In this document: piece after piece, positions 1 through 64,000 of the stretch
How positions within the stretch are numbered: position 1 is the first letter of the stretch
How the letters are laid out: each line of letters opens with the position of its first letter
DNA from: Solitalea canadensis DSM 3403
Lineage (GTDB): Bacteria > Bacteroidota > Bacteroidia > Sphingobacteriales > Sphingobacteriaceae
Assembly: GCF_000242635.2 (NCBI RefSeq)
Contig: NC_017770.1
Span: 1,178,001 to 1,242,000 of the forward strand
Direction of reading: 5' to 3'
DNA length: 64,000 nt
Made by a program: the position numbers and the translations under genes
The notes under the pieces: generated by a model
What the model saw: only the letters and a program-made list of their open reading frames with translations
What the model was told of the DNA's origin: nothing
Database searches by the model: none

Positions 1-1
1 T

Positions 2-91
2 TATATGCCCTGGAAATCAATTGGTCATTTTACCGACGAAGAGCTTAAATCTATTTTCATGTACTTGCAACAACTTTCGGATAAGCATTAA
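2..91 (+). CDS. C-terminal end of a c-type cytochrome-like protein (5' end outside window)
   Basis: Only the last 29 codons are present, ending in TAA at 89-91. The peptide contains MPWKSIGHFTDEELKSIF and ends in QQLSDKH, which resembles the last helix of small c-type cytochrome domains (a methionine-proline-tryptophan ligand region followed by 'D-E-E-L-x-x-I-x-x-Y-L'). The haem motif CXXCH would lie upstream of the window and cannot be checked. It runs tail to tail with the AraC gene on the other strand, only 5 bp apart. The family call is an inference from a short stretch. Confidence 0.5.
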   Translation, partial: YMPWKSIGHFTDEELKSIFMYLQQLSDKH

Positions 92-96
92 TGCCA

Positions 97-1119
97 TTAA
101 TTTAATGCTTTTCGATAAGCGTTAGGCGATGTGCCCGTCCATTCGCGAAAAGCCCTTTGAAAGGTGCTTGGTTCTGCATAACCCAGCTTATAGGAAATTT
201 GAGCAATCGTAAGTTTTTCGCTGCGCAACAAGCTACACGCCAGCTCATGCTTAATGGTATCGCTCAATATCCTGAAGCTGGTGTTTTCTATTTTTAGTTT
301 ACGCTGCAATGTTCGGGGTGTTAAGCGCAGATGTGCTGCTATCTCTTCCAACTGTGGAAACGTATAATTAAAATGCTTAAGAATGCTTTGTCTCACCACG
401 CCACTAAAGTCGCCCACACACCTTTCCTTATCCATCTCTTTTTCCAACAATGCTTTGAAAACCTCATTCAGCTCTTTGTTATAACCAATAACAGTTGTTT
501 TCATATCCACCATGGAAAATACAATGCAATTGCATGATTCATTGAAGGTGGGCCGGCACTTGAAGAGCTGCTCATGTAAACTTGTATCACTGACCCTGGA
601 ATATCGGTACATCACCTTTTTCAATGAAAACAGCTTACCTGTTAAGAGATATAACACATGCAATGTTCCGGCATAGGCCATATCTACACTATGTCTTGCG
701 GTTTCGGGCGATATATCGTTCCATACTTGCAAAGGCTCACAATAATAATACAGATCTTGGTCCTTCACTTCAATATAGAAGTTGTACAAGCGGGTAAAAG
801 CAGCGGTGAACTGCTGCAGGCTTTCAAGAGCCATTAAAACATCTTTACTTGTCTGCATTAAATGACCCGTAATGCCCAGTACTACTGAAGTTGTTTTTCT
901 TCCGATTTCTAGTCCCAGGTTCCTTTTTCCTGAAATGGTCAATGCCGCCTCCATAATAGCACAGTTTTGTTCCAGGGATAGCCTGTAGCCGGCATCCTCC
1001 AGTTCTTGGGGAGAAATTCCACCGGCCTGGCAAATGCTTTCGATCTGCGCATTGCTACAGTTGGTTCCTAAAACAATATTTCTGATAATGGGCATACTTA
1101 CCCAAAAGTCTGTTGACAT
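97..1119 (-). CDS. AraC-family transcriptional regulator
   Basis: A 340-residue regulator. Residues about 15-200 match the N-terminal 'arabinose-binding' type domain found in OruR/ArgR-like AraC proteins (GLEIGRKTTSVVLGITGHLM region). Residues about 240-338 form the two helix-turn-helix AraC DNA-binding domain: LEEIAAHLRLTPRTLQRKL is the first HTH, and TIAQISYKLGYAEPSTFQRA followed by FREWTGTSPNAYR is the second HTH with the family signature. The length is typical for this subclass. The divergent 1120-1235 region holds no intact target gene; a HupE/UreJ fragment lies beyond it, so the regulated gene may be lost. The ligand is unknown. Confidence 0.93.
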   Translation of the reverse strand: MSTDFWVSMPIIRNIVLGTNCSNAQIESICQAGGISPQELEDAGYRLSLEQNCAIMEAALTISGKRNLGLEIGRKTTSVVLGITGHLMQTSKDVLMALESLQQFTAAFTRLYNFYIEVKDQDLYYYCEPLQVWNDISPETARHSVDMAYAGTLHVLYLLTGKLFSLKKVMYRYSRVSDTSLHEQLFKCRPTFNESCNCIVFSMVDMKTTVIGYNKELNEVFKALLEKEMDKERCVGDFSGVVRQSILKHFNYTFPQLEEIAAHLRLTPRTLQRKLKIENTSFRILSDTIKHELACSLLRSEKLTIAQISYKLGYAEPSTFQRAFREWTGTSPNAYRKALN

Positions 1120-1235
1120 ATAAAAAATAGTTGCACTGGAAACAATTTCCTCGTTGCCTTAACAAGAAGCCAGGTTCTAAGATAATCACTGCCTATGCAA
1201 ATAACAACAAAGCCACCTTTTGCTATCGCTATTAG

Positions 1236-1388
1236 TCCGGTATAGGGCTACCGCAACAATCTATTCCGTTTGCTTTATTTCTTTTTAATGTTGGAGTTGA
1301 GATAGGCCAGCTGATTTTTGTCTTTGTCGTTTTATTGGTGATCCGTCAGCTAGTTAGAGTTGGCTATGATTTTTACTCATTCGTATGA
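1236..1388 (+). pseudogene. HupE/UreJ-family membrane protein fragment
   Basis: An open stretch of 50 codons without a start reads GLPQQSIPFALFLFNVGVEI and then GQLIFVFVVLLVIRQL before a stop. This matches the C-terminal third of HupE/UreJ_2 membrane proteins, where 'GLP...A..FFNVGVEIGQL.FV' is the conserved core. The N-terminal two thirds are missing and a TAG lies just upstream. It sits between the AraC gene and an IS21 remnant, so it is probably debris of a former accessory segment. Confidence 0.6.
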
Positions 1389-1472
1389 AAATGAATCTCA
1401 TAACAAGTGGAATGGTAGCAGGTATGAACGCTGCAATAATAGGCGACCTTCAGTACGAAATACATCACTTCA

Positions 1473-1631
1473 TTAGTTCACTTTCAACTGGTCTTGTAAG
1501 AGTTCACAGAACCTGGAATACTGAAAGCCGGACGAATATTCTTTAATGTATTCTTCCCAAAGCAGTAAAGGGGTTACTCCGGTTCGACGGAGTTCCTGGT
1601 TAAAATATTCAATAACCTCAATTTTTCCGCT
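1473..1631 (-). pseudogene. IS21-family IstA transposase fragment
   Basis: Reading the minus strand gives a 50-codon open stretch containing ELRRTGVTPLLLWEEYIKEY and FQYSRFCELLQDQL. This matches the internal IstA motif 'L-K-R-x-G-V-T-L-x-L-L-W-E-E-Y ... Y-x-Y-S-x-F-C', normally about residues 90-135 of a 400-500 residue transposase. Both ends are missing and no IstB gene or inverted repeats are visible. The fragment overlaps the 3' end of the anti-sigma-like gene by 14 bp, so that gene's tail may have been altered by the insertion or its decay. Confidence 0.6.
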
Positions 1632-2196
1632 TTATACTGTCTTTTACAGAAGGAACCAGCTGATAATCCCCATCACTAATGCCTTTTACTCCCCTGGATT
1701 TCTTTTTTGTTGGAATGGTATCCGTTTGTGGTGCCGGTACTGCAGGAGCCTCCACTGCTTTTTGTGCTGGAGGTATTGTTTCAGTTTCTTTGGTTGAACT
1801 TTGTTCAGTCTCTTTCCGTTCATTTGTTTCAGAAACAACTACCGGCTTATGCTTTCTTATTTCGATTGGAGGCATAGTATGGTTTAACGTATCCTTGTTA
1901 TTTTTTGCAGGTTGGTGATATTGAACTGGTACTGGTTTGTCTTTTAAGTTTCTTTCGCTCTCGAAGTTTTGTTTTGTGATAAATAAATAAGTAATAACAG
2001 CTACGGTAAATGTAAACAGGCTGCCTCCACCTATCCACCAGTTGGAATGATTTGTCCCCCCTGAACCAGAGTCAGTAGGCATCTCAATACTCAGCTGCTG
2101 CTCAATAGTAGCCCAGATGGAATTGGCCTGGTCGGGCACATCCATTTCCTGCAGCTTTTGAGCGATCAGTTGTTCATATGTGGTTGGGTGGTTCAT
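1618..2196 (-). CDS. Putative anti-sigma factor, single-pass membrane protein
   Basis: 192 residues when started at the ATG at 2196, whose ATGA overlaps the stop of the sigma gene; a longer frame upstream lies inside the sigma gene and is unlikely. Residues 1-50 are cytoplasmic (YEQLIAQKLQEMDVP...), about 53-73 form one transmembrane helix (WWIGGGSLFTFTVAVITYLF), and the rest is a periplasmic Pro/Thr/Lys-rich tail. No zinc-type anti-sigma motif is visible. The coupling to an ECF sigma gene, size and topology suggest an anti-sigma role; this is inference from context. The C-terminus abuts an IS21 remnant, so it may be shortened. Confidence 0.6.
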   Translation of the reverse strand: MNHPTTYEQLIAQKLQEMDVPDQANSIWATIEQQLSIEMPTDSGSGGTNHSNWWIGGGSLFTFTVAVITYLFITKQNFESERNLKDKPVPVQYHQPAKNNKDTLNHTMPPIEIRKHKPVVVSETNERKETEQSSTKETETIPPAQKAVEAPAVPAPQTDTIPTKKKSRGVKGISDGDYQLVPSVKDSIKRKN

Positions 2197-2741
2197 GCAG
2201 TATTTACGTATGCTATGTTCTTTTGCAATGTTTTTCGGGCTTCGCTCAGGTGCCATTTACTCGTTCCTTCGCTTATGCCTAGGGCTTCGGCAATCTCTTT
2301 GTGCTTATAGCCTTCTACCGCATACAACACAAAAACGGCATGGGTGGCAGGGGGAAGCTTCTGGATCATAGTCATAATTTCATCCGCGTTTAGGCGGTCC
2401 AGTGCGGCATTATCAATAGCAGGTTCGGCTACGGTTTCGATCTCCACGTTATCCATGAACCTGTTTCTTGACTTAATATGATCCAGACCTTCGTTAATGA
2501 CAATGCGCTTTACCCAGGAAAAGATCGTTCCTTTGCTTTCGTCGAACATGTGGATATATTTGAATATCCGTACAAAAGCATGACTGAGGATATCCGCAGC
2601 ATCCATCTCATCCCTTGAATAGCGCATCGCCGTTGACATGGTAAATTTGTAGAGCATTCGGTAAAGCACTTCCTGGGCTCTCCGGTCGTTTTTCCGGCAG
2701 CCTTCCAAAATGAGCTTTATTTCTGCTTCCTGTTTTTGCAC
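2193..2741 (-). CDS. ECF-type RNA polymerase sigma factor
   Basis: 182 residues, the usual ECF size. Region 2 spans about residues 25-95 (DILSHAFVRIFKYIHMFD, FSWVKRIVINEGLDHIK) and region 4 about 122-175 (LPPATHAVFVLYAVEGYKHK, EIAEALGISEGTSKWHLSEA), the latter with a clear helix-turn-helix. It directs RNA polymerase to a small regulon. It is first in a minus-strand pair with the overlapping anti-sigma-like gene. The two exported proteins at 2766-4409 lie just upstream on the same strand and could belong to the regulon or transcript. Confidence 0.92.
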   Translation of the reverse strand: MQKQEAEIKLILEGCRKNDRRAQEVLYRMLYKFTMSTAMRYSRDEMDAADILSHAFVRIFKYIHMFDESKGTIFSWVKRIVINEGLDHIKSRNRFMDNVEIETVAEPAIDNAALDRLNADEIMTMIQKLPPATHAVFVLYAVEGYKHKEIAEALGISEGTSKWHLSEARKTLQKNIAYVNTA

Positions 2742-2765
2742 TATTGCGGTACTTAATCTTTTTGT

Positions 2766-3614
2766 TTAGTCAACATCTTCTGTAGATTCCAGTTTACGAA
2801 GAAGAATTGCTGAAGATACAGACGCAAGGATAAATTTGGTTTTTTTATCCATCTCATTATAAATCCATACGTTATTGTCGTACGTGTCAATAATGCCAAC
2901 CACACCGTCATCTATCCGCAACTCATAACCCGCAGGCATCTTAACCGGCATGTTCACAGGTCTGCCTTTTTGAGTAGTCGCCTTTTGAGTACGAATGGTT
3001 CTAATGGCAATGGTTTCCTTTCCATTGGTGGCATAGCCATCTTCCTCTATATAAGGCAGGTCGAACAAATGCTTTGCGGTGTCTTTTTTTGCTTCGTAGT
3101 TGTTGTAAAGCACCACCTGCCATGGCTCATCATAATTCGGGATAAGAGGCAGGATGGCTGCGGAAAATGAGTACTGATAATTTTTCGTTGAAGAGATATC
3201 GGTTAACCATTTGATCTGCGTTTTGATATCCTGTTCTTCCGCACTTTTCCTTTCGATACAGAAGACCTGAGCTTCAAGTCCATCGACGTCATATAAGCTG
3301 TATTGATATTTGATAGTAGAGGTTGTGGTTTTATTGATATTGTCGATGTTGAAGACCTTTAACAGGCGATCTTCGGTACTAACATCTGACACACGGTCGT
3401 TTTTTTCCTGGGTTCTTACCCAGCCGTTTTTGATATTTGAAGTGGTATAATCCCCGAAGGCAAGCTTCTGATTAATGGTAAAGCCGTTTAATCCCTTTAC
3501 ATGCATTTCGGTGGCCTGACTGCTGAATTGCTCCGGAACACCCAGTTTAACCGTAGAACATGCAGTAAAGGCAAGAACCGGGATCAGAAGGATAGTATAT
3601 AGTTTTATTTTCAT
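2766..3614 (-). CDS. Predicted lipoprotein of unknown function
   Basis: 282 residues beginning with a lipoprotein signal (hydrophobic core LYTILLIPVLA and lipobox AFTAC). The mature part has no domain I recognise; it is rich in beta-strand-like segments (GYELRIDDGVVGIIDTYDNN) and ends in an alanine/serine-rich helix (FILASVSSAILLRKLES). It looks distantly paralogous to the next gene at 3630-4409: both carry an 'L-x-F-x-[DE]-Y-x-[ST]-x-x-I' stretch near residue 50 and a similar C-terminal helix ending in 'L-x-x-R'. It lies 15 bp from that gene and 24 bp from the sigma factor, so the four genes may be one transcript. Confidence 0.75.
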   Translation of the reverse strand: MKIKLYTILLIPVLAFTACSTVKLGVPEQFSSQATEMHVKGLNGFTINQKLAFGDYTTSNIKNGWVRTQEKNDRVSDVSTEDRLLKVFNIDNINKTTTSTIKYQYSLYDVDGLEAQVFCIERKSAEEQDIKTQIKWLTDISSTKNYQYSFSAAILPLIPNYDEPWQVVLYNNYEAKKDTAKHLFDLPYIEEDGYATNGKETIAIRTIRTQKATTQKGRPVNMPVKMPAGYELRIDDGVVGIIDTYDNNVWIYNEMDKKTKFILASVSSAILLRKLESTEDVD

Positions 3615-3629
3615 TGTGTTTAATCTAAT

Positions 3630-4409
3630 TTATTGATAAATGTCTTTTCTGATGGTAAGCAGGGATGCTGCTGCGGCAATTACATCTTTTATCTGATCGT
3701 CTAAATCTTCGTTGATCCAGAAGCGACGGTCTGCTTCTTTGAAACTTACCGCTGCCACTACCTGACTGTTATAGGTAAAGGCATAAACCATGTTGATACT
3801 GGCAAGTAAGCTGATGGGACTTTTATCACTTACAGGTTTATCGCGTAGCAATAATGTGGTTTTTACAAACGTGATCTCGTAGTTCCCTTGACGGATAATT
3901 CCTCTCTGATCCTCATCCTTGCTGCCGTTAAGGTTAGATGCCGCCATGCTCCATATATGAGTGGTGTCTGATGCCAGTTGGATGCGGGCATCCAGAAAAT
4001 CTTTGTTCCGGGCGCCGAAGAATGTTGAATCTTGCCGGAGCAGCAATCGAAAGGTTTCATTTTTGCGGAGGATGGCACGACATTCGGTACTTGAAACAAG
4101 TTCGCCATTCTTTTCCATATCAAAGCGGAACACATCTTTCGCCCCCAGGTTGTCTTTTTTAACCAAGGGAATGTCGCCCACCATTAGAATATTCACCAGG
4201 GAAGGCGCTTTGTAATAGAAGAACGAACCCAGCGTACGGCGAATATGCTGCGATTTGTACTCGGCAAAGGTAAGGTTTCTTTTCAATGAATTGTCCTGAC
4301 CAGTCATCCGGTAAGGCTGTAGCCGCATGTCGGCCGGCGGGATCTTATTCTGACCCAATGCTGCAGACACACAGCACATCCAGCATATTATAAAAATTCC
4401 ATGTCTCAT
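3630..4409 (-). CDS. Exported protein of unknown function, paralogue of the neighbouring lipoprotein
   Basis: Started at the ATG at 4409, because this gives a clean signal peptide (MRHGIFIICWMCCVSAALGQ) and the extra 14 upstream codons are highly charged. About 259 residues. The body shares a pattern with the 2766-3614 product (LTFAEYKSQHIRRTLG near the N-terminus; IAAAASLLTIRKDIYQ at the C-terminus). No enzyme motif is visible. Tandem paralogues next to an ECF sigma/anti-sigma pair suggest an envelope function; that is inference. Confidence 0.7.
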   Translation of the reverse strand: MRHGIFIICWMCCVSAALGQNKIPPADMRLQPYRMTGQDNSLKRNLTFAEYKSQHIRRTLGSFFYYKAPSLVNILMVGDIPLVKKDNLGAKDVFRFDMEKNGELVSSTECRAILRKNETFRLLLRQDSTFFGARNKDFLDARIQLASDTTHIWSMAASNLNGSKDEDQRGIIRQGNYEITFVKTTLLLRDKPVSDKSPISLLASINMVYAFTYNSQVVAAVSFKEADRRFWINEDLDDQIKDVIAAAASLLTIRKDIYQ

Positions 4410-4518
4410 CTTACAATAAAGATGTCGTTTTTTTTTAATGTTTGTTATCACTTTTTCTGGTCTATTTGCTGCAATACCCTTTGATCCTTAAGAAAGGTTG
4501 GGTATTGCAGTGAAAAAT

Positions 4519-5427
4519 TTAATATTCAAATGCTGCTTCCATCGCAGGTAGCTGTTTATCATAGGTGTACGATGTCCGTTTGCTGGTAGGATAACCGTGA
4601 ACATCATATGTATAGCTATAGTGTTCAATCGGGTTGTAGCTGCTTAAGATTTCTTTTTTGCCAGGGTTATTTACAAAGAAGGTTAACGGCTGCAAAACGT
4701 AGTCGAAGCTCGCTGCATTCTTCGGAGATTTCTTCGTGTCAAAGTTAGAGAACTGCAATTCGGTAGAACGCACAAATGATTGGCTGCTTTCCACGTACCA
4801 GAAAAGGGTATAATGGGTTAAATTACCAGTGGCATCATATGTAAAGCTGGTTTTAGACCGTGGCATAACTGTGCCATTCAAAGCAACATTGTATTCGGCA
4901 TATCCAGTCAACTGCTTTTTTGCGTTAAACTGAAATTGGTATTTCTTCAGTGGCCTGTTCAGCTTGTCAAAGCTTAACGCTTCGCTCCATACGTCGCCAC
5001 TATAGGTATATTCAGTGCGGAAACCGTCTTTGCTGGTTACGCTGATCAATCTGCCACTGGCATCATACGCATAGGTGTATTCATCCCGTTTCACGATATC
5101 GGTTCCCTGTACGCTGTTGTATTGCCGGTTATACTTTACCAAATCACCTTGTGTATTGTATTCAAATTCCTTATAATCCATTGGCGCCCATTTTATTTTC
5201 CGGAGTTGTCCGGGAACGGAGGGTACTGAAGGATCTGGCGGTGGGGTAGTCGTACCGGGAGCAGAAGGCGTCTGTCCGGCAGGTGGAGTAGTAGTACCAG
5301 GAGCAGGCTGTTGTGTGATCGGGTCTTTCTCTAGAGCCACAGGAAGCTCGGTTTTTTCACATCCGGTTACGGAAAGAAACACTGTTGAAATGGCGAGAAC
5401 GCCTAAAGTTTTAAAGGAGTTGTTCAT
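4519..5427 (-). CDS. YD-repeat-containing lipoprotein
   Basis: About 302 residues from the ATG at 5427, chosen because it starts a lipoprotein signal (TLGVLAISTVFLSVTGC). After a Pro/Thr linker (residues about 30-75, 'PGTTTPP' twice) come degenerate YD-type beta repeats: EYTYAYDASGRLISV, SFTYDATGNLTHYTL, HYSYTYDVHGYPTSKR. This is the DUF4595-like architecture common in Bacteroidota surface lipoproteins, much shorter than true Rhs proteins and without a toxin tip. The substrate is unknown. It is transcribed alone, away from the tmRNA fragment. Confidence 0.8.
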   Translation of the reverse strand: MNNSFKTLGVLAISTVFLSVTGCEKTELPVALEKDPITQQPAPGTTTPPAGQTPSAPGTTTPPPDPSVPSVPGQLRKIKWAPMDYKEFEYNTQGDLVKYNRQYNSVQGTDIVKRDEYTYAYDASGRLISVTSKDGFRTEYTYSGDVWSEALSFDKLNRPLKKYQFQFNAKKQLTGYAEYNVALNGTVMPRSKTSFTYDATGNLTHYTLFWYVESSQSFVRSTELQFSNFDTKKSPKNAASFDYVLQPLTFFVNNPGKKEILSSYNPIEHYSYTYDVHGYPTSKRTSYTYDKQLPAMEAAFEY

Positions 5428-5681
5428 TGTTCTTAATCTATTTTTACAGCAATACCCCATGTCGCGGAAGAAGGGTTGGGTAGAAATGAAAAAAAATTAT
5501 AGACTAAATGTGAAAATGGAAAGAAAGAGAGGTTCAGGCTTGTATTGTACTTTGTTTTATATGCACGTACCCATTGATCGGAACTAAATAAGCACTCAAA
5601 ATGTTGAAAGAAATTTAAGTTGTTTATTGAAATTACCCGGAATTCAAATTCCATCCGAATAGGATTGTCCGTTAAACAAAA

Positions 5682-5724
5682 AAAAACACCCTTGTAAATA
5701 TTTGATTTACAAGGGTGTTTTTTT
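5682..5724 (-). terminator. Rho-independent terminator downstream of the tmRNA fragment
   Basis: Perfect stem AACACCCTTGTAAAT / ATTTACAAGGGTGTT around a TTTG-type loop, flanked by A-runs on the left and T-runs on the right, so it can work in both directions. It starts 7 bp past the 3' end of the ssrA-like sequence. Confidence 0.85.
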
Positions 5725-5730
5725 AATCCG

Positions 5731-5845
5731 TGGAGCTGGAGGGATTCGAACCCTCGTCCAAACATGGGACCTGATGCGCCTTCTACATGCTTAGTTGGTG
5801 TTTAATTTTCGATCGTAATCTGCCCGCCTACAGGCTAATTACAAC
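5731..5845 (-). ncRNA. ssrA: 3' fragment of tmRNA (ssrA), 5' part not present next to it
   Basis: On the minus strand the sequence has the tmRNA tail: a last-pseudoknot-like GC-rich stretch, then CTAAGCATGTAGAAGG, then the tRNA-like end with GTTTGGACGAGGGTTCGAAT (T-arm GGTTCGAATCC) and acceptor end CAGCTCCA; CCA is not encoded beyond this. A full tmRNA is about 350-400 nt and starts with a GGGGCTGA-like strand pairing with the acceptor. Reading to 6100 I find no 5' acceptor strand, no tag reading frame and no resume codon; instead a repeat-like stem-loop begins at about 5856. I read it as a 3' ssrA remnant, as left by elements that integrate into ssrA. Confidence 0.7.
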
Positions 5846-5855
5846 TGCAAATAAA

Positions 5856-5945
5856 GCAAAGGTCTCTGACCGGGATTAAAGCATTAGCATTGAATCATGC
5901 ATTTGAGATAACGATTTATATTTTTTACCCAGTCAGAAATCTTTT
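5856..5945. repeat. Degenerate copy of the cassette stem-loop (H0)
   Basis: Begins with ACTGCAAATAAAGCAAAGGT and the left arm GTCTCTGACCGGG; a decayed right arm CCCAGTCAGAAATC followed by a T-run lies at about 5927-5946. It matches the stem-loops at 23.4, 26.8, 30.0, 32.8 and 34.8 kb in left flank, arm sequence and T-run, and, like two of them, is followed about 130 bp later by a RadC-like start. Confidence 0.6.
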
Positions 5946-6081
5946 TTTACCGTATTTAATCCTAAATAACGTTTAACTGAATACCTAAAATAGCTGAGTC
6001 AGTCTGAAAAGCTCCACTTTATCCCAACAATTTTTCATTCAATAAAAATTCAATTCCCTTCAAATTGATATCTTTATCGCT

Positions 6082-6479
6082 ATGAACATCAGACTTACCG
6101 AAGAACAGAAATCAGAATCCTTGAGCTATCGGATTCGGATTATAGTGTCACAGAGCAAATGATGGCGATAGGTAAGTTCTTAAAAATTCCGGTGATCGAT
6201 CACCTTATTATTTCCGAAACCGACTATATGAGCTTTAAAGACAAAGGCTATTTAGATAAAATTGATGTGGATAACCGTTATGATCTTTCTTTTACCCAGG
6301 TTAAATTGTTACTAAGCCAGTTGAAGGAATCGGAAGATAAGAAAAAGGAAATGGCTGAAGAATCGGAGATAAAATTGAAAAATATTGCTCAAAACTTAAT
6401 CAATCAAGGTTTAACGATTGACGCAATCATACAAGCCACAGGGCTATCAAAAGAACAGATAGAGAAGTTACAGAGATAA
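6082..6479 (+). pseudogene. RadC-like JAB-domain gene with internal deletion
   Basis: The first codons (MNIRLTEEQK) match the start of RadC-like JAB proteins and also the remnants at 23554 and 26963. After about 13 codons the sequence jumps, out of frame, to the C-terminal part (VTEQMMAIGKFLKIPVIDHL, IISETDYMSFKDKGY), skipping the JAMM metal site (HxHx7Sx2D). The tail (residues about 60-106 of the open part) is a helical extension ending LTIDAIIQATGLSKEQIEKL, like the tail of Rpn-family proteins. The C-terminal open frame 6159-6479 could still be translated, but it lacks the catalytic centre. Confidence 0.75.
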
Positions 6480-6559
6480 GCCAAGTTAAAGCACTAACCT
6501 TTATTTTCTTCAACAGACAATTATCGCCATAAAATACTGTTTTTACTTTCCTTTGCTGT

Positions 6560-6809
6560 AATCCAGTGAGATTGGTTGACCCTGCAGGAATGCTTGATAG
6601 CGATCCTCCTGTTCAAAGCGCAACTGAGGTAGAAAAAGAAGTTCCAAGGAATTCAATATGGCAAAACATGGTCTCAGTTTTATAGCTCGATATATGAAAT
6701 GCAGAATTTCAATACTCCAACAACAAGTAATGTAGTTGAGGCACAATGGAGTCAGAAGATGAATGATATAGGAGTTACCAACGAGGGAGATCTATATAGT
6801 GGCAACTAA
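6560..6809 (+). pseudogene. Rhs tip remnant: end of the RHS core plus a frameshifted toxin domain
   Basis: The reading NPVRLVDPAGMLDSDPPVQS is the hallmark end of the RHS-associated core ('NNP..LVDP.G'), here without the rest of the core. The frame then shifts near 6650, and the downstream part (YGKTWSQFYSSIYEMQNFN ... EGDLYSGN stop) reads as the end of a toxin domain that I do not recognise. Just upstream, 6510-6555 matches the spacer between the 209-residue gene and the pyocin-knob gene in the main array, so this is a decayed cassette of the same kind. Confidence 0.65.
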
Positions 6810-6845
6810 TAACAGAATTATATTTACAATAAAAAGATAAACTTA

Positions 6846-7271
6846 ATGTTGGGATTGTATTACAGAATTTGGGTAGATCTTATAAAGGGGGCAAAGTCAA
6901 GACCAGAGAATAGGAACAGTTGGGCTTTACAAAGCTTCGCTTTCATGTCAACAGCAATGGCATATAACTTTTCGTTAATCATGACAGTTATTCAGAAGCA
7001 CATTGTTGGATATTATTTCTATGATGTTGAGTTTAACTTTCTCCCTGAATATATGGCAAACATTTTAACGTTCGTAGTGTCGTATGCTCTACCTTGTGTT
7101 TTATTGAATTACTTTCTAATATTTTATAATTACAGGTACAAGGAGTTACTGAAAAGATATCCTTCCAAAGAAGGCAAGCTTTTTCTTACCTACTTTTTGA
7201 TATCAATGCTTCTACCTCTTGTTTTATTAATAGGGGGTATTATTCTTAATCGATTAGGACTAATTAGTTAA
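6846..7271 (+). CDS. Small membrane protein, putative immunity protein
   Basis: 141 residues with three predicted membrane segments: about 30-50 (FAFMSTAMAYNFSLIMTVIQ), 68-95 (YMANILTFVVSYALPCVLLN) and 112-137 (LTYFLISMLLPLVLLIGGII). It begins 36 bp after the Rhs tip remnant and is followed by a stem-loop repeat, the position held by immunity genes in the 20-35 kb array. I do not recognise the family. Immunity to the decayed upstream toxin is inferred from position only; retention of an intact immunity gene after toxin loss is common in such loci. Confidence 0.55.
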   Translation: MLGLYYRIWVDLIKGAKSRPENRNSWALQSFAFMSTAMAYNFSLIMTVIQKHIVGYYFYDVEFNFLPEYMANILTFVVSYALPCVLLNYFLIFYNYRYKELLKRYPSKEGKLFLTYFLISMLLPLVLLIGGIILNRLGLIS

Positions 7272-7329
7272 TTCAAATGAACCCTGTTGCCAGGGCATAT
7301 CTTATGTCTTGGCGCGGCGAGACTTAAGA

Positions 7330-7370
7330 CTGCAAATAAAACCAAGGTCTTTCAGACCGACATAAAACAT
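7330..7370. repeat. Partial copy of the cassette stem-loop left arm
   Basis: CTGCAAATAAAACCAAGGTC followed by TTTCAGACCGACATAAAACA repeats the left flank and left arm seen at 5850 and 32797. It contains its own short inverted repeat GGTCT-N3-AGACC (7346-7358). No right arm is visible. The rest of 7272-7591 shows a GTTGCCAGGGCA-type short palindrome near 7285 and otherwise nothing I can name. Confidence 0.45.
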
Positions 7371-7591
7371 AACTACAAGCAAAATCATCCAGTTTTGCTG
7401 TATAACCTTAGAAGAAAAGTTTACTGCCAGTATTGACTTGATAAGGAATACTTATTATTTGATATGCCCTGATTAGCTTTAAGCCGTTATAGTTTTTTAC
7501 TTTTATAAAGTTTAAAAAAGTCAGAAAGCGTAAAAACAGATATGTTTTTAATGGATTAAGACTTAACTAATTTTCAGATATAAAAATCAAA

Positions 7592-8125
7592 CTATTTCCT
7601 CCATTTGATTTTATCCAACTCAAACATCTCATTCATCTCCTTGTAAAGCTCATCAACAAGATTCAGGTAATTATCTCCAAGCTCCTTCATTTTGGCTTCG
7701 TTCGTTTCATTAGCAAATTGAAGTGCGATTTGTGATTGTTCCCAGAAAATACGGTGAAACTTATCGGTGATGAGGTATTTGTTAACAGCTAAACTTTCAA
7801 AAACCTCTGTAAGCGGTACAATATCATTATTTACAATAAAGCCTTCCAGCTTGGTGCCATTCTTAACACGTTTAAGATTAGTTAGCACAATACCAATCTT
7901 TGTCTGTAGCTCACGGATCATGAGATAACGATCCATCAATATTTTTTCTTCAAAATTCGACCGTTTTTCAAGGTCAAGTTCGAACACTTTTTTATGCTTA
8001 TCAAACTCATTTGAAATCGTTTTCTCCGTAATCAATTTAACCAGATAAATAAATATAGCTCCAATTACCAACAGAAAAACAATAGGCGGAGAGTACTTTG
8101 TTAACCAGGTAATGATGTCGTCCAT
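7592..8125 (-). CDS. Membrane-anchored coiled-coil protein of unknown function
   Basis: 177 residues from the ATG at 8125 (a GTG six codons upstream is less likely). An N-terminal transmembrane helix (YSPPIVFLLVIGAIFIYLV) is followed by a long, charged helical cytoplasmic region (residues about 30-175, rich in E/K with heptad-like spacing) and no catalytic motif. Similar small proteins occur in accessory regions of many bacteria with no known role. It is a single gene with no obvious partner. Confidence 0.65.
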   Translation of the reverse strand: MDDIITWLTKYSPPIVFLLVIGAIFIYLVKLITEKTISNEFDKHKKVFELDLEKRSNFEEKILMDRYLMIRELQTKIGIVLTNLKRVKNGTKLEGFIVNNDIVPLTEVFESLAVNKYLITDKFHRIFWEQSQIALQFANETNEAKMKELGDNYLNLVDELYKEMNEMFELDKIKWRK

Positions 8126-8401
8126 AATGACCAGAAAAAACACTACACAATATAAGTTACTTCTATCAATTTTAGTAATAATTTAGTAAATTAAATTATT
8201 GAAAATGAGTTGATTGAGTTCTTTTGCATCCACCCTTTGCCATGAAATAAACTCATGAAAAATAGACTTCTTGTTTTTCTTCTGATTGCTTTTAATGTTA
8301 TTGATTTTGGTGATGATAGCTGCATCCTTGGTACCTAATCATCATGTGATTCATACCAGGTTAAGAATAAGGAGGAAGCATTTCATGCACTTAGAGAGAT
8401 T

Positions 8402-9181
8402 ATGCAGGAAGTTGCGCTTGCTGGATTAAATAGGGCGGGCTTTTTCGAAAAAGCAGCATTTTACGGAGGCACTGCTCTGCGTATATTTTATGGTTTGAAC
8501 AGGTTTTCTGAAGATCTGGATTTTTCATTATTAAAAGCTGAAGCTGATTTTTCATTGGATAAATACCTGGATGCAATAGTTACTGAGTTTGATGCATTAG
8601 GTATGCAGGTGTCAATTCGTGAAAAGGAGAAATCGGTGGTTACTAATATAGAGTCTGCTTTCTTAAAGTCGGAAACCCTGTGGAAAGAACTAATATTAGA
8701 GGGTATTACCCCTCAAAATAAAGTGAATGAAAGGGTTGCTATTAAAATTAAACTGGAAGTAGATACCAATCCGCCATCTGGCTTTGAGACTGAAGAAAGA
8801 TTACTCTTAAAACCGTTTTCTTTTTATGTTAAGTGTTTTACTGCAGCTGATTTATTTGCCGGAAAAATGCATGCCTTACTGTTTCGTAAATGGAAGAATA
8901 GGGTAAAGGGAAGAGATTGGTATGATTTGGAATGGTATATAAGAAAAGGAATTCCGTTAAACCTTGATCACTTCTTGAAGAGAGCTATGGATAGTGGAGA
9001 TTGGTCAAAGGATACAATAAGCGAGCAGGAGATCATGAATTTGCTTCAAGAAAAAATTAAAAGCGTTTCAGTAGAGCAGATAAAAGACGATATCGTTAGG
9101 TTTATACCCGATCCTTCAGTAGTAGCTATTTGGTCTACTCAGTATTTTATGGATTTAACTCGATTGATAAGATTCAAATAA
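8402..9181 (+). CDS. AbiEii/AbiGii-type nucleotidyltransferase toxin, N-terminus probably truncated
   Basis: 259 residues of the DUF1814/AbiEii nucleotidyltransferase family, type IV toxin-antitoxin toxins that transfer nucleotides. The signature AFYGGTALRIFYGLNRFSED then LDF lies at residues about 19-42, giving the catalytic G-G-T and D-x-D-type acid pair. The homologous frame continues upstream (NKEEAFHALREI) to a TAA near 8335 without an ATG, so family-typical N-terminal residues appear lost; the ATG at 8402 is used by default. No AbiEi-like antitoxin is adjacent. The 8144-8401 gap holds only a 27-codon signal-peptide-like stub at 8255-8338. Confidence 0.8.
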   Translation: MQEVALAGLNRAGFFEKAAFYGGTALRIFYGLNRFSEDLDFSLLKAEADFSLDKYLDAIVTEFDALGMQVSIREKEKSVVTNIESAFLKSETLWKELILEGITPQNKVNERVAIKIKLEVDTNPPSGFETEERLLLKPFSFYVKCFTAADLFAGKMHALLFRKWKNRVKGRDWYDLEWYIRKGIPLNLDHFLKRAMDSGDWSKDTISEQEIMNLLQEKIKSVSVEQIKDDIVRFIPDPSVVAIWSTQYFMDLTRLIRFK

Positions 9182-9203
9182 GTTCCTATTCTGTAAAAAA
9201 AAT

Positions 9204-9238
9204 AAGCAGATAATCGGAAATTATCCGATTATCTGCTT
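9204..9238. terminator. Bidirectional terminator between convergent genes
   Basis: Perfect inverted repeat AAGCAGATAATCGG / CCGATTATCTGCTT with a 7-nt loop, A-run on the left and AAAAAATT on the right; it sits between the AbiEii gene and the SRPBCC gene. Confidence 0.85.
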
Positions 9239-9262
9239 AAAAAATTACATTTTATTAAATTA

Positions 9263-9688
9263 TTACTTCGATTCTGCGTATTTTTTGAAGTTATTCATAA
9301 TTGCCTGCCAGCCCTGCTGCTGCAATTCTGCTGGGTTTTCCGACTCCGCTTCAAATGTTTCAATAACTTCTGTAGTGTTGCCTTGGCTTTCAAATTTAAT
9401 GTCAACTTTCCGACCATCATCAATGGTATAAACAATGTGCTTATTCGTATCTAGCACATCATAAGTTCCGCCGAAATCGAAACCAAAACTGCCGTCTTTA
9501 GCTTCCATTCGTGCCGAAAATTTACCCCCTACATGTAAGTCGGCTTTGGCCCATGGCGACTGCCAGTCGTCTGACGCAAAATTCCATTTTGTAATGTGAT
9601 CAGGTTGAGTCCAAAATTCCCAAACTTTTTCAACAGGAGCGTTTACAGTTGCTTTAACAGTGATCAATGTTTTTTCTGAGGTATTCAT
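9263..9688 (-). CDS. SRPBCC (AHSA1-like) domain protein
   Basis: 141 residues from the ATG at 9688, chosen over an upstream codon that adds a lysine-rich stretch unlike the family. The whole protein is one START/Bet v1-like fold: VKATVNAPVEKVWEFWTQPD at residues about 10-30, GGKFSARMEAKDGSFGFDFG in the middle, and the C-terminal helix QQQGWQAIMNNFKKYAE that closes the hydrophobic cavity. Members bind hydrophobic ligands or act as small regulators; the ligand here is unknown. Confidence 0.9.
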   Translation of the reverse strand: MNTSEKTLITVKATVNAPVEKVWEFWTQPDHITKWNFASDDWQSPWAKADLHVGGKFSARMEAKDGSFGFDFGGTYDVLDTNKHIVYTIDDGRKVDIKFESQGNTTEVIETFEAESENPAELQQQGWQAIMNNFKKYAESK

Positions 9689-9809
9689 ATTGTTTAGCTT
9701 TTTACGTTTACTTTTTTTGTTTGATTGATATAGTACAAACATACATCGGAAGCCTCATTTCAGGAATGGCTGAAACCGACAAATCAAAGGGCTATTTACG
9801 ACAATCGTT

Positions 9810-10400
9810 TCAGGGGATCTTGATTTTGGGTACTTCAGCGGTTGCCAGCTGGTTAATGTAGGTAGTTCTGGCCGACTTTAGGCTGGTAAGGAACTCGGTG
9901 CTATTGCCATAACTTCTTTTACTCATGCCAAAAAGTTGAATCGCTTTCCCGTCGACCAATTTGTATCGATAAGCATTCCATTCAACAATATCATCCTGAC
10001 TCATTAAGAAATCGAGAATCACCTCATTTTTCTCTATATTTTCAATAACGCTGTAATTGGCTACCGGATCAGTCCCTTTTCGTTGTTGAATTAATTCAAT
10101 TTGCGAACTCACAGCTTGTTTAACTGTGATGTTTCCTTTAACGACTTCCAGCAAAAGCATTTCGGTATATTTTTCAGCTTTTTGCCCTTTCGGTAAATAC
10201 TCCTGCTTGTAATAGCTATTGTTGGGATTGCTGCTCCACGACAATTGATAATTGATGCCTCCAATGGAAATGGTTTCTGCTGAAGAAAGATAGTTTTGTA
10301 CAGTCGCTGGTTTAGCTGTTTGTTGTGCCATTAATTGCGTTGGATTAACTGCCAACACAAAGCCAAGAGGAATGGACAAGAGCGTTTTCAGATAGTTCAT
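9810..10400 (-). CDS. Exported protein of unknown function
   Basis: 196 residues with a cleavable signal peptide (YLKTLLSIPLGFVLAVNPTQ, then LMAQQ). The mature part is about 170 residues, with no cysteines and no catalytic motif that I can see. It ends 33 bp from the sugar isomerase-like gene on the same strand, so the two may be co-transcribed. Confidence 0.65.
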   Translation of the reverse strand: MNYLKTLLSIPLGFVLAVNPTQLMAQQTAKPATVQNYLSSAETISIGGINYQLSWSSNPNNSYYKQEYLPKGQKAEKYTEMLLLEVVKGNITVKQAVSSQIELIQQRKGTDPVANYSVIENIEKNEVILDFLMSQDDIVEWNAYRYKLVDGKAIQLFGMSKRSYGNSTEFLTSLKSARTTYINQLATAEVPKIKIP

Positions 10401-10433
10401 TTTCTTAGATTAGATCGTAAAGTAAATATAATC

Positions 10434-11306
10434 CTATTTTAGCAAAGTCGATTGAACATAATCAGCACTTTGCTTTATACTTTGAAAAGGATCAATTTTA
10501 AAATTCTCCTGCTCTACAAAGAAATGCTGCACGCCCGACCTGATTGCCTGATTAATAATCAGTTTAAAATCAATAGAACCACTTCCGATTTCAGTATTTA
10601 GGTTTGGAGTTACCTTATCCATGTCTTTCACATGTACCATTACAAAACGTTTCGGGTAGTCTTTAAATAATTGAACAGGGTCATGTCCTGCCCGGACAGC
10701 CCAATACAAGTCCAATTCAAAATAAACGTTGGAAGATGTGCTGGTTAAAAGTTCTTTATAGAGGTAAGTGCCATCAATGGTTGTGAATTCAAAATCATGG
10801 TTATGATAGGCAAGTTTCAACCCCGCGGACTCGCAAATCACCGCTGCTTTATTTATTTTATCTACAATTCGTTTAAAATCGTCAACTGTTTTTCTTTCCT
10901 TTTCTTGCAGGAAAGGAACTGTTACATACATTTGACCAACAATTGCAGCCGCTTCTGCCGCCCTTTTTAGTTCATCATAATTAGCTGCAGCAAACAAATG
11001 ATCCATTCCGTAATGGCCGCTGGGTGATGTTAAGCCATTTGCCTTTAACAAAGTTTTAAACTCCTTAGGAGTTAATCCCCAAAAACCTTTTTCAGGGTCA
11101 TAGCCATACGTTTCAACTTCTTTATAGCCCGAAATGGCCACTTTTTCAATAACACCCTTTACATCAGATGGTAAATAGTCCCTCAAACTGTAAAGTTGTA
11201 AGCCTGCATTTTTAGTTGTTTTGGCAAACAATGCGTTGGGCATCAGAGCAATTCCGGCGGCAGTAATGCCCGATTGAATTAGAAAGGTTTTTCTGGAAAT
11301 TTTCAC
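10434..11306 (-). CDS. Exported sugar phosphate isomerase/epimerase-like TIM-barrel protein
   Basis: About 290 residues. No ATG precedes the signal; the GTG at 11306 gives the usual start (KISRKTFLIQSGITAAGIAL) for this exported family, with a TTG at 11330 as an alternative. The mature protein is an AP-endonuclease-2/xylose-isomerase-like barrel: LQLYSLRDYL at the first strand, KLAYHNHDFEF (metal-binding His/Asp), VYFELDLYWAVRAGHDP, FVMVHVKDMD and FFVEQENF at the last strand. Metal ligands Glu, Asp, His and Glu are in place. The substrate is unknown; relatives act on sugars or inositols. Confidence 0.88.
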   Translation of the reverse strand: MKISRKTFLIQSGITAAGIALMPNALFAKTTKNAGLQLYSLRDYLPSDVKGVIEKVAISGYKEVETYGYDPEKGFWGLTPKEFKTLLKANGLTSPSGHYGMDHLFAAANYDELKRAAEAAAIVGQMYVTVPFLQEKERKTVDDFKRIVDKINKAAVICESAGLKLAYHNHDFEFTTIDGTYLYKELLTSTSSNVYFELDLYWAVRAGHDPVQLFKDYPKRFVMVHVKDMDKVTPNLNTEIGSGSIDFKLIINQAIRSGVQHFFVEQENFKIDPFQSIKQSADYVQSTLLK

Positions 11307-11330
11307 AGTGCTTTTTCTTATGGCTGCCAA

Positions 11331-11789
11331 TATAAGGGTTATAAATAATTTCCAGAATTCTATGAAATGTAATTACAATAATCGCCTGGTTTAAATTTTG
11401 AATCGATAAAGCATAGCGAACGAATTTTGCAGAACCATTGAAATTAGGATATCAATAAAGAAAACAGGAATGAAAGTAGGGGAAGAAGGTGAAGATTTAT
11501 ATCGTAGTAGTTGCGAATTGTTAGGTAGTTAAATTATCAATGTAACATGTTTTAAGTGCTCTGAGAAGTGATTTTTAACTTCAAATCCTAAGTAGAAAAA
11601 TACCAAGAAGTGGGTATTGTATACATTATTTTCAGCAATTATATTTAGTAATCTTAATAGCCCCTCTCTATTTTTCCCTGAATTGATTTTTGGTTGCACC
11701 ATTAAAGATCCTGAATCCTTAAGCTATGGAGCACCGTTAGTATTAAATAGTTGAAATGCTATTAAATAACCTTTTATACTTTTTTAGAT
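11331..11789. other. AT-rich gap with no recognised gene
   Basis: About 460 bp between divergent genes. I see only short frames (for example a 20-codon one at about 11470) with no family resemblance, and no strong hairpin. It presumably holds the promoters of the genes on each side. Confidence 0.5.
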
Positions 11790-12353
11790 ATGTCGCTTAA
11801 TACGAAGAATTACCAGATCGGTTATATCAATGGCTATTTGCAAAGCCTGAATAATCTATATGATCTACGGTTTGGTTTTGATGGAGATTTTGGGGCAACA
11901 GAAGCTAGTTTTGCTCATCGTAAGGCTTCGACGAATCTATATAATGATGTGCTACGGATTTTAATAGAGAACCACACCCTTTCTTCCGCAAATAATACAC
12001 TTATGGCACGAGCATGTGAGCGACTGCATCTTGTTCCGCTTAATAAAAGATATAATGAATTAATACCTTATGTTGAACCGTGGGTTCCCGGAGATGATTT
12101 TCTGACGATAGCACAACACCGAAAGGTAAATGACAACTGGAAACCTAGATTGCAAACTGTAGCGGAAGAGTTGTTCTTCACCATTTATCAATATGTATTG
12201 GGCGATACTGAAAAATATAATTATTGGTTGGTAGAAGCAGATGATCTGCTAAAACTCTATACTCCTTATTATTTATCGTCATTGTTGCTTGTTTTTGAAA
12301 GCAAAGAAGATGTTTTTGTATTAACATTTATCCAGCGAAATATTTATCCATGA
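11790..12353 (+). CDS. Hypothetical cytoplasmic protein
   Basis: 187 residues without signal peptide or membrane segment. The sequence is largely helical with aromatic-rich stretches (YWLVEADDLLKLYTPYYLSS). I do not recognise a family. It is followed 2 bp after its stop by a palindromic repeat that probably serves as its terminator. Confidence 0.6.
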   Translation: MSLNTKNYQIGYINGYLQSLNNLYDLRFGFDGDFGATEASFAHRKASTNLYNDVLRILIENHTLSSANNTLMARACERLHLVPLNKRYNELIPYVEPWVPGDDFLTIAQHRKVNDNWKPRLQTVAEELFFTIYQYVLGDTEKYNYWLVEADDLLKLYTPYYLSSLLLVFESKEDVFVLTFIQRNIYP

Positions 12354-12354
12354 T

Positions 12355-12382
12355 GTAGAGACAAGGCATGCCTTGTCCCTAC
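12355..12382. repeat. REP-like palindrome
   Basis: GTAGAGACAAGGCA / TGCCTTGTCCCTAC, an almost perfect palindrome with no loop. Palindromes of this GTAGGGACAAGGCA type are dispersed in many Bacteroidota genomes (family knowledge, not checked here). Its place directly after a stop codon suggests terminator-like use. Confidence 0.6.
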
Positions 12383-12464
12383 ACCATGAATAAATTATCA
12401 TGTTTAAACATCTAATTGTAAAGAATACGTCACATTCTGCTCATAAATTCTTAACCTAAGTATT

Positions 12465-12497
12465 TATCAATACATTTGCATTTATAAATATGTTAAT
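12465..12497. promoter_or_regulatory. Possible ArsR operator/promoter upstream of the regulator
   Basis: TATCAATACATTTGCATTTA then TAAATATGTTAATG, ending 4 bp before the regulator start. A closely similar string (TATCGATACATTT...AATATATTAAT) occurs directly before the efflux adaptor gene at 12956-12980, suggesting a shared operator. AT-rich inverted half-sites are visible (CATTTATAAATATG). Confidence 0.4.
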
Positions 12498-12500
12498 GCT

Positions 12501-12776
12501 ATGGACATAAAAAGAGTTGAAAGAATATCGAAGGCACTTAGTGATCCAAGTCGTATTAAAATTTTGCAATCGGTAAGCAAGAAGAAAACCTGTCTGTATT
12601 GTACCGAGATCGGTGACATTATTGACCTGGCTCAGCCTTCCATCTCACACCACCTTAAACAATTGGTTGATGCTGATTTGATTATTTCTGAAAAAGAGGG
12701 GAGAAGTGTAAAGTACCGCTTAAACAATGAAGTAATAGATGATTATACTAAATTTTTGACCGACCTGAAGGTCTAA
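12501..12776 (+). CDS. ArsR-family winged-helix regulator
   Basis: 91 residues: ISKALSDPSRIKILQSVSKK opens the fold, and LAQPSISHHLKQLVDADLII is the recognition helix region followed by a wing (EKEGRSVKYRL). A KKTCLYCTEIGD segment supplies two cysteines (CxxC) just before the recognition helix, near the position of the metal-sensing site (ELCVCDL) in classical ArsR proteins, so metal or thiol sensing is possible. It likely represses the efflux operon starting 205 bp downstream in the same direction. Confidence 0.9.
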   Translation: MDIKRVERISKALSDPSRIKILQSVSKKKTCLYCTEIGDIIDLAQPSISHHLKQLVDADLIISEKEGRSVKYRLNNEVIDDYTKFLTDLKV

Positions 12777-12955
12777 AATTTTTTGCCCAAACGTATCGAT
12801 AATTATAAATATATAAATATTTAAAAATATCTAACATTTCTTAAAACAATATCCATTTCCCAAAGTTATGTTGATTATAATTAGTTGAATAAGGCCTTTC
12901 GCTAATTATAAAAACAAAGCACAGTTAACAAAAAACGAACAATTACGCAATATTA

Positions 12956-12980
12956 TATCGATACATTTAAATATATTAAT
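12956..12980. promoter_or_regulatory. Possible operator before the efflux adaptor gene
   Basis: TATCGATACATTTAAATATA then TTAAT lies immediately before the start codon at 12981 and echoes the element upstream of the ArsR gene. Placement over the translation start region would fit repression, but this is inferred from similarity of two AT-rich sites only. Confidence 0.35.
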
Positions 12981-14057
12981 ATGAAAAACCAACGCTTTAA
13001 CCCATACAGATCTATTGCAGCGATTGCATTAGTATCATTAGCCCTTGCATTGGTGGCTTCTGGATGCACATCAAAAGGAAACGCAAACACCATTAATAAA
13101 GCGGCTGTCAGTCAGCCGGGTACACCTGTAGATGCTCAGGTGTTAAGATCCGAAACATTAAATGATGAAATGGAAGTTTCGGGAACATTAATAGCCAAAC
13201 AAAGTGTAAGCATAATGAGTGAGCTAAGCAGAAAGGTTACGGATGTTTACGCAAAGGAAGGTCAGTTCGTAAACGCAGGAACTATCTTATTCAAATTAGA
13301 CGATGCCGATTTACGAGCTCAACTGGAGCAACTACAACAACAAGAGAAACTAGCTAAACTTAACGAACAACGCTTAAAAGATCTGATCAACCATCAGGCG
13401 GTAATGCAGCAAGATTACGATCAGGTGTTTACCAATTTAAAAGTACTGGAAGCGCAGATCAAGCAAATCAAAGTAACTATTGATAAAACAGCCATCAGAG
13501 CACCATTTAACGGCCGTATTGGTATTGTAAATATTTATCGTGGTGCATTGGTTTCGCCAGGAACAGCTTTAACAACCATTGAAGACAATAGTCAGGTTAA
13601 GGTCGATTTCTCCATTCCGGAAAAATACACCAGTACGGTAAACATTGGTGATGCAATTGGTTTCACCGTTGAATCAACAGCTAAACCTTACCAAGCAAAG
13701 GTTATTGCACGCGAGGCAAGTGTTGATAACACTACCCGAAGTTTATTGGTGAGAGCTGTAAGTGATAATCCCAATAAAGAATTATTACCCGGACAAAGTG
13801 CACGATTAAAAGTTCGTTTGAATTCTTCGGCCAATGCCATCATGATTCCTAATCAGGCACTTATTCCGTCATCGCAAGGCTATAGTGTATTTGTTTCGCA
13901 AGGCGGAAAAGCAATTATAAAACCGGTGGAAATCGGACAGCGTGATGCTTATTCGGTGCATATTACTAAAGGTTTGAAAGCCGGCGATACACTTATTGTA
14001 AGTAACATGTTGCGGTTAGCTCCAGGTTCACAAGTGCAATTAGTTTCTATTAAATGA
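12981..14057 (+). CDS. RND efflux periplasmic adaptor (membrane fusion) lipoprotein
   Basis: 358 residues with a lipoprotein signal (lipobox VASGC at residues about 25-29). Residues about 55-95 form the first half of a lipoyl-type barrel (SELSRKVTDVYAKEGQFVNA), then a coiled-coil hairpin (LEQLQQQEKLAKLNEQRLKD), the second lipoyl half (IRAPFNGRIGIVNIYRGALV) and the beta-barrel and membrane-proximal domains. It links the inner-membrane pump encoded 25 bp downstream to a TolC-type channel. Family and order are clear; the exported substrate is not. Confidence 0.95.
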   Translation: MKNQRFNPYRSIAAIALVSLALALVASGCTSKGNANTINKAAVSQPGTPVDAQVLRSETLNDEMEVSGTLIAKQSVSIMSELSRKVTDVYAKEGQFVNAGTILFKLDDADLRAQLEQLQQQEKLAKLNEQRLKDLINHQAVMQQDYDQVFTNLKVLEAQIKQIKVTIDKTAIRAPFNGRIGIVNIYRGALVSPGTALTTIEDNSQVKVDFSIPEKYTSTVNIGDAIGFTVESTAKPYQAKVIAREASVDNTTRSLLVRAVSDNPNKELLPGQSARLKVRLNSSANAIMIPNQALIPSSQGYSVFVSQGGKAIIKPVEIGQRDAYSVHITKGLKAGDTLIVSNMLRLAPGSQVQLVSIK

Positions 14058-14082
14058 TCCCTAATTTATCTATCAAACTAAC

Positions 14083-17000
14083 ATGAGTTCAATATCAACA
14101 CTGAGCATTTCCCGTCCGGTAATGGCGGGAGTAATGTCAGTTCTACTAATATTATTCGGTATTGTTGGGTACTCCTTTTTAGGAACCCGTGAATACCCTG
14201 TTACCGATTCGCCTATCGTTACGGTAACCACTGTTTATCCGGGAGCGAGTGCAGATATTATTGCTTCGCAGGTAACCAAACCATTGGAAGAAGCAATTGC
14301 TGAAGCAAATGGAATCCGAGCTATTTCATCGACTTCGCGTGAGCAGGTGAGTGTGATTACGGTGGAATTTAACCTGAATGCAGATTTAGAAGCTGCTGCG
14401 AATGATGTTCGCGATAAAGTTTCAAAATCGCGCCAGCAACTACCAACCGACATAGAGCCAACCATTGTTGAAAAAGCTGGTCCGGCCGACTTCCTGGTAT
14501 TCCTAACGGTGCAGAGTAAAACGAAAAGTCTGGAAGATGTAACCGATTTTGTAAACATCAATATTAAAGAACGTTTACAATCGATTCCCGGCGTGCGTTT
14601 GGTCGATTCTTATGCAGGACGTAAACGTTCAATGCGTTTACGGATGGACCCGGTGAAAATGGCTGCTTATGGATTAACACCTTCAGATATTCAGAAAGCA
14701 TTACAACGTGAGAATGTTGACTTACCAAGCGGTAGGATCGAAGGTCAAAATACCGAAGTTTCTTTACGTACCGAAGGTCGTTTGGTTAATGAAGATGATT
14801 TCAACAACATGATTCTGAGCCAAAAGGATGGTGCAATAGTTCGATTCAAAGACATTGGAACCGCTGTAATGTCGTCACAAAATGAGCGTACAGCAATGAT
14901 CATCTACAATGGTAAAACTGCCGAATATGGGGTAGGTACCGGAGTAATGCCACAACGCGGTGCTAACTCTCTGGCCATTGTTGAAGAGTTTAAAAAACGA
15001 TTTGAGGAAATTAAGAAAACCGCTCCTAAGGAATACGAAATTGCTCTAGGGAAGGACTTTACCGTTCCAGTTCGAAATTCACTTTCGGAAGTGGAAGAAA
15101 CCCTGATACTTGCTTTTGTACTGGTATCAATCATCATCTTTATTTTCTTGCGCGACTGGAGAAGTACGATAATACCATTGGTGGCCATTCCGGTGTCTAT
15201 TATTTCCGCGTTCTTCATTATGTACATCGCCGATTTTTCCATTAATGTGCTTACACTCCTGGGATTGGTGCTGGCTATTGGTTTGGTAGTGGACGATGCG
15301 ATTGTGGTCCTTGAAAATATCTACAGTAAGGTAGAGAAGGGAATGCATCCGGTTGAAGCTGCAAAAAAAGGATCTACCGAAATTTACTTTGCAGTTATCT
15401 CTACTACCGTAACACTGGCCGCAGTTTTTCTACCGATTCTGTTCTTAGGGGGCATTACGGGAAGATTGTTTAAAGAGTTTGCCATTGTGGTAGCCGGCTC
15501 GGTATTGATTTCCGCATTTGTGGCCTTAACCTTATCGCCAATGATGAGCGCTTATTTATTGAAAGCGGGAACGGCTCATGGGTGGTTGTATCGTAAAACC
15601 GAACCTTGGTTTGAAGCGTTGAATAATGCTTATGCCCGCTCTTTAAATGCGTTCTTTAAAGTACGCTGGTTAGGTTTTGTGATCTTATTACTTTCTTTCG
15701 GTGTGGCTTACTGGTTGGCCCCAAAGCTTCCTTCAGAATTAGCTCCGCTTGAAGATCGTTCAATGATCGGATTAGCAGTTATTGCTCCGGAAGGAACTTC
15801 CTTTGAGAGTATGCAAGCCAGTATGAAGGAGATCGGAAATTACGTTAGTGATTCTGTTCCTGACTTAAATCGCGATCGCACTTATGCAGCTATTGCCGCA
15901 GGTAGTGGAAATCTGACTTTACCGGTTAATAGTAGTTTTCAATGGATTTTCCTGGAAGATCCTAAAGACCGAAAAAGTGGGTTAACCCAGGCGCAGATTT
16001 ATCAAAAATTAGCTGCTGCTGCACCTCGATTCCGTAATGTGTTAGTAATCCCAATTCAGTTGCCAACGATCGGAGGTTATGGAAATAGCCAACCTGTACA
16101 ATACGTAATTCAGGCACCTGGCTTAAAAGAATTAGTAGATGTGATGCCTAAACTGATGAACTCAGTTTACTCGAGCAACAAACTGATGTTCCCTGATCCC
16201 GACTTTAAAATTAACCGTCCGGAGATTAGTATTTCCATTGACAGACGTCGTGCCGCTCAGTTGGGTATATCGACTGAAGAAATCGGAAGAACATTACAAC
16301 TGGCTTTAAGTGGTCGTCGTTATGGATATTTTATCTACAATGACCGTCAGTATGAGGTAATCGGACAATTGGACCGGAAAGAGCGTTCAGCGCCTTATGA
16401 TTTGCGTTCGCTTAATTTAAAAGCACAATCGGGTGAGATGGTTTCGTTGGATAACCTGGTTACCTTGAAAGATGGAATCAGTCCACCTGCCATTTATCGT
16501 TTCAACCAAAATTATAGCGCGACTATTTCGGCAACACCTGCACCAGGTGTAAGCTTGGGAGAAGCAATTAAGGAGCTGGATAATATTACGGCCAAAGAAT
16601 TACCGAAAGGTTTCAGTACAGCACTTGCCGGACAAAGCCGCGATTATGCCGAAAGCAGTTCAAGTTTGGTTTATGCATTCTTATTTGCCATTGTGCTAAT
16701 CTATTTGGTGTTGGCTGCTCAATTTGAAAGTCTGATAGATCCATTTATCATTCTGCTGACAGTTCCAATGGCATTAACCGGAGCGTTGTTGAGTTTATAT
16801 TTTACCGATCAGTCGATCAATATTTTCAGTCAGATTGGTATCATCATGCTCATTGGGTTGATCACCAAAAACGGTATCCTGATCGTTGAGTTTGCGAACC
16901 AAAGCAAGGAAGAAGGGGAGTCGGTTTTAGAAGCAGTAAAGACAGCAGCCGTGTCGAGGTTCAGACCAATTTTGATGACCACTTTGGCCATGATATTTGG

Positions 17001-17199
17001 TACCCTACCAATCGCCATGTCATTAGGAACCGCTTCAGGAAGCCGCCAGTCATTAGGTATTGTGGTAGTAGGAGGTTTGATCTTCGCCGGAGTTTTAACG
17101 CTTTATGTTATTCCTGCTATTTATTCCTATTTCTCAAGGGCACATAAAAAATCAATAATAACTGAACATGAACCTGCTGAATTGAAAGAGGCAGTGTGA
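14083..17199 (+). CDS. RND-family multidrug efflux permease (HAE1 type)
   Basis: 1038 residues, the normal length. The N-terminal helix is followed by porter domains (DSPIVTVTTVYPGASADIIA), then the membrane block at about 335-540 containing the proton-relay pair in GLVLAIGLVVDDAIVVLENI, a second porter region and the second membrane block at about 850-1020 (GLITKNGILIVEFANQSKEE). The aspartate pair DD and the lysine equivalent region are intact, so a working proton-driven antiporter is expected. It lies in one operon with the upstream adaptor; the TolC gene follows after 420 bp of repeat-rich DNA. Confidence 0.96.
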   Translation: MSSISTLSISRPVMAGVMSVLLILFGIVGYSFLGTREYPVTDSPIVTVTTVYPGASADIIASQVTKPLEEAIAEANGIRAISSTSREQVSVITVEFNLNADLEAAANDVRDKVSKSRQQLPTDIEPTIVEKAGPADFLVFLTVQSKTKSLEDVTDFVNINIKERLQSIPGVRLVDSYAGRKRSMRLRMDPVKMAAYGLTPSDIQKALQRENVDLPSGRIEGQNTEVSLRTEGRLVNEDDFNNMILSQKDGAIVRFKDIGTAVMSSQNERTAMIIYNGKTAEYGVGTGVMPQRGANSLAIVEEFKKRFEEIKKTAPKEYEIALGKDFTVPVRNSLSEVEETLILAFVLVSIIIFIFLRDWRSTIIPLVAIPVSIISAFFIMYIADFSINVLTLLGLVLAIGLVVDDAIVVLENIYSKVEKGMHPVEAAKKGSTEIYFAVISTTVTLAAVFLPILFLGGITGRLFKEFAIVVAGSVLISAFVALTLSPMMSAYLLKAGTAHGWLYRKTEPWFEALNNAYARSLNAFFKVRWLGFVILLLSFGVAYWLAPKLPSELAPLEDRSMIGLAVIAPEGTSFESMQASMKEIGNYVSDSVPDLNRDRTYAAIAAGSGNLTLPVNSSFQWIFLEDPKDRKSGLTQAQIYQKLAAAAPRFRNVLVIPIQLPTIGGYGNSQPVQYVIQAPGLKELVDVMPKLMNSVYSSNKLMFPDPDFKINRPEISISIDRRRAAQLGISTEEIGRTLQLALSGRRYGYFIYNDRQYEVIGQLDRKERSAPYDLRSLNLKAQSGEMVSLDNLVTLKDGISPPAIYRFNQNYSATISATPAPGVSLGEAIKELDNITAKELPKGFSTALAGQSRDYAESSSSLVYAFLFAIVLIYLVLAAQFESLIDPFIILLTVPMALTGALLSLYFTDQSINIFSQIGIIMLIGLITKNGILIVEFANQSKEEGESVLEAVKTAAVSRFRPILMTTLAMIFGTLPIAMSLGTASGSRQSLGIVVVGGLIFAGVLTLYVIPAIYSYFSRAHKKSIITEHEPAELKEAV

Positions 17200-17228
17200 T
17201 GAGTTGAAAGAGTTTTTTCGAAAGGAAC

Positions 17229-17573
17229 ACACCCCTAACCCCTCTCAAGAGGGGAATTTTTCAACTACGTTGATAAGGGTTCCCCTCTTGAGACTATATA
17301 GGCTTAGAATTATGACAGTGTTTTGAATTCACGGATAAAAAATGTGCAAACTCCGCCTTGTACAGTTCGGCAAAGTTGAGTTAAGTTCTAGCATTAACAA
17401 TGGAAGAACTGTACGCAGCGGCGGCGTTTTTTGCTTACTTTTTTTCGCTGCAGAAAAAAAGTAAGTCTCGCGGAAAGCGACTAAGCAAAATAGAGCATTG
17501 GCTAATGCTCAAAACGTAATATTTTGACGCTACTGTCAATAAAGTTATTATCCTGAGAGGGGCTAGGGGGTAA
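17229..17573. repeat. Segment bracketed by inverted CCCCTAACCCCTCTC-type repeats
   Basis: CACCCCTAACCCCTCTCAAG at the left and CTGAGAGGGGCTAGGGGGTA at about 17553-17572 are inverted copies. The left repeat also forms a strong hairpin with TTCCCCTCTTGAG (17244-17256 with 17280-17292). The part between includes a partial copy of the small element described at 39739. The whole block separates the pump gene from tolC and may end or reduce transcription there. Confidence 0.55.
17371..17515. mobile_element. Partial copy of the small inverted-repeat element
   Basis: TTGTACAGTTCGGCAAAG, GAACTGTACGCAGC, then GGCGTTTTTTGCTTACTTTT and GTCTCGCGGAAAGCG match the order of motifs in the full copy at 39739-40050 (TTGTACAGTTCGGGAGAG, GAACTGTACGCAGCGACGGC, TTTTTTGCTTACTTTTTTT, GTCCCGCTGAAAGCGGCGG). 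The outer TTGTGCGATTT ends are not present. Confidence 0.55.
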
Positions 17574-17618
17574 ATTAATACAACAGCTAAAACTCCTTCA
17601 ACATAAAAAATAAACAAA

Positions 17619-18980
17619 ATGAACAAGATAAATACGGCGCATATAGTCGCCTGGATTATATTAATATTACTGGGACTCGCAACTACATTGGTAGAAGCAC
17701 AGTCCTTGCCTAATCAATCACTAACTTTAAAAGACGTGATTGAATTGGCCAGAAGTCATAACCGAGATCTAAAAGTTGATTCACTATCCATCAGCAGATC
17801 GGAACAGCAAACGCGTATTGCTAAAAGTCAGTTTTTACCTACGATTGGCCTTGCCGGACAGTACCAACATTATTTTCAAAAACCGGTTTTCTTTGGCTTT
17901 GACGCTATATCACCCGATAAAATTAATTATGGACGAGTAGGAGGTGAGGATCAGATTGGTGCCCAGGCATTTTTATCACAGCCAATTTTTAACCCGAATG
18001 CATCGCCAGAGCTGAAACGCTCGAAATTGGTTGAAAAGCAAACCCAATTGCAGTATCGTGATCGGGAGGTAGATGTAGTTTCGGATGTTAAACAAGTGTA
18101 TTTGAGGATTTTGGTGCTGGAAAAACGTTTACGCCTGCAAAACGAAAGTGTAGAACGTAATAAAAAAGCGCTGGAAGATTCGCGTTCATTATTGACACAG
18201 GGGAAAGCATTGTTGGTAGATACATTAAGGGCCTATACATCCATGAAAAACCTGGAACCGGATGTGTTACGTTTAACCTATGCCATTGAAGTTAGTAAAC
18301 AACAATTAGGCGTTCTTACCGGACTTGATTCGTTAACGAGCAGTAACATCAACCTGAAAGATTCTTTAGTATACAGTCCGGCAGATGTAATCCCTACAGA
18401 AGTGGAATTATACAAAGCATCATTGACACAACGCGCTGACCTGCAGATTTTGGCATTGAATCGGGATGTTAGTCAGCAGCAAATTGATGTTGCAAAAGGA
18501 GCAAAATTGCCTTCACTTAATTTGGTGAGCCAGTATCAGTTACAATCCCAAGCAAATGACTTTAAATTCGGAAGTGCAAGCTGGCCTCCGGTATTCTTTG
18601 TTGGCGCGCAGGTTTCAATTCCATTATTTACCGGTTTTGCCAATACTTCCAGGGTAAAGCAAGCGCAGATCGAACAACGCCAGTCGCACGTGATTTACAC
18701 CAACGCTCAGGCTCAACTTAAAACCGAAGTGAAAAGTGTACTGGCTTCATTGCTGGAGACATCCAAAAGGATCCAAACCCAGTTGAATGTTGAAAATACA
18801 GCAGAAACCAGTTATTCGATCACCAAATACCGCTATGAACGAGGCGTGGCATCTCGCTTAGAATTAGTGGATGCCGAATTGGCGCTGCGAACAGCCCAAA
18901 TCAACTACCTGGAAGCGGTCTTTGAATATCAAACCGCCAAAATTGAACTCGACCGCACGCTCGGAAAAGTTGTGTATTAA
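17619..18980 (+). CDS. TolC-family outer membrane efflux protein
   Basis: 453 residues with a signal peptide (VAWIILILLGLATTLVEAQS). Two OEP repeats follow: LTLKDVIELARSHNRDLKVD opens the first, and QRADLQILALNRDVSQQQID and LPSLNLVSQYQLQSQ open the second; the C-terminal SITKYRYERGVASRLELVDA is the usual closing helix. It forms the outer-membrane channel for the adaptor and pump encoded upstream. The intervening repeat block means it may have its own promoter. Confidence 0.94.
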   Translation: MNKINTAHIVAWIILILLGLATTLVEAQSLPNQSLTLKDVIELARSHNRDLKVDSLSISRSEQQTRIAKSQFLPTIGLAGQYQHYFQKPVFFGFDAISPDKINYGRVGGEDQIGAQAFLSQPIFNPNASPELKRSKLVEKQTQLQYRDREVDVVSDVKQVYLRILVLEKRLRLQNESVERNKKALEDSRSLLTQGKALLVDTLRAYTSMKNLEPDVLRLTYAIEVSKQQLGVLTGLDSLTSSNINLKDSLVYSPADVIPTEVELYKASLTQRADLQILALNRDVSQQQIDVAKGAKLPSLNLVSQYQLQSQANDFKFGSASWPPVFFVGAQVSIPLFTGFANTSRVKQAQIEQRQSHVIYTNAQAQLKTEVKSVLASLLETSKRIQTQLNVENTAETSYSITKYRYERGVASRLELVDAELALRTAQINYLEAVFEYQTAKIELDRTLGKVVY

Positions 18981-19127
18981 TATAAAATGTGTTGCAATTG
19001 TTTAAGGCTATTTCGGTTTTAATATCGGAATGGCCTTATTAGTTTTTTACTGCTGAAGTTTCGATGACAATGTGCACAGGTATTTCCATGCTGCATTTGA
19101 TATGTGAAATATTTTCAATTAGTAGGT

Positions 19128-19739
19128 TCATTTTACTAGTTCATGCTCCGGACAATCCACCCGTAATTCTGAGGTTTCCAGCTTCGTATTTAGCAATGCA
19201 CAAAAATGAGCCTCACCATTATAGTTGGTTTTATAATGACGACAACTCATACACATTCGTTGAATAGTAATAACACCAGTTTTATTAAGATGACTGATAA
19301 TGTTCAGTAAGCTTAACAGCAGATTCTCCTTATCGTCGGGTAAAAGTTTGTTAACGGGAGTTTGTATTTCATTGGTAAACAAAGCCGTTTGTTCGGCAAG
19401 TTCTTTTCCCTTCGGAGTAAGGTGTATGATATAACTACGGGTATCATGTTGTTCATACTCTTTGCTGATCAATTCTTTCTGTTCCAGTGATTTGATGGAA
19501 TCACTGATAGTCGCCTTAGTCATGTTAAACTCATGAGCCATGTAACTCACCTTTCTTTTTTCGTCACTGTGGTACAACAAAAATATCAGTACCTGTATTT
19601 GAATCGGACTCAGTGATAACTCCTTGCTTTCATTCCAAAGCAATACCCTGAAAGCTTGCGAAATTCTCTCAAGGGCAGCAACAATTTTGCTGTCGACCGT
19701 TAAGTTTTGGTGCGAAAGATCGAAGGGTGACTTATTCAT
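19128..19739 (-). CDS. MarR-family regulator with a C-terminal cysteine cluster
   Basis: 203 residues. Residues about 20-145 are a MarR winged helix (LSPIQIQVLIFLLYHSDEKR, HEFNMTKATISDSIKSLEQK recognition helix, DTRSYIIHLTPKGKELAEQ wing). The extra C-terminal 45 residues carry MCMSCRHY, HFCALL and LRVDCPEH: five cysteines and histidines, four of the cysteines spaced C-x2-C-x14-C-x15-C, able to bind zinc or an iron-sulfur cluster. Metal or redox sensing is inferred. The thioredoxin-like gene just upstream on the same strand (19836-20069) is a plausible partner or target. Confidence 0.9.
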   Translation of the reverse strand: MNKSPFDLSHQNLTVDSKIVAALERISQAFRVLLWNESKELSLSPIQIQVLIFLLYHSDEKRKVSYMAHEFNMTKATISDSIKSLEQKELISKEYEQHDTRSYIIHLTPKGKELAEQTALFTNEIQTPVNKLLPDDKENLLLSLLNIISHLNKTGVITIQRMCMSCRHYKTNYNGEAHFCALLNTKLETSELRVDCPEHELVK

Positions 19740-19793
19740 TTTTACTATAGTTTTTCATTTCATAAATACAGTTTTTGTTTAATAAGTTCAACA

Positions 19794-19824
19794 TAAAAAG
19801 CAACCGGCTTTAGCAACCGGTTGC
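19794..19824 (-). terminator. Terminator of the thioredoxin-like gene
   Basis: On the minus strand, GCAACCGG and CCGGTTGC arms with a 9-nt loop are followed by CTTTTTATG. It lies 12 bp past the stop of the 77-residue thioredoxin-like gene and before the MarR start. Confidence 0.7.
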
Positions 19825-19835
19825 AGCTAATTACT

Positions 19836-20069
19836 TCAGCTTTTTACATCAGCCATCGAAGCCCCAAAATTTATATGAAGCACATGGCCATTAGGAGTAA
19901 GCAGGGCAGGCACCGATTTTACACCCGCAAGCTCTGCTTCGGCAATTCTGCCTTTGTCTTCTCCTAAATGCACAATTTCTACATTGTTGGCACCAATCAG
20001 GTTAATAATGTCGTGCTCTGCACTAATACAAACCGGACATCCCGCATGATAAAAGACTGACTTGTTCAT
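19836..20069 (-). CDS. Small thioredoxin-fold protein with CPVC motif
   Basis: 77 residues: FYHAGCPVCISAEHDIINLI holds the redox motif C-P-V-C at residues 11-14, and SVPALLTPNGHVLHINFGAS supplies the cis-proline loop (VPALL). This is the minimal thioredoxin/glutaredoxin-like fold. It could reduce a thiol partner or receive electrons from a thioredoxin reductase. It is transcribed toward the MarR-like gene. Its upstream region (20070-20131) borders the truncated Rhs gene. Confidence 0.85.
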   Translation of the reverse strand: MNKSVFYHAGCPVCISAEHDIINLIGANNVEIVHLGEDKGRIAEAELAGVKSVPALLTPNGHVLHINFGASMADVKS

Positions 20070-20131
20070 TTTTTAACTCATTAAGTAGTGAGCATTATCG
20101 CTGGAGTAAATATAGTTAGGAATCCTAATTA

Positions 20132-22807
20132 ATGCAAAGAGATTTAATATTCTGCTATAACTTTTACAACCAACAGGGACAATTAGTAGCTACAATCGCT
20201 CCCGAAGGTGTGAAGCAACTCGTTGCTAATATGAATGCTTTTACTAGAAAGGAAGACATTCCTTTTAGTACATTTTATAATTATGATGCTCAGGGAAGGT
20301 TGATAAAAGTAAAAGTATGGGAAGGTGGAACGACAGAATATGCCTATCGTAAGGACGGCAGTATTCGCTTTTCGCAAAACTCTTTGCAGGTCGGAAAGAA
20401 AAGTCTCTCATATACCAATTATGATCAGTATGGCAGAGCGGTTGAATCAGGTGAATATGTATATGGCACTACGGGAACTAATTTTACTTCCGCTAAGACG
20501 TCATCTTCCATCTTAGAAAATATCGCAAATGATGGCGGTCTTGCTAATTTTTCAACCTTAAAAACGGATTGGGTCAGAACGGAATATGATGTCGCTTCAA
20601 AAAATGTAAATACAGTAGCTTCCGGATATGCTCAGGACTTCACTTATTGCGGAATTGTCTATACGCAAAATGCGAACAGTGAAACTTGGTACAGTTATGA
20701 TGATCAGGGACAACTTATCTGGAAAGTACAGAATATTACAGGCTTGGGGGCAAAAACCATCGACTATACCTATGATTTTAATGGCAATGTGCTTCAGGTA
20801 GTTTATCAAAAGAATACACCTGCCGAACGCTTCTATCATCATTATGAATACGATTTGGATAAGCGTTTAAGTGCCGTGTATACGAGTAAAGATGGAATTA
20901 GCAAGACACTGGAAGCCAAATACTACTATTACTTACATGGCCCATTAAAACGAGTGGAACTAGCAGACAATTTACAAGGAATTGATTATACCTACACGCC
21001 ACAAGGCTGGCTCAAAACAATCAATCACCCAAGTGGAGTTGATAGTTATGACCCGGGAAAAGATGGAATAGCAAATGGTTTTGCAAAAGATGTATTCGGG
21101 ATGAGTATGGAATACTTCAGTGGAGATTATATCCGGTCAGGTAGTAATATAGCCAATGTAAGCCCGGGAGCTGGGTATACACCGTATTACAATGGAAATA
21201 TTCAAGCTTTGACCTGGAGCAACAAGCAGACCACAGGTGGAACGGCAAGTGCGAGGATGTCCGCTTTTAAGTATGATGCTAAGTATCAACTAAATGAATC
21301 GGTACACGGAGTTCCAAATTATACTGTTGGTATTTTTGCAGGAACCAATGCCTATAAAGAAACGTTTACTTATCGGGATGCTCACGGAAATATCGGTTCA
21401 CTTACACGAAACGATGGTTCAGGGAATGTATTGGATAACTTTAGTTACACCTATGGAATTAATAGCAACAGGTTAACAGCTGTACCAGGATATGCCAGTT
21501 ATGAATACGATGCATTAGGCCAATTAACCCGACAAAATAAAAGTACGGCAAATGATATAAAAGTTAAGTATAATGTAACCGGAAAGGTAATTGGATTATA
21601 TGATCAAAGTGATAATCTTAAAGTAAGTTATACTTATGATGAAAATGATCAACGGATACAAAAGATTGATAAAACAGGAACGACTGAGGTTATTAACTGG
21701 TATGTAAGTGATCCTGCTGGCGAAGCATTGGCTATTTATGAAAAGCAGGGTACAAGTGCAATAAACTTAACGGAACAGTCAATTTATGGGGTAGATCGGT
21801 TGGGAATCTACTTTGCTATGGGTAATGTAAAAAGGTATGAACTGAAAGATCATTTGGGAAATGTACGAGGTATATTGCTACGTAATAAGAATGGAAATAA
21901 TGCCGATATTTACAGTTTCAAGGATTATTATGCCTTTGGTAGTAAAGCTCAAAGTGGAGGAACTGATGATTATCGTTATGATTACCAGGGACAGTATTCA
22001 GAAAAGGATAAAGAAACTGACTGGAATGCGTTTGATCTTCGAATGTATGATGCAAAAATTGGTCGTTGGTTAAGCTTTGATCCTAAAAATCAGTATTGGT
22101 CTCCATATGTGGGGATGGGGAATAATCCTATTAAAACTGCTGACCCAACTGGAGGTGAAGGTGAAAATGATTTCTATTTTAACCTACAAGGTGATTATCT
22201 TCGCATGAAAGAGAGATCATGGTTACACAATATGCTTTTTGGAGATAAAGGGTTTATTATTGATAATGAGAATAATGTAAAATCTTCATTTTCTTTTAAT
22301 GATGCAATTGATCCGGCTAGATTCCTTAAAAAAGAGGGAGATTTTTTGAAAGGTGTTGATTTGTATTTTAGTAACAAAATGGAATCCAAACTTACGAAGA
22401 TAATGTCAAGCAAGGGGGATCTTAAGATGAAGAATGCTAATATATATGATAAATATATGTTTGTCTATAACGAAAGCATGCAAGGTGGCCAATTTGATTT
22501 TGCAGGTAGTTTTGCTCCAGATAGATTAACTATTTTGGATGGCATAGCTTATAATAATTTTGATGCAGGTAACTATTTGTGGGGCTTTGCCATGGCTAAG
22601 ATGAATGTGAGCGCTATATTAACTCATTGGGGATCAGAATATAATGGTTTTTGGAATGGTAAAATCCAAAATGTAAAAATGGGACAGTCTCCTCCAACAG
22701 GGTGGAAGAGAATCACGTGGAAAGGAGATTCAGCTGAAGATCAAAGGGCGATATTCAATGGTTATTTTGGTCGAAAAACGATGATGGATTTACGCTTAAA
22801 TTATTAA
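20132..22807 (+). CDS. Rhs/YD-repeat polymorphic toxin, N-terminally truncated, Ntox44-like tip
   Basis: 891 residues, but it begins in mid-protein: the first lines (CYNFYNQQGQLVATIAPEGV) are an internal YD segment, and no signal peptide or N-terminal Rhs domains precede it. YD repeats run to about residue 560; the RHS core is about 560-675 (RYELKDHLGNVRGIL, AFDLRMYDAKIGRWLSFDP, YWSPYVGMGNNPI). The unique tip is about residues 676-891; FDAGNYLWGFAMAKMNV and KGDSAEDQRAIFNGYF resemble polymorphic toxin type 44 (a weak match by eye). The next gene, 1 bp away, is the probable immunity gene. Without a 5' end it may be silent. Confidence 0.85.
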   Translation: MQRDLIFCYNFYNQQGQLVATIAPEGVKQLVANMNAFTRKEDIPFSTFYNYDAQGRLIKVKVWEGGTTEYAYRKDGSIRFSQNSLQVGKKSLSYTNYDQYGRAVESGEYVYGTTGTNFTSAKTSSSILENIANDGGLANFSTLKTDWVRTEYDVASKNVNTVASGYAQDFTYCGIVYTQNANSETWYSYDDQGQLIWKVQNITGLGAKTIDYTYDFNGNVLQVVYQKNTPAERFYHHYEYDLDKRLSAVYTSKDGISKTLEAKYYYYLHGPLKRVELADNLQGIDYTYTPQGWLKTINHPSGVDSYDPGKDGIANGFAKDVFGMSMEYFSGDYIRSGSNIANVSPGAGYTPYYNGNIQALTWSNKQTTGGTASARMSAFKYDAKYQLNESVHGVPNYTVGIFAGTNAYKETFTYRDAHGNIGSLTRNDGSGNVLDNFSYTYGINSNRLTAVPGYASYEYDALGQLTRQNKSTANDIKVKYNVTGKVIGLYDQSDNLKVSYTYDENDQRIQKIDKTGTTEVINWYVSDPAGEALAIYEKQGTSAINLTEQSIYGVDRLGIYFAMGNVKRYELKDHLGNVRGILLRNKNGNNADIYSFKDYYAFGSKAQSGGTDDYRYDYQGQYSEKDKETDWNAFDLRMYDAKIGRWLSFDPKNQYWSPYVGMGNNPIKTADPTGGEGENDFYFNLQGDYLRMKERSWLHNMLFGDKGFIIDNENNVKSSFSFNDAIDPARFLKKEGDFLKGVDLYFSNKMESKLTKIMSSKGDLKMKNANIYDKYMFVYNESMQGGQFDFAGSFAPDRLTILDGIAYNNFDAGNYLWGFAMAKMNVSAILTHWGSEYNGFWNGKIQNVKMGQSPPTGWKRITWKGDSAEDQRAIFNGYFGRKTMMDLRLNY

Positions 22808-22808
22808 A

Positions 22809-23333
22809 ATGAGATTTTCTTTCAACCTGATTATATTAGTTTTTTTTCAGTATAGCTGTCAACAACCTAATTATGAGCGTAAATCTGAGATCGAGAAGAT
22901 TATAAGTCAAAAAAATGATTATAAGTTGTTTTTTGGATATAGAATTAGTCAACGTGGGCCGAACTGTTATTGGTTGAGACCTAATGACTCTAATTATACT
23001 TATATAATTAATGAAAAAAATGGAGTTTATAGCTTCATTAAAGAAGACTATTATATACATGAGTCATATCCTATTAAACAGCCTTCTCCTAAATATTTAA
23101 GGATTGTTGATGCTTATAAGAAAAATCCTGCCTTATCATTATATGGCTATAATGATAATGGCGTTGAGATTTTGGAGCTAAACTTGGGAGAACTAAATTA
23201 TGTTTATTATATTCCAGATATTTCAAAACTAAGCATAAAAAAAAGAATTTGGTTGAAGGATAAAACAAAGAAAATTAATGAGGATTTTTTTTACTATAAA
23301 AAGAAATCTGAATATAATGGTATTTGGCAATAA
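22809..23333 (+). CDS. Putative immunity lipoprotein for the Rhs tip
   Basis: 174 residues starting 1 bp after the Rhs stop codon. A short lipoprotein signal (FNLIILVFFQYSC, lipobox FQYSC) predicts export and lipid anchoring. The rest is a Tyr/Lys/Asn-rich alpha-beta protein of no family I recognise. Tight coupling to the toxin gene and unique sequence support immunity; a periplasmic lipoprotein would protect against a toxin that acts outside the cytoplasm, which does not fit well with a type 44 tip acting in the cytoplasm. Function is inferred. Confidence 0.6.
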   Translation: MRFSFNLIILVFFQYSCQQPNYERKSEIEKIISQKNDYKLFFGYRISQRGPNCYWLRPNDSNYTYIINEKNGVYSFIKEDYYIHESYPIKQPSPKYLRIVDAYKKNPALSLYGYNDNGVEILELNLGELNYVYYIPDISKLSIKKRIWLKDKTKKINEDFFYYKKKSEYNGIWQ

Positions 23334-23382
23334 TATCATCTAAGTTGTTTGAAGTCTATGGTGAAACCTTGAAATTCAAAAT

Positions 23383-23461
23383 AAAACAGCAATCTCTAAC
23401 AGGCAATAAGGCATTAAACTTAGTTTAGTGCTTCTTGTTTGTTAGAGACTTTTTACTATTT
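23383..23461. repeat. Cassette stem-loop H1
   Basis: Arms TCTCTAACAGGCAATAAGGCA (from 23393) and TGCTTCTTGTTTGTTAGAGA (to 23448) enclose a loop with CTTAGTTTAG, followed by CTTTTTACTATTTG. It ends the module of the truncated Rhs gene. The T-run makes it a plausible rho-independent terminator. The 23334-23872 interval otherwise holds only the RadC-like remnant. Confidence 0.8.
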
Positions 23462-23553
23462 GCAATCCCTACCATGAAGCGTAATTCAAATAATCATTTA
23501 CCTATTTTCCATCCAATAAAAATCCATTCCTCCAAATTTATATCTTTATTGCT

Positions 23554-23837
23554 ATGAACGTCAGACTTATCGAAGAACAGAAAATCAAAATCCTCAATTC
23601 AGCCGATATTTTTAAAGTAATGCAACAGGCGTTGTTTGCGTGAACAAAAGAATGACCGGAACAAAGAACATGTCTTGCTTCATTATTGTTAATAGAGCTC
23701 ATTTCACTGGGAACCATTAACCAAACATAGGTTGAACCTATTGAAGTGTTCAGTTTTGCAAAGTAGAAAGGAGCTGTTAATAATTATAATGGTACATAAG
23801 GGCTGTAAGAAAAGTTAATGGATAAGGAGAATAGTTA
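23554..23837 (+). pseudogene. RadC-like JAB gene remnant A
   Basis: Starts with an intact 29-codon frame (MNVRLIEEQKIKILNSADIF, KVMQQALFA, stop) equal to the start of RadC-like JAB proteins. Further out-of-frame pieces follow: IELISLGT-like, 'VEP-EVFSFA'-like and IIIMVHKG in place of the JAMM 'VHNHPSG'. Stops and frameshifts disrupt it throughout. The same debris, decayed to different degrees, precedes the other cassettes. Confidence 0.7.
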
Positions 23838-23872
23838 GGTAGCCTCAATTATAATAAAACAATTAAACATCT

Positions 23873-24487
23873 ATGCGAAAACCAAATTACATCTATCTTC
23901 TAATTACACTCTTTTTTCTATTTACTAACTACAAAAACTCATTTGCTCAAAACGGAGAGTGGGTAAAAGGGCATTATTATACATGGAGCGGAGAGCGGGT
24001 TGCAGGCTTCCTTAAACATCGTTTTCAAGCACAGTTTGGCTCCGGTCCTGATAATAGCCTCCGTTTTATGGTCGATAGAGACGCTAAAAGAATAACCCTC
24101 ACAACTAAAGACATAAAAAGCTTTGTTCTGCAAATCGAAAGAGGTAAAGTAGATAGTTTCATTGTCATAAAGAATTTCACTATAAATGTATTTGCGACCT
24201 ATCGTGAGGATTTTGTCAAGGTAGTTGCAACGGGTCCTTTAAATTTATATATGCATTACAGCACAGTTTCGACAGGCTCCAAGTATGGGGCGACTACATC
24301 TCCTGTCAAAAAAGGGGAGTTGTTGACACTAATTAAAAATCAGTCAAACTTCAAAGAGGTAATGCCACCATTAGTTTCAGATGATACTGATCTTGTTGAA
24401 AAGATCACAAGTAAAGAGTTTAAATACAGAGACATAGAAGAAGTAATAAAGCTATATAACCAAAAACACTTTACATCTCTCAACTGA
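23873..24487 (+). CDS. Secreted cassette protein, copy A (204 residues)
   Basis: Signal peptide (YIYLLITLFFLFTNYKNSFA then Q) and a mature domain of about 180 residues: GEWVKGHYYTWSGERVAGFL, KSFVLQIERGKVDSF, YREDFVKVVATGPLNLYMHY. I do not recognise the family. It resembles small exported beta-rich proteins of Bacteroidota. It lacks five residues (the SNWLVQ region) found in the three other copies. It is first in the cassette and is followed 63 bp later by the tail-fibre-like gene. Confidence 0.75.
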   Translation: MRKPNYIYLLITLFFLFTNYKNSFAQNGEWVKGHYYTWSGERVAGFLKHRFQAQFGSGPDNSLRFMVDRDAKRITLTTKDIKSFVLQIERGKVDSFIVIKNFTINVFATYREDFVKVVATGPLNLYMHYSTVSTGSKYGATTSPVKKGELLTLIKNQSNFKEVMPPLVSDDTDLVEKITSKEFKYRDIEEVIKLYNQKHFTSLN

Positions 24488-24550
24488 TAATTATCACCGT
24501 AGAATATTATTTTTTTAATTTCTTTGCCGACATATTTTTTTGATTTACCA

Positions 24551-24866
24551 ATGAAAAAAGGATTACTACTACACATTGCTTGCATGCTAATTGCAAGTGC
24601 AGGTTTTGCTCAGACAGCTACATCACTAACGGTTCAGGATACCAGAAACACTAATCCTCTTCCTGAAACTTTTCAGAAAACAGTCAGATATGACTTTAAA
24701 AGGACCGACGATATTGGAGTGCCAGGGGCACTGTCATATTCAGGATTAATGACATTAGCATAGTGGAGTGACGCGAGTGGTGGTAAAGTGCACCAAATGA
24801 ATTTTAATGATAGAGGAGTTTACTATCGAGGAGGATATATGGGAGCTTCTACCTGGGAAGGATGGA
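24551..24866 (+). pseudogene. Pyocin-knob/tail-fibre-like gene, truncated, copy A
   Basis: The ATG at 24551 opens a signal peptide ([16 protein letters not shown]) and the same N-terminal domain as the intact gene at 33761. A TAG at 24761-24763 replaces the CAG codon of that gene (LA-stop-W instead of LSQW). The same frame continues after the stop to GASTWEGWN and then meets the Rhs core at about 24863. The 70-residue product could be secreted, but it lacks the fold's second half. Confidence 0.75.
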
Positions 24867-25968
24867 ACAGCCAATTTATGGGGCAGATCGATTGGGGACC
24901 TTCTTCGCTCAGGGTAGTGTAAGACGATATGAACTGAAAGATCACTTAGGAAATGTGCGAGGGCTCTTGTTACGTAGCAAAAATGGAATTAATGCTGATA
25001 TTTACAGTTTCAAAGATTATTATGCCTTTGGTAGTAAAGCTCAAAGTGGCGGAACGGATGATTATCGCTATGATTATCAGGGGCAATATGCTGAAAAGGA
25101 TAAGGAAACCGACTGGAATGCGTTTGATCTCCGTATGTACGATGCCAAAATAGGACGTTGGCTAAGTGTGGACCCTAAGGCTCAATATTGGTCACCGTAT
25201 GTGGGGATGGGAAATAATCCTATTAGTGGGGTTGATCCTGATGGTGCATTTAAGTATTGGTTTGGTGCGTTTGTAAATTGGGTTGCAGGAGGATTTGAAG
25301 GGAGAATTGAAAAAAGTAATGAGGCGCGAAAAGGAGAGTGGTATATAGGCATTGATTACCCTATTGACGATAATGGAAACTATGGAGTACGGACTGTTCG
25401 TACTTTCGATTGGAATTTACCTAAAGTAACTATTCCAAATAAATATGGAGGGCTCAATGACTATCGGGCTTATCAGGCTTATCCATTTTATATTCCAGGT
25501 GAAACACGATTTGATAGGAGTTGTAGGTTATTTGCAGCTGCTCATAGAGAGGAGATGTTAGATTTTGGGGGCGGAGGTTATAATATGTTTGGGGGGTATG
25601 GAAAAGGTACGCAAATTGCGGAGGAACTTGTTGTTGCTTCTGGGGCTGGAGGGGAAACTCTTCCAATGGTAGTTGAAAGGATGATTATGAAAGGTGAAAA
25701 AATTGCTGATATTATCAATGAGGCAAAAGGATTAACTTGGACAACAGGAAATGAGTATGCTTTAGTAACTTTGCAGAATGGAGAAAGGGCATTAGTTAGT
25801 GGAGGGCCTGGTGGAATTAGTTTTAAAACGAATCAGATTATTAGATTATTCGGTCATACACATCCCACATCAGCAGGACCAAGTTCAGCTGATTTTGTGG
25901 CAGTTAAGTTATTAAATCAAAGCAAGCAATATGTGTTTCATGGAGGAAATATTACTCGAATTCCTTAA
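24862..25968 (+). CDS. Orphan Rhs tip A: RHS core plus JAB-like toxin domain
   Basis: 368 residues. Residues 1-127 are the RHS core (EQPIYGADRLGTFF, RYELKDHLGNVRGLL, YVGMGNNPISGVDPDG). The tip shares a pre-toxin linker with tip B (WFGAF..W..GGF) and ends in a JAB/MPN-like domain: GNEYALVTLQNGERALVSGG followed by LFGHTHPTSAGPSSADF, giving H-x-H-x6-S-x2-D close to the JAMM metal motif. A metal-dependent peptidase or deubiquitinase-like toxin is inferred. It has no signal peptide and its ATG lies out of frame with the upstream pseudogene, so expression is doubtful. Confidence 0.75.
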   Translation: MEQPIYGADRLGTFFAQGSVRRYELKDHLGNVRGLLLRSKNGINADIYSFKDYYAFGSKAQSGGTDDYRYDYQGQYAEKDKETDWNAFDLRMYDAKIGRWLSVDPKAQYWSPYVGMGNNPISGVDPDGAFKYWFGAFVNWVAGGFEGRIEKSNEARKGEWYIGIDYPIDDNGNYGVRTVRTFDWNLPKVTIPNKYGGLNDYRAYQAYPFYIPGETRFDRSCRLFAAAHREEMLDFGGGGYNMFGGYGKGTQIAEELVVASGAGGETLPMVVERMIMKGEKIADIINEAKGLTWTTGNEYALVTLQNGERALVSGGPGGISFKTNQIIRLFGHTHPTSAGPSSADFVAVKLLNQSKQYVFHGGNITRIP

Positions 25969-25974
25969 ATAATT

Positions 25975-26454
25975 ATGGCAATAAGTTTTATAGAACAATC
26001 TATATGTCCACTGTGTAGGGAAAAAATTTTGAGTTTGGAGGAGATGTATTCATTTCCTTCTTTCACACAAAATGCGAAAGATCCTCTATACATATTTAGC
26101 GATTCTTCAGTTCATTATAAATGTTTGTATAAACATGTTCATGGTAAAGAAGCATTACAGTTCGCAGAGGTTTTTTTTGTAAGAACAAAAATAGAAAATA
26201 GAAAATGTGTAGTAGATAATAAATTGATAACACGTTATGATGACTATCTTTTTATTGATCTATTGACTTCCGATAGTGATGAGGAGCTGTTTAACTTCAA
26301 TTTTATTACTATTAATAAAAGAAATATTTCTAAATGGATAGATAGGAGTCGTTTTATTAAAGTAGCCAAGGAATTTAAGACAAACAATAAATGGCAAGAC
26401 ATTTCTTCCTTTAAGTTCTTAGACTTCTTAATTATTTTAATGACAGATATATAA
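25975..26454 (+). CDS. Putative immunity protein for the JAB-like tip
   Basis: 159 residues, cytoplasmic, starting 6 bp after the Rhs tip stop. The N-terminus has a zinc-ribbon-like start (SICPLCREKIL) and a later VHYKCLYKHVHG with Cys and His that could complete a metal site. The rest is Phe/Lys/Asp-rich with no known domain. It is encoded only in this cassette, consistent with specific neutralisation of tip A; this is inferred from position. Confidence 0.6.
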   Translation: MAISFIEQSICPLCREKILSLEEMYSFPSFTQNAKDPLYIFSDSSVHYKCLYKHVHGKEALQFAEVFFVRTKIENRKCVVDNKLITRYDDYLFIDLLTSDSDEELFNFNFITINKRNISKWIDRSRFIKVAKEFKTNNKWQDISSFKFLDFLIILMTDI

Positions 26455-26799
26455 TCTCTATTTGTTGATTAAAGTCTTTTCTCTAGTCTTTGGTTGAGAT
26501 CACTCTTTAGTTTGAAGTCTTCATAAGGAAGATTTCGGTGGCTAAATTATGTTTAATAGAAACATCTGGCATTTAGCCCCTTGTTATTGAAAATCTTAGC
26601 CTAGGTGAGACTTTCAACTGCAAGGGCGACAGAAGACTACCAATGAACCGATCATTAAAAAGTAAATCATCGGTTCATTTACTATTATTTTGGGATAGCT
26701 CTCATCGTTGGCTTTGTCTGGTTAATGGCATAATTCAATGATTTTACCAGAAGTTGTTGAAAGAGTTAAACATAGTTTCACTTTCAACTGCAATAAACA

Positions 26800-26875
26800 C
26801 AGATCTCTAGCCGACAAAAAGCATTAAGCTTAGTTTAGTGCTTTTTGTCGGCTAGAGACTTTTTACTATTTGTCC
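26800..26875. repeat. Cassette stem-loop H2 (best-preserved copy)
   Basis: Perfect 20-bp arms TCTCTAGCCGACAAAAAGCA (26804-26823) and TGCTTTTTGTCGGCTAGAGA (26839-26858) with a 15-nt loop TTAAGCTTAGTTTAG, then CTTTTTACTATTTG. A second inverted repeat lies just upstream (GTTGAAAG ... CTTTCAAC, about 26757-26788). Perfect pairing suggests selection or recent spread. 26455-26756 holds no gene I can support. Confidence 0.88.
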
Positions 26876-26962
26876 TAACCTTGTAAGCGTAATTCAAATA
26901 ACCATTTCACCTAATTTCATCCAATAAAAAATCCATTCCTCCAAATTGATATCTTTATCGCT

Positions 26963-27190
26963 ATGAATGTCAGACTTACCGAAGAACAGAAAATCAAAAT
27001 TCTCAATTCAGCCGATATTCTTAAAGTAATGCAACAGGTGTTGTTCGCGTGAACAAAAGAATGATCGGAACAAAGAACATTGGATAATATGTCATGCTTC
27101 AAATAACCAGCTATTGTTAATAGAGCTCATTTCTCTGGGAACCGTTAACCAAACATAGGTTGAACCAATGGAAATATTCAGTTTTGCATC
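26963..27190 (+). pseudogene. RadC-like JAB gene remnant B
   Basis: An intact 29-codon start (MNVRLTEEQKIKILNSADIL, KVMQQVLFA, stop), then fragments reading IELISLGTVNQT and VEPMEIFSFA in another frame, as in the central part of RadC-like proteins. The JAMM site and C-terminus are gone. The remnant runs almost to the start of the next cassette gene. Confidence 0.7.
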
Positions 27191-27213
27191 CATATTAAAA
27201 CAATTAAGCATCT

Positions 27214-27843
27214 ATGCAAAAAACAAATTACATCTATCTTCTAATTACACTCTTTTTTCTATTTACTAACTACAAAAACTCATTTGGACAAAACGGAGAG
27301 TGGGTAAAAGGGCATTATTATACCTGGAGCGGAGAGCGGGTTGAAGGCTTCCTTAAACATCGTTTTCAGGCACAGTTTGGCTCCGGTCCTGATAATAGCC
27401 TGCGTTTTATGGCCGATAGAGATGCTAAAAGAATAACCCTCACAACTAAAGAAGTAAAAAGCTTTGTTTTGCAAATCGAAAGAGATAAAGTAGATAGTTT
27501 CATTGTCATCAAGAATTTTACTATAAATGTATTTGCGACCTATCGAGAGGATTTTGTGAAGGTAGTTGCCACGGGTCCTTTAAATTTATATATGCATTAT
27601 AGCACCGTTTCGACAGGCTCCAAGTATGGGGCGACTACATCTCCTGTCAGCAATTGGTTGGTTCAAAAAGGGGAGTCGTTGACACTAATTAAAAATCAGT
27701 CAAACTTCAAAGAGGTAATGCCACAATTAGTTTCAGATGATACTGAACTTGTTGAAAAGATCACAAATAAAGAGTTTAAGTACAGAGACATAGAAGAAGT
27801 AATAAGGCTATATAACCAAAAACGCTTTACATCCCTCAACTGA
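27214..27843 (+). CDS. Secreted cassette protein, copy B (209 residues)
   Basis: Same protein as copy A, with the SNWLVQ segment present and a handful of substitutions (for example NSFGQ at the signal cleavage site, MADRDAKRI, ERDKVDSF). Frame, signal peptide and length are intact, so purifying selection or recent duplication kept it open while the following gene decayed. Confidence 0.78.
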   Translation: MQKTNYIYLLITLFFLFTNYKNSFGQNGEWVKGHYYTWSGERVEGFLKHRFQAQFGSGPDNSLRFMADRDAKRITLTTKEVKSFVLQIERDKVDSFIVIKNFTINVFATYREDFVKVVATGPLNLYMHYSTVSTGSKYGATTSPVSNWLVQKGESLTLIKNQSNFKEVMPQLVSDDTELVEKITNKEFKYRDIEEVIRLYNQKRFTSLN

Positions 27844-27906
27844 TAATTATCACCGTAGAATATTATTTTTTTAATTTCTTTGCCAACATATTTTTTTGAT
27901 TTACCA

Positions 27907-28222
27907 ATGAAAAAAGGATTACTATTACACTTTGTTTGCATGCTAATTGCAAGCACAGGTTTTGCTCAGACAGCTACATCATTAACAGTTCAGGATACCA
28001 GAAACACTAATCCTCTTCCTGAAACTTTTCAGAACACAGTCAGATATGACTTTAAAAGGACCGACGATATTGGAGTGCCAGGGGCATTGTCTTATTCAGG
28101 ATTAATGACATTAGCATAGTGGAGTGACGCGAGTGGTGGTAAAGTGCACCAAATGAATTTTAATGATAGAGGAGTTTACTATCGAGGAGGATATATGGGA
28201 GCTTCTATCTGGGAAGGATGGA
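27907..28222 (+). pseudogene. Pyocin-knob/tail-fibre-like gene, truncated, copy B
   Basis: Starts with signal peptide LLHFVCMLIASTGFAQ and carries the same TAG as copy A (28117-28119). The residual frame GASIWEGWN runs into the Rhs core at about 28219. The nucleotide sequence of 27847-28200 is nearly identical to 30883-31236 of copy C. Confidence 0.75.
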
Positions 28223-29216
28223 ACAGCCAATTTATGGAGCTGATCGTTTGGGGACATTCTTCGTACAAGGTAGTGTAAGGCGGTACGAATTAAAAGACCA
28301 TTTAGGCAATGTAAGAGCTGTATTGTTACGTAGCAAAAATGGAATTAATGCTGATATTTACAGTTTCAAAGATTATTATGCCTTTGGTAGTAAAGCTCAA
28401 AGTGGAGGAGCGGATGATTATCGTTATGACTATCAGGGCCAATTTGCTGAAAAGGATAAGGAAACCGACTGGAATGCCTTTGATCTTAGAATGTATGATG
28501 CCAAGATTGGCCGTTGGTTAAGCGTAGATCCTAAAAATCAATACTGGTCACCATATGTTGGTATGGGAAATAATCCTGTAAGTGGGATTGACCCTGATGG
28601 TGCATTTAAAACTTGGTTTGGAGCATTTAGGGCTTGGATTGGGGGAGGTTTTAAGGGGGAAATTCATAAAGCAAATGACGGAGAGCGAAAAGGAGAATAT
28701 TATATTGGTACAGAGAATACTTCTGCAAGTCTTGGAGATTTTGGCAAAGGATATAGTATAGATTTCTCTTTTAAAAAGGATTATGGGGGTAACGTTTTTT
28801 CGATGACAGGAGCTAAAGGTGAAGAGAAAGAAAAATGGAATCCAAACTGTGATCCAAGAATAACTAATCTTGATGACGTAATGTTCGGAGTAAGTATGGT
28901 TAATTCCTTAGCTACAATGAAAAGGCCAATTCCATTTAAGCCTTTGGATTGGCAACGAACATCATTGTCATTGTTGCAATATATTAAGGTAAATAATGAT
29001 TATTTAGGAGTTGTTAATAAAGGATTAAGTTATATTGATTTAGTAAAACCAAAGCTGAAACCAGATACTATTATTAAAACAAGAACAGTTCATAGGGATT
29101 ATAAAACTTATATGATAAATATGTTTGGAGACACAATTAGTACATCAACTGGCTCTCAAATAATTGGCACAGTCCAAGATACAATTGTAAATGGAGTTAA
29201 AATTAATAAGAATTAA
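28218..29216 (+). CDS. Orphan Rhs tip B: RHS core plus unknown toxin domain
   Basis: 332 residues. Core at 1-127 (RYELKDHLGNVRAVLL, YDAKIGRWLSVDPKNQYW, GNNPVSGIDPDG). The pre-toxin linker WFGAFRAWIGGGFKGEI is like tip A; after it come about 180 residues with no family I know (NPNCDPRITNLDDVMFGVSM, LDWQRTSLSLLQYIKVNNDY, TVHRDYKTYMINMFGDTIST). The possible active residues cannot be judged. The immunity candidate follows after 9 bp. Toxin function rests on architecture. Confidence 0.68.
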   Translation: MEQPIYGADRLGTFFVQGSVRRYELKDHLGNVRAVLLRSKNGINADIYSFKDYYAFGSKAQSGGADDYRYDYQGQFAEKDKETDWNAFDLRMYDAKIGRWLSVDPKNQYWSPYVGMGNNPVSGIDPDGAFKTWFGAFRAWIGGGFKGEIHKANDGERKGEYYIGTENTSASLGDFGKGYSIDFSFKKDYGGNVFSMTGAKGEEKEKWNPNCDPRITNLDDVMFGVSMVNSLATMKRPIPFKPLDWQRTSLSLLQYIKVNNDYLGVVNKGLSYIDLVKPKLKPDTIIKTRTVHRDYKTYMINMFGDTISTSTGSQIIGTVQDTIVNGVKINKN

Positions 29217-29225
29217 ATGGTTAAT

Positions 29226-29951
29226 ATGAAGTTAAAATTGTTTTATTTCACTTTTGTAATTACCTTATTTGCTTGCAAGAACGAGAAGAATAAATCCAAT
29301 AAAATGCTTTGTGAATACTATCCAAACGGAAATATAAAAGCACTTATGAAATACGATGAAGATAAAAAAGTTGGTTATGTTAATGATTACTATGAAGATG
29401 GACAAATAGAAGATAGTATTTCAATAGTAAACAATTTACCCAATGGATATTCATATAGATATAGAAGAGATGGGAAAATCGAAACTATACGTTTTATCCG
29501 TAATGATAGAAAGTACGCTTCTGTATTTCATTTTGACAAAAATCAAAAGGTTGATTATTATGGTTTTCATGGTTTGAAAGGCCAATTATTGTATGGAGTG
29601 GAATACGATAGCAGTATGAACGTTAAAAGTGAAATGGGTAAATTAGCTCCTGATTGTAATACGGTTGATACTGTATTTGCAAAAGGAACAAGTTTTTTGT
29701 TTCATATACTTATTCCAACCCCTCCTCACATGGCGATAAAACTTGAAGTGAAGAAAGTTGATATGCTGAATAATCAATTAACACTTGAATCACATACAGT
29801 GAAGGAAGGCAGTGGAGACATAATGCTAAAATTAGATAGTTTGGGATATTATAAATGGATTTTTGTTACTTACTTTAATGATACAGTTGGATATAAAAAG
29901 AATGATACTACATTTAGAACAACGATGACTTTTAATCCTAAAATCAGATAG
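29226..29951 (+). CDS. MORN-like lipoprotein, putative immunity protein for tip B
   Basis: 241 residues from the ATG at 29226, which starts a lipoprotein signal (LFYFTFVITLFAC); an ATG three codons upstream touches the Rhs stop. Residues about 30-110 contain MORN-variant type repeats: CEYYPNGNIKALMKYDEDKK, VNDYYEDGQIEDSI, GYSYRYRRDGKIET. The C-terminal half is a beta-rich domain. MORN-variant proteins are frequent next to Bacteroidota toxins. Immunity is inferred from position. Confidence 0.65.
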   Translation: MKLKLFYFTFVITLFACKNEKNKSNKMLCEYYPNGNIKALMKYDEDKKVGYVNDYYEDGQIEDSISIVNNLPNGYSYRYRRDGKIETIRFIRNDRKYASVFHFDKNQKVDYYGFHGLKGQLLYGVEYDSSMNVKSEMGKLAPDCNTVDTVFAKGTSFLFHILIPTPPHMAIKLEVKKVDMLNNQLTLESHTVKEGSGDIMLKLDSLGYYKWIFVTYFNDTVGYKKNDTTFRTTMTFNPKIR

Positions 29952-29979
29952 TATATTTCACGTAGTTGTTTCTTTAGAA

Positions 29980-30095
29980 CCATATGTTGTTTGAAGTCTT
30001 CAATTTAGACTTCAAACTCAAAATAAAACAGAGGTCCCTGATTGACAAAAAGCATACTCTTAGTTTAGTGCTTCTTGTTAGTCAGAGACTTTTTA
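29980..30095. repeat. Cassette stem-loop H3 with upstream second hairpin
   Basis: First hairpin: TTTGAAGTCT / AGACTTCAAA (about 29989-30016). Main arms: GTCCCTGATTGACAAAAAGC (from 30034) and GCTTCTTGTTAGTCAGAGAC (to 30089), loop with CTTAGTTTAG, then TTTTTATCTATTTG. Three mismatches in the arms make it a moderately decayed copy. Confidence 0.75.
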
Positions 30096-30160
30096 TCTAT
30101 TTGTAATCTATGTAACATTTCGTAAAACACTTAAGACAACCTGTGGGATGAAAACATTCG

Positions 30161-30223
30161 ATTATAAAAGCTACCAGCCTCACAATAGAGCAGATTGAAA
30201 AGTTCAAGAAAAAAGATAGTTAG
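30161..30223 (+). pseudogene. RadC-like gene remnant C (C-terminal tail only)
   Basis: A 20-codon frame reading IIKATSLTIEQIEKFKKKDS and a stop matches the C-terminal tail of the RadC-like gene at 6082-6479 (IIQATGLSKEQIEKLQR). Nothing of the N-terminus or JAB domain is left here. It marks the same position in the cassette as remnants A, B and D. Confidence 0.55.
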
Positions 30224-30252
30224 CATTACTCATTTAAAGCAATTAAACATCT

Positions 30253-30879
30253 ATGCAAAAATCAAATTACATCTATCTTCTAATTACACTCTTTTTTCTA
30301 TTTACTAACTGTAAAAATGCATCTGCCCAAAATGGAGAGTGGGTTAAAGGGCATTATACTTGGAGCGGAGAGCGGGTTGAAGGCTTCCTTAAACATCGTT
30401 TTCAGGCACAGTTTGGCTCCGGTCCTGATAATAGCCTACGTTTTATGGTCGATAGAGACGCTAAAAGAATAACCCTCACAACTAAAGAAGTAAAAAGCTT
30501 TGTTCTGCAAATCGAAAGAGGTAAAGTAGATAGTTTCATTGTCATAAAGAATTTCACTATAAATGTATTTGCGACCTATCGTGAGGATTTTGTGAAGGTA
30601 GTTGCCACGGGTCCTTTAAATTTATATATGCATTACAGCACAGTTTCGACAGGCTCCAAGTATGGGGCGACTACATCTCCTGTCAGCAATTGGTTGGTTC
30701 AAAAAGGGGAGTCGTTGACACTAATTAAAAATCAGTCAAACTTCAAAGAGGTAATGCCACAATTAGTTTCAGATGATACTGAACTTGTTGAAAAGATCAC
30801 AAATAAAGAGTTTAAGTACAGAGACATAGAAGAAGTAATAAGGCTATATAACCAAAAACGCTTTACATCCCTCAACTGA
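30253..30879 (+). CDS. Secreted cassette protein, copy C (208 residues)
   Basis: Same family as copies A, B and D; one tyrosine is missing (GHYTWSGER). The signal region is FFLFTNCKNASAQ, like copy D, while the C-terminal half equals copy B, suggesting gene conversion among copies. The frame is intact. Confidence 0.78.
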   Translation: MQKSNYIYLLITLFFLFTNCKNASAQNGEWVKGHYTWSGERVEGFLKHRFQAQFGSGPDNSLRFMVDRDAKRITLTTKEVKSFVLQIERGKVDSFIVIKNFTINVFATYREDFVKVVATGPLNLYMHYSTVSTGSKYGATTSPVSNWLVQKGESLTLIKNQSNFKEVMPQLVSDDTELVEKITNKEFKYRDIEEVIRLYNQKRFTSLN

Positions 30880-30942
30880 TAATTATCACCGTAGAATATT
30901 ATTTTTTTAATTTCTTTGCCAACATATTTTTTTGATTTACCA

Positions 30943-31258
30943 ATGAAAAAAGGATTACTATTACACTTTGTTTGCATGCTAATTGCAAGCACAGGTTTTG
31001 CTCAGACAGCTACATCATTAACAGTTCAGGATACCAGAAACACTAATCCTCTTCCTGAAACTTTTCAGAACACAGTCAGATATGACTTTAAAAGGACCGA
31101 CGATATTGGAGTGCCAGGGGCATTGTCTTATTCAGGATTAATGACATTAGCATAGTGGAGTGACGCGAGTGGTGGTAAAGTGCACCAAATGAATTTTAAT
31201 GATAGAGGAGTTTACTATCGAGGAGGATATATGGGAGCTTCTACCTGGGAAGGATGGA
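30943..31258 (+). pseudogene. Pyocin-knob/tail-fibre-like gene, truncated, copy C
   Basis: Identical in plan to copy B: signal LLHFVCMLIASTGFAQ, the shared TAG at 31153-31155, residual frame GASTWEGWN, then the out-of-frame Rhs core from about 31255. Confidence 0.75.
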
Positions 31259-32330
31259 ACAGCCAATTTATGGAGCTGATCGTCTGGGGACATTCTTCGT
31301 ACAAGGTAGTGTTAGAAGATATGAACTGAAAGATCATTTAGGGAATGTGCGAGGTCTCTTGTTACGTAACAAAAATGGAATTAATGCAGATATTTACAGT
31401 TTCAAAGATTATTATGCCTTTGGTAGTAAAGCTCAAAGTGGAGGAACTGATGATTATCGTTATGATTATCAGGGGCAGTATAGTGAGAAAGAAAAAGAGA
31501 ATGGATTAGACTGGAACGCCTTTGATTTGCGTATGTATGATGCTAAGATTGGTCGGTGGTTAAGTGTGGATCCTAAAGGGCAATACTGGTCTCCTTATGT
31601 AGGAATGGGGAATAACCCCATGAATGGGGTTGATCCAGATGGAGGTTTCTGGCAAGAGCTTGGAAATTGGCTGTTTTCATCAGAACATTTATGGGTGTCC
31701 AACACAGGGTTGGAATATTATAGAAATAATCCTGGTTCTAGTTATGAGTGGGAAGGAGACCGATTAACGGGAATGGCTAGGTTATCAAGTATGGATTATA
31801 CATTTCAAGATTATAAAACTTCTACTCTTCCAGGTGTCAATGTGGCTCTTTTTAAAGCGGTTCAAGATTATACATTTGCTGGGGTAGATGTATATTTTGA
31901 TCTGGAATGGAAAGTGACTGGAGGCTTTAGATCTTCTATGCTTCTGAAAAATTTTGAAGGATTTGATGTCAACATGTTGTCAGTTGACTTAGCAAAATTC
32001 AGTTTTGTTGATAATAAGATGTCAGTAATTGGCATCGACGGATTTTTAGGTGGTTCAGTCGGATATGAGCTTGCTCATGCAGGTGCAACGGTGGGCATTG
32101 AAGCATCCTTTGTAGGTTCTAGAGACTTGGCAACAAATAAGGTTAAAATAGAAGAAGCGTTGATGAAAATAAATGGCGGGTATGCGGGCATTGGAATTGA
32201 AGGAGCAATTGATTTGGCGCAAAAAAGATTATCTGGAGCAATAGCTTACGGAGTAAAAGGGGGTACTGGCCTTGTTACAGAAATTACTCCTAAACTTGTA
32301 GTTAAACAACATACACCATTTCATTGGTAG
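31254..32330 (+). CDS. Orphan Rhs tip C: RHS core plus unknown toxin domain
   Basis: 358 residues. The core (1-130) has a small insertion before DWNAFDLRMYDAK (KEKENGL). The tip (about 131-358) is unlike A and B: WQELGNWLFSSEHLWVSNTG, then beta-rich and glycine-rich segments (GIDGFLGGSVGYELAHAGAT, GGYAGIGIEGAIDLAQKRLS). No nuclease or protease motif is seen; the glycine-rich strands could suit a membrane-acting toxin, which a membrane immunity protein would match. This is inference. Confidence 0.65.
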   Translation: MEQPIYGADRLGTFFVQGSVRRYELKDHLGNVRGLLLRNKNGINADIYSFKDYYAFGSKAQSGGTDDYRYDYQGQYSEKEKENGLDWNAFDLRMYDAKIGRWLSVDPKGQYWSPYVGMGNNPMNGVDPDGGFWQELGNWLFSSEHLWVSNTGLEYYRNNPGSSYEWEGDRLTGMARLSSMDYTFQDYKTSTLPGVNVALFKAVQDYTFAGVDVYFDLEWKVTGGFRSSMLLKNFEGFDVNMLSVDLAKFSFVDNKMSVIGIDGFLGGSVGYELAHAGATVGIEASFVGSRDLATNKVKIEEALMKINGGYAGIGIEGAIDLAQKRLSGAIAYGVKGGTGLVTEITPKLVVKQHTPFHW

Positions 32331-32335
32331 ATATT

Positions 32336-32728
32336 ATGGAAAATTTAATTAAGCTAACAAAAGGGCCTTTGATTTTATGGAGTCGAGTGGCTCCTATTGT
32401 GTTAATATTCGTCGACTCATTTTTTTTACTACTTATTGGAATAGGTGCTGGCATAGGCTCATTTTTAATATTAATTCCAGTTGCGATTATAGTATATCAT
32501 TTTTTTGTTCACAAGGGATTAAGACTATTTAAATTGGTTGATCTTTATATATCTAATGATAATAGCTTTTTCGTTACTAAAAATTTAAAAGAAGAATCTG
32601 TAACCATAACAAAAGATGAGATAGTTAAAGTAAAGATTAGAGCGGGAATTACTATTTTAGAGAAGTTAGATGGAACTAAAGTTTATTTTATGCTTACGTC
32701 CCAAGATGATGTATTTCTTTTTGAGTAA
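32336..32728 (+). CDS. Two-helix membrane protein, putative immunity protein for tip C
   Basis: 130 residues from the ATG at 32336, 5 bp after the Rhs stop. It has two membrane segments (APIVLIFVDSFFLLLIGIGA and GSFLILIPVAIIVYHFFVHK) and a C-terminal domain of about 65 residues (VDLYISNDNSFFVTKNL, VYFMLTSQDDVFLFE) resembling the PH-like tails of small membrane proteins. Position indicates immunity. Confidence 0.6.
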   Translation: MENLIKLTKGPLILWSRVAPIVLIFVDSFFLLLIGIGAGIGSFLILIPVAIIVYHFFVHKGLRLFKLVDLYISNDNSFFVTKNLKEESVTITKDEIVKVKIRAGITILEKLDGTKVYFMLTSQDDVFLFE

Positions 32729-32796
32729 TTTCTATAATGTGCAGATTATTTGAAATAGTTGTTGAAAGTGAAATGTAGTGTCATTTGCAATACAGC

Positions 32797-32877
32797 AAAT
32801 AAAGACAGAGGTCTCTAACCGACAAAAAGCATTAGACTTAGTTTTAGTTCTTTTTGTCAGTCAGAGACTTTCTTGCT
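32797..32877. repeat. Cassette stem-loop H4
   Basis: Left flank GCAAATAAAGACAGAG, arms GTCTCTAACCGACAAAAAGC (32811-32830) and CTTTTTGTCAGTCAGAGAC (to 32868), loop with GACTTAGTTTTAG, then TTTCTTG. The T-run is weaker than in H2. The rest of 32729-33067 holds RadC-like remnant D. Confidence 0.78.
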
Positions 32878-33046
32878 TCAATATTATTAATAGAGCTCAT
32901 TTCACTAGGAACTGTTAACCAAACATAGGTTGAACCAGTGGAAGTGTTCAGTTTTGCATTGTAGAAAGGGGCTGTTAATAATTATAATGGTACATAAGGG
33001 CTGTAAGAAAAGTTAATGGATAAGGAGAATAAATAGCCTCATTCAT
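32877..33046 (+). pseudogene. RadC-like JAB gene remnant D
   Basis: The N-terminal frame is absent; central pieces (IELISLGT-like, 'VEPVEVFSFA', then IIIMVHKG at the JAMM position) are present and match remnant A closely, including the GGTACATAAGGGCTG stretch. It fills the interval up to the next secreted protein gene. Confidence 0.6.
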
Positions 33047-33067
33047 AATAAAAACAATTAAACATTT

Positions 33068-33697
33068 ATGCGAAAACCAAATTACATCTATCTTCTAATT
33101 ACACTCTTTTTTCTATTTACTAACTGTAAAAATGCATCTGCCCAAAATGGAGAATGGGTAAAAGGGCATTATTATACTTGGAGCGGAGAGCGGGTTGAAG
33201 GCTTCCTTAAACATCGTTTTCAGGCACAGTTTGGCTCCGGTCCTGATAATAGCCTGCGTTTTATGGTCGATAGAGACGCTAAAAGAATAACCCTCACAAC
33301 TAAAGATGTAAAAAGCTTTGTTCTGCAAATCGAAAGAGGTAAAGTAGATAGTTTCATTGTCATAAAGAATTTCACTATAAATGTATTTGCGACCTATCGT
33401 GAGGATTTTGTCAAGGTAGTTGCAACGGGTCCTTTAAATTTATATATGCATTACAGCACAGTTTCGACAGGCTCCAAGTATGGGGTGACTACATCTCCTG
33501 TCAGCAATTGGTTGGTTCAAAAAGGGGAGTCGTTGACACTAATTAAAAATCAGTCAAACTTCAAAGAGGTAATGCCACAATTAGTTTCAGATGATACTGA
33601 ACTTGTTGAAAAGATCACAAATAAAGAGTTTAAGTACAGAGACATAGAAGAAGTAATAAGACTATATAACCAAAAACACCTTACATCCCTCAACTGA
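33068..33697 (+). CDS. Secreted cassette protein, copy D (209 residues)
   Basis: Full-length copy with signal FFLFTNCKNASAQ. It differs from copy A by the extra SNWLVQ segment and from B/C at few positions (GVTTSPV, NQKHLTSLN). It stands next to the only intact tail-fibre-like gene, so this pair probably represents the original two-gene unit. Confidence 0.8.
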   Translation: MRKPNYIYLLITLFFLFTNCKNASAQNGEWVKGHYYTWSGERVEGFLKHRFQAQFGSGPDNSLRFMVDRDAKRITLTTKDVKSFVLQIERGKVDSFIVIKNFTINVFATYREDFVKVVATGPLNLYMHYSTVSTGSKYGVTTSPVSNWLVQKGESLTLIKNQSNFKEVMPQLVSDDTELVEKITNKEFKYRDIEEVIRLYNQKHLTSLN

Positions 33698-33760
33698 TAA
33701 TTATCACCATAGAATATTATTTTTTTATTTTCTTTGCCAACATATTTTTTTGATTTACCA

Positions 33761-34738
33761 ATGAAAAAAGGATTACTATTACAGATTGCTTGCATGCTAA
33801 TTGCAAGTGCAGGTTTTGCTCAGACAGCTACATCACTAACGGTTCAGGATACCAGAAACACTAATCCTCTTCCTGAAACTTTTCAGAAAACAGTCAGATA
33901 TGACTTTAAAAGGACCGACGATATTGGAGTGCCAGGGGCATTGTCTTATTCAGGATTAATGACATTGTCACAGTGGGAGGACGCAAGTGGCGGTAAAGTA
34001 CACCAAATGAATTTTAATGATAGAGGAGTCTATTATCGAGGTGGATACATGGGTGCTACATCATGGGAAGGGTGGAAAAGATTAGTTATGGAAGATGAAA
34101 ATGGAAATGTTCTATTAAATAGTGCAACAGCAGGAAATGTTGGTATTGGTATAAGCAGCCCATTAACTAAGGTTCATATTGTTAATCAGGCACAATTATC
34201 CAACTCCATGGGTGCTCTTATGATTGGATTAAATACAACAACTGCCAATTTACGATTCGGCTATAATACTGGTTATACATGGATACAGTCACATAATGGA
34301 GCTCCATTATACATCAATGAGATAGGTAATAATACAATTTTTAATGTAACATCAGGAAGTGTTGGAATTGGCACAAGAACTCCTGATCCTAATTATAAGC
34401 TTTCGGTAAATGGAAATATTCGTGCAAAAGAAATTAAGGTTGAATCAGGATGGGCAGATTTTGTATTCGAGCCTGATTATAAACTACGTTCATTGTCAGA
34501 AGTAGAAATGTTTATTAAACTAAATAAACACCTTCCTGAAATTCCTTCAGCAAAAGAGGTTGAAAACAATGGAATTGCAGTAGGGGAAATGAATGCCAAA
34601 TTGCTTCAAAAGATTGAGGAGTTAACACTTTATTTGATTGAAATGAAAAAAGAAAATGAAGAGTTAAAATCATTGAAGAATGAAGTGGAACAGTTGAAAA
34701 TGCTTGTTAAAGAGTTGTCCGAATCAAAGCATAAATAA
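33761..34738 (+). CDS. Tail-fibre-like secreted protein with pyocin-knob domain, intact copy
   Basis: 325 residues from the ATG at 33761 (a TTG nine codons upstream is not needed). Signal [16 protein letters not shown]; pyocin-knob-like domain about 20-110 ([40 protein letters not shown]); glycine-rich fibre segments ([31 protein letters not shown]); a C-terminal 'F[13 protein letters not shown]' region and a coiled coil ([20 protein letters not shown]). This is the Bacteroidota fibre architecture often seen upstream of Rhs genes. Here a stem-loop, not Rhs, follows. Confidence 0.85.
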
Positions 34739-34761
34739 GGTAATAAAGTTCATTTCCACTC

Positions 34762-34832
34762 AAAGTTCTCTGACCAACAAAAAGCATTTGTCTTAGTTTA
34801 GTGTTTCTTGTCTGTCAGAGACTTTACTATTT
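34762..34832. repeat. Cassette stem-loop H5
   Basis: Arms TTCTCTGACCAACAAAAAGCA (from 34766) and TGTTTCTTGTCTGTCAGAGA (to 34821), loop with GTCTTAGTTTAG, then CTTTACTATTTG. It closes the intact two-gene unit and marks the right end of the array. Confidence 0.75.
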
Positions 34833-34934
34833 GCTGTCTTAAGTGACGCTTCGATGAACAATTATGACAACTATAGGTCAAAAACTGGAAAATGATAGAC
34901 ACTATTTTTGAGTTTTTAATCAACGTTTTACTAA

Positions 34935-35069
34935 GTACCTGATGCTTTTATTCGTTCTTTCTTCACTAAGAAAAGTCTTAAAGAGCTTCTGAATGAATCT
35001 AAGGACTTTAATGCCGGAGTAACAATCATTGTGATTTTAATAGTATTTCTATTGTTGAAGTTTTTCTAA
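34935..35069 (+). pseudogene. Possible C-terminal fragment of a small membrane protein
   Basis: An open frame without a start reads AFIRSFFTKKSLKELLNESK and then ends in a membrane helix GVTIIVILIVFLLLKFF. It may be the tail of a lost immunity or membrane gene. No upstream match was found, so this is weak. Confidence 0.25.
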
Positions 35070-35153
35070 AAAAATTAAACTGTCTGAAGTTTTCATTTAC
35101 TATTTAGTAAGTGAGTTTTTGTGAAATACTTAAGGTTACGGATAACTTACATT

Positions 35154-35651
35154 ATGGAAAATATATCAGAGAATGGATCTAGCTTGATTCTGGATGCACA
35201 GAAATCATATTATGTTATAGATGCCCTATACTTAAGTAATATTAACGAACAAATCTCTTCTTTAAACTTATTAGATCTAGATAATGAAATAAGAATGAAG
35301 GTTTTTCCATTCACGGATAGCCCATACATGAAATTTAAGCCTTTGAGAAATGTATTGTCAGTTATTGAAATAAGGCAGAATAATGAAACTATTAAAGAAA
35401 AGAAAGAGTGTTTTGATGTAGATTCGGGTATGATCATGCTAATAGATGATAAAATATTCATCGAAATTGTAACGAAGTTTAATTTTGGTGATTTAGTAGA
35501 TTCTCAAACTTCTTTGATTAATATGGTTTTTTGGAAAGGATTAACAAAACAATTTGAATTGAATCAAATCGGAATAATTTTATCCCCAGGTGTTGATTCT
35601 GGTTATGAGTTTGTGGGAAGTGGGGAATATAAAATTGTACAAGAACTATAA
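35154..35651 (+). CDS. Hypothetical protein, possible orphan immunity protein
   Basis: 165 residues from the ATG at 35154; a GTG 11 codons upstream is also open. Cytoplasmic, acidic and beta-rich (SYYVIDALYLSNI, VDSGMIMLIDDKIFIEIV, GIILSPGVDSGYEFVGSGEY). No family recognised. Composition and size are like the immunity candidates, and it lies just outside the last stem-loop, but no toxin precedes it. Confidence 0.55.
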   Translation: MENISENGSSLILDAQKSYYVIDALYLSNINEQISSLNLLDLDNEIRMKVFPFTDSPYMKFKPLRNVLSVIEIRQNNETIKEKKECFDVDSGMIMLIDDKIFIEIVTKFNFGDLVDSQTSLINMVFWKGLTKQFELNQIGIILSPGVDSGYEFVGSGEYKIVQEL

Positions 35652-35828
35652 ATTCGAATCTCTAAATTGGAAACAAATACGATTAGACGGTCTAATACTA
35701 CTTAAAGAACTATTAAAATCAAATCATAAATAAGATAGTAGTGTTCCATTACTTATATAAATACCTTTTGAACAAAGTGAAACTATTTTCTGTATCTTCA
35801 ATTATCATTCCTGTGGTTGAAAATAATT

Positions 35829-36524
35829 ATGAACAAAATACTTCTATCAATTGTGATGTTATTATCGCTGCAAAAGGCGATAGCTCAAAATAAAACAATA
35901 GCTCAATTTGCTATCTGGAAACCCAACCCGGGTCAGGATCAAAGTTTTGAAAACGGATATAAAAAACATCTAACCTGGCATAAAGCCAATAACGATCCTT
36001 GGAGTTGGTATGGTTGGTTTATTAGTTCCGGTCCACGTTGTGGTCAATTTGTGGATGCAACTTTTGATCATTCATGGGGCGATTTTGATCATTCCGTAAA
36101 ACCTGGCGAGGACATGGCCGACAATGAATTGCATGTGTTTCCTTTTGCAACTTTACAAACAGTTTTTAAGGCTTCTTACTTGAAAGATGTAAGTGTTTCT
36201 AATGAGAGTAGTTTAAAATCTAAGTTTCTGCGGCTTATTACATTAGAGGTAAATGACGTCTCCAACGGAATAAAAATGTTGGAAAAGCTAAAAACAACCA
36301 ACACCGATATTAAAACACTTATGTGCTATAAAATAGTTGATGGGGGTAGTTTAAATCAACTACTGCTGTTATTGGGTTTTAATAGTTTTAGTGAATACGA
36401 AAAAGCTGAAAACCTACAGAATCAACTCTCAGCTATTGAAAGCTCTTTCAAAATGAGCATCATAAAATCAATTACATCCGAAACGCTGGTTTACAGTGCT
36501 GATATGAGTTTGTTTCCCAATTAA
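35829..36524 (+). CDS. Exported protein of unknown function
   Basis: 231 residues from the ATG at 35829 with signal peptide KILLSIVMLLSLQKAIAQ. The mature region FAIWKPNPGQDQSFENGYKK, then WHKANNDPWSWYGWFISSGP is distinctive (several Trp) and may fold as a ferredoxin-like or dimeric barrel pair. I do not recognise it. It appears monocistronic. Confidence 0.7.
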   Translation: MNKILLSIVMLLSLQKAIAQNKTIAQFAIWKPNPGQDQSFENGYKKHLTWHKANNDPWSWYGWFISSGPRCGQFVDATFDHSWGDFDHSVKPGEDMADNELHVFPFATLQTVFKASYLKDVSVSNESSLKSKFLRLITLEVNDVSNGIKMLEKLKTTNTDIKTLMCYKIVDGGSLNQLLLLLGFNSFSEYEKAENLQNQLSAIESSFKMSIIKSITSETLVYSADMSLFPN

Positions 36525-36767
36525 AGCCTATTTATTGTTAAGTATTAGTTCCAATGCATATCAGTTGTTGGAAGCCTTGAGGCTTGGCGGTTATAATTTC
36601 TTTAATGATTGCCTATTAAATGACGTTTTACTGAATGTTTAAGACATTTTGATGATCCCATTTTGCAACCCTTCACATCATTACTACTTTATCATTCCTT
36701 AACAATCTTTCTCGTTACGAAATAATTTTAATTAATATCTTCGCGGCCATTAACCAAAAATTATTGA

Positions 36768-39149
36768 ATGAGAAAACTTTACCAATTCCTTATTTGTTCC
36801 TTTTTGTTGTCGGCCCTGTCTTTTACTTCTAAGGCACAGCTGTTAACTTCTTTAAGAGGAAGTAATTATGCAGGTATTTATAGCATTTACTACAATCCCG
36901 CGGAGATTGTTGATAGCCGTTACAGCTTTGATATGAACCTGATTAGTTTTTCCTCAAGTTTTACGAATGATTTCGGTACGCTTAATCGTAACTATTTGTT
37001 TGATAAAGGCTTTCTGAAGTTTAATGTGAAGGATGATATCAATCCGTATTTAACTTTTGCTCAGGATACTAAAATGCGTACTGGAGTAGCTAATACATCG
37101 GTTTACGGTCCGTCGTTTATGTTTACTTTCGGCAAAAAACGGCAGCAAAGCTTTGCACTTTTCACCAAGGCAAATGTTTATAGTAATGTAAACGGAGTGA
37201 GTGGGGAGTTTGCAACGCTTGTGAATGATGATTTTAAAAACGATGCACTAACCGGAAAGCCAATCAAATTAACGAATCTAACGACAACAGCAGTTGGATG
37301 GGGTGAAATCGGTGCGACTTACGGTCATGTGTTGTTAAACCGCAATAAGAACTTTCTTAAAGGAGCGATCTCTGTTAAATACGTAAGAGGGTATGCTTCA
37401 GCTTATATCAACAGTAAACAACTATCACTTCAATTAACAGACCCAATAAACGGGAAGGCAAATGTTATTGGCGATTTGAGTATCGGACACTCTACTAATT
37501 TTGATCCTGTTTCCGGAGATCTTCAAAAGGATAAAATCGGAGGTAAGGCAACAGGGGCAGTCGATTTAGGTTTGGTGTATGAATATCGCCCTAAATACAA
37601 TAGTTTTTATTACGAAATGGATCAAGAGAAAGGCCGTGTGCGACATGATAAAAATAAGTATTTATTTAAGGCAGCTGTTTCCATCACTGATTTAGGTGGA
37701 GCATTGAAATTTGATAAAGGTAATTTCAGCAGAGAATATCTTGTTCAGAAAGAAAATTACGATATGACAGGATTGCCAAGTCCGGTTGATATTAAAGATT
37801 TTGTTGGCAAGTTAGATGCTGACTTCGTAAATAAAGGGGCATCTGATAAAGATTATGAGTTCGGTTTACCAACAACCATGAATGCCAATTTTGACTATCA
37901 TATTTGGAGAGGTTTTTACGTAAATGCAAACGCTTATGTTCCATTGAGCAATAAAAATAAGCTGAACGCGCATTATGTAAATATTTACAGCTTAACACCA
38001 CGTTTAGAGACGGGTAATTTCGGCGTTTATTTTCCGGTAACCTATTCGGGTCATAAGGATATGAATGTTGGCTTTACGCTTAGAGCTGGTTCGTTCATGA
38101 TCGGAACCGGTACAGTTGCACCATTATTCGGAAAGCAAGATATCAAAGCGGCTGATGTGCACTTTGGTATTCGTATTCCTGTTTTGAAGAAACATCCGAA
38201 AGACCGTGATAATGATTTGATTTCTGATAAGAAAGATAAATGTAAAAAGGTTCCTGGTGATCCTCAGTTTTGGGGATGTCCTGATACGGATAAAGACGGG
38301 GTTCAGGATAGTGAAGACAAATGTCCGGAAGTTGCAGGAAAAGCAGAATTTGGTGGTTGTCCTGATACCGATAACGATGGAGTGCAGGATAGTGAAGATA
38401 AATGCCCGACCATTGCAGGAAAGTCAGAATTTGCAGGCTGCCCTGATACGGATAATGACGGAATTATTGACAGCTTGGATCAATGCCCTGAATTGGCCGG
38501 ACCTAAAGAATTGAATGGTTGTCCGGATACCGATGGGGATGGAATTATCGATCCGAAAGATAAATGTCCAACAGAAAAAGGTTTACCGGAATTTGATGGT
38601 TGTCCGTTAAGAGATAAAGACGGCGATGGAGTAAAAGATGAAGTGGATGAATGTCCAACGGTAGCGGGACCGGTAGAAAACAAAGGTTGTCCTTACCCTG
38701 ATACGGATGGAGACGGAGTATTAGATAAAGACGATTACTGTCCGTTAACACCAGGTGACCCAGCAAACAACGGTTGTCCGGTTATTAAGGAAGAAGTGAA
38801 GAAAATTCTTGAAAAAGCGTTTGATAAGCTTGAATTCACTACCGGAAAATCAGTCATTAAAAGTGTTTCATTTGCTTCACTAAATGATCTTGCAAAGATC
38901 ATGAAAGAAAATGCAGCTTATAAGCTCCGTATAGAAGGTCATACTGATAATGTAGGCAAGCGTGCAAACAACATGACACTGTCTAAAAACAGGGCTAATG
39001 CTGTTAAAAACTACCTTGTGAAAAAAGGAGTGGAAGCAACCAGATTCGATGTTAAATGGTACGGTCCGGATAAGCCGGTAGCAGATAATGCAACCGCAGA
39101 AGGCCGCCAACAAAATCGTCGTGTAGAAATGACAATAGTATTTGAATAA
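36768..39149 (+). CDS. Outer membrane protein: DUF5723-like barrel, TSP type-3 repeats and OmpA domain
   Basis: 793 residues. Signal peptide (LICSFLLSALSFTSKAQ); residues about 25-470 are a DUF5723-like beta-barrel (SLRGSNYAGIYSIYYNPAEI at the start); about 475-680 hold calcium-binding thrombospondin type-3 repeats ('DTDxDGVxDSEDKCP' six or seven times); about 690-793 is the OmpA peptidoglycan-binding domain (LRIEGHTDNVGKRANNMTLS, NRAVKNYLVKKG-like, ENRRVEMTIVF-like end). It anchors the outer membrane to the cell wall. A strong terminator follows. Confidence 0.9.
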   Translation: MRKLYQFLICSFLLSALSFTSKAQLLTSLRGSNYAGIYSIYYNPAEIVDSRYSFDMNLISFSSSFTNDFGTLNRNYLFDKGFLKFNVKDDINPYLTFAQDTKMRTGVANTSVYGPSFMFTFGKKRQQSFALFTKANVYSNVNGVSGEFATLVNDDFKNDALTGKPIKLTNLTTTAVGWGEIGATYGHVLLNRNKNFLKGAISVKYVRGYASAYINSKQLSLQLTDPINGKANVIGDLSIGHSTNFDPVSGDLQKDKIGGKATGAVDLGLVYEYRPKYNSFYYEMDQEKGRVRHDKNKYLFKAAVSITDLGGALKFDKGNFSREYLVQKENYDMTGLPSPVDIKDFVGKLDADFVNKGASDKDYEFGLPTTMNANFDYHIWRGFYVNANAYVPLSNKNKLNAHYVNIYSLTPRLETGNFGVYFPVTYSGHKDMNVGFTLRAGSFMIGTGTVAPLFGKQDIKAADVHFGIRIPVLKKHPKDRDNDLISDKKDKCKKVPGDPQFWGCPDTDKDGVQDSEDKCPEVAGKAEFGGCPDTDNDGVQDSEDKCPTIAGKSEFAGCPDTDNDGIIDSLDQCPELAGPKELNGCPDTDGDGIIDPKDKCPTEKGLPEFDGCPLRDKDGDGVKDEVDECPTVAGPVENKGCPYPDTDGDGVLDKDDYCPLTPGDPANNGCPVIKEEVKKILEKAFDKLEFTTGKSVIKSVSFASLNDLAKIMKENAAYKLRIEGHTDNVGKRANNMTLSKNRANAVKNYLVKKGVEATRFDVKWYGPDKPVADNATAEGRQQNRRVEMTIVFE

Positions 39150-39169
39150 ACTCTTTTTAAAAATTGTTG

Positions 39170-39203
39170 AAAGCCTTCGGTAGAAATGCCGAAGGCTTTC
39201 CTT
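39170..39203 (+). terminator. Terminator after the OmpA-like gene
   Basis: AAAGCCTTCGG / CCGAAGGCTTT with an 8-nt loop and CCTTTTAA after it, 20 bp past the stop. Confidence 0.85.
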
Positions 39204-39244
39204 TTAATGGCTCAATTTTTTATAATTATAGGAACTTTTGTTAA

Positions 39245-39556
39245 TTAAGTATCCATTGTATCATACAAATAAATCTGAACATCTTCATTGCTTGCTAAAA
39301 TCTTTCTGTCAACAGCACATTTTTGTCCTATTTCTGACCGAAAAGCATTCATCATTGCTTCGAGGGAATCAAAATATAAATTAGCTATTCGATAAGGTTC
39401 AGAATGTCCCGTTAATGAGATAATAGTACCATCATTTATTTCATACTTTATTAGTCCTGGTAATTGCTTCGCCAAAGGAATGTGTACATCAAAATAATGT
39501 TGTTCGAAGAATTCTTTATCCTTTGGCGTTTTATAAATCACAGTCATTTTTGCCAT
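39245..39556 (-). CDS. EthD-family small protein
   Basis: 103 residues from the ATG at 39556, which begins MAKMTVIYKTPKDKEFFEQH; the extra upstream codons are unlike the family. The motif 'F-x-x-H-Y-x-x-x-H-x-P-L-A' (YFDVHIPLAKQLPGLIKYEI) is the EthD/dimeric alpha-beta barrel hallmark. Such proteins form dimers and have varied roles; no partner gene is near. Confidence 0.85.
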   Translation of the reverse strand: MAKMTVIYKTPKDKEFFEQHYFDVHIPLAKQLPGLIKYEINDGTIISLTGHSEPYRIANLYFDSLEAMMNAFRSEIGQKCAVDRKILASNEDVQIYLYDTMDT

Positions 39557-39738
39557 AATAATTATTACTTGAGTTGTTATTGCTTCTCTTTCAAATGTAT
39601 TGTCCAAAAGTTACTTGAAAAGGGCGTTAAATGGACTTTGTTGTAGGTTGATTTGGACAAAATGAAATTTCCTTTTTTATATATTGGAAATGTTTTTAGG
39701 GGGACTACGTTGTAGATCCTCAGTTTATTAATATAGCC

Positions 39739-40050
39739 CGTTGTGCGATTTGATTTCACATATGTGAATTTAAAGCATAAATTATCATATAAGCCAAAAT
39801 CGCATTGTACAGTTCGGGAGAGATGATTTAAATACTTGCACTAACTGTCGGAGAACTGTACGCAGCGACGGCATTTTTTGCTTACTTTTTTTTGCTGAAG
39901 AAAAACATGCGAAGCATTCTTGAATACCATTAAAGTAAAACACTGCATGAAAAAAGTGAGTCCCGCTGAAAGCGGCGGAAGAAAATAATTCATCAAACTG
40001 TGTTTATTGCACTATTAGGCTTTTTTTGAGCTACTTTAAATCGCACAACG
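39739..40050. mobile_element. Small non-coding inverted-repeat element (MITE-like), full copy
   Basis: About 312 bp bounded by CGTTGTGCGATTT (39739-39751) and AAATCGCACAACG (40038-40050), perfect 13-bp terminal inverted repeats. Inside are TTGTACAGTTCGG and GAACTGTACGCAGC (inverted ACAGTTC/GAACTGT), a T-rich TTTTTTGCTTACTTTTTTT and GTCCCGCTGAAAGCGGCGG. No protein is encoded. Partial copies occur at 17371 and 53325. A transposase acting in trans is presumed. Confidence 0.7.
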
Positions 40051-40263
40051 CGTTAAAACAATAATATCTTAAATTCATCATCCCGAAATAAGTCAATTAA
40101 AGGATCCTAAACTATGCGGAACTATTTCTGATATAACAGATGACAGGTACTCTTTTGGTCCCTTCATAAAAGCTTCTTTGCAAACAATTATTTACAAAAA
40201 AGCGTCTAGTTTCTTCCCTCCATTTTACTTCGATTAACATTTGCATGTTTTTGTTTTTTAACA

Positions 40264-40430
40264 TGCTTGTTTATGCAATATTTTGCACTTTTCTTTCTGA
40301 TGATAAAATATTCAGAAAGAAAAAATGTCAATTATCATCCTTGCTTAATTGTTCGTGCGTTATTATGCGTTTGTAATCATTTTGTTACATGCGGTTTTGT
40401 GCGTAGTTGCGAAATAAAATTTTATGTTTG
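40264..40430 (+). promoter_or_regulatory. TGC-N8-GCA sites and promoter before the first susC
   Basis: Sites TGCTTGTTTATGCA (40264), TGCAATATTTTGCA (40274), TGCGTTATTATGCG (40356) and TGCGGTTTTGTGCG (40390). A Bacteroidota-type -7 box TATGTTTG lies at 40423-40430 with TTTG 23 bp upstream inside the last site. The same pieces recur before the other three operons of the locus. The leader of nearly 290 nt to susC is long. Confidence 0.6.
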
Positions 40431-40717
40431 GTGAAACTTCAAAAATTAAGTGGTGTATTCTAGTGATATAGGTTGTTGAGATGATTGTTGGTTGTTCTGC
40501 TGTTGCGTTTTGTTTTTGAATCGCTGATATGTTTTGTTACAACTATGTTGCATATATGCTTGAGTAAGTCAATCCTCCATGTGTTGCGGGATTTGAGTGT
40601 CCTTAATTGAAGAGTGTTAAGACAGTTTACGATTGGTAAATGACTCTTATTAGAAGTTTTTTGCTTTCTGATTAAATCGTTAATCAACTATCAACTATAA
40701 ACTTAAATGATTCAATT

Positions 40718-43700
40718 ATGAAAAAAAGACTACTCTTTTTTTTACTGAGTTTTGTCTTTCTGTCGATGCACAGCTATGCTCAACAGAAAACAGTAACTGG
40801 TAAAGTTTTGTCGCTTTCCGATGGCGCTGCGCTGCCAGGCGTTTCGGTACTGATCAAGGGAACGGTGAAAGGTTCTCAAACCAACTCTTCAGGTGAGTAT
40901 TCAATCGTTGCTGAAGCGAAAGATGTTTTAGTGTTTCAGTTTGTTGGTTTTAAAACGGTTGAAAAATCAGTAGGTTCGAGTGCCACTATCAACGTACAGT
41001 TAGCCGAAGATTCTAAAGCATTGGGTGAGGTTGTAGTAACTGCATTGGGTATTAAACAGGAAAAACGTGCATTAGGAAGTACGGTAACAGAAGTAAAAGG
41101 AGATGTAATTGCAAACTCTCAGCGCGAAAACTTTGTAAACTCATTACAAGGTCGTGTTGCTGGTTTAACCGTAAATAGTACATCTGGTATGCCGGGTGCA
41201 TCAGCATCTGTTGTTATTCGTGGTATTAACTCGTTAAGTGGAAGCAACCAGCCTCTGTTTATAGTTGACGGTTTGCCAATCGATAATAAATCGATGAATA
41301 CCAATCGTATGGCTTCTGATAAGCCAGGTTCAACCACGGCAACTTTCAATCGTCAGCTAGATTATACCAACCGTGGAGCAGATATCAGCCCTAATGATAT
41401 TGAGTCGATTACTGTATTAAAAGGTCCAGAGGCCTCTGCCCTTTATGGTATTGATGCGGCTTCAGGTGCTATTGTTATTACTACCAAGCGTGGTAAGGCA
41501 GGACAAACAAGAGTGAATTACTCCAATGATTTTCGTTTAGATCAAATTACAAAATATCCTGAAGTTCAGAAGGTGTATGCGCAAGGTATTGGGGGTGTAA
41601 CTGATAATTCAGTGTTTACACAATTTGGTCAGCCATATGCGGCTGGAGCTCAGCTGTATGATAATATTAAGCCTTTCTTTAAAGATGCGTTTACACAGCG
41701 TCACAATCTTTCAGTAGACGGTGGATCAGATAAAGCAACTTACCGTGCTTCATTGGCCTACACCAATCAGGAAGGTTTTGTTCCTAATACAGCATTGAAA
41801 CGTGTAAACTTAGGTTTGTCGGCCAAAGCTGAAGTCTCTAAGTATGTAGCAACTGATTTAAGTTTTAATTACATTAATGACGACAACGATCAGGTATTCA
41901 AAGGCGACGGTGGTCCGATGTTGGGTTTATTAATTTGGCCTTCAGTGGATGATGCCCAGGTTTATTTAAATGCTGACGGATCTCGTAAATTCATTAATCC
42001 TACCAATACCAAAGAATATGAAAACCCTTATTTTAACGTAAACGAAAACTATAATAAGGCTAAAACCAATCGTTTGTTATCGAATCTTGGATTAACTATT
42101 TCTCCGTTAAAATGGTTGAAGTTTGTAGGTAACTTTGGTTTCGATATTTATTCGACGGAAAACCAGGTGTTACGTAGCCCTCAATCTGGTTATGCACTTT
42201 CAAATAATGGTATTTTAGATGATGCAGTAAGTAATACCAAAAACTTTAACATCCAATATTATGCTTCTGCAGATAAAAAGTTTGGTAAGTTTTCGACCAG
42301 CTTGAAAGTTGGTAGTGCAGTAACCATGCAGAATAGTATTGTTACTTCGGTAGAAGGTCTCGATTTTCAGGCACCTGATTTTACTTCAATTAATAATACC
42401 AGACCATCATCAATGCGTGGACGTACCGATCAGGTTCAACGTCGTTTAGTGGGTGTGTTCGGAATGGCAACTATGAACTATGATGACATGGTGTATTTGA
42501 ATGTTACTGGTCGTAATGACTGGACTTCAACTCTGCCATTGGCGAACAGATCATTCTTCTATCCTTCAGCTTCATTAAGCTTCATCTTTACTGAATTGAA
42601 TGGGTTGAAAAATAACAGTGTTTTGTCATTTGGTAAGTTAAAAGCTTCTGTTGCTCAGGTAGGTAAGGATGCTGATCCGTATAGCATTTACCCTGCATTA
42701 GAGACTCAGCTAACTACTGGAGCAGGCTTTTCTTATGGTTTTACAGCACCAAGTCCATACCTGAAGCCAGAAAAAACAACTTCATATGAGATTGGTACTG
42801 AGCTAAAATTCTTCCAAAACAGATTAGGTGTTGACGTAGCTGTTTACAATAGCCAGTCAGTTAATCAGATTATTAAAGACCTGCGTATGAGTTATGGTAC
42901 AGGATTTATCCTTGCTGTAAGAAACGGAGGTAAATTAAAGAACCAAGGTGTTGAAATCCAGCTGAATGGTACTCCAATTAAAAAGAACGGTTTTACCTGG
43001 GATATCCTTGCTAACTTCACTAAAACTAACAGCGAGTTACAAACCTTGCCTAACAATTTAGCAGAGTATTATGTATCTGATACATGGGTATATGCTAACG
43101 TTCGTAATGGTGCTGTACCTGGCCAGTCAATGACTACTTTAACCGGTTTTGACTTCCAACGAAATAAAAATGGTGAAGTTCTGGTTGATACTAAAACAGG
43201 CTTGCCTTTAAGAGATCAGTCTAAATGGGTGCCAGTCGGAGATCGTAACCCTGACTTCAATATTGGTTTAACTAACTCGTTTAACTATAAAAACTGGAAC
43301 TTAAGTTTCTTGTTCGATATTCGCAAAGGTGGTGACATTTGGAATGCAACTGAATATTTCATGACTATTAATGGTTTAAGTAAGAATACCTTAAATCGTA
43401 CAGAAAAAGTTGTGATCAATGGTGTGCTAAAAGATGGTAAAGAGAATTCTGATGCCCCTACAAAAAATACCATGGAGTTAGATCCGATGACCAGTGCTGC
43501 TTATTGGAATCAGGCTACTGGTGCTTTCCTTGAAAAAGATTTCATTGAAAAAGACATCAACTGGATCCGTATGAAGGAGTTAGCTTTAGGTTACACCTTC
43601 CCACAAACGATGGTAAGTCGCCTGAGAGGTGTTAAATCATTATCGTTGTTTGCTTCTGTTAACGATTTATTCATGATCACAAATTATAAAGGTTTAGATC

Positions 43701-43813
43701 CTGTAGTAAACGGTAACTCAGCTGCAGTAGGAGGTAGTGGCGCAACTGGTTTCGATTATGGAAACTTCCCATTGCCAAGAGGCTTCAACTTTGGTCTTAA
43801 ATTAGGTCTTTAA
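40718..43813 (+). CDS. SusC/RagA-family TonB-dependent outer membrane transporter (1)
   Basis: 1031 residues. Signal peptide (LLFFLLSFVFLSMHSYAQ), CarboxypepD_reg-like domain about 22-100 (VTGKVLSLSDGAALPGVSVL), plug from about 105 (LGEVVVTALGIKQEKRALGS) with the SusC signature PEASALYGIDAASGAIVITT, then the 22-strand barrel ending GFNFGLKLGL. It imports glycan fragments together with the SusD lipoprotein encoded 18 bp downstream. The substrate is inferred from the locus to be amino-sugar oligosaccharides. Confidence 0.95.
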   Translation: MKKRLLFFLLSFVFLSMHSYAQQKTVTGKVLSLSDGAALPGVSVLIKGTVKGSQTNSSGEYSIVAEAKDVLVFQFVGFKTVEKSVGSSATINVQLAEDSKALGEVVVTALGIKQEKRALGSTVTEVKGDVIANSQRENFVNSLQGRVAGLTVNSTSGMPGASASVVIRGINSLSGSNQPLFIVDGLPIDNKSMNTNRMASDKPGSTTATFNRQLDYTNRGADISPNDIESITVLKGPEASALYGIDAASGAIVITTKRGKAGQTRVNYSNDFRLDQITKYPEVQKVYAQGIGGVTDNSVFTQFGQPYAAGAQLYDNIKPFFKDAFTQRHNLSVDGGSDKATYRASLAYTNQEGFVPNTALKRVNLGLSAKAEVSKYVATDLSFNYINDDNDQVFKGDGGPMLGLLIWPSVDDAQVYLNADGSRKFINPTNTKEYENPYFNVNENYNKAKTNRLLSNLGLTISPLKWLKFVGNFGFDIYSTENQVLRSPQSGYALSNNGILDDAVSNTKNFNIQYYASADKKFGKFSTSLKVGSAVTMQNSIVTSVEGLDFQAPDFTSINNTRPSSMRGRTDQVQRRLVGVFGMATMNYDDMVYLNVTGRNDWTSTLPLANRSFFYPSASLSFIFTELNGLKNNSVLSFGKLKASVAQVGKDADPYSIYPALETQLTTGAGFSYGFTAPSPYLKPEKTTSYEIGTELKFFQNRLGVDVAVYNSQSVNQIIKDLRMSYGTGFILAVRNGGKLKNQGVEIQLNGTPIKKNGFTWDILANFTKTNSELQTLPNNLAEYYVSDTWVYANVRNGAVPGQSMTTLTGFDFQRNKNGEVLVDTKTGLPLRDQSKWVPVGDRNPDFNIGLTNSFNYKNWNLSFLFDIRKGGDIWNATEYFMTINGLSKNTLNRTEKVVINGVLKDGKENSDAPTKNTMELDPMTSAAYWNQATGAFLEKDFIEKDINWIRMKELALGYTFPQTMVSRLRGVKSLSLFASVNDLFMITNYKGLDPVVNGNSAAVGGSGATGFDYGNFPLPRGFNFGLKLGL

Positions 43814-43831
43814 AATTTAACGAAACTCAGA

Positions 43832-45361
43832 ATGAAAAAGAAAATATATGCAGCTTTAGTAGTAGTAGGTTTAGCTGCAACGTACGGATGTAAAGATTTT
43901 CTGGATGTAAATACGAATCCGAATGGACCGGAGAAAGTATCACCAAATCTTTATTTAGCATCAATGGAATCGAACCTTGCCTTAGGGGTACAGTTTGATG
44001 CCAGATACATGGGGAAATATGTTCAGAACTTTGTAGCCGCCGGCGCAAGTGATGTATGGGATCAGCAGGGTTATATTCCTGCCAACGATGCAGGAGGTCA
44101 GTTGTGGCGTAACGTTTATTGGAAATTAGGTTACAATGCCGAAGATATGATCAATCTGTCGTTAAGTCAGCAGCGTTGGGATCTTGCGGGTATAGGTTAT
44201 GTTTTAAAAGCATGGGGATGGCAAAACCTGACTGATATGCATGGTGAAATTATTATTAAAGAAGCTTATATGCCTAATAAGAGCACATTTAATTATGATT
44301 CACAAGAATTTGCTTATAGCGAAGTAAAACGCTTATGTGATTCAGCCGCTTTGTTATTCAGTCGTACTGATGGAGTGGTTAACACAGCATACACTGCAAA
44401 AGGTGATATCATGTATAAAGGTGATAAAACCAAATGGGTTAAATTCATGAACGGATTATTGGCAATGAATGCACACCATTTATCAAATAAAGCTTCATAT
44501 AGTGCGAATAAAGTAATTGAATATGTTGATAAAGCTTTAGCAAGTAATGGTGATGATGCAATGATGCCTTTTGCTGCAACAGTTTCTGATGATGCGAACT
44601 TCTTTGGACCTATGAGAAATAACATAGGTACATTCATTCAGTCAGAGTTTGCGGTAAATTCAATGAACGGAACTGTTTTTGGAGGAGTTGTTGATCCTCG
44701 TTTGCCTTTATTGTTAGTAAAAGCAGATGATGGCCAATATCATGGATTAAAACCAACCGCAGGTAATAAATCTGTTCCTGCTGATCAGGTGCCATATACA
44801 TTGTGGGGTACTAAAACATTAACAGCTGGACAAAAAGGTAAGTTTTTATTTGATAATGCAGTAGGTTTTCCACTGATGACTTATGCTCAATTACAGTTTA
44901 TCAAGGCCGAAGCTGCATTGGAAAAAGGTGATAATATCATGGCTTTGGATGCTTATAAGAAAGGTATTTCAGCTCACTTTGATTTTGTAAATAAGTTTTT
45001 TGGGACTGCTGATCAGATCACAACAGATGCTAAAGCTGCATATATGGCTAATGCCAATATTGTTCCTAATGATGCAAATACACTGACCTTAAAGCAAATC
45101 ATGATGCAGAAATATATTGCACAGTTTGGCTGGGGTTTCATCGAACAGTGGTGTGATATGCGAAGACATCATTATGATTCAACTATTTTCACAGGTTTTT
45201 CAGCGCCATCTACATTATATCCTGATAATGGGGGAAAATTAGTTTACAGATTGCGCCCGCGCTACAATTCAGAATATGTTTGGAACATTGAAGCACTAAA
45301 ATCAATCGGTGCAACAAACGCCGATTATCATACAAAAGAAATGTGGTTCACGCAACCATAG
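43832..45361 (+). CDS. SusD/RagB-family glycan-binding lipoprotein (1)
   Basis: 509 residues with lipoprotein signal (YAALVVVGLAATYGC) and the SusD-like_2 opening DFLDVNTNPNGPEKV. TPR-like helices run throughout (YAQLQFIKAEAALEKGD, GWGFIEQWCDMRRHHYD). It caps the SusC barrel on the cell surface. The gene ends this transcript: a strong terminator follows 21 bp later. Confidence 0.94.
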   Translation: MKKKIYAALVVVGLAATYGCKDFLDVNTNPNGPEKVSPNLYLASMESNLALGVQFDARYMGKYVQNFVAAGASDVWDQQGYIPANDAGGQLWRNVYWKLGYNAEDMINLSLSQQRWDLAGIGYVLKAWGWQNLTDMHGEIIIKEAYMPNKSTFNYDSQEFAYSEVKRLCDSAALLFSRTDGVVNTAYTAKGDIMYKGDKTKWVKFMNGLLAMNAHHLSNKASYSANKVIEYVDKALASNGDDAMMPFAATVSDDANFFGPMRNNIGTFIQSEFAVNSMNGTVFGGVVDPRLPLLLVKADDGQYHGLKPTAGNKSVPADQVPYTLWGTKTLTAGQKGKFLFDNAVGFPLMTYAQLQFIKAEAALEKGDNIMALDAYKKGISAHFDFVNKFFGTADQITTDAKAAYMANANIVPNDANTLTLKQIMMQKYIAQFGWGFIEQWCDMRRHHYDSTIFTGFSAPSTLYPDNGGKLVYRLRPRYNSEYVWNIEALKSIGATNADYHTKEMWFTQP

Positions 45362-45382
45362 AATTACAAAATAAGTTTAGCT

Positions 45383-45420
45383 AAGAAAGGCTGCCCATTA
45401 AAGGCAGCCTTTCTTTTTTA
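45383..45420 (+). terminator. Terminator of the first susCD operon
   Basis: AAGAAAGGCTGCC / GGCAGCCTTTCTT, loop CATTAAA, followed by TTTTT. Confidence 0.92.
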
Positions 45421-45464
45421 TCTCACGTTCATTTTATTCATTTATTTCATGATCTTGGACTGGT

Positions 45465-45709
45465 TGCTTGTTTGTGCATGTTTATTAGGCGATAAAGTGC
45501 TTGTTCGTGCAGGAGTTAGTGCGGTTTTGTGTAACAAGCAGTGCCTGATTATGCAAATTTTTGCAGTATTTAACCTATGTTGAAAAAAATCATGTAGGAA
45601 AAAATGTTATAAATCATTTGATTTGGACGTATTTTGCTGGTTATTGCAATAGTAACCGTTTTGTTACATGCGTGTTTGTGCATTATTGTGAAATAAAATT
45701 TTATGTTTG
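45465..45709 (+). promoter_or_regulatory. TGC-N8-GCA sites and promoter before namZ 1
   Basis: Sites TGCTTGTTTGTGCA (45465), TGCTTGTTCGTGCA (45498), TGCGGTTTTGTGTA (45520), TGCAAATTTTTGCA (45552) and TGCGTGTTTGTGCA (45669). The -7 box TATGTTTG is at 45702-45709, with the same distance from the last site and the same GTGAAATAAAATT spacer as before the first susC. Confidence 0.62.
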
Positions 45710-45761
45710 AGAAAACATCCATATAAAAGATATGCGTTTTACCAATCAACCAAAAATAATT

Positions 45762-46967
45762 ATGAAACGTACATTGTTACTTTTTGTAGTGATTGTACTT
45801 AGTTTAAGCTCTTGTTATGCACAAACAAAAAAATCTGCAGCGCAGATTGTAACAGGTGCAGACCAAACAGAACTTTACCTTCCTTACTTAAAAGGCAAGC
45901 GTATAGGAATGGTGGTAAATCAAACTTCTATCATTGGCAAAACCCCTAGTGTCGACAGTCTGCATAATTTAGGTGTAAACATTGTTAAGGTTTTTGGTCC
46001 TGAGCATGGCTTTAGAGGTAATGCGAGTGCAGGTGTACATGTAGATGATGAAGTTGATGCAAAAACAGGTATCAAAGTTCTTTCACTTTACGGAAAAACA
46101 AGCAAGCCTTCAAAGGAGAGTCTTTCAGATATCGATTTAATGATCTTTGATATTCAGGATGTAGGAGCGAGATTCTATACATACACGATCACGCTTCATC
46201 GCGTTATGGAAGCTTGCGCTGAAAATAATGTCGAATTGCTAATCCTTGATCGCCCGAATCCAAATGGCTATTTAATTGATGGTCCGATCCTGGATCCTAA
46301 ATTTAAATCAGGTATTGGTATTCATCCGGTGCCTATTGCGCATGGCATGACAGTGGGAGAGTATGCCAAGATGATCAATGGTCAAGGATGGCTAGCTAAT
46401 CAAGTTAAATGTAAGATCAAAATAATTCAGGTTAAAAATTATAAGCATGATATGGCTTATGAATTACCGGTGTTTCCATCTCCGAACCTTAATTCACAAC
46501 AATCCATTCTATTATATCCTTCTGTTTGCTGGTTTGAAGGTACCATCATTAGTCAGGGTAGAGGAACTTATTTTCCATTCACCGTTTTAGGTAATCCGGA
46601 TTTGAAAGGTAAATACGATTTTTCATTTACCCCAAAAAGTATCAAAGGAATGAGTGAAACACCATTGTTTATGGACACAGAATGTTTCGGTTTGGATTTA
46701 AGAAAATATGATACCTCTCTATTAAGAAAAAAGAAACAGATCAATATCCAATGGATGATCGAGTTTTATAAAGCTTACCCACATAAAGAAAAATTCTTTG
46801 ATGCAAAACAAAGTAAAGAAATAGGCAATATCGACAGGCTTGCAGGAACGGATTTGTTTAAACAACAAATTGTTGAAGGAAAGTCAGAAGCAGAAATTCG
46901 TAAAAGCTGGGAGCCTGGCCTGAGTCAATACAAGAAGATGCGTAAACAATATTTACTGTACAATTAA
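45762..46967 (+). CDS. namZ: GH171 exo-beta-N-acetylmuramidase (NamZ-like, DUF1343) 1
   Basis: 401 residues from the ATG at 45762, aligned with the second copy's start; an ATG ten codons earlier is nearer the promoter but is not part of the signal. Signal LLLFVVIVLSLSSCYAQ. The DUF1343 fold is complete: IVTGADQTELYLPYLKGKRI, VVNQTSIIGK, KVFGPEHGFRGNASAGVHVD, FDIQDVGARFYTYTITLHR, WEPGLSQYKKMRKQYLLY. Characterised relatives (NamZ) release terminal MurNAc from peptidoglycan fragments. It heads an operon with the second susCD pair. Confidence 0.9.
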   Translation: MKRTLLLFVVIVLSLSSCYAQTKKSAAQIVTGADQTELYLPYLKGKRIGMVVNQTSIIGKTPSVDSLHNLGVNIVKVFGPEHGFRGNASAGVHVDDEVDAKTGIKVLSLYGKTSKPSKESLSDIDLMIFDIQDVGARFYTYTITLHRVMEACAENNVELLILDRPNPNGYLIDGPILDPKFKSGIGIHPVPIAHGMTVGEYAKMINGQGWLANQVKCKIKIIQVKNYKHDMAYELPVFPSPNLNSQQSILLYPSVCWFEGTIISQGRGTYFPFTVLGNPDLKGKYDFSFTPKSIKGMSETPLFMDTECFGLDLRKYDTSLLRKKKQINIQWMIEFYKAYPHKEKFFDAKQSKEIGNIDRLAGTDLFKQQIVEGKSEAEIRKSWEPGLSQYKKMRKQYLLYN

Positions 46968-46992
46968 GTAGAGTACTTTGCGATTGGAAACT

Positions 46993-47020
46993 GGGACCTT
47001 AAATAGGTTTTTGAGGTCCC
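46993..47020 (+). promoter_or_regulatory. Stem-loop between namZ 1 and susC 2
   Basis: GGGACCT / AGGTCCC with a 14-nt loop, followed by TTTAG only, so a weak terminator at most. The equivalent spot between namZ 2 and susC 3 also holds a hairpin of different sequence. Such an intra-operon stem may set the transporter to enzyme ratio (inference). Confidence 0.5.
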
Positions 47021-47088
47021 TTTAGCATTCTTACGCCCTCACCAAACTGAAAATCAATTATCAACTATATAACTTAAATACCCAATTT

Positions 47089-50000
47089 ATGAAAAAAAGA
47101 CTACTCTTTTTTTTGCTGAGTTTCGTCTTTCTGGTGTCGCATGTTTTTGCACAACAGAAAGCAGTTACTGGTGTAGTAATTTCTGCAGAGGATCAATTGC
47201 CTATCCCTGGAGTAAGTATCCTAGTTAAGGGTTCTTCAAATTCAGCCCAATCAGACGCCAACGGTGCCTATAAAATTTTTGTGAGCCCTGGTCAGGTGTT
47301 GATTTTTAACTTTTTAGGGATGAAAAAAAAGGAAATCACTGTAGGGAATACGAATACAATAAACGTAAGTCTTGAAGGTGATTCCAGAGCGTTAGGAGAG
47401 GTTGTTGTTACTGCATTAGGTCAAAAGCAAAACAAAAAATCACTTGCCTATGCGGTACAAGAGATTAAAAGTTCTGATTTAACAGACGGTAATCAAAGCA
47501 ATGCATTAAATGCATTAAAGGCTAAAGCTGTTGGTGTGCAAATTACAAGTTCAGGTGGTGCTGCAGGTTCTGGTTCTAGAATTCAGATTCGTGGTGTTAA
47601 CTCTTTGAATCCAAACGCGAACAACCAGCCATTATTTATCATTGATGGTATTCCGGTTTCTAACAACACTGATAACTTTGGTGGTTCAGGAGGTGATAGC
47701 TACCAAAATACCAACCGTTTTTCTGATATCAACCCTGATGATATTGAAAGTATGACCATCCTTAAAGGTCCTTCAGCATCAGTATTATATGGTTTGAGAG
47801 CGGCGAACGGAGCAGTAGTTGTAACAACTAAATCAGGTAAAGCTGGTAAAGCAAATGTAAACTATAAGGTTTCTTACAGCTTTGATGATGTTACTAATAC
47901 TCCTCCGATTCAAACTAGATACGGAAATGGTAACAACGGAGGCTTGACATCAACCGTTAATACTTGGGGACCTTTAGTAAATGGTGCTCCAACTTATAAT
48001 CCATATGATTTATATTTTAAAACAGGGCATCAGCTACAAAACTCTTTGACTTTTAGTGGTGGTAATGAAAAAGCAACTTACTTTACTTCAATTGCTAATT
48101 CAGAGCAAAGTGGTGTAGCACAAGATTCTAAATACGGTAAAACATCAGTTCGTCTAGCAGGTACATTAAGAGCCTCAGATAAGTTTAAGTTTGATGGTTC
48201 TGCTAACTATATCCATTCCGGAGGTAAAAACCCAAGAACAGGGGTAGGTTCAGGTGCTATTTTCTACTTAATGAAACATACCAATACTGTTGATCCAAGT
48301 GATTATCTAAACCCTGATGGTTCTCAGAAAGTGTACAATAGTGCTATTGATAACCCATTCTATTTCTCGGAAAACTCATTCCTGAAAGATGATGTAAATC
48401 GTATCATTGGTAATCTTGGTGCTGATTATACTCCTACAAATTGGTTGTCATTTAACTATAAAGTAGGTATTGATAACTATACCGACTTCCGTAAGAGCTA
48501 TAACGAAACCGGATTGATTATTTCGAGAACCGGTTCGATGAATGAGCAACGTATCGGTTATTCAGAGATCAACTCAAATTTTATTGCAAAAGCAACTAAG
48601 AAGTTAGGTTCAGATTGGAACAGTACGTTATTGTTAGGTCATGCATTCACACATATTGATCGTTCAAGTTTATCAACAACAGGTACACAGTCTGTAGTTC
48701 CTAATATGGAAAGTATTAAATACTACACTGTTTACACGTCAACCAGTGCTCCAAGCAAGAAAAACATTATTGGTGTTTTTGCTGATTTGAAATTTGACTA
48801 TAAAAATCAGTTATACTTTAGTTTAACTGGTCGTAACGACTGGTCATCAACATTACCTGCTGAAAACAGATCATTCTTTTATCCTTCAGCAAGCGTTGCT
48901 TATGTATTTACAGAATTACCGTTCTTAAAAGATAATTCAGTATTAAGCTTCGGTAAGTTCAGAGCTTCATATGCAGAAGTAGGTAAAGATGCTGATCCAT
49001 ATCAAATTGGTGTTTATTACAATACCTTACAAGCATTTAACGGTGTGAGTGGTATCAATAGAAGCACAACAATTGGTTCTGAAAACCTTAAACCAGAGCG
49101 TACTAAAGGTATTGAGTTTGGTGGTGAATTCAGATTCTTTGCAGATCGTGTTACGTTAGATGCTAACTATGCAATTGCAAACAGTATTGATCAGATTGTA
49201 CCAGTTCCTGTAAGTTATGCGTCTGGATATGATGTGTTTGTAACCAATGCCGGTGAAATCAGAAATAATTCTATTGAATTAATGCTGAATGCGAACATTA
49301 TCAATACTTCTAATTTTAAATGGGATGTAAATGCTAACTGGTCACAGACTAAAGGTCGTGTGTTATCAATGCCTCCGGGAGTAAATGAGATCACATTCAA
49401 TCCTGAGTCTCCATGGAACAAGCAAATTATTAAAGCAGGTGGAAGACCAGGTGATTGGTATGGATGGCCTTTAATGCGTGTTAATGATGCAAACAGCCCT
49501 TATAATGGCCAGTTATTAATTGGTGCTGATGGTTACCCAATTGTTCCTCAGCCACTTGCAACAAGCTATTTGATCGGTAATGCATTCCCTGATTGGACTG
49601 GCGGTTTAGGTAGCTCATTGTCATACAAAGGCTTAACCTTCTCATTCTTGTTTAACTTCAGAAAAGGTGGTTACGTAAATGATATTTCTAAATGGCAACG
49701 TTACACAACTGGTATAGGTGCAGAAACTGAAATGCGTAACACTATGGTTGTATTCACTGGTGCAAGAAATACTGGTACAGATGCAAATCCTGTTTACGTA
49801 CAAAACGATATGCAAGTGCCAATTGATCAAAGTTTCTATAACAACGCATTCCGTTACCGTTTATCAGCTGAAAACAATGGTTTCCAAGATGGCTCATGGA
49901 TTCGTTTACAAAATGTTTCATTGTCATATGACCTTCCTAAACAATGGATTGGTTCAGTGGTGAAATCGGCTTCATTCTCAGTTACCGCTAACAACTTATG

Positions 50001-50133
50001 GTTAACTACTCCATTTGTAGGTTTCGATCCTGAGTCAAGTACTTATGGTGCAAACTCAAATGCGGTAGGTTATGTTGGAACTGGTATTCCTGCTACAAGA
50101 AATGTGTATTTAGCTTTAAATGTTAATTTTTAA
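47089..50133 (+). CDS. SusC/RagA-family TonB-dependent outer membrane transporter (2)
   Basis: 1014 residues. The first 15 codons are almost the same as in the first susC at DNA level (RLLFFLLSFVFL). Regulatory-like domain about 22-95 (ITVGNTNTINVSLEGDSRAL), plug (GEVVVTALGQKQNKKSLAYA), signature GPSASVLYGLRAANGAVVVT, barrel to the end (NVYLALNVNF). Its closest relative in the window is susC 1. SusD follows after 13 bp. Confidence 0.95.
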   Translation: MKKRLLFFLLSFVFLVSHVFAQQKAVTGVVISAEDQLPIPGVSILVKGSSNSAQSDANGAYKIFVSPGQVLIFNFLGMKKKEITVGNTNTINVSLEGDSRALGEVVVTALGQKQNKKSLAYAVQEIKSSDLTDGNQSNALNALKAKAVGVQITSSGGAAGSGSRIQIRGVNSLNPNANNQPLFIIDGIPVSNNTDNFGGSGGDSYQNTNRFSDINPDDIESMTILKGPSASVLYGLRAANGAVVVTTKSGKAGKANVNYKVSYSFDDVTNTPPIQTRYGNGNNGGLTSTVNTWGPLVNGAPTYNPYDLYFKTGHQLQNSLTFSGGNEKATYFTSIANSEQSGVAQDSKYGKTSVRLAGTLRASDKFKFDGSANYIHSGGKNPRTGVGSGAIFYLMKHTNTVDPSDYLNPDGSQKVYNSAIDNPFYFSENSFLKDDVNRIIGNLGADYTPTNWLSFNYKVGIDNYTDFRKSYNETGLIISRTGSMNEQRIGYSEINSNFIAKATKKLGSDWNSTLLLGHAFTHIDRSSLSTTGTQSVVPNMESIKYYTVYTSTSAPSKKNIIGVFADLKFDYKNQLYFSLTGRNDWSSTLPAENRSFFYPSASVAYVFTELPFLKDNSVLSFGKFRASYAEVGKDADPYQIGVYYNTLQAFNGVSGINRSTTIGSENLKPERTKGIEFGGEFRFFADRVTLDANYAIANSIDQIVPVPVSYASGYDVFVTNAGEIRNNSIELMLNANIINTSNFKWDVNANWSQTKGRVLSMPPGVNEITFNPESPWNKQIIKAGGRPGDWYGWPLMRVNDANSPYNGQLLIGADGYPIVPQPLATSYLIGNAFPDWTGGLGSSLSYKGLTFSFLFNFRKGGYVNDISKWQRYTTGIGAETEMRNTMVVFTGARNTGTDANPVYVQNDMQVPIDQSFYNNAFRYRLSAENNGFQDGSWIRLQNVSLSYDLPKQWIGSVVKSASFSVTANNLWLTTPFVGFDPESSTYGANSNAVGYVGTGIPATRNVYLALNVNF

Positions 50134-50146
50134 TTAGGTATCAACA

Positions 50147-51616
50147 ATGAAATTCAGAAATATTAAATATTTGGTACTATCAATGTCATTAACAGTTGTT
50201 GCAACCTCATGCAATAGTTTGTTAGACATTAATGATGATCCGGAAGGCTTGAAACCTAATCAGGTTGCTATCTCAGGGTTGTTGCCAGCGAACCTTCAGT
50301 ATACAGCAAATTCCTATTGGAATGTTGGACAATATGGTAACTACTATACCCAATATTTTGCTGGTAATTCAGGTCAGGAAGCAAATATTGATTCATACAA
50401 CCCTTACGGTTTTGACAATATTTGGGAATCGTCTTACTTGAAAGCAATGCCTAATATAAAAGAAATGATCACGCGTGGAGAGAAAGAGGGTGCTCCTCAT
50501 TACGCAGGTATTGGTCGTTTATTAATGGCATTAAACTTAATGCAATGTACCGACATATGGGGTGATGTTCCATATAAAGAAGCGTTTCAAGGTTCGGCTA
50601 ACTTGATGCCTAAGTATGATACACAACAAGAAGTTTATACAGTTCATCTGAAAGCCCTTTTAGATCAGGCGATTGTTGATCTTCTAAAGCCAAATCCAAC
50701 GGCGGCAAGTCAGCAGGTTGGTACTACCGATTTAGTATATGGAGGTAAAACAGATAAATGGCTTAAAGCAGCTTATGCGGCAAGAGCAAGATATTATATT
50801 CACCTTTCTAAAAAAGACCCAGCCAACTTTGCTAATGCTTTAGCTGATGCAGCAAAAGCAATTGATAACAGAACAGGTGCAGATGATTTGCAGTTGAAGA
50901 ACCCTGGTGACAGAACTATCTCGACTTCATGGTATATGTATCTGTCACAAACAGCAGCAGCCAGCCGTGCAGCACGTCCTTCAACTTACATCGTTAACTT
51001 GTTAAACGGAGATGCAGCTGGTGTTTATCCAGGTTTAGTTGACCCACGTATTTCCAAATTAGTTGATAAAGGTAATGCTGCAAGTTATGTAGGTCGTCCT
51101 GTTGGTTCATTAGGAAATCAAAATAATGCAAACCTTACTACATGTGATATTACTGCAAGTACTTATTATGGAGCACAAACTGCTGTAACTCCATTTGTTA
51201 CTTATTCAGAAATCCAATTTATTAAGGCAGAAGCATTATTTGCGACTGATAAAACCTTAGCTTATGCGGCTTACTTAGAAGGTATCAGAAGTAACATGGT
51301 GAAATTAGGTGTTGAAACTAGCTCAATTGACGCATATGTAAACGATCCTAAGATCTCAAAAGGAGATGCAAATCTTACTTTATCTGATATTATGTTGCAA
51401 AAATACATTGCATTATTCCTTCAAATGGAATCATGGACAGATATGAGAAGATATCAGTACGATACTAACATTTACAAAGGGTTACAAAAACCAATTAAGA
51501 ATTTGTTAGGTACTGAGTGGGTACAGCGTGGTAATTATCCTGATAACGAGCCTGGAAGAAATGTAAATGTTCCTAAAGTGGCTAATCAGGCTGTTAAAAT
51601 TTGGTTATTTCAATAA
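50147..51616 (+). CDS. SusD/RagB-family glycan-binding lipoprotein (2)
   Basis: 489 residues with lipobox VATSC, then SLLDINDDPEGLKPNQVAIS of the SusD-like_2 type. Helical repeats (AGIGRLLMALNLMQCTDIWG, YSEIQFIKAEALFA) form the ligand-binding scaffold. It is coupled to susC 2 and followed 10 bp later by a small lipoprotein gene. Confidence 0.94.
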   Translation: MKFRNIKYLVLSMSLTVVATSCNSLLDINDDPEGLKPNQVAISGLLPANLQYTANSYWNVGQYGNYYTQYFAGNSGQEANIDSYNPYGFDNIWESSYLKAMPNIKEMITRGEKEGAPHYAGIGRLLMALNLMQCTDIWGDVPYKEAFQGSANLMPKYDTQQEVYTVHLKALLDQAIVDLLKPNPTAASQQVGTTDLVYGGKTDKWLKAAYAARARYYIHLSKKDPANFANALADAAKAIDNRTGADDLQLKNPGDRTISTSWYMYLSQTAAASRAARPSTYIVNLLNGDAAGVYPGLVDPRISKLVDKGNAASYVGRPVGSLGNQNNANLTTCDITASTYYGAQTAVTPFVTYSEIQFIKAEALFATDKTLAYAAYLEGIRSNMVKLGVETSSIDAYVNDPKISKGDANLTLSDIMLQKYIALFLQMESWTDMRRYQYDTNIYKGLQKPIKNLLGTEWVQRGNYPDNEPGRNVNVPKVANQAVKIWLFQ

Positions 51617-51626
51617 TTAATTGACA

Positions 51627-52067
51627 ATGAAAACAACATTAGTAAAATTATATTCACTATCAATTATTGCATTAGCAGGTGTACTTTCTTCTTGTGAAAA
51701 AGATGCTGATCAGTGGTTGCAAGACAATGTTACTGTAATTGGTAAATACGCTAATATTTCAGGTTTCACTGCATCATCAACAAAACCAACTGCTGGTGCA
51801 ACTGTTAAATTGGATTTAAGATATTGGTCAGAAGAACAGATTGATAAAATCAATTTAAACGTAAAAGTTGGTGCGGATGTAAAACAAACTGTTTCAACTA
51901 CTCCGTATAAAGCGGCTTACTCAAAAATAAGCAAAACAGACTCATTGCTTCTTCAGTACAATGTTCCTGCAGGTTTAGCTGCAGGTACGGCTATCGTTGT
52001 GGAAGCGGAAGTTGTGAATAAGAACACCTTGAAAAATGCTTCAACGGTTACTCTCACAGTTCAATAG
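51627..52067 (+). CDS. Small surface lipoprotein of the susCD 2 operon
   Basis: 146 residues from the ATG at 51627; lipoprotein signal (SLSIIALAGVLSSC). The mature part is one beta-sandwich-like domain (FTASSTKPTAGATVKLDLRY, VVEAEVVNKNTLKNASTVTL), as in the extra glycan-binding lipoproteins (SusE/F position) of Sus-like operons. No ligand residues can be assigned. A terminator ends the operon right after it. Confidence 0.75.
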   Translation: MKTTLVKLYSLSIIALAGVLSSCEKDADQWLQDNVTVIGKYANISGFTASSTKPTAGATVKLDLRYWSEEQIDKINLNVKVGADVKQTVSTTPYKAAYSKISKTDSLLLQYNVPAGLAAGTAIVVEAEVVNKNTLKNASTVTLTVQ

Positions 52068-52088
52068 TAGTAATAATAGTAATACTTC

Positions 52089-52116
52089 AAAATGGGATCT
52101 TTATGATCCCATTTTT
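52089..52116 (+). terminator. Terminator of the namZ 1-susCD 2 operon
   Basis: AAAATGGGATC / GATCCCATTTTT with loop TTTAT and a T-rich end. Confidence 0.9.
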
Positions 52117-52320
52117 GTTTGTAACGGGTTTTATGAAAACTGAATGTTTCCTTTTACTTAGTAAAAGCCATATTTTCATACCTGTTCTTCCTCTCGTTTA
52201 TGACACCCGTCATTTTATAATTGTTTGATATACTTGAAATTGAAGCCTGTGAAGGTGGTTAGAAAAAAATGAAAACCACTAGTAAAATAAGTGTTAAATG
52301 ACCTTTTATACGCAGAATCC

Positions 52321-53289
52321 ATGTTTCAAATCCTGAAAAAATTAAAGCAGTACATTCCAGCTTTGATAGTACTTATGTTGATCAGCTTTTCTTCAGCAGC
52401 ACAATCTGCATTTTCAGACAAGCTTGCTTCCATGCATCAGATATCTCTTAAGAATGATGTAGTGCTTACCTTCGATGAACCTCAAAAGATTGATAAGAAA
52501 AAAGTAACCAAGGTAATTATTTATGCCTTGCCAAATGGCAATACCACCGCCTGGACTTTTGGGAAAAAGTTAAATGAAGGTGAAGACTGGCATTTCAATA
52601 TTCAGCACATTGGTGCACAAACTGAGTTTATCAGAAGTACGGATACATTAAGCAATTACATTATTGTGTATGTGGAGAATGAGCTTAAAAGTTGGCCGGC
52701 ATGGAGAAAGCAAAACGCTGAAGGTAACGCACAAATAAAAGAAATGGTGGAGTATGTTTTCAAAAAATATGAGATCTATAAGCCTCAGATTACATTAAGT
52801 GGCCATAGTGGTGGAGGTAGCTTTGTTTTTGGTTACATCAATTCAACTAATGAAATACCTTCTTACATTAATAGAATCGGTTTTCTGGATGCTACCTATG
52901 GTTATGAAACCGAGATGCATAGTTCAAAATTGAAAACATGGTTACGTAAAAAGAGTAACTTTTTACAGGTTATTTCTTACAATGACAGTGTTGTAGTTTA
53001 CAATGGAAAGCCGTTGGTATCTCCAACAGGAGGCACATGGTACCGGAGTAAACTGATAGCAAAGGATTTAGGCTTGGTTGAATCAGAAAGTGATAGCACA
53101 ATTTATTACAATCGGGAAAATGGAAAAAATGCAGAAGTCCTTTTATTAAAGAATCCATCTGCAGCTATATTCCATACAGTTTTGGTGGAGAAAAATGGAT
53201 TTATACACATGGTGTTGAACGGAACTGGTTATGGAATAAAAAAGTATGAATTTTGGGCAAATAGAGCCTATGAAAAATACATTCTATGA
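52321..53289 (+). CDS. Exported alpha/beta-hydrolase-fold protein
   Basis: 322 residues from the ATG at 52321 with signal peptide (YIPALIVLMLISFSSAAQ). The nucleophile elbow G-H-S-G-G-G (ITLSGHSGGGSFVFGYINST) lies near residue 162; VISYNDSVV supplies an acid candidate and GFIHMVLNG a histidine near residue 300. An esterase or amidase role on the same glycan, for example removing acyl or lactyl groups, is possible but not shown. The upstream 170 bp has no TGC-N8-GCA site. Confidence 0.78.
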   Translation: MFQILKKLKQYIPALIVLMLISFSSAAQSAFSDKLASMHQISLKNDVVLTFDEPQKIDKKKVTKVIIYALPNGNTTAWTFGKKLNEGEDWHFNIQHIGAQTEFIRSTDTLSNYIIVYVENELKSWPAWRKQNAEGNAQIKEMVEYVFKKYEIYKPQITLSGHSGGGSFVFGYINSTNEIPSYINRIGFLDATYGYETEMHSSKLKTWLRKKSNFLQVISYNDSVVVYNGKPLVSPTGGTWYRSKLIAKDLGLVESESDSTIYYNRENGKNAEVLLLKNPSAAIFHTVLVEKNGFIHMVLNGTGYGIKKYEFWANRAYEKYIL

Positions 53290-53324
53290 TTTATTAAACC
53301 GTACATCTTGTTGCTGGATAAACA

Positions 53325-53494
53325 TAATACTCGCACTAACTGTCAAAGAACTGTACGCAGTCTCGGCTGAGCCGAGAGTAAAACACTGCATGAAAAAAAG
53401 TGAGTCCCGCTGAAAATGACGGAAGTAAAATAATTCATCAAACTGTGTTTATTGTACTATTAGGCTTTTTTGAGTTATTTTAAATCGCACAACG
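53325..53494. mobile_element. 3' part of the small inverted-repeat element
   Basis: CGCACTAACTGTCAAAGAAC to AAATCGCACAACG matches the right part of the 39739-40050 element, including CTGCATGAAAAAAAGTGAGT and the CAAACTGTGTTTATTG stretch. The left end is missing, and the middle has a TCTCGGCTGAGCCGAGA palindrome in place of the T-rich block. Confidence 0.62.
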
Positions 53495-53508
53495 CGTTAG
53501 CTAATAAC

Positions 53509-53535
53509 AGGAACCATTTTATGGTTCCTTTTTCT
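53509..53535 (+). terminator. Terminator-like hairpin after the element
   Basis: AGGAACCAT / ATGGTTCCT with a 3-nt loop and TTTTCTGTTTT following; it could end transcription of the hydrolase gene. Confidence 0.75.
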
Positions 53536-53590
53536 GTTTTATAAGAGGGTTATTTTGGGAGCTTTCCTAAGTTTGAGATTTTTAATTGAT

Positions 53591-53712
53591 TGCGGTTTTG
53601 TGCGTTATTTATTGCATGTTTTTGCAGTTTAATGATATTTGTCATTTTTTAATGTACAAGCATTGTGAATATTGCATCAGAATATAACATTTCCGACATG
53701 CGTTTTTATGCG
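53591..53712 (+). promoter_or_regulatory. TGC-N8-GCA sites before namZ 2
   Basis: Sites TGCGGTTTTGTGCG (53591), TGCATGTTTTTGCA (53613) and TGCGTTTTTATGCG (53699), ending 48 bp before the start codon. The -7 box is less clear here than before the other operons. Confidence 0.58.
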
Positions 53713-53759
53713 TTATTTCAAAGTGTGTTGGAATTGCTTGTAATAAACAACCAATTATT

Positions 53760-54953
53760 ATGAAACGCCCGTTTATCCTATTGTTCATGTTGGTCATTGG
53801 TTTTTCGTTAAGCTATGGTCAGCAGAAAAAAATCATTACAGGAGCAGATCAAACCTCCCTTTACCTCTCTTATTTAAAAGATAAGCGAATTGGAATGGTG
53901 GTCAATAACACATCTGTTATTGGTAAAACTTCCAGTGTTGATAGTCTTCATTCGCTTGGTATTAACATCGTAAAAATCTTCGGCCCGGAACACGGCTTTA
54001 GAGGAAACGCAAGCGCAGGAATTCACGTTGATGACGAAGTTGATGCTAAAACAGGTATTAAAGTAATTTCTTTATACGGTAAAGAAAGTAAACCTTCTCC
54101 AGAGAGTCTTTCCGATATCGATTTAATGATCTTTGATATACAGGATGTAGGAGCTCGCTTTTATACCTATACCATCACGCTACACAAAATAATGGAGGCC
54201 TGTGCAGAGAATGATAAGGAGCTACTGATCCTTGACAGACCGAATCCTAATGGTTACTTAATTGACGGCCCGATCCTGGACTTAAATTATAAATCTGGTA
54301 TAGGCATTCATCCGGTACCGATTGCTCACGGAATGACAGTAGGTGAGTATGCCCAAATGATTAACGGAGAAGGATGGCTGGCAAACGGAGTAAAATGTAA
54401 ACTCAAAATTATTCCGGTGGCTAATTATAAGCATGATATGCAGTATACATTGCCTATTCCTCCATCCCCTAATCTTAATACTCAGCAATCCATATTACTA
54501 TACCCTTCCACTTGTTTGTTTGAAGGAACTGTTATTAATCTGGGCAGAGGTACCAAATTCCCATTTACTGTTTTAGGAAACCCGTTGCTAAAAGATACTT
54601 ACTTTTTTTCGTTTACTCCTAAAAGTATAAAAGGAATGGCTGAAACACCTTTGTTTCAGGATGTTGAATGCTATGGTCTCGATTTAAGGGAGTATGATAT
54701 CGAGAAACTTATCAAAACTAAAAAGATCAACCTTCAGTGGATGATCGAGTTTTATAAGGCCTATCCCGACAAAGCGAAATTCTTTGATTACACCCAAAGT
54801 AAAGAAATGGGTGACATTAATAAGCTGGCTGGAACAGCCTTGTTTAAGCAGCAAATCATCGAAGGAAAATCAGAGGCCGAAATTCGTAAGAGTTGGGAAC
54901 CAGGATTAAGTCAATACAAGAAAATGCATAAGCAGTACTTGCTGTATAAATAA
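53760..54953 (+). CDS. namZ: GH171 exo-beta-N-acetylmuramidase (NamZ-like, DUF1343) 2
   Basis: 397 residues, signal ILLFMLVIGFSLSYGQ. It aligns along its full length with copy 1 at high identity (IFGPEHGFRGNASAGIHVDD, DIQDVGARFYTYTITLHK, WEPGLSQYKKMHKQYLLYK). Differences cluster in a substrate-side loop (GTVINLGRGTKFPFTV versus GTIISQGRGTYFPFTV), which may mean slightly different acceptors. It heads the operon with susC 3, susD 3 and probably GH9. Confidence 0.9.
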   Translation: MKRPFILLFMLVIGFSLSYGQQKKIITGADQTSLYLSYLKDKRIGMVVNNTSVIGKTSSVDSLHSLGINIVKIFGPEHGFRGNASAGIHVDDEVDAKTGIKVISLYGKESKPSPESLSDIDLMIFDIQDVGARFYTYTITLHKIMEACAENDKELLILDRPNPNGYLIDGPILDLNYKSGIGIHPVPIAHGMTVGEYAQMINGEGWLANGVKCKLKIIPVANYKHDMQYTLPIPPSPNLNTQQSILLYPSTCLFEGTVINLGRGTKFPFTVLGNPLLKDTYFFSFTPKSIKGMAETPLFQDVECYGLDLREYDIEKLIKTKKINLQWMIEFYKAYPDKAKFFDYTQSKEMGDINKLAGTALFKQQIIEGKSEAEIRKSWEPGLSQYKKMHKQYLLYK

Positions 54954-54961
54954 AATGATGA

Positions 54962-55019
54962 ATTGCGATTGTGAAGCGGGCCTGTTAGTTGTTGGTTTAG
55001 CAGGCCTCCACATCGCAAT
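54962..55019 (+). promoter_or_regulatory. Long stem-loop between namZ 2 and susC 3
   Basis: Outer arms ATTGCGAT / ATCGCAAT and inner arms GGCCTG / CAGGCC make one long imperfect hairpin with no T-run after it. Same position as the stem-loop after namZ 1, so possibly an mRNA stabiliser or attenuator. Confidence 0.55.
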
Positions 55020-55075
55020 CTATTTCCTAAAAAGCACAATCAATTAATCAATTATACAATTAATCAGTTACGATT

Positions 55076-58000
55076 ATGAATAAAAGACTACTCTTGTTCT
55101 TACTGAGTTTTGTCTTTTTCTCTGTGCAAGCCCTTGCCCAGAAGAAAACAATAACCGGTAAAGTAACTTCGGCTGAAGATGGCACATCTCTGACCGGGGT
55201 TTCCGTTGTCATTAAGAATACCAATGCGGGTATTTCAACAGATGTGGATGGAAATTATTCCATAAAGGCTGAAAAAGGTCAAATTTTGATCTTTTCCTAC
55301 TATGGTGCCATTACTCAAGAAAAAATTATTGGTACTGAAAACGTTATTAATGTAAAAATGGTAAGCGATACTAAGGTATTGGATGAAGTGGTGGTAGTTG
55401 GCTACGGTACTCAAAAGAAAGCTAACCTAACCGGGGCAGTTGCAACTATTGACCCTAAAATGTTGGAGTCAAGACCAATTACTGATGTTGCCCGTGGTTT
55501 ACAAGGAGCGGTTCCGGGCTTAACCATTACCACAGCAACAGGTGACTTGGGTACTAATCCAAGTATTAAATTACGTGGTCTTGTAGGTTCAGTAAATATG
55601 GGCACAACAGGTCCTCAGCCATTGATATTGGTGGATAACGTTGAAATTCCGAATCTTTCGCTGATAAACCCTGAAGATATTGCGACACTTTCGGTACTGA
55701 AAGATGCCGCATCGACATCAATTTATGGTGCCAGAGGTGCCTGGGGTGTAATTTTGATCACTACTAAATCAGGTAAGAAAGGTTCGCCAAGCAGAATTAC
55801 TTATTCCAATAATGTAGCATGGGCCACACCAACTAAAACGCCTACAATGGCTTCTGCAGCAGATAATGCACAAGCTTCTTTTACCGCTTTTCAAAGAGTA
55901 AATCCTGATACGAAATCATTCGGTGTTATCGGTTACACAATCGATGAGGCTTCAATTGCCAAAATGAGAGAATGGGATGCACAATACAAAGGACAAAATT
56001 TAGGTGATGAAATGGTAATGGGTCGTGACTTTGATATCATAAATGAAAAATTGTTTTTCTATCGTTCCTGGGATGCCGGAAATATGTATATGCGTGATTG
56101 GACGCCTACTCAAAAACATGATCTTAATATTTCAGGAGGAAGTGAAAATACGAGTTACAATATTGGATTGGGCTACCTCGGTCAAGAGGGGGTTTTAAAA
56201 GTAAATCCTGACAGCTATAATAGGTATAACATGTCTGTTGGTGTTAATACAACAGTTAATAAATGGCTGGATGCCAGAGGAAAGATCATGTTTACCAATG
56301 CAAAAACTTCTACTCCTTTTTCATATAGCAGTACAGCGTATGGCCCTTGGTATTATTTATATAGATGGCCTGCCAATTATCCTTACGGTACATACGAAGG
56401 TAAGCCATTCAGAGGCACTATTGCTGAGGTATCTCAGGCCGACATGGATGTTACTAAAGACGTACTTAGCCGTATATCAATCGGTGGAACTTTAAAACCT
56501 GTAAAAGATCTTACCATTGATATGGATTACACCTATACCAATACTAATATGAATTTGCATCAGGTGGGTAAACCTACTTATGCTTATGATTTTTGGTCGT
56601 TTAACGGAAAAGCACTGGATTATAAAAACTATCAAAGCGTATCATATGATAAGGTTAGGGAATATGAATACCTAACTGAGAATAATACAGGTAAAATCTA
56701 TGCTACCTATAATTATAAATTAACAAAGGATCATGTTTTCAAAGGAATGTTGGGTAGTGATATTGAGAAATTTGTAAGTAAGGATATGTCAGCAAACCGT
56801 AGAAACATGTTGCATCCTGATTATGGTTCAATTCCACTGACAACCGGAGACCAGTCAGTAGAGGAGTATTCATCATGGAGAAATTCAGAATGGACTACGA
56901 TCGGATTCTTTGGGCGTATTAATTATGCGTATAAAGATAAATACCTGTTAGAAGTAAACGGCAGGTATGATGGGTCGTCTCGTTTTCCGGTAAATGATTT
57001 ATGGGCCTTTTTCCCTTCAACCTCTGTTGGATATGTTATCTCGCAAGAACCATTTATGGAATCAGCCCAGTCGGTGGTTTCATTTCTAAAAGTAAGAGGA
57101 TCATATGGTTCGGTAGGAAATCAATCAGTAGGTGCCTATAGATTCTTAAGGGCATTGCGTCCTAAAACGACTACCTGGATTACTAATGGTAATAATGTGC
57201 CAACCGTTTATGCTCCAAACAATGTATCTCCGACACTTAGCTGGGAAACTGTAACTACTTTGGATATAGGTGTGGACGCTAGGTTCCTTAATGATAAATT
57301 AGGTTTTACATTTGATTGGTACCAACGTACTACCTCGGATATGGTTACGATGGGTGCAACTTTGCCTGCTACATATGGAGCTGATGTAGCTTCAAGAAAC
57401 TTTGGAGAACTACAAGGTCGAGGATGGGAGTTTGCTGTGGACTTTAATCATACGTTTGAGAACGGCTTGCGTTTAACTGCTCAAGCTACTTTGGCAGATG
57501 GTCAGGAGCGTATAACAAAATTTGCGAACTTAAATAAAACCCTTCCTAATGCAATGGGTTCGTATGCCATTAATGCGAATACAGGAACATCTTATTATGA
57601 AGGTATGAAAGTTGGTGAAATATGGGGCTACGAAACAGAAAGATATTTTACAGTGGATGACTTTAAAGGGCAAGATGCAGGTGGAAAATGGATTTATAAA
57701 GAAGGTGTACCTAAGCAGGATGTTTTGCAGTCAGGTAACTTTTATTATGGCCCTGGCGATATCAAGTACAAAGATTTGAACGGAGACGGAGTTATTAATT
57801 TCGGTGGAAATACGCTTGATGATCACGGTGATAAAAAAGTGATTGGCAACTCAACACCTCGCTACCAGTACGGGTTAAAATTAGGTGCAGCCTGGAAAGG
57901 CTTTGACCTTGATGTTTATTTTCAAGGAGTTGGCAAGCGTGATCTGTGGGCCAGCGGTAACATCGTAGTTCCTGGATTCAGAGCAGGAGAAGGCTGGTAT

Positions 58001-58375
58001 GATTATCAAATGGACTATTGGACACCTGAAAATCAGGATGCTTATTATCCTCGTCCTATTGATTATGGATCGGCTGGTAACAAATGGAATTTTGAGCCTC
58101 AAACCAAGTATTTGCTGGATATGTCGTACCTCCGGATGAAAAACCTGACACTAGGTTATACACTCGATCAAAAATTCGCCGAAAGGGTAAAAGTCCAAAA
58201 GGTACGTTTTTATTTAACTGGTGAAAACCTGTTGACATTTGACAACCTTAATGTTCCAATAGATCCAGAAATTGATTTTAGCACAGGACAACTTGGAGAT
58301 TCATCAGGTGCTGGTTTTGGTCGCTCATATCCTTACCGGAAAACAATTTCAGTTGGTTTACAAGTAACTTTTTAA
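55076..58375 (+). CDS. SusC/RagA-family TonB-dependent outer membrane transporter (3)
   Basis: 1099 residues, more distant from the other two. Signal (RLLLFLLSFVFFSVQALAQ), regulatory-like domain (ITGKVTSAEDGTSLTGVSVV), plug (VLDEVVVVGYGTQKKANLTG), signature ASTSIYGARGAWGVILITTK, barrel ending RKTISVGLQVTF. The extracellular loops are longer than in copies 1 and 2 (YLDT/PRPIDYGSAGNKWNF region), consistent with another ligand. SusD 3 follows after 13 bp. Confidence 0.95.
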   Translation: MNKRLLLFLLSFVFFSVQALAQKKTITGKVTSAEDGTSLTGVSVVIKNTNAGISTDVDGNYSIKAEKGQILIFSYYGAITQEKIIGTENVINVKMVSDTKVLDEVVVVGYGTQKKANLTGAVATIDPKMLESRPITDVARGLQGAVPGLTITTATGDLGTNPSIKLRGLVGSVNMGTTGPQPLILVDNVEIPNLSLINPEDIATLSVLKDAASTSIYGARGAWGVILITTKSGKKGSPSRITYSNNVAWATPTKTPTMASAADNAQASFTAFQRVNPDTKSFGVIGYTIDEASIAKMREWDAQYKGQNLGDEMVMGRDFDIINEKLFFYRSWDAGNMYMRDWTPTQKHDLNISGGSENTSYNIGLGYLGQEGVLKVNPDSYNRYNMSVGVNTTVNKWLDARGKIMFTNAKTSTPFSYSSTAYGPWYYLYRWPANYPYGTYEGKPFRGTIAEVSQADMDVTKDVLSRISIGGTLKPVKDLTIDMDYTYTNTNMNLHQVGKPTYAYDFWSFNGKALDYKNYQSVSYDKVREYEYLTENNTGKIYATYNYKLTKDHVFKGMLGSDIEKFVSKDMSANRRNMLHPDYGSIPLTTGDQSVEEYSSWRNSEWTTIGFFGRINYAYKDKYLLEVNGRYDGSSRFPVNDLWAFFPSTSVGYVISQEPFMESAQSVVSFLKVRGSYGSVGNQSVGAYRFLRALRPKTTTWITNGNNVPTVYAPNNVSPTLSWETVTTLDIGVDARFLNDKLGFTFDWYQRTTSDMVTMGATLPATYGADVASRNFGELQGRGWEFAVDFNHTFENGLRLTAQATLADGQERITKFANLNKTLPNAMGSYAINANTGTSYYEGMKVGEIWGYETERYFTVDDFKGQDAGGKWIYKEGVPKQDVLQSGNFYYGPGDIKYKDLNGDGVINFGGNTLDDHGDKKVIGNSTPRYQYGLKLGAAWKGFDLDVYFQGVGKRDLWASGNIVVPGFRAGEGWYDYQMDYWTPENQDAYYPRPIDYGSAGNKWNFEPQTKYLLDMSYLRMKNLTLGYTLDQKFAERVKVQKVRFYLTGENLLTFDNLNVPIDPEIDFSTGQLGDSSGAGFGRSYPYRKTISVGLQVTF

Positions 58376-58388
58376 TTAAAGAAGATTC

Positions 58389-60104
58389 ATGAAAACGCAT
58401 ATATATACATTACTCCTATCCATTTTATTAATAGGTGGGTGTAAAAAAGCAGATGATTTTTTAACAACTCAGCCAACTGACAGGATCCTTGATAAGGATT
58501 ATTGGAAAAGTGAGGCTAATGTAAAGATATTCGCATGGGATTTTTATCCCACCTACTTTATTGGATACGCAAGTGGATATACTTTTGGTGATTATTTCTC
58601 TGGAGAAACGCTTAATGATGATTTTGCTCCAACAACGCCAGCTAAGTTTCCTTACACAACGGCACCCGCTGCACAGTCTTCATCAAATTGGGCTTTTACG
58701 AATATTACCAGAGCTAACATAATGCTTGAAAATGTTAGAAAAGTGCCAATGCCTCAGGAAGCAATTGGTCATTGGTCAGGTATTGCACGCTTTTTCAGAG
58801 CAATGGAATATGCAAAAAGGGTGAGACTAAACGGCGATTGTCCTTTTTATAATAAAGAACTTAAAGAAAATGATATTGCGCTGCTTTATAAACCTCGTGA
58901 TCCAAGAACATTGGTGATGGATAGTGTGTTAGCAGATTTTAACTATGCGGCTGCTAATGTCAGAGTTAAAGATGAAACTACCGGACCTCAGCGATTAGTG
59001 GTTGACAGATGGGTGGTTTTAGCTTACATGTCAAGAATCTTCTTGTATGAAGGAACATGGCAGAAATACCAGGAGGGTAATATGACTAAAGCCACAGAAT
59101 ACTTGCAAGCTGCAAAATGGGCGGCTAATGAGGTAATGACAAAAGGCGGATTTAGTATTGCACCTGATTACCGTAAAATGTTTAACTCACTTGATCTTAA
59201 CGGAAATACTGAAATGATCATGTATAGGAGTTATGTAGCTGGGAAAACTACCCATAGTTTAAATACTTATAATAATGCAGAAGCTCAAAGCGGTGCATCA
59301 AAAAATGCAATGGAATCATATTTGTGTTCAGATGGATTGCCGGTTTCGTTATCGCCTTTATATCAGGGAGATAAAACAATTACTAATGTGATGGCTAACA
59401 GAGACCCTCGTATGAGTGCTACCTTTGTTAATGAGATACGATTAAATAAAGTGGTTTTTAATTATTCTACTACGGGTTATGCATGTCATAAGTTCCTTAA
59501 TGAAGAAATTAAAAATACTACAGAAGGTTTTACTAATTTAAATACAACAGATGCCCCTGTAATTCGCTTAGGTGAAATACTGTTAAATTATGCTGAAGCT
59601 TGTTCAGAATTAGATGTATTAACACAAGATGATCTGAATAAGTCTATCAATAAATTAAGAAAAAGATCCGGTGTTAATCTGCCTGACCTTCAAGTTGTAG
59701 GTACACAGGCTATGGTAAATGGTGTAGCCTATGATGATCCTAAAAGAGATCCTTCTGTATCTTCAATTCTTTGGGAAATCCGTCGTGAACGTCGTACAGA
59801 GCTGATGTTTGAAGGCTTCCGTAACAATGATTTGAAGAGATGGAAAAAGTATGAATACCTTGATACAAAAGCCAATATCGATATAAACAGGGGAGCTTGG
59901 GTACGGAAATCAGATTATCCTGCAGATAAACAACCATCTGTTACCCTTGATGGAGGAACTGAAGGTTATATAATTCCGGCTCCAAGTGCTACCAATCAAC
60001 GCGTTTTTGATAATCAAAGGGTGTATTTATCACCGCTACCTCTTGACCAGATCACTTTATATAAAGCGAATGGTTATGAGTTAAAACAAAATCCCGGCTG
60101 GTAG
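58389..60104 (+). CDS. SusD/RagB-family glycan-binding lipoprotein (3)
   Basis: 571 residues with lipobox LIGGC, then DDFLTTQPTDRILDKDYWKS of the classical RagB/SusD type (different from the SusD-like_2 type of copies 1 and 2). The C-terminal motif EIRRERRTELMFEGFRNNDL, then KRWKKYEYLDTK is the family hallmark. It partners susC 3. Confidence 0.95.
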   Translation: MKTHIYTLLLSILLIGGCKKADDFLTTQPTDRILDKDYWKSEANVKIFAWDFYPTYFIGYASGYTFGDYFSGETLNDDFAPTTPAKFPYTTAPAAQSSSNWAFTNITRANIMLENVRKVPMPQEAIGHWSGIARFFRAMEYAKRVRLNGDCPFYNKELKENDIALLYKPRDPRTLVMDSVLADFNYAAANVRVKDETTGPQRLVVDRWVVLAYMSRIFLYEGTWQKYQEGNMTKATEYLQAAKWAANEVMTKGGFSIAPDYRKMFNSLDLNGNTEMIMYRSYVAGKTTHSLNTYNNAEAQSGASKNAMESYLCSDGLPVSLSPLYQGDKTITNVMANRDPRMSATFVNEIRLNKVVFNYSTTGYACHKFLNEEIKNTTEGFTNLNTTDAPVIRLGEILLNYAEACSELDVLTQDDLNKSINKLRKRSGVNLPDLQVVGTQAMVNGVAYDDPKRDPSVSSILWEIRRERRTELMFEGFRNNDLKRWKKYEYLDTKANIDINRGAWVRKSDYPADKQPSVTLDGGTEGYIIPAPSATNQRVFDNQRVYLSPLPLDQITLYKANGYELKQNPGW

Positions 60105-60149
60105 CACTTTGATAAGATTTATCCCTTTTTTGCAGCACATTAAGGGAGT

Positions 60150-60189
60150 TTACAGGCAGAAGCGTTCGGGAGACGCTTCTGTACTGTAA
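60150..60189. repeat. Palindrome between susD 3 and the GH9 gene
   Basis: TTACAGGCAGAAGCGT / ACGCTTCTGTACTGTAA, an imperfect stem with loop TCGGGAG. No T-run follows, so it is more like a dispersed REP palindrome or an attenuator than a terminator. Confidence 0.6.
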
Positions 60190-60285
60190 ATATTTTACCT
60201 AATTAAAAGTTCCAGGTGCAGCTAAGTAGCATTTTTTCATGAGCCATTGAATGGCAAAAAAGTGACAAGTTTTTATCTTAGGAAA

Positions 60286-62091
60286 ATGAACTCAACAAAA
60301 ACCGCACTATTATTGATGCTATTTCTGATCGCATCATCATTCAAATTTGAAAGCCCTTCCGCTTGGATAAGGATCAATCAATTAGGTTATACACCCTCAA
60401 GCGTTAAAGTGGCAGTGTGGGTTAGTCTATCTGATGAAAGTATCAGTAGTTTTGAACTGATCGATGCTGTGAGTAATCAAGTGGTTTTTACCAATAAGAC
60501 TGGCAAAGCATTTGGCTCTTACGGACCGTTTAAGCAGTCTTACCGATTAAATTTTACTTCATTTAAACAATCGGGAAGCTATTATTTGAAATCGGGCTCA
60601 ATTAAGTCTCCGGTTTTTAAAATCGATAATGATGTTTACAAAGGTACGGCCGATTTTGCTCTACGGTACATGCGACAACAGCGTAGTGGTTTTAATCCAT
60701 ATTTGAAAGATTCATGTCATGTGTATGATGGCTATACCATGTATGGTCCAATGCCCGATTCTACAAGAATTGATGTGTCTGGTGGATGGCATGATGCTTC
60801 CGACTATTTACAATATGCTACTACTTCTGCCAATGCCACTTATCATTTGTTGGCTGCTTACCGAGATTTTCCAACTGTTTTTTCTGATCAGCATGCAGCA
60901 AACGGACTTGAAGGAAAGAATGGTGTGGCAGATATTCTTGACGAAGCAAAGTGGGGTATTGATTGGTTGTTGAAATTGCATCCGCGCGAAGATTGGTTAT
61001 TTAATCAATTAGCAGACGACAGAGATCATCAAGGGATGCGATTACCTACGGAAGATAATGTGGATTATGGGGTAGGCAAGGGTAAAGGGCGGCCGGTTTA
61101 TTTTGCTACAGGAAACCCTCAGGGTTTAGGTAAATACAAAAACAGAGCAACCGGAGTAGCTTCTACTGCCGGCAAGTTTGCAAGTGCATTTGCATTAGCA
61201 TCACAACTCTACAAAGAAAAAAATGACTCTTTGAGCCGACTGTTATTAAATAAATCACTTTCCGCTTATCAATTAGGTATTAAAAAACCAGGTGTTTGTC
61301 AAACCGCACCCAATCTGGCTCCTTATTTTTATGAAGAGGATAACTGGACGGATGACATGGAGCTTGGTGCTGCGGCTTTATACCAACTTACGGGCAACAA
61401 TAAGTATTATAGTGATTCTTGGAATTACAGTTTGCAGGAAAAGGTTACACCGTGGATGGGTGCTGATACTGCTCGTCATTATCAATGGTATCCATTCCAT
61501 AATTTCGGTCATTTTGAATTAACAAAGCTTGTAGCTGCAAAAAACAAGAAAACACTGATTGGTTATTATAAATTAGGTATTGAAAAAGTATTTGAAAAGG
61601 CTAAGAAGAATGCCTTTTACAGAGGGATTCCATTTATATGGTGCTCTAATAATCTAACCACCTCTTTTGCTATACAGTGTTCTTTGTATGAAAAGTTAAG
61701 CGGCGACAAATCCTTTAATGAATTGGAGCAGGCGAATTTCGACTGGCTGCTTGGTTGTAACCCGTGGGGCACAAGTATGGTGTTTGGATTGCCTGAACAC
61801 GGCGATACACCTGTAGACCCACATTCTGCTTTTACACATTTACATCAATTTCCTATTGACGGAGGTTTGGTTGATGGTCCCGTTTACGGAGCTATTTATA
61901 AAAGTTTAAAAGGTATTAGGCTATTTCAACCTGATGAATACGAACTATTTCAGTCCGATTTGGTAGTTTATCATGATGATTATGGCGATTACAGTACCAA
62001 TGAACCAACAATGGACGGAACGGCTTCATTAATTTATCTATTTGCATCAAAAGAATATGGATCACCGGAGGTATCCAAAAGAAAAAAGTAA
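60286..62091 (+). CDS. Glycoside hydrolase family 9 enzyme with N-terminal Ig-like domain
   Basis: 601 residues from the ATG at 60286, which opens the signal peptide (TALLLMLFLIASSFKF); an upstream TTG start is unlikely. N-terminal GH9-type Ig domain about 20-115 (IRINQLGYTPSSVKVAVWVS), catalytic (alpha/alpha)6 barrel from about 125: SGGWHDASDYLQYATTSANA holds the base Asp pair, WLLGCNPWGTSMVFGLPEHG and DPHSAF the substrate His, and DYGDYSTNEPTMDGTASLIY the acid Glu. GH9 includes endoglucanases and exo-glucosaminidases. The frame ends in A-AAA-AAG-TAA and a deacetylase frame continues at -1. Confidence 0.92.
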   Translation: MNSTKTALLLMLFLIASSFKFESPSAWIRINQLGYTPSSVKVAVWVSLSDESISSFELIDAVSNQVVFTNKTGKAFGSYGPFKQSYRLNFTSFKQSGSYYLKSGSIKSPVFKIDNDVYKGTADFALRYMRQQRSGFNPYLKDSCHVYDGYTMYGPMPDSTRIDVSGGWHDASDYLQYATTSANATYHLLAAYRDFPTVFSDQHAANGLEGKNGVADILDEAKWGIDWLLKLHPREDWLFNQLADDRDHQGMRLPTEDNVDYGVGKGKGRPVYFATGNPQGLGKYKNRATGVASTAGKFASAFALASQLYKEKNDSLSRLLLNKSLSAYQLGIKKPGVCQTAPNLAPYFYEEDNWTDDMELGAAALYQLTGNNKYYSDSWNYSLQEKVTPWMGADTARHYQWYPFHNFGHFELTKLVAAKNKKTLIGYYKLGIEKVFEKAKKNAFYRGIPFIWCSNNLTTSFAIQCSLYEKLSGDKSFNELEQANFDWLLGCNPWGTSMVFGLPEHGDTPVDPHSAFTHLHQFPIDGGLVDGPVYGAIYKSLKGIRLFQPDEYELFQSDLVVYHDDYGDYSTNEPTMDGTASLIYLFASKEYGSPEVSKRKK

Positions 62092-62110
62092 TTATTGATG
62101 CTCAGGGAGC
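62067..62110 (+). promoter_or_regulatory. Candidate programmed -1 frameshift signal (GH9 to deacetylase)
   Basis: In the GH9 frame the last bases read A-AAA-AAG (62082-62088) directly before TAA, the strongest known bacterial -1 slippery heptamer, as in dnaX. A Shine-Dalgarno-like GGAGG (62067-62071) lies 10 nt upstream, the spacing that stimulates slippage in dnaX, and a small stem GCTC-AGG-GAGC (62100-62110) lies 11 nt downstream. A -1 slip continues with GTA ATT ATT GAT into the deacetylase frame. A plain mutation or base-count error cannot be excluded. Confidence 0.55.
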
Positions 62111-62786
62111 TATTATTAAAGGCGACACTTCAGCAGCTAAAATTGCATTAGTATTTACCGGTGATGAATTTGCCGACGGAGGAACTGTTATTCAAACAGC
62201 TCTTCGCAGGCAAAAATGTAAAGCATCCTTCTTTTTTACCGGACGATTTTATCGCAATCCTGAGTTTGGCTCATTGGTTAAAAGGTTGAAAGCAAATGGG
62301 CATTATTTAGGTTCGCACTCTGATGCGCATTTATTGTATTGCGACTGGAAGAAAAGGGACAGCTTGCTGGTTAGCAAAGAGCAGTTTATTGCAGACCTTA
62401 ATAAGAGTTTTGCAACGATGGACTCATTGGGGATTGATAAAAATAAGGCCCTTTATTATTTACCTCCCTATGAATGGTATAATAAAACTATAGCCAATTG
62501 GACACATGAACAGGGGTTAACGTTGATTAACTTTTCTCCCGGAACAAGGTCAGCAGCAGATTATACCTGGCCACAACTCGGCAAACAGTACCAAACTGCT
62601 GATAAAATTTATAAGTCAATAATGGATAAAGAAAAAGTGGATGGTTTAAATGGTTTTATCCTCTTGTTACATGTTGGAACTGATAGTAGAAGAACAGATA
62701 AGTTTTATGATCTGCTTGAAAAGCTGATTTTGGAGTTGAAAAACAAAAACTATCAATTCGTTTGCATTGATGAGTTACTCAATTAA
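62088..62786 (+). CDS. Polysaccharide deacetylase (NodB-like) domain, in the -1 frame after GH9
   Basis: 232 codons from the slip site; the first ATG in this frame is only at 62274 and lies inside the domain. Residues encoded from about 62130 are NodB-like: KIALVFTGDEFADGG (catalytic Asp region), ASFFFTGRFYRN, HYLGSHSDAHLLYCDW (metal-binding H-x3-H type), YYLPPYEWYN, and GFILLLHVGTD (final His). The domain would deacetylate amino sugars. Lacking a start or signal peptide of its own, it is best explained as the C-terminal part of a GH9-deacetylase fusion of about 833 residues. Confidence 0.82.
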   Translation, partial: VIIDAQGAIIKGDTSAAKIALVFTGDEFADGGTVIQTALRRQKCKASFFFTGRFYRNPEFGSLVKRLKANGHYLGSHSDAHLLYCDWKKRDSLLVSKEQFIADLNKSFATMDSLGIDKNKALYYLPPYEWYNKTIANWTHEQGLTLINFSPGTRSAADYTWPQLGKQYQTADKIYKSIMDKEKVDGLNGFILLLHVGTDSRRTDKFYDLLEKLILELKNKNYQFVCIDELLN

Positions 62787-62787
62787 G

Positions 62788-62970
62788 TGCGGTTTTGTGC
62801 ATTTTTTAATTTGCAAGTAGGAGTGTTTTTTTACCATTTTTTCATAAAACTTCAAGCTAACTTGCGGTTTTGTGCATATTTATTCCAATAGTGTGCATGA
62901 AAACAAAATAAAGTTTTTATTTTAGGGAGCTCAAATGTTATAGAATCTGAAGCAAATGCAAGAGTTTGCG
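62788..62970 (+). promoter_or_regulatory. TGC-N8-GCA sites before the metallophosphatase gene
   Basis: Two identical sites TGCGGTTTTGTGCA at 62788 and 62863, and TGCAAGAGTTTGCG at 62957. The first begins 1 bp after the deacetylase stop codon. AAATAAAGTTTTTATTTTAG at about 62906-62926 resembles the promoter spacer and -7 region of the other operons. Confidence 0.6.
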
Positions 62971-62992
62971 TTTTTTTAATAGTATAAGTATT

Positions 62993-64000
62993 ATGAATTT
63001 CAGAAAGTGTATTTCCCTGTTATTGGTATTAACAGCATTAAATGTTGCATGTTTCGGTCAAAATGCGTTTAAGTTTGCATTTGTAACCGACACTCATGTT
63101 GGTAATGGAACAGGTGCAGATGACCTGCGTCGTACTGTACAAGATATTAATGCTAATCCTTCTTTAGCTTTTGTAGTCGTAACCGGTGATGTTACTGAGT
63201 TTGGTGCCGACCATGAATTAAAACTTGCTAAGCAAATACTAGATAGCCTTAATAAAAAATACTATGTGATTCCTGGTAATCATGATGCCAATTGGTCAGA
63301 GAGTGGAAGTAACACTTTTAAAACCGTTTTTGGTGCTGAAACATTTTCATTTATTCACGAAGGTTATTTATTCGCCGCAACAAGTTCAGGTCCAAATATG
63401 AGAATGAGCCCAGGACAAATTCCTCGCGAAAATGTTGTATGGCTTGATTCTGTACTTAAAAACATGAAAAATGCCGAAATGCCTGTAATCTATCTGAACC
63501 ATTATCCACAAGACGATGGTCAGAATAACTGGTATGAGGCCATTAACCGTCTTAAGAAAAGAAATACGCAGTTAATCCTGTGTGGTCACGGACATAATAA
63601 TCATAAATACAATTTTGAGAATATCCCGGGTGTAATGGGCCGTTCTAACCTCCGTGCAAAAGACAGTATTGGCGGTTATAATGTGGTAACCATTAAGGAC
63701 GGAATTGCAACTTTCGAAGAAAGAAAACCAATAGTACAAACTCAAAAACAATGGCTGGAGGTTCCATTGGTTAATCATCACTTCAGCAAAGATACCACTC
63801 GATTTCCTCGTCCTTCTTTCGCTGTAAATTCAACCAATAGTGGATTGAAAGTAGTTTGGGAGTTCCAGGATAGGAGTGATGTCGGTGCAGGAATCGCAGT
63901 TACTAAAGATCTCTTGATCGCAGTAAATACCAGTGGCGACATTTATGCATTAAATAAGAAAACCGGTAAAGTAAAATGGACTTTTACCAGCAATGGTAAA
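62993..64000 (+). CDS. Exported metallophosphatase fused to a PQQ-like beta-propeller (3' end outside window)
   Basis: 336 codons visible. Signal peptide (CISLLLVLTALNVACFGQ). Calcineurin-like phosphoesterase about 22-250 with all metal motifs: VTDTHVG (D-x-H), VTGDVTEFG (GD), PGNHDANW (GNHD), LNHYPQ, CGHGHNNHK (GHxH). From about 275 a PQQ-type beta-propeller begins (VVWEFQDRSDVGAGIAVTKD, IYALNKKTGKVKWTF) and continues past the window. Such proteins may cleave phosphodiester or phosphomonoester groups from envelope glycans; the substrate is not known. It shares upstream sites with the NamZ operons. Confidence 0.9.
   Translation, partial: MNFRKCISLLLVLTALNVACFGQNAFKFAFVTDTHVGNGTGADDLRRTVQDINANPSLAFVVVTGDVTEFGADHELKLAKQILDSLNKKYYVIPGNHDANWSESGSNTFKTVFGAETFSFIHEGYLFAATSSGPNMRMSPGQIPRENVVWLDSVLKNMKNAEMPVIYLNHYPQDDGQNNWYEAINRLKKRNTQLILCGHGHNNHKYNFENIPGVMGRSNLRAKDSIGGYNVVTIKDGIATFEERKPIVQTQKQWLEVPLVNHHFSKDTTRFPRPSFAVNSTNSGLKVVWEFQDRSDVGAGIAVTKDLLIAVNTSGDIYALNKKTGKVKWTFTSNGK

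Follow-up and report, generated by a model that had tools for sequence, protein, structure and literature searches.

The window, by which we mean the whole stretch of 64,000 nucleotides of Solitalea canadensis DSM 3403 that was analysed (NC_017770.1, positions 1,178,001 to 1,242,000), carries a gene for a family 9 glycoside hydrolase (GH9) whose reading frame ends on a slippery heptamer, followed in the -1 frame by a polysaccharide deacetylase (Table 1). The codons leading into the GH9 stop are TCC AAA AGA AAA AAG TAA, and the deacetylase reading opens with GTA at 62088-62090 (V-I-I-D-A-Q) and stops at 62784-62786. A preliminary description, made from the sequence alone, had noted an A-AAA-AAG-TAA end of the GH9 frame, a GGAGG 10 nt upstream and a NodB deacetylase in the -1 frame without a start of its own, and all of this held. 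The number of A residues, which it had listed as a check, was confirmed as six followed by a G. The spacer between GGAGG and heptamer is ten nucleotides, and the first ATG, GTG or TTG of the deacetylase frame lies 185 nt beyond the GH9 stop, past the first catalytic motif (the first ATG at 329 nt).

Table 1. Coordinates of the GH9-deacetylase junction and of neighbouring genes in the window.
Feature	Position	Strand	Basis
NamZ-like gene, second copy	45732-46967		context
NamZ-like exo-beta-N-acetylmuramidase	53760..54953	+	context
SusC/SusD-like pair, upstream	55076..60104	+	context
GH9 glycoside hydrolase with CelD_N domain, 601-aa 0-frame product	60286..62091	+	ORF, Pfam
GGAGG, internal Shine-Dalgarno-like putative stimulator, complement of own 16S CCTCC	62067..62071	+	sequence, relatives
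Slippery heptamer A_AAA_AAG	62082..62088	+	sequence, conservation
0-frame stop TAA, adjoining the heptamer	62089..62091	+	
CE4 (NodB-type) polysaccharide deacetylase, -1 frame, 232 aa, reached only via the slip	62088..62786	+	
Calcineurin-like phosphoesterase with PQQ-like start, running off the window end	62966..64000	+	context

Two enzyme domains and their genomic context

The GH9 domain comprises residues 118-585 and is thus finished before the slip site; it scores 243 bits, above the cut-off, and covers positions 1-443 of the 444 in its Pfam profile, and CelD_N is matched as well (75 bits). The N-terminus of the product resembles a signal peptide, judged by eye only. On the deacetylase frame, Polysacc_deac_1 (PF01522) scores 45 bits (44.9) against a cut-off of 23, and the same family was matched in all 20 members scanned. 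The deacetylase is predicted to be folded from the first -1 residues onwards (pLDDT 95), and the model matches CE4 deacetylases with Z up to 24.8. Among its catalytic and metal-binding residues, D26 is nearly invariant and H77 and H81 are invariant. Both marks of CE4 membership, a PF01522 match above cut-off with a CE4 fold and the catalytic Asp with HxxxH ligands, are therefore met, and the -1 frame encodes a complete CE4 domain that begins at the slip site, its fold being a prediction. Activity is not assured, since the second Asp of the TFDD motif is a Glu. The known enzymes PdaA, Bc1960 and BA0150 resemble this domain in fold (Z 23 to 24.8) and in the H-S-x-x-H metal motif but share only about 22% identity with it; they carry the usual TFDD in place of GDE and are not fused to GH9.

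The SusC/SusD pair, the NamZ-like gene and the phosphoesterase recur next to the gene in several genera, although not in all. In the window, two similar NamZ-like genes are each followed by a SusC/SusD pair, which suggests a duplicated locus. Elsewhere in the window, two near-identical genes of about 208 aa (30253-30879 and 33068-33697) flank an RHS-like gene and share a 300-nt repeat, 99% identical, at a distance of 2818 nt. The fold of the CE4 domain is most like that of peptidoglycan deacetylases and of PdaA; PDB structures related to the GH9 are those of endoglucanases. Peptidoglycan or another amino-sugar polymer could be the substrate, which is no more than a guess from context.

Recurrence of the junction and selection on the signal

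A whole-genome search for GGAGGN{9,13}AAAAAAGTAR returned a single match in the 5.2 Mb genome, the site in the window, while the reversed control pattern gave 0 to 3 matches per strand per genome. To survey the junction, we turned to Sphingobacteriaceae, including Pedobacter, Daejeonella, Arcticibacter and Pararcticibacter, where a deacetylase homologue was present in 145 of 400 genomes. Two loci in which this homologue has no adjoining GH9 (L302 and L045) were set aside. In 67 of the 100 long loci read from this family (our own included) the two genes are unfused, and the deacetylase lies in the -1 frame in every one of them. A slippery A-run marks all of these junctions: in 49 the heptamer abuts the stop, in three it precedes the stop by one or a few codons, and 15 have a run of ten A (A10). 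In total, the heptamer with its stop was found in 73 loci (66 distinct) across eight genera of Sphingobacteriaceae as well as Pontibacter and Chryseolinea, whose named genomes contain both heptamer and Shine-Dalgarno (SD) motif; in the named genomes of Chitinophaga and Chryseosolibacter, the junction has nine A. The Pontibacter GH9 proteins are 71-76% identical to our own and thereby nearer than many same-family copies, suggesting transfer between orders. Moreover, one locus of a distant family (L163, f78) has GH9 and deacetylase in the -1 arrangement with A10-G-TAG, perhaps an independent case of slippage.

The GGAGG motif accompanies the heptamer within 22 nt in 59 of the 66 distinct loci, compared with a background of 1.8% per 22-nt window; the in-phase heptamer itself has a background rate of 0.06% per codon. 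The remaining seven carry the near-SD variants GAGG, GGAG or GGGGG at the same place. Scored by script, the spacing was exactly 10 nt in 50 loci, and in four more from Pontibacter the script picked an overlapping second GGAGG rather than the one at 10 nt. The 0-frame stop was TAA or TAG, never TGA, in 73/73 heptamer loci. TAG accounts for 28 of these 73. At the ends of the same genes, by contrast, TGA is found eight times, and this bias may reflect selection on termination.

The signal is also conserved beyond what coding demands. In an alignment of 27 heptamer sequences less than 85% identical to each other, the GAG codon of GGAGG showed a synonymous identity of 1.0 (100%), compared with 0.39 in the gene body, where none of 373 columns reached 0.8. 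The NNA and AAA codons likewise reached 1.0; for the AAG column, in which a gap displaces one row, the value was 0.93. These latter values are partly built in because the heptamer was required for entry into the set; neither the value for GAG nor the presence of an A-run in all unfused same-family loci results from this choice. Downstream, mismatch rates by codon position of 0.37/0.25/0.63 show that the -1 frame evolves as a protein under purifying selection. In 27 of the 73 loci no ATG, GTG or TTG precedes the catalytic motif in the deacetylase frame; some GTG or TTG is available in 45 loci and an ATG in only seven. In two loci (L099 and L077), the deacetylase frame opens only 7 nt before the GH9 stop. 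The junction thus shows those marks of the class of programmed -1 frameshifts that can be read from sequence: where the frames overlap, the 0 frame contains an X_XXY_YYZ heptamer; a stimulator lies at a functional distance (GGAGG at 10 nt, and a hairpin in one group described below); and the signal is more conserved than coding requires. The remaining mark, a trans-frame product in cells, is inferred.

Variant signals and in-frame fusions

We found no stable conserved downstream hairpin next to the window site, nor a constant one outside a group of Pedobacter and Chitinophagaceae. In this group, which comprises five loci of Pedobacter, two MAGs of Chitinophagaceae and the recently fused Pedobacter locus L210, a six-pair hairpin begins five nt beyond the heptamer; it is 97.9% paired and has two covarying pairs, in a small sample of eight sequences. 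A second variant occurs in the large genus g16, which we take to be perhaps Sphingobacterium, with 29 heptamer, 15 A10 and 19 fused loci. In its A10 clade the run is exactly ten A in 15/15 unfused loci, 14 of which lack GGAGG. Among sister species, A10, A9 and A11 distinguish unfused from fused forms. Runs of about nine A are prone to slippage in many bacteria (PMC1088944), and the A10 clade, the only one assessed for the transcriptional slippage class, shows its mark of an A-run of at least nine with conserved length. The clade probably makes the same two products mainly via transcriptional slippage, an inference without data on mRNA heterogeneity.

In-frame GH9-deacetylase fusions make up 68 of the 158 distinct tips of the protein tree. 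The frame states change 21 times on this tree, compared with a mean of 65 when labels are shuffled, and in-frame fusions recur across it. GGAGG is found nearby in only six of 91 distinct fused loci, and both elements in four; this rarity ties the motif to the frame offset. Two in-frame fusions (L110 and L210) retain GGAGG and an A-run that is lengthened in comparison to their relatives. These are likely recent fusions out of the frameshifted form, while the ancestral state across the tree remains unsettled. That many relatives are fused in frame also means that GH9 alone is dispensable there and not always needed.

Probable origin and significance of the two inferred products

The signal and its conservation are shown here, as are the lack of other starts at many loci, a complete CE4 domain and the organism's own anti-SD. 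Its 16S rRNA copies end in CCTCCTTT, which contains the CCTCC anti-SD. From these comparative data, we regard it as very probable that the gene uses a programmed -1 ribosomal frameshift, stimulated by SD/anti-SD pairing, to give both GH9 and GH9-CE4; slippage itself, its efficiency and the importance of both products are inferred. A ribosome at A_AAA_AAG, with the stop codon next, would pause, helped by pairing of GGAGG with the anti-SD of 16S rRNA, and the two tRNA-Lys would re-pair one base back, so that translation enters the deacetylase frame. Most ribosomes would probably terminate and release GH9 alone, and a fraction would produce a two-enzyme GH9-CE4 chain of roughly 833 aa that inherits the secretion signal of GH9. 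In E. coli, an SD 6-17 nt upstream stimulates frameshifting (PMC4066793), a range that includes the spacing in the window. Moreover, the prfB gene of the same genome has a +1 frameshift site with a perfect SD, AGGAGG CAT CTT TGA C (L274, minus strand, about 2520-2500). Sites of this kind occur in all Sphingobacteriales analysed (PMC8710568), and elongating ribosomes here presumably already use an internal SD, as has been argued for Bacteroidia (PMC8710568). Several observations point against frameshifting. Ribosomes of Bacteroidia occlude the anti-SD via bS21 and neighbouring proteins (PMC9976891), prfB frameshifting in F. johnsoniae was reported to be inefficient (PMC12421855), and the genome has one tRNA-Lys(CUU) gene besides three for UUU. 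By analogy with dnaX, the tRNA-Lys(CUU) could lower slippage at AAG. The many in-frame fusions and the lack of a general downstream hairpin add to these objections.

Three other explanations were considered. Transcriptional slippage in the A-run, rather than the ribosome, could create the fused frame; the A10 clade and the run-length differences among sister species speak for it. However, the A-run is just six long in the window and in most of the 66 heptamer loci, and such slippage would need neither a strictly kept GGAGG nor an AAG codon, making it a very improbable account of them. Sequencing error or a recent indel could have split a fused gene into a pseudogene; many relatives are indeed fused in frame, and A-runs are prone to indels, as the preliminary description had cautioned. 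This reading failed on the comparative data: with 66 distinct loci sharing the offset and the motif we rejected it, and purifying selection downstream and extreme synonymous conservation leave practically no room for it. That description had named, as one refuting case, in-frame fusion in relatives with a single-base difference in the A-run and without a kept heptamer. In-frame fusions exist, yet dozens of loci across several genera and another order retain both heptamer and GGAGG, and its proposal was not refuted.

Alternatively, re-initiation could yield a separate deacetylase, GGAGG serving as the ribosome-binding site. A GGAGG shortly before a stop is a usual layout of coupled genes, and GTG or TTG codons are available in most heptamer loci. 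Nevertheless, the missing start codons in the others led us to reject this model, and it is as good as ruled out by the distant first start in the window and the scarcity of ATG. Furthermore, the folded domain begins at the slip site, and a separate product would be without a secretion signal. The ribosomal frameshift thus remains the preferred reading. It supports the original suggestion that one gene yields GH9 alone and GH9-deacetylase, although production of both is inferred. The remark that a functional GGAGG would be notable, because Bacteroidota seldom initiate by SD pairing, was taken up, its function again being inferred; the complete CE4 domain, the Pedobacter/Chitinophagaceae hairpin and the A10 clade were added here.

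Few jobs apart from prfB are known for SD/anti-SD pairing of Bacteroidota ribosomes, and this locus offers a direct test of whether an occluded anti-SD works during elongation. A bolder reading, which we consider unlikely, starts from the hiding of the anti-SD by bS21 and its neighbours: slippage at GGAGG may require ribosomes whose anti-SD has been freed. If true, the state of the ribosome (bS21 content, temperature, growth) could be read from the ratio of GH9 to GH9-CE4. On the main reading, a chromosomal metabolic gene rather than a mobile element holds an SD-stimulated -1 signal in dozens of species, and the signal occurs in many soil and water Bacteroidota. An A10 run seems to have replaced it in one clade. 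Frameshift, transcriptional slippage and fusion form a natural series with related outputs. Annotated mechanically, such genes would be misread in many genomes as a GH9 gene followed by a fragment without a start.

We found no prior report of a GH9 or deacetylase frameshift in the literature searched, and the GeneTack survey (PMC3711429; supplement not covered) names no such case in its main text. Among known systems, dnaX shares A_AAA_AAG, an upstream SD-like stimulator and two products per gene; its downstream hairpin has a counterpart only in the Pedobacter/Chitinophagaceae group. Slippage in dnaX leads to the shorter product, whereas here it would lead to the longer one, with two enzymes, and the 0 frame stops right at the heptamer; moreover, dnaX is a polymerase gene, and ours encodes a secreted enzyme in a phylum with occluded anti-SD. 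The OrfA-OrfB -1 frameshifts of IS elements (A_AAA_AAG class) have in common a slippery A-run, optional stimulators and a longer product with a second domain, but our case is a chromosomal carbohydrate-enzyme gene without a transposase. The prfB frameshift of Bacteroidia, present in the same phylum and in this very genome, shares an internal SD acting on elongating ribosomes; it is a +1 shift with short spacing and an autoregulatory role, whereas the GH9-deacetylase signal is of the -1 type with 10 nt spacing.
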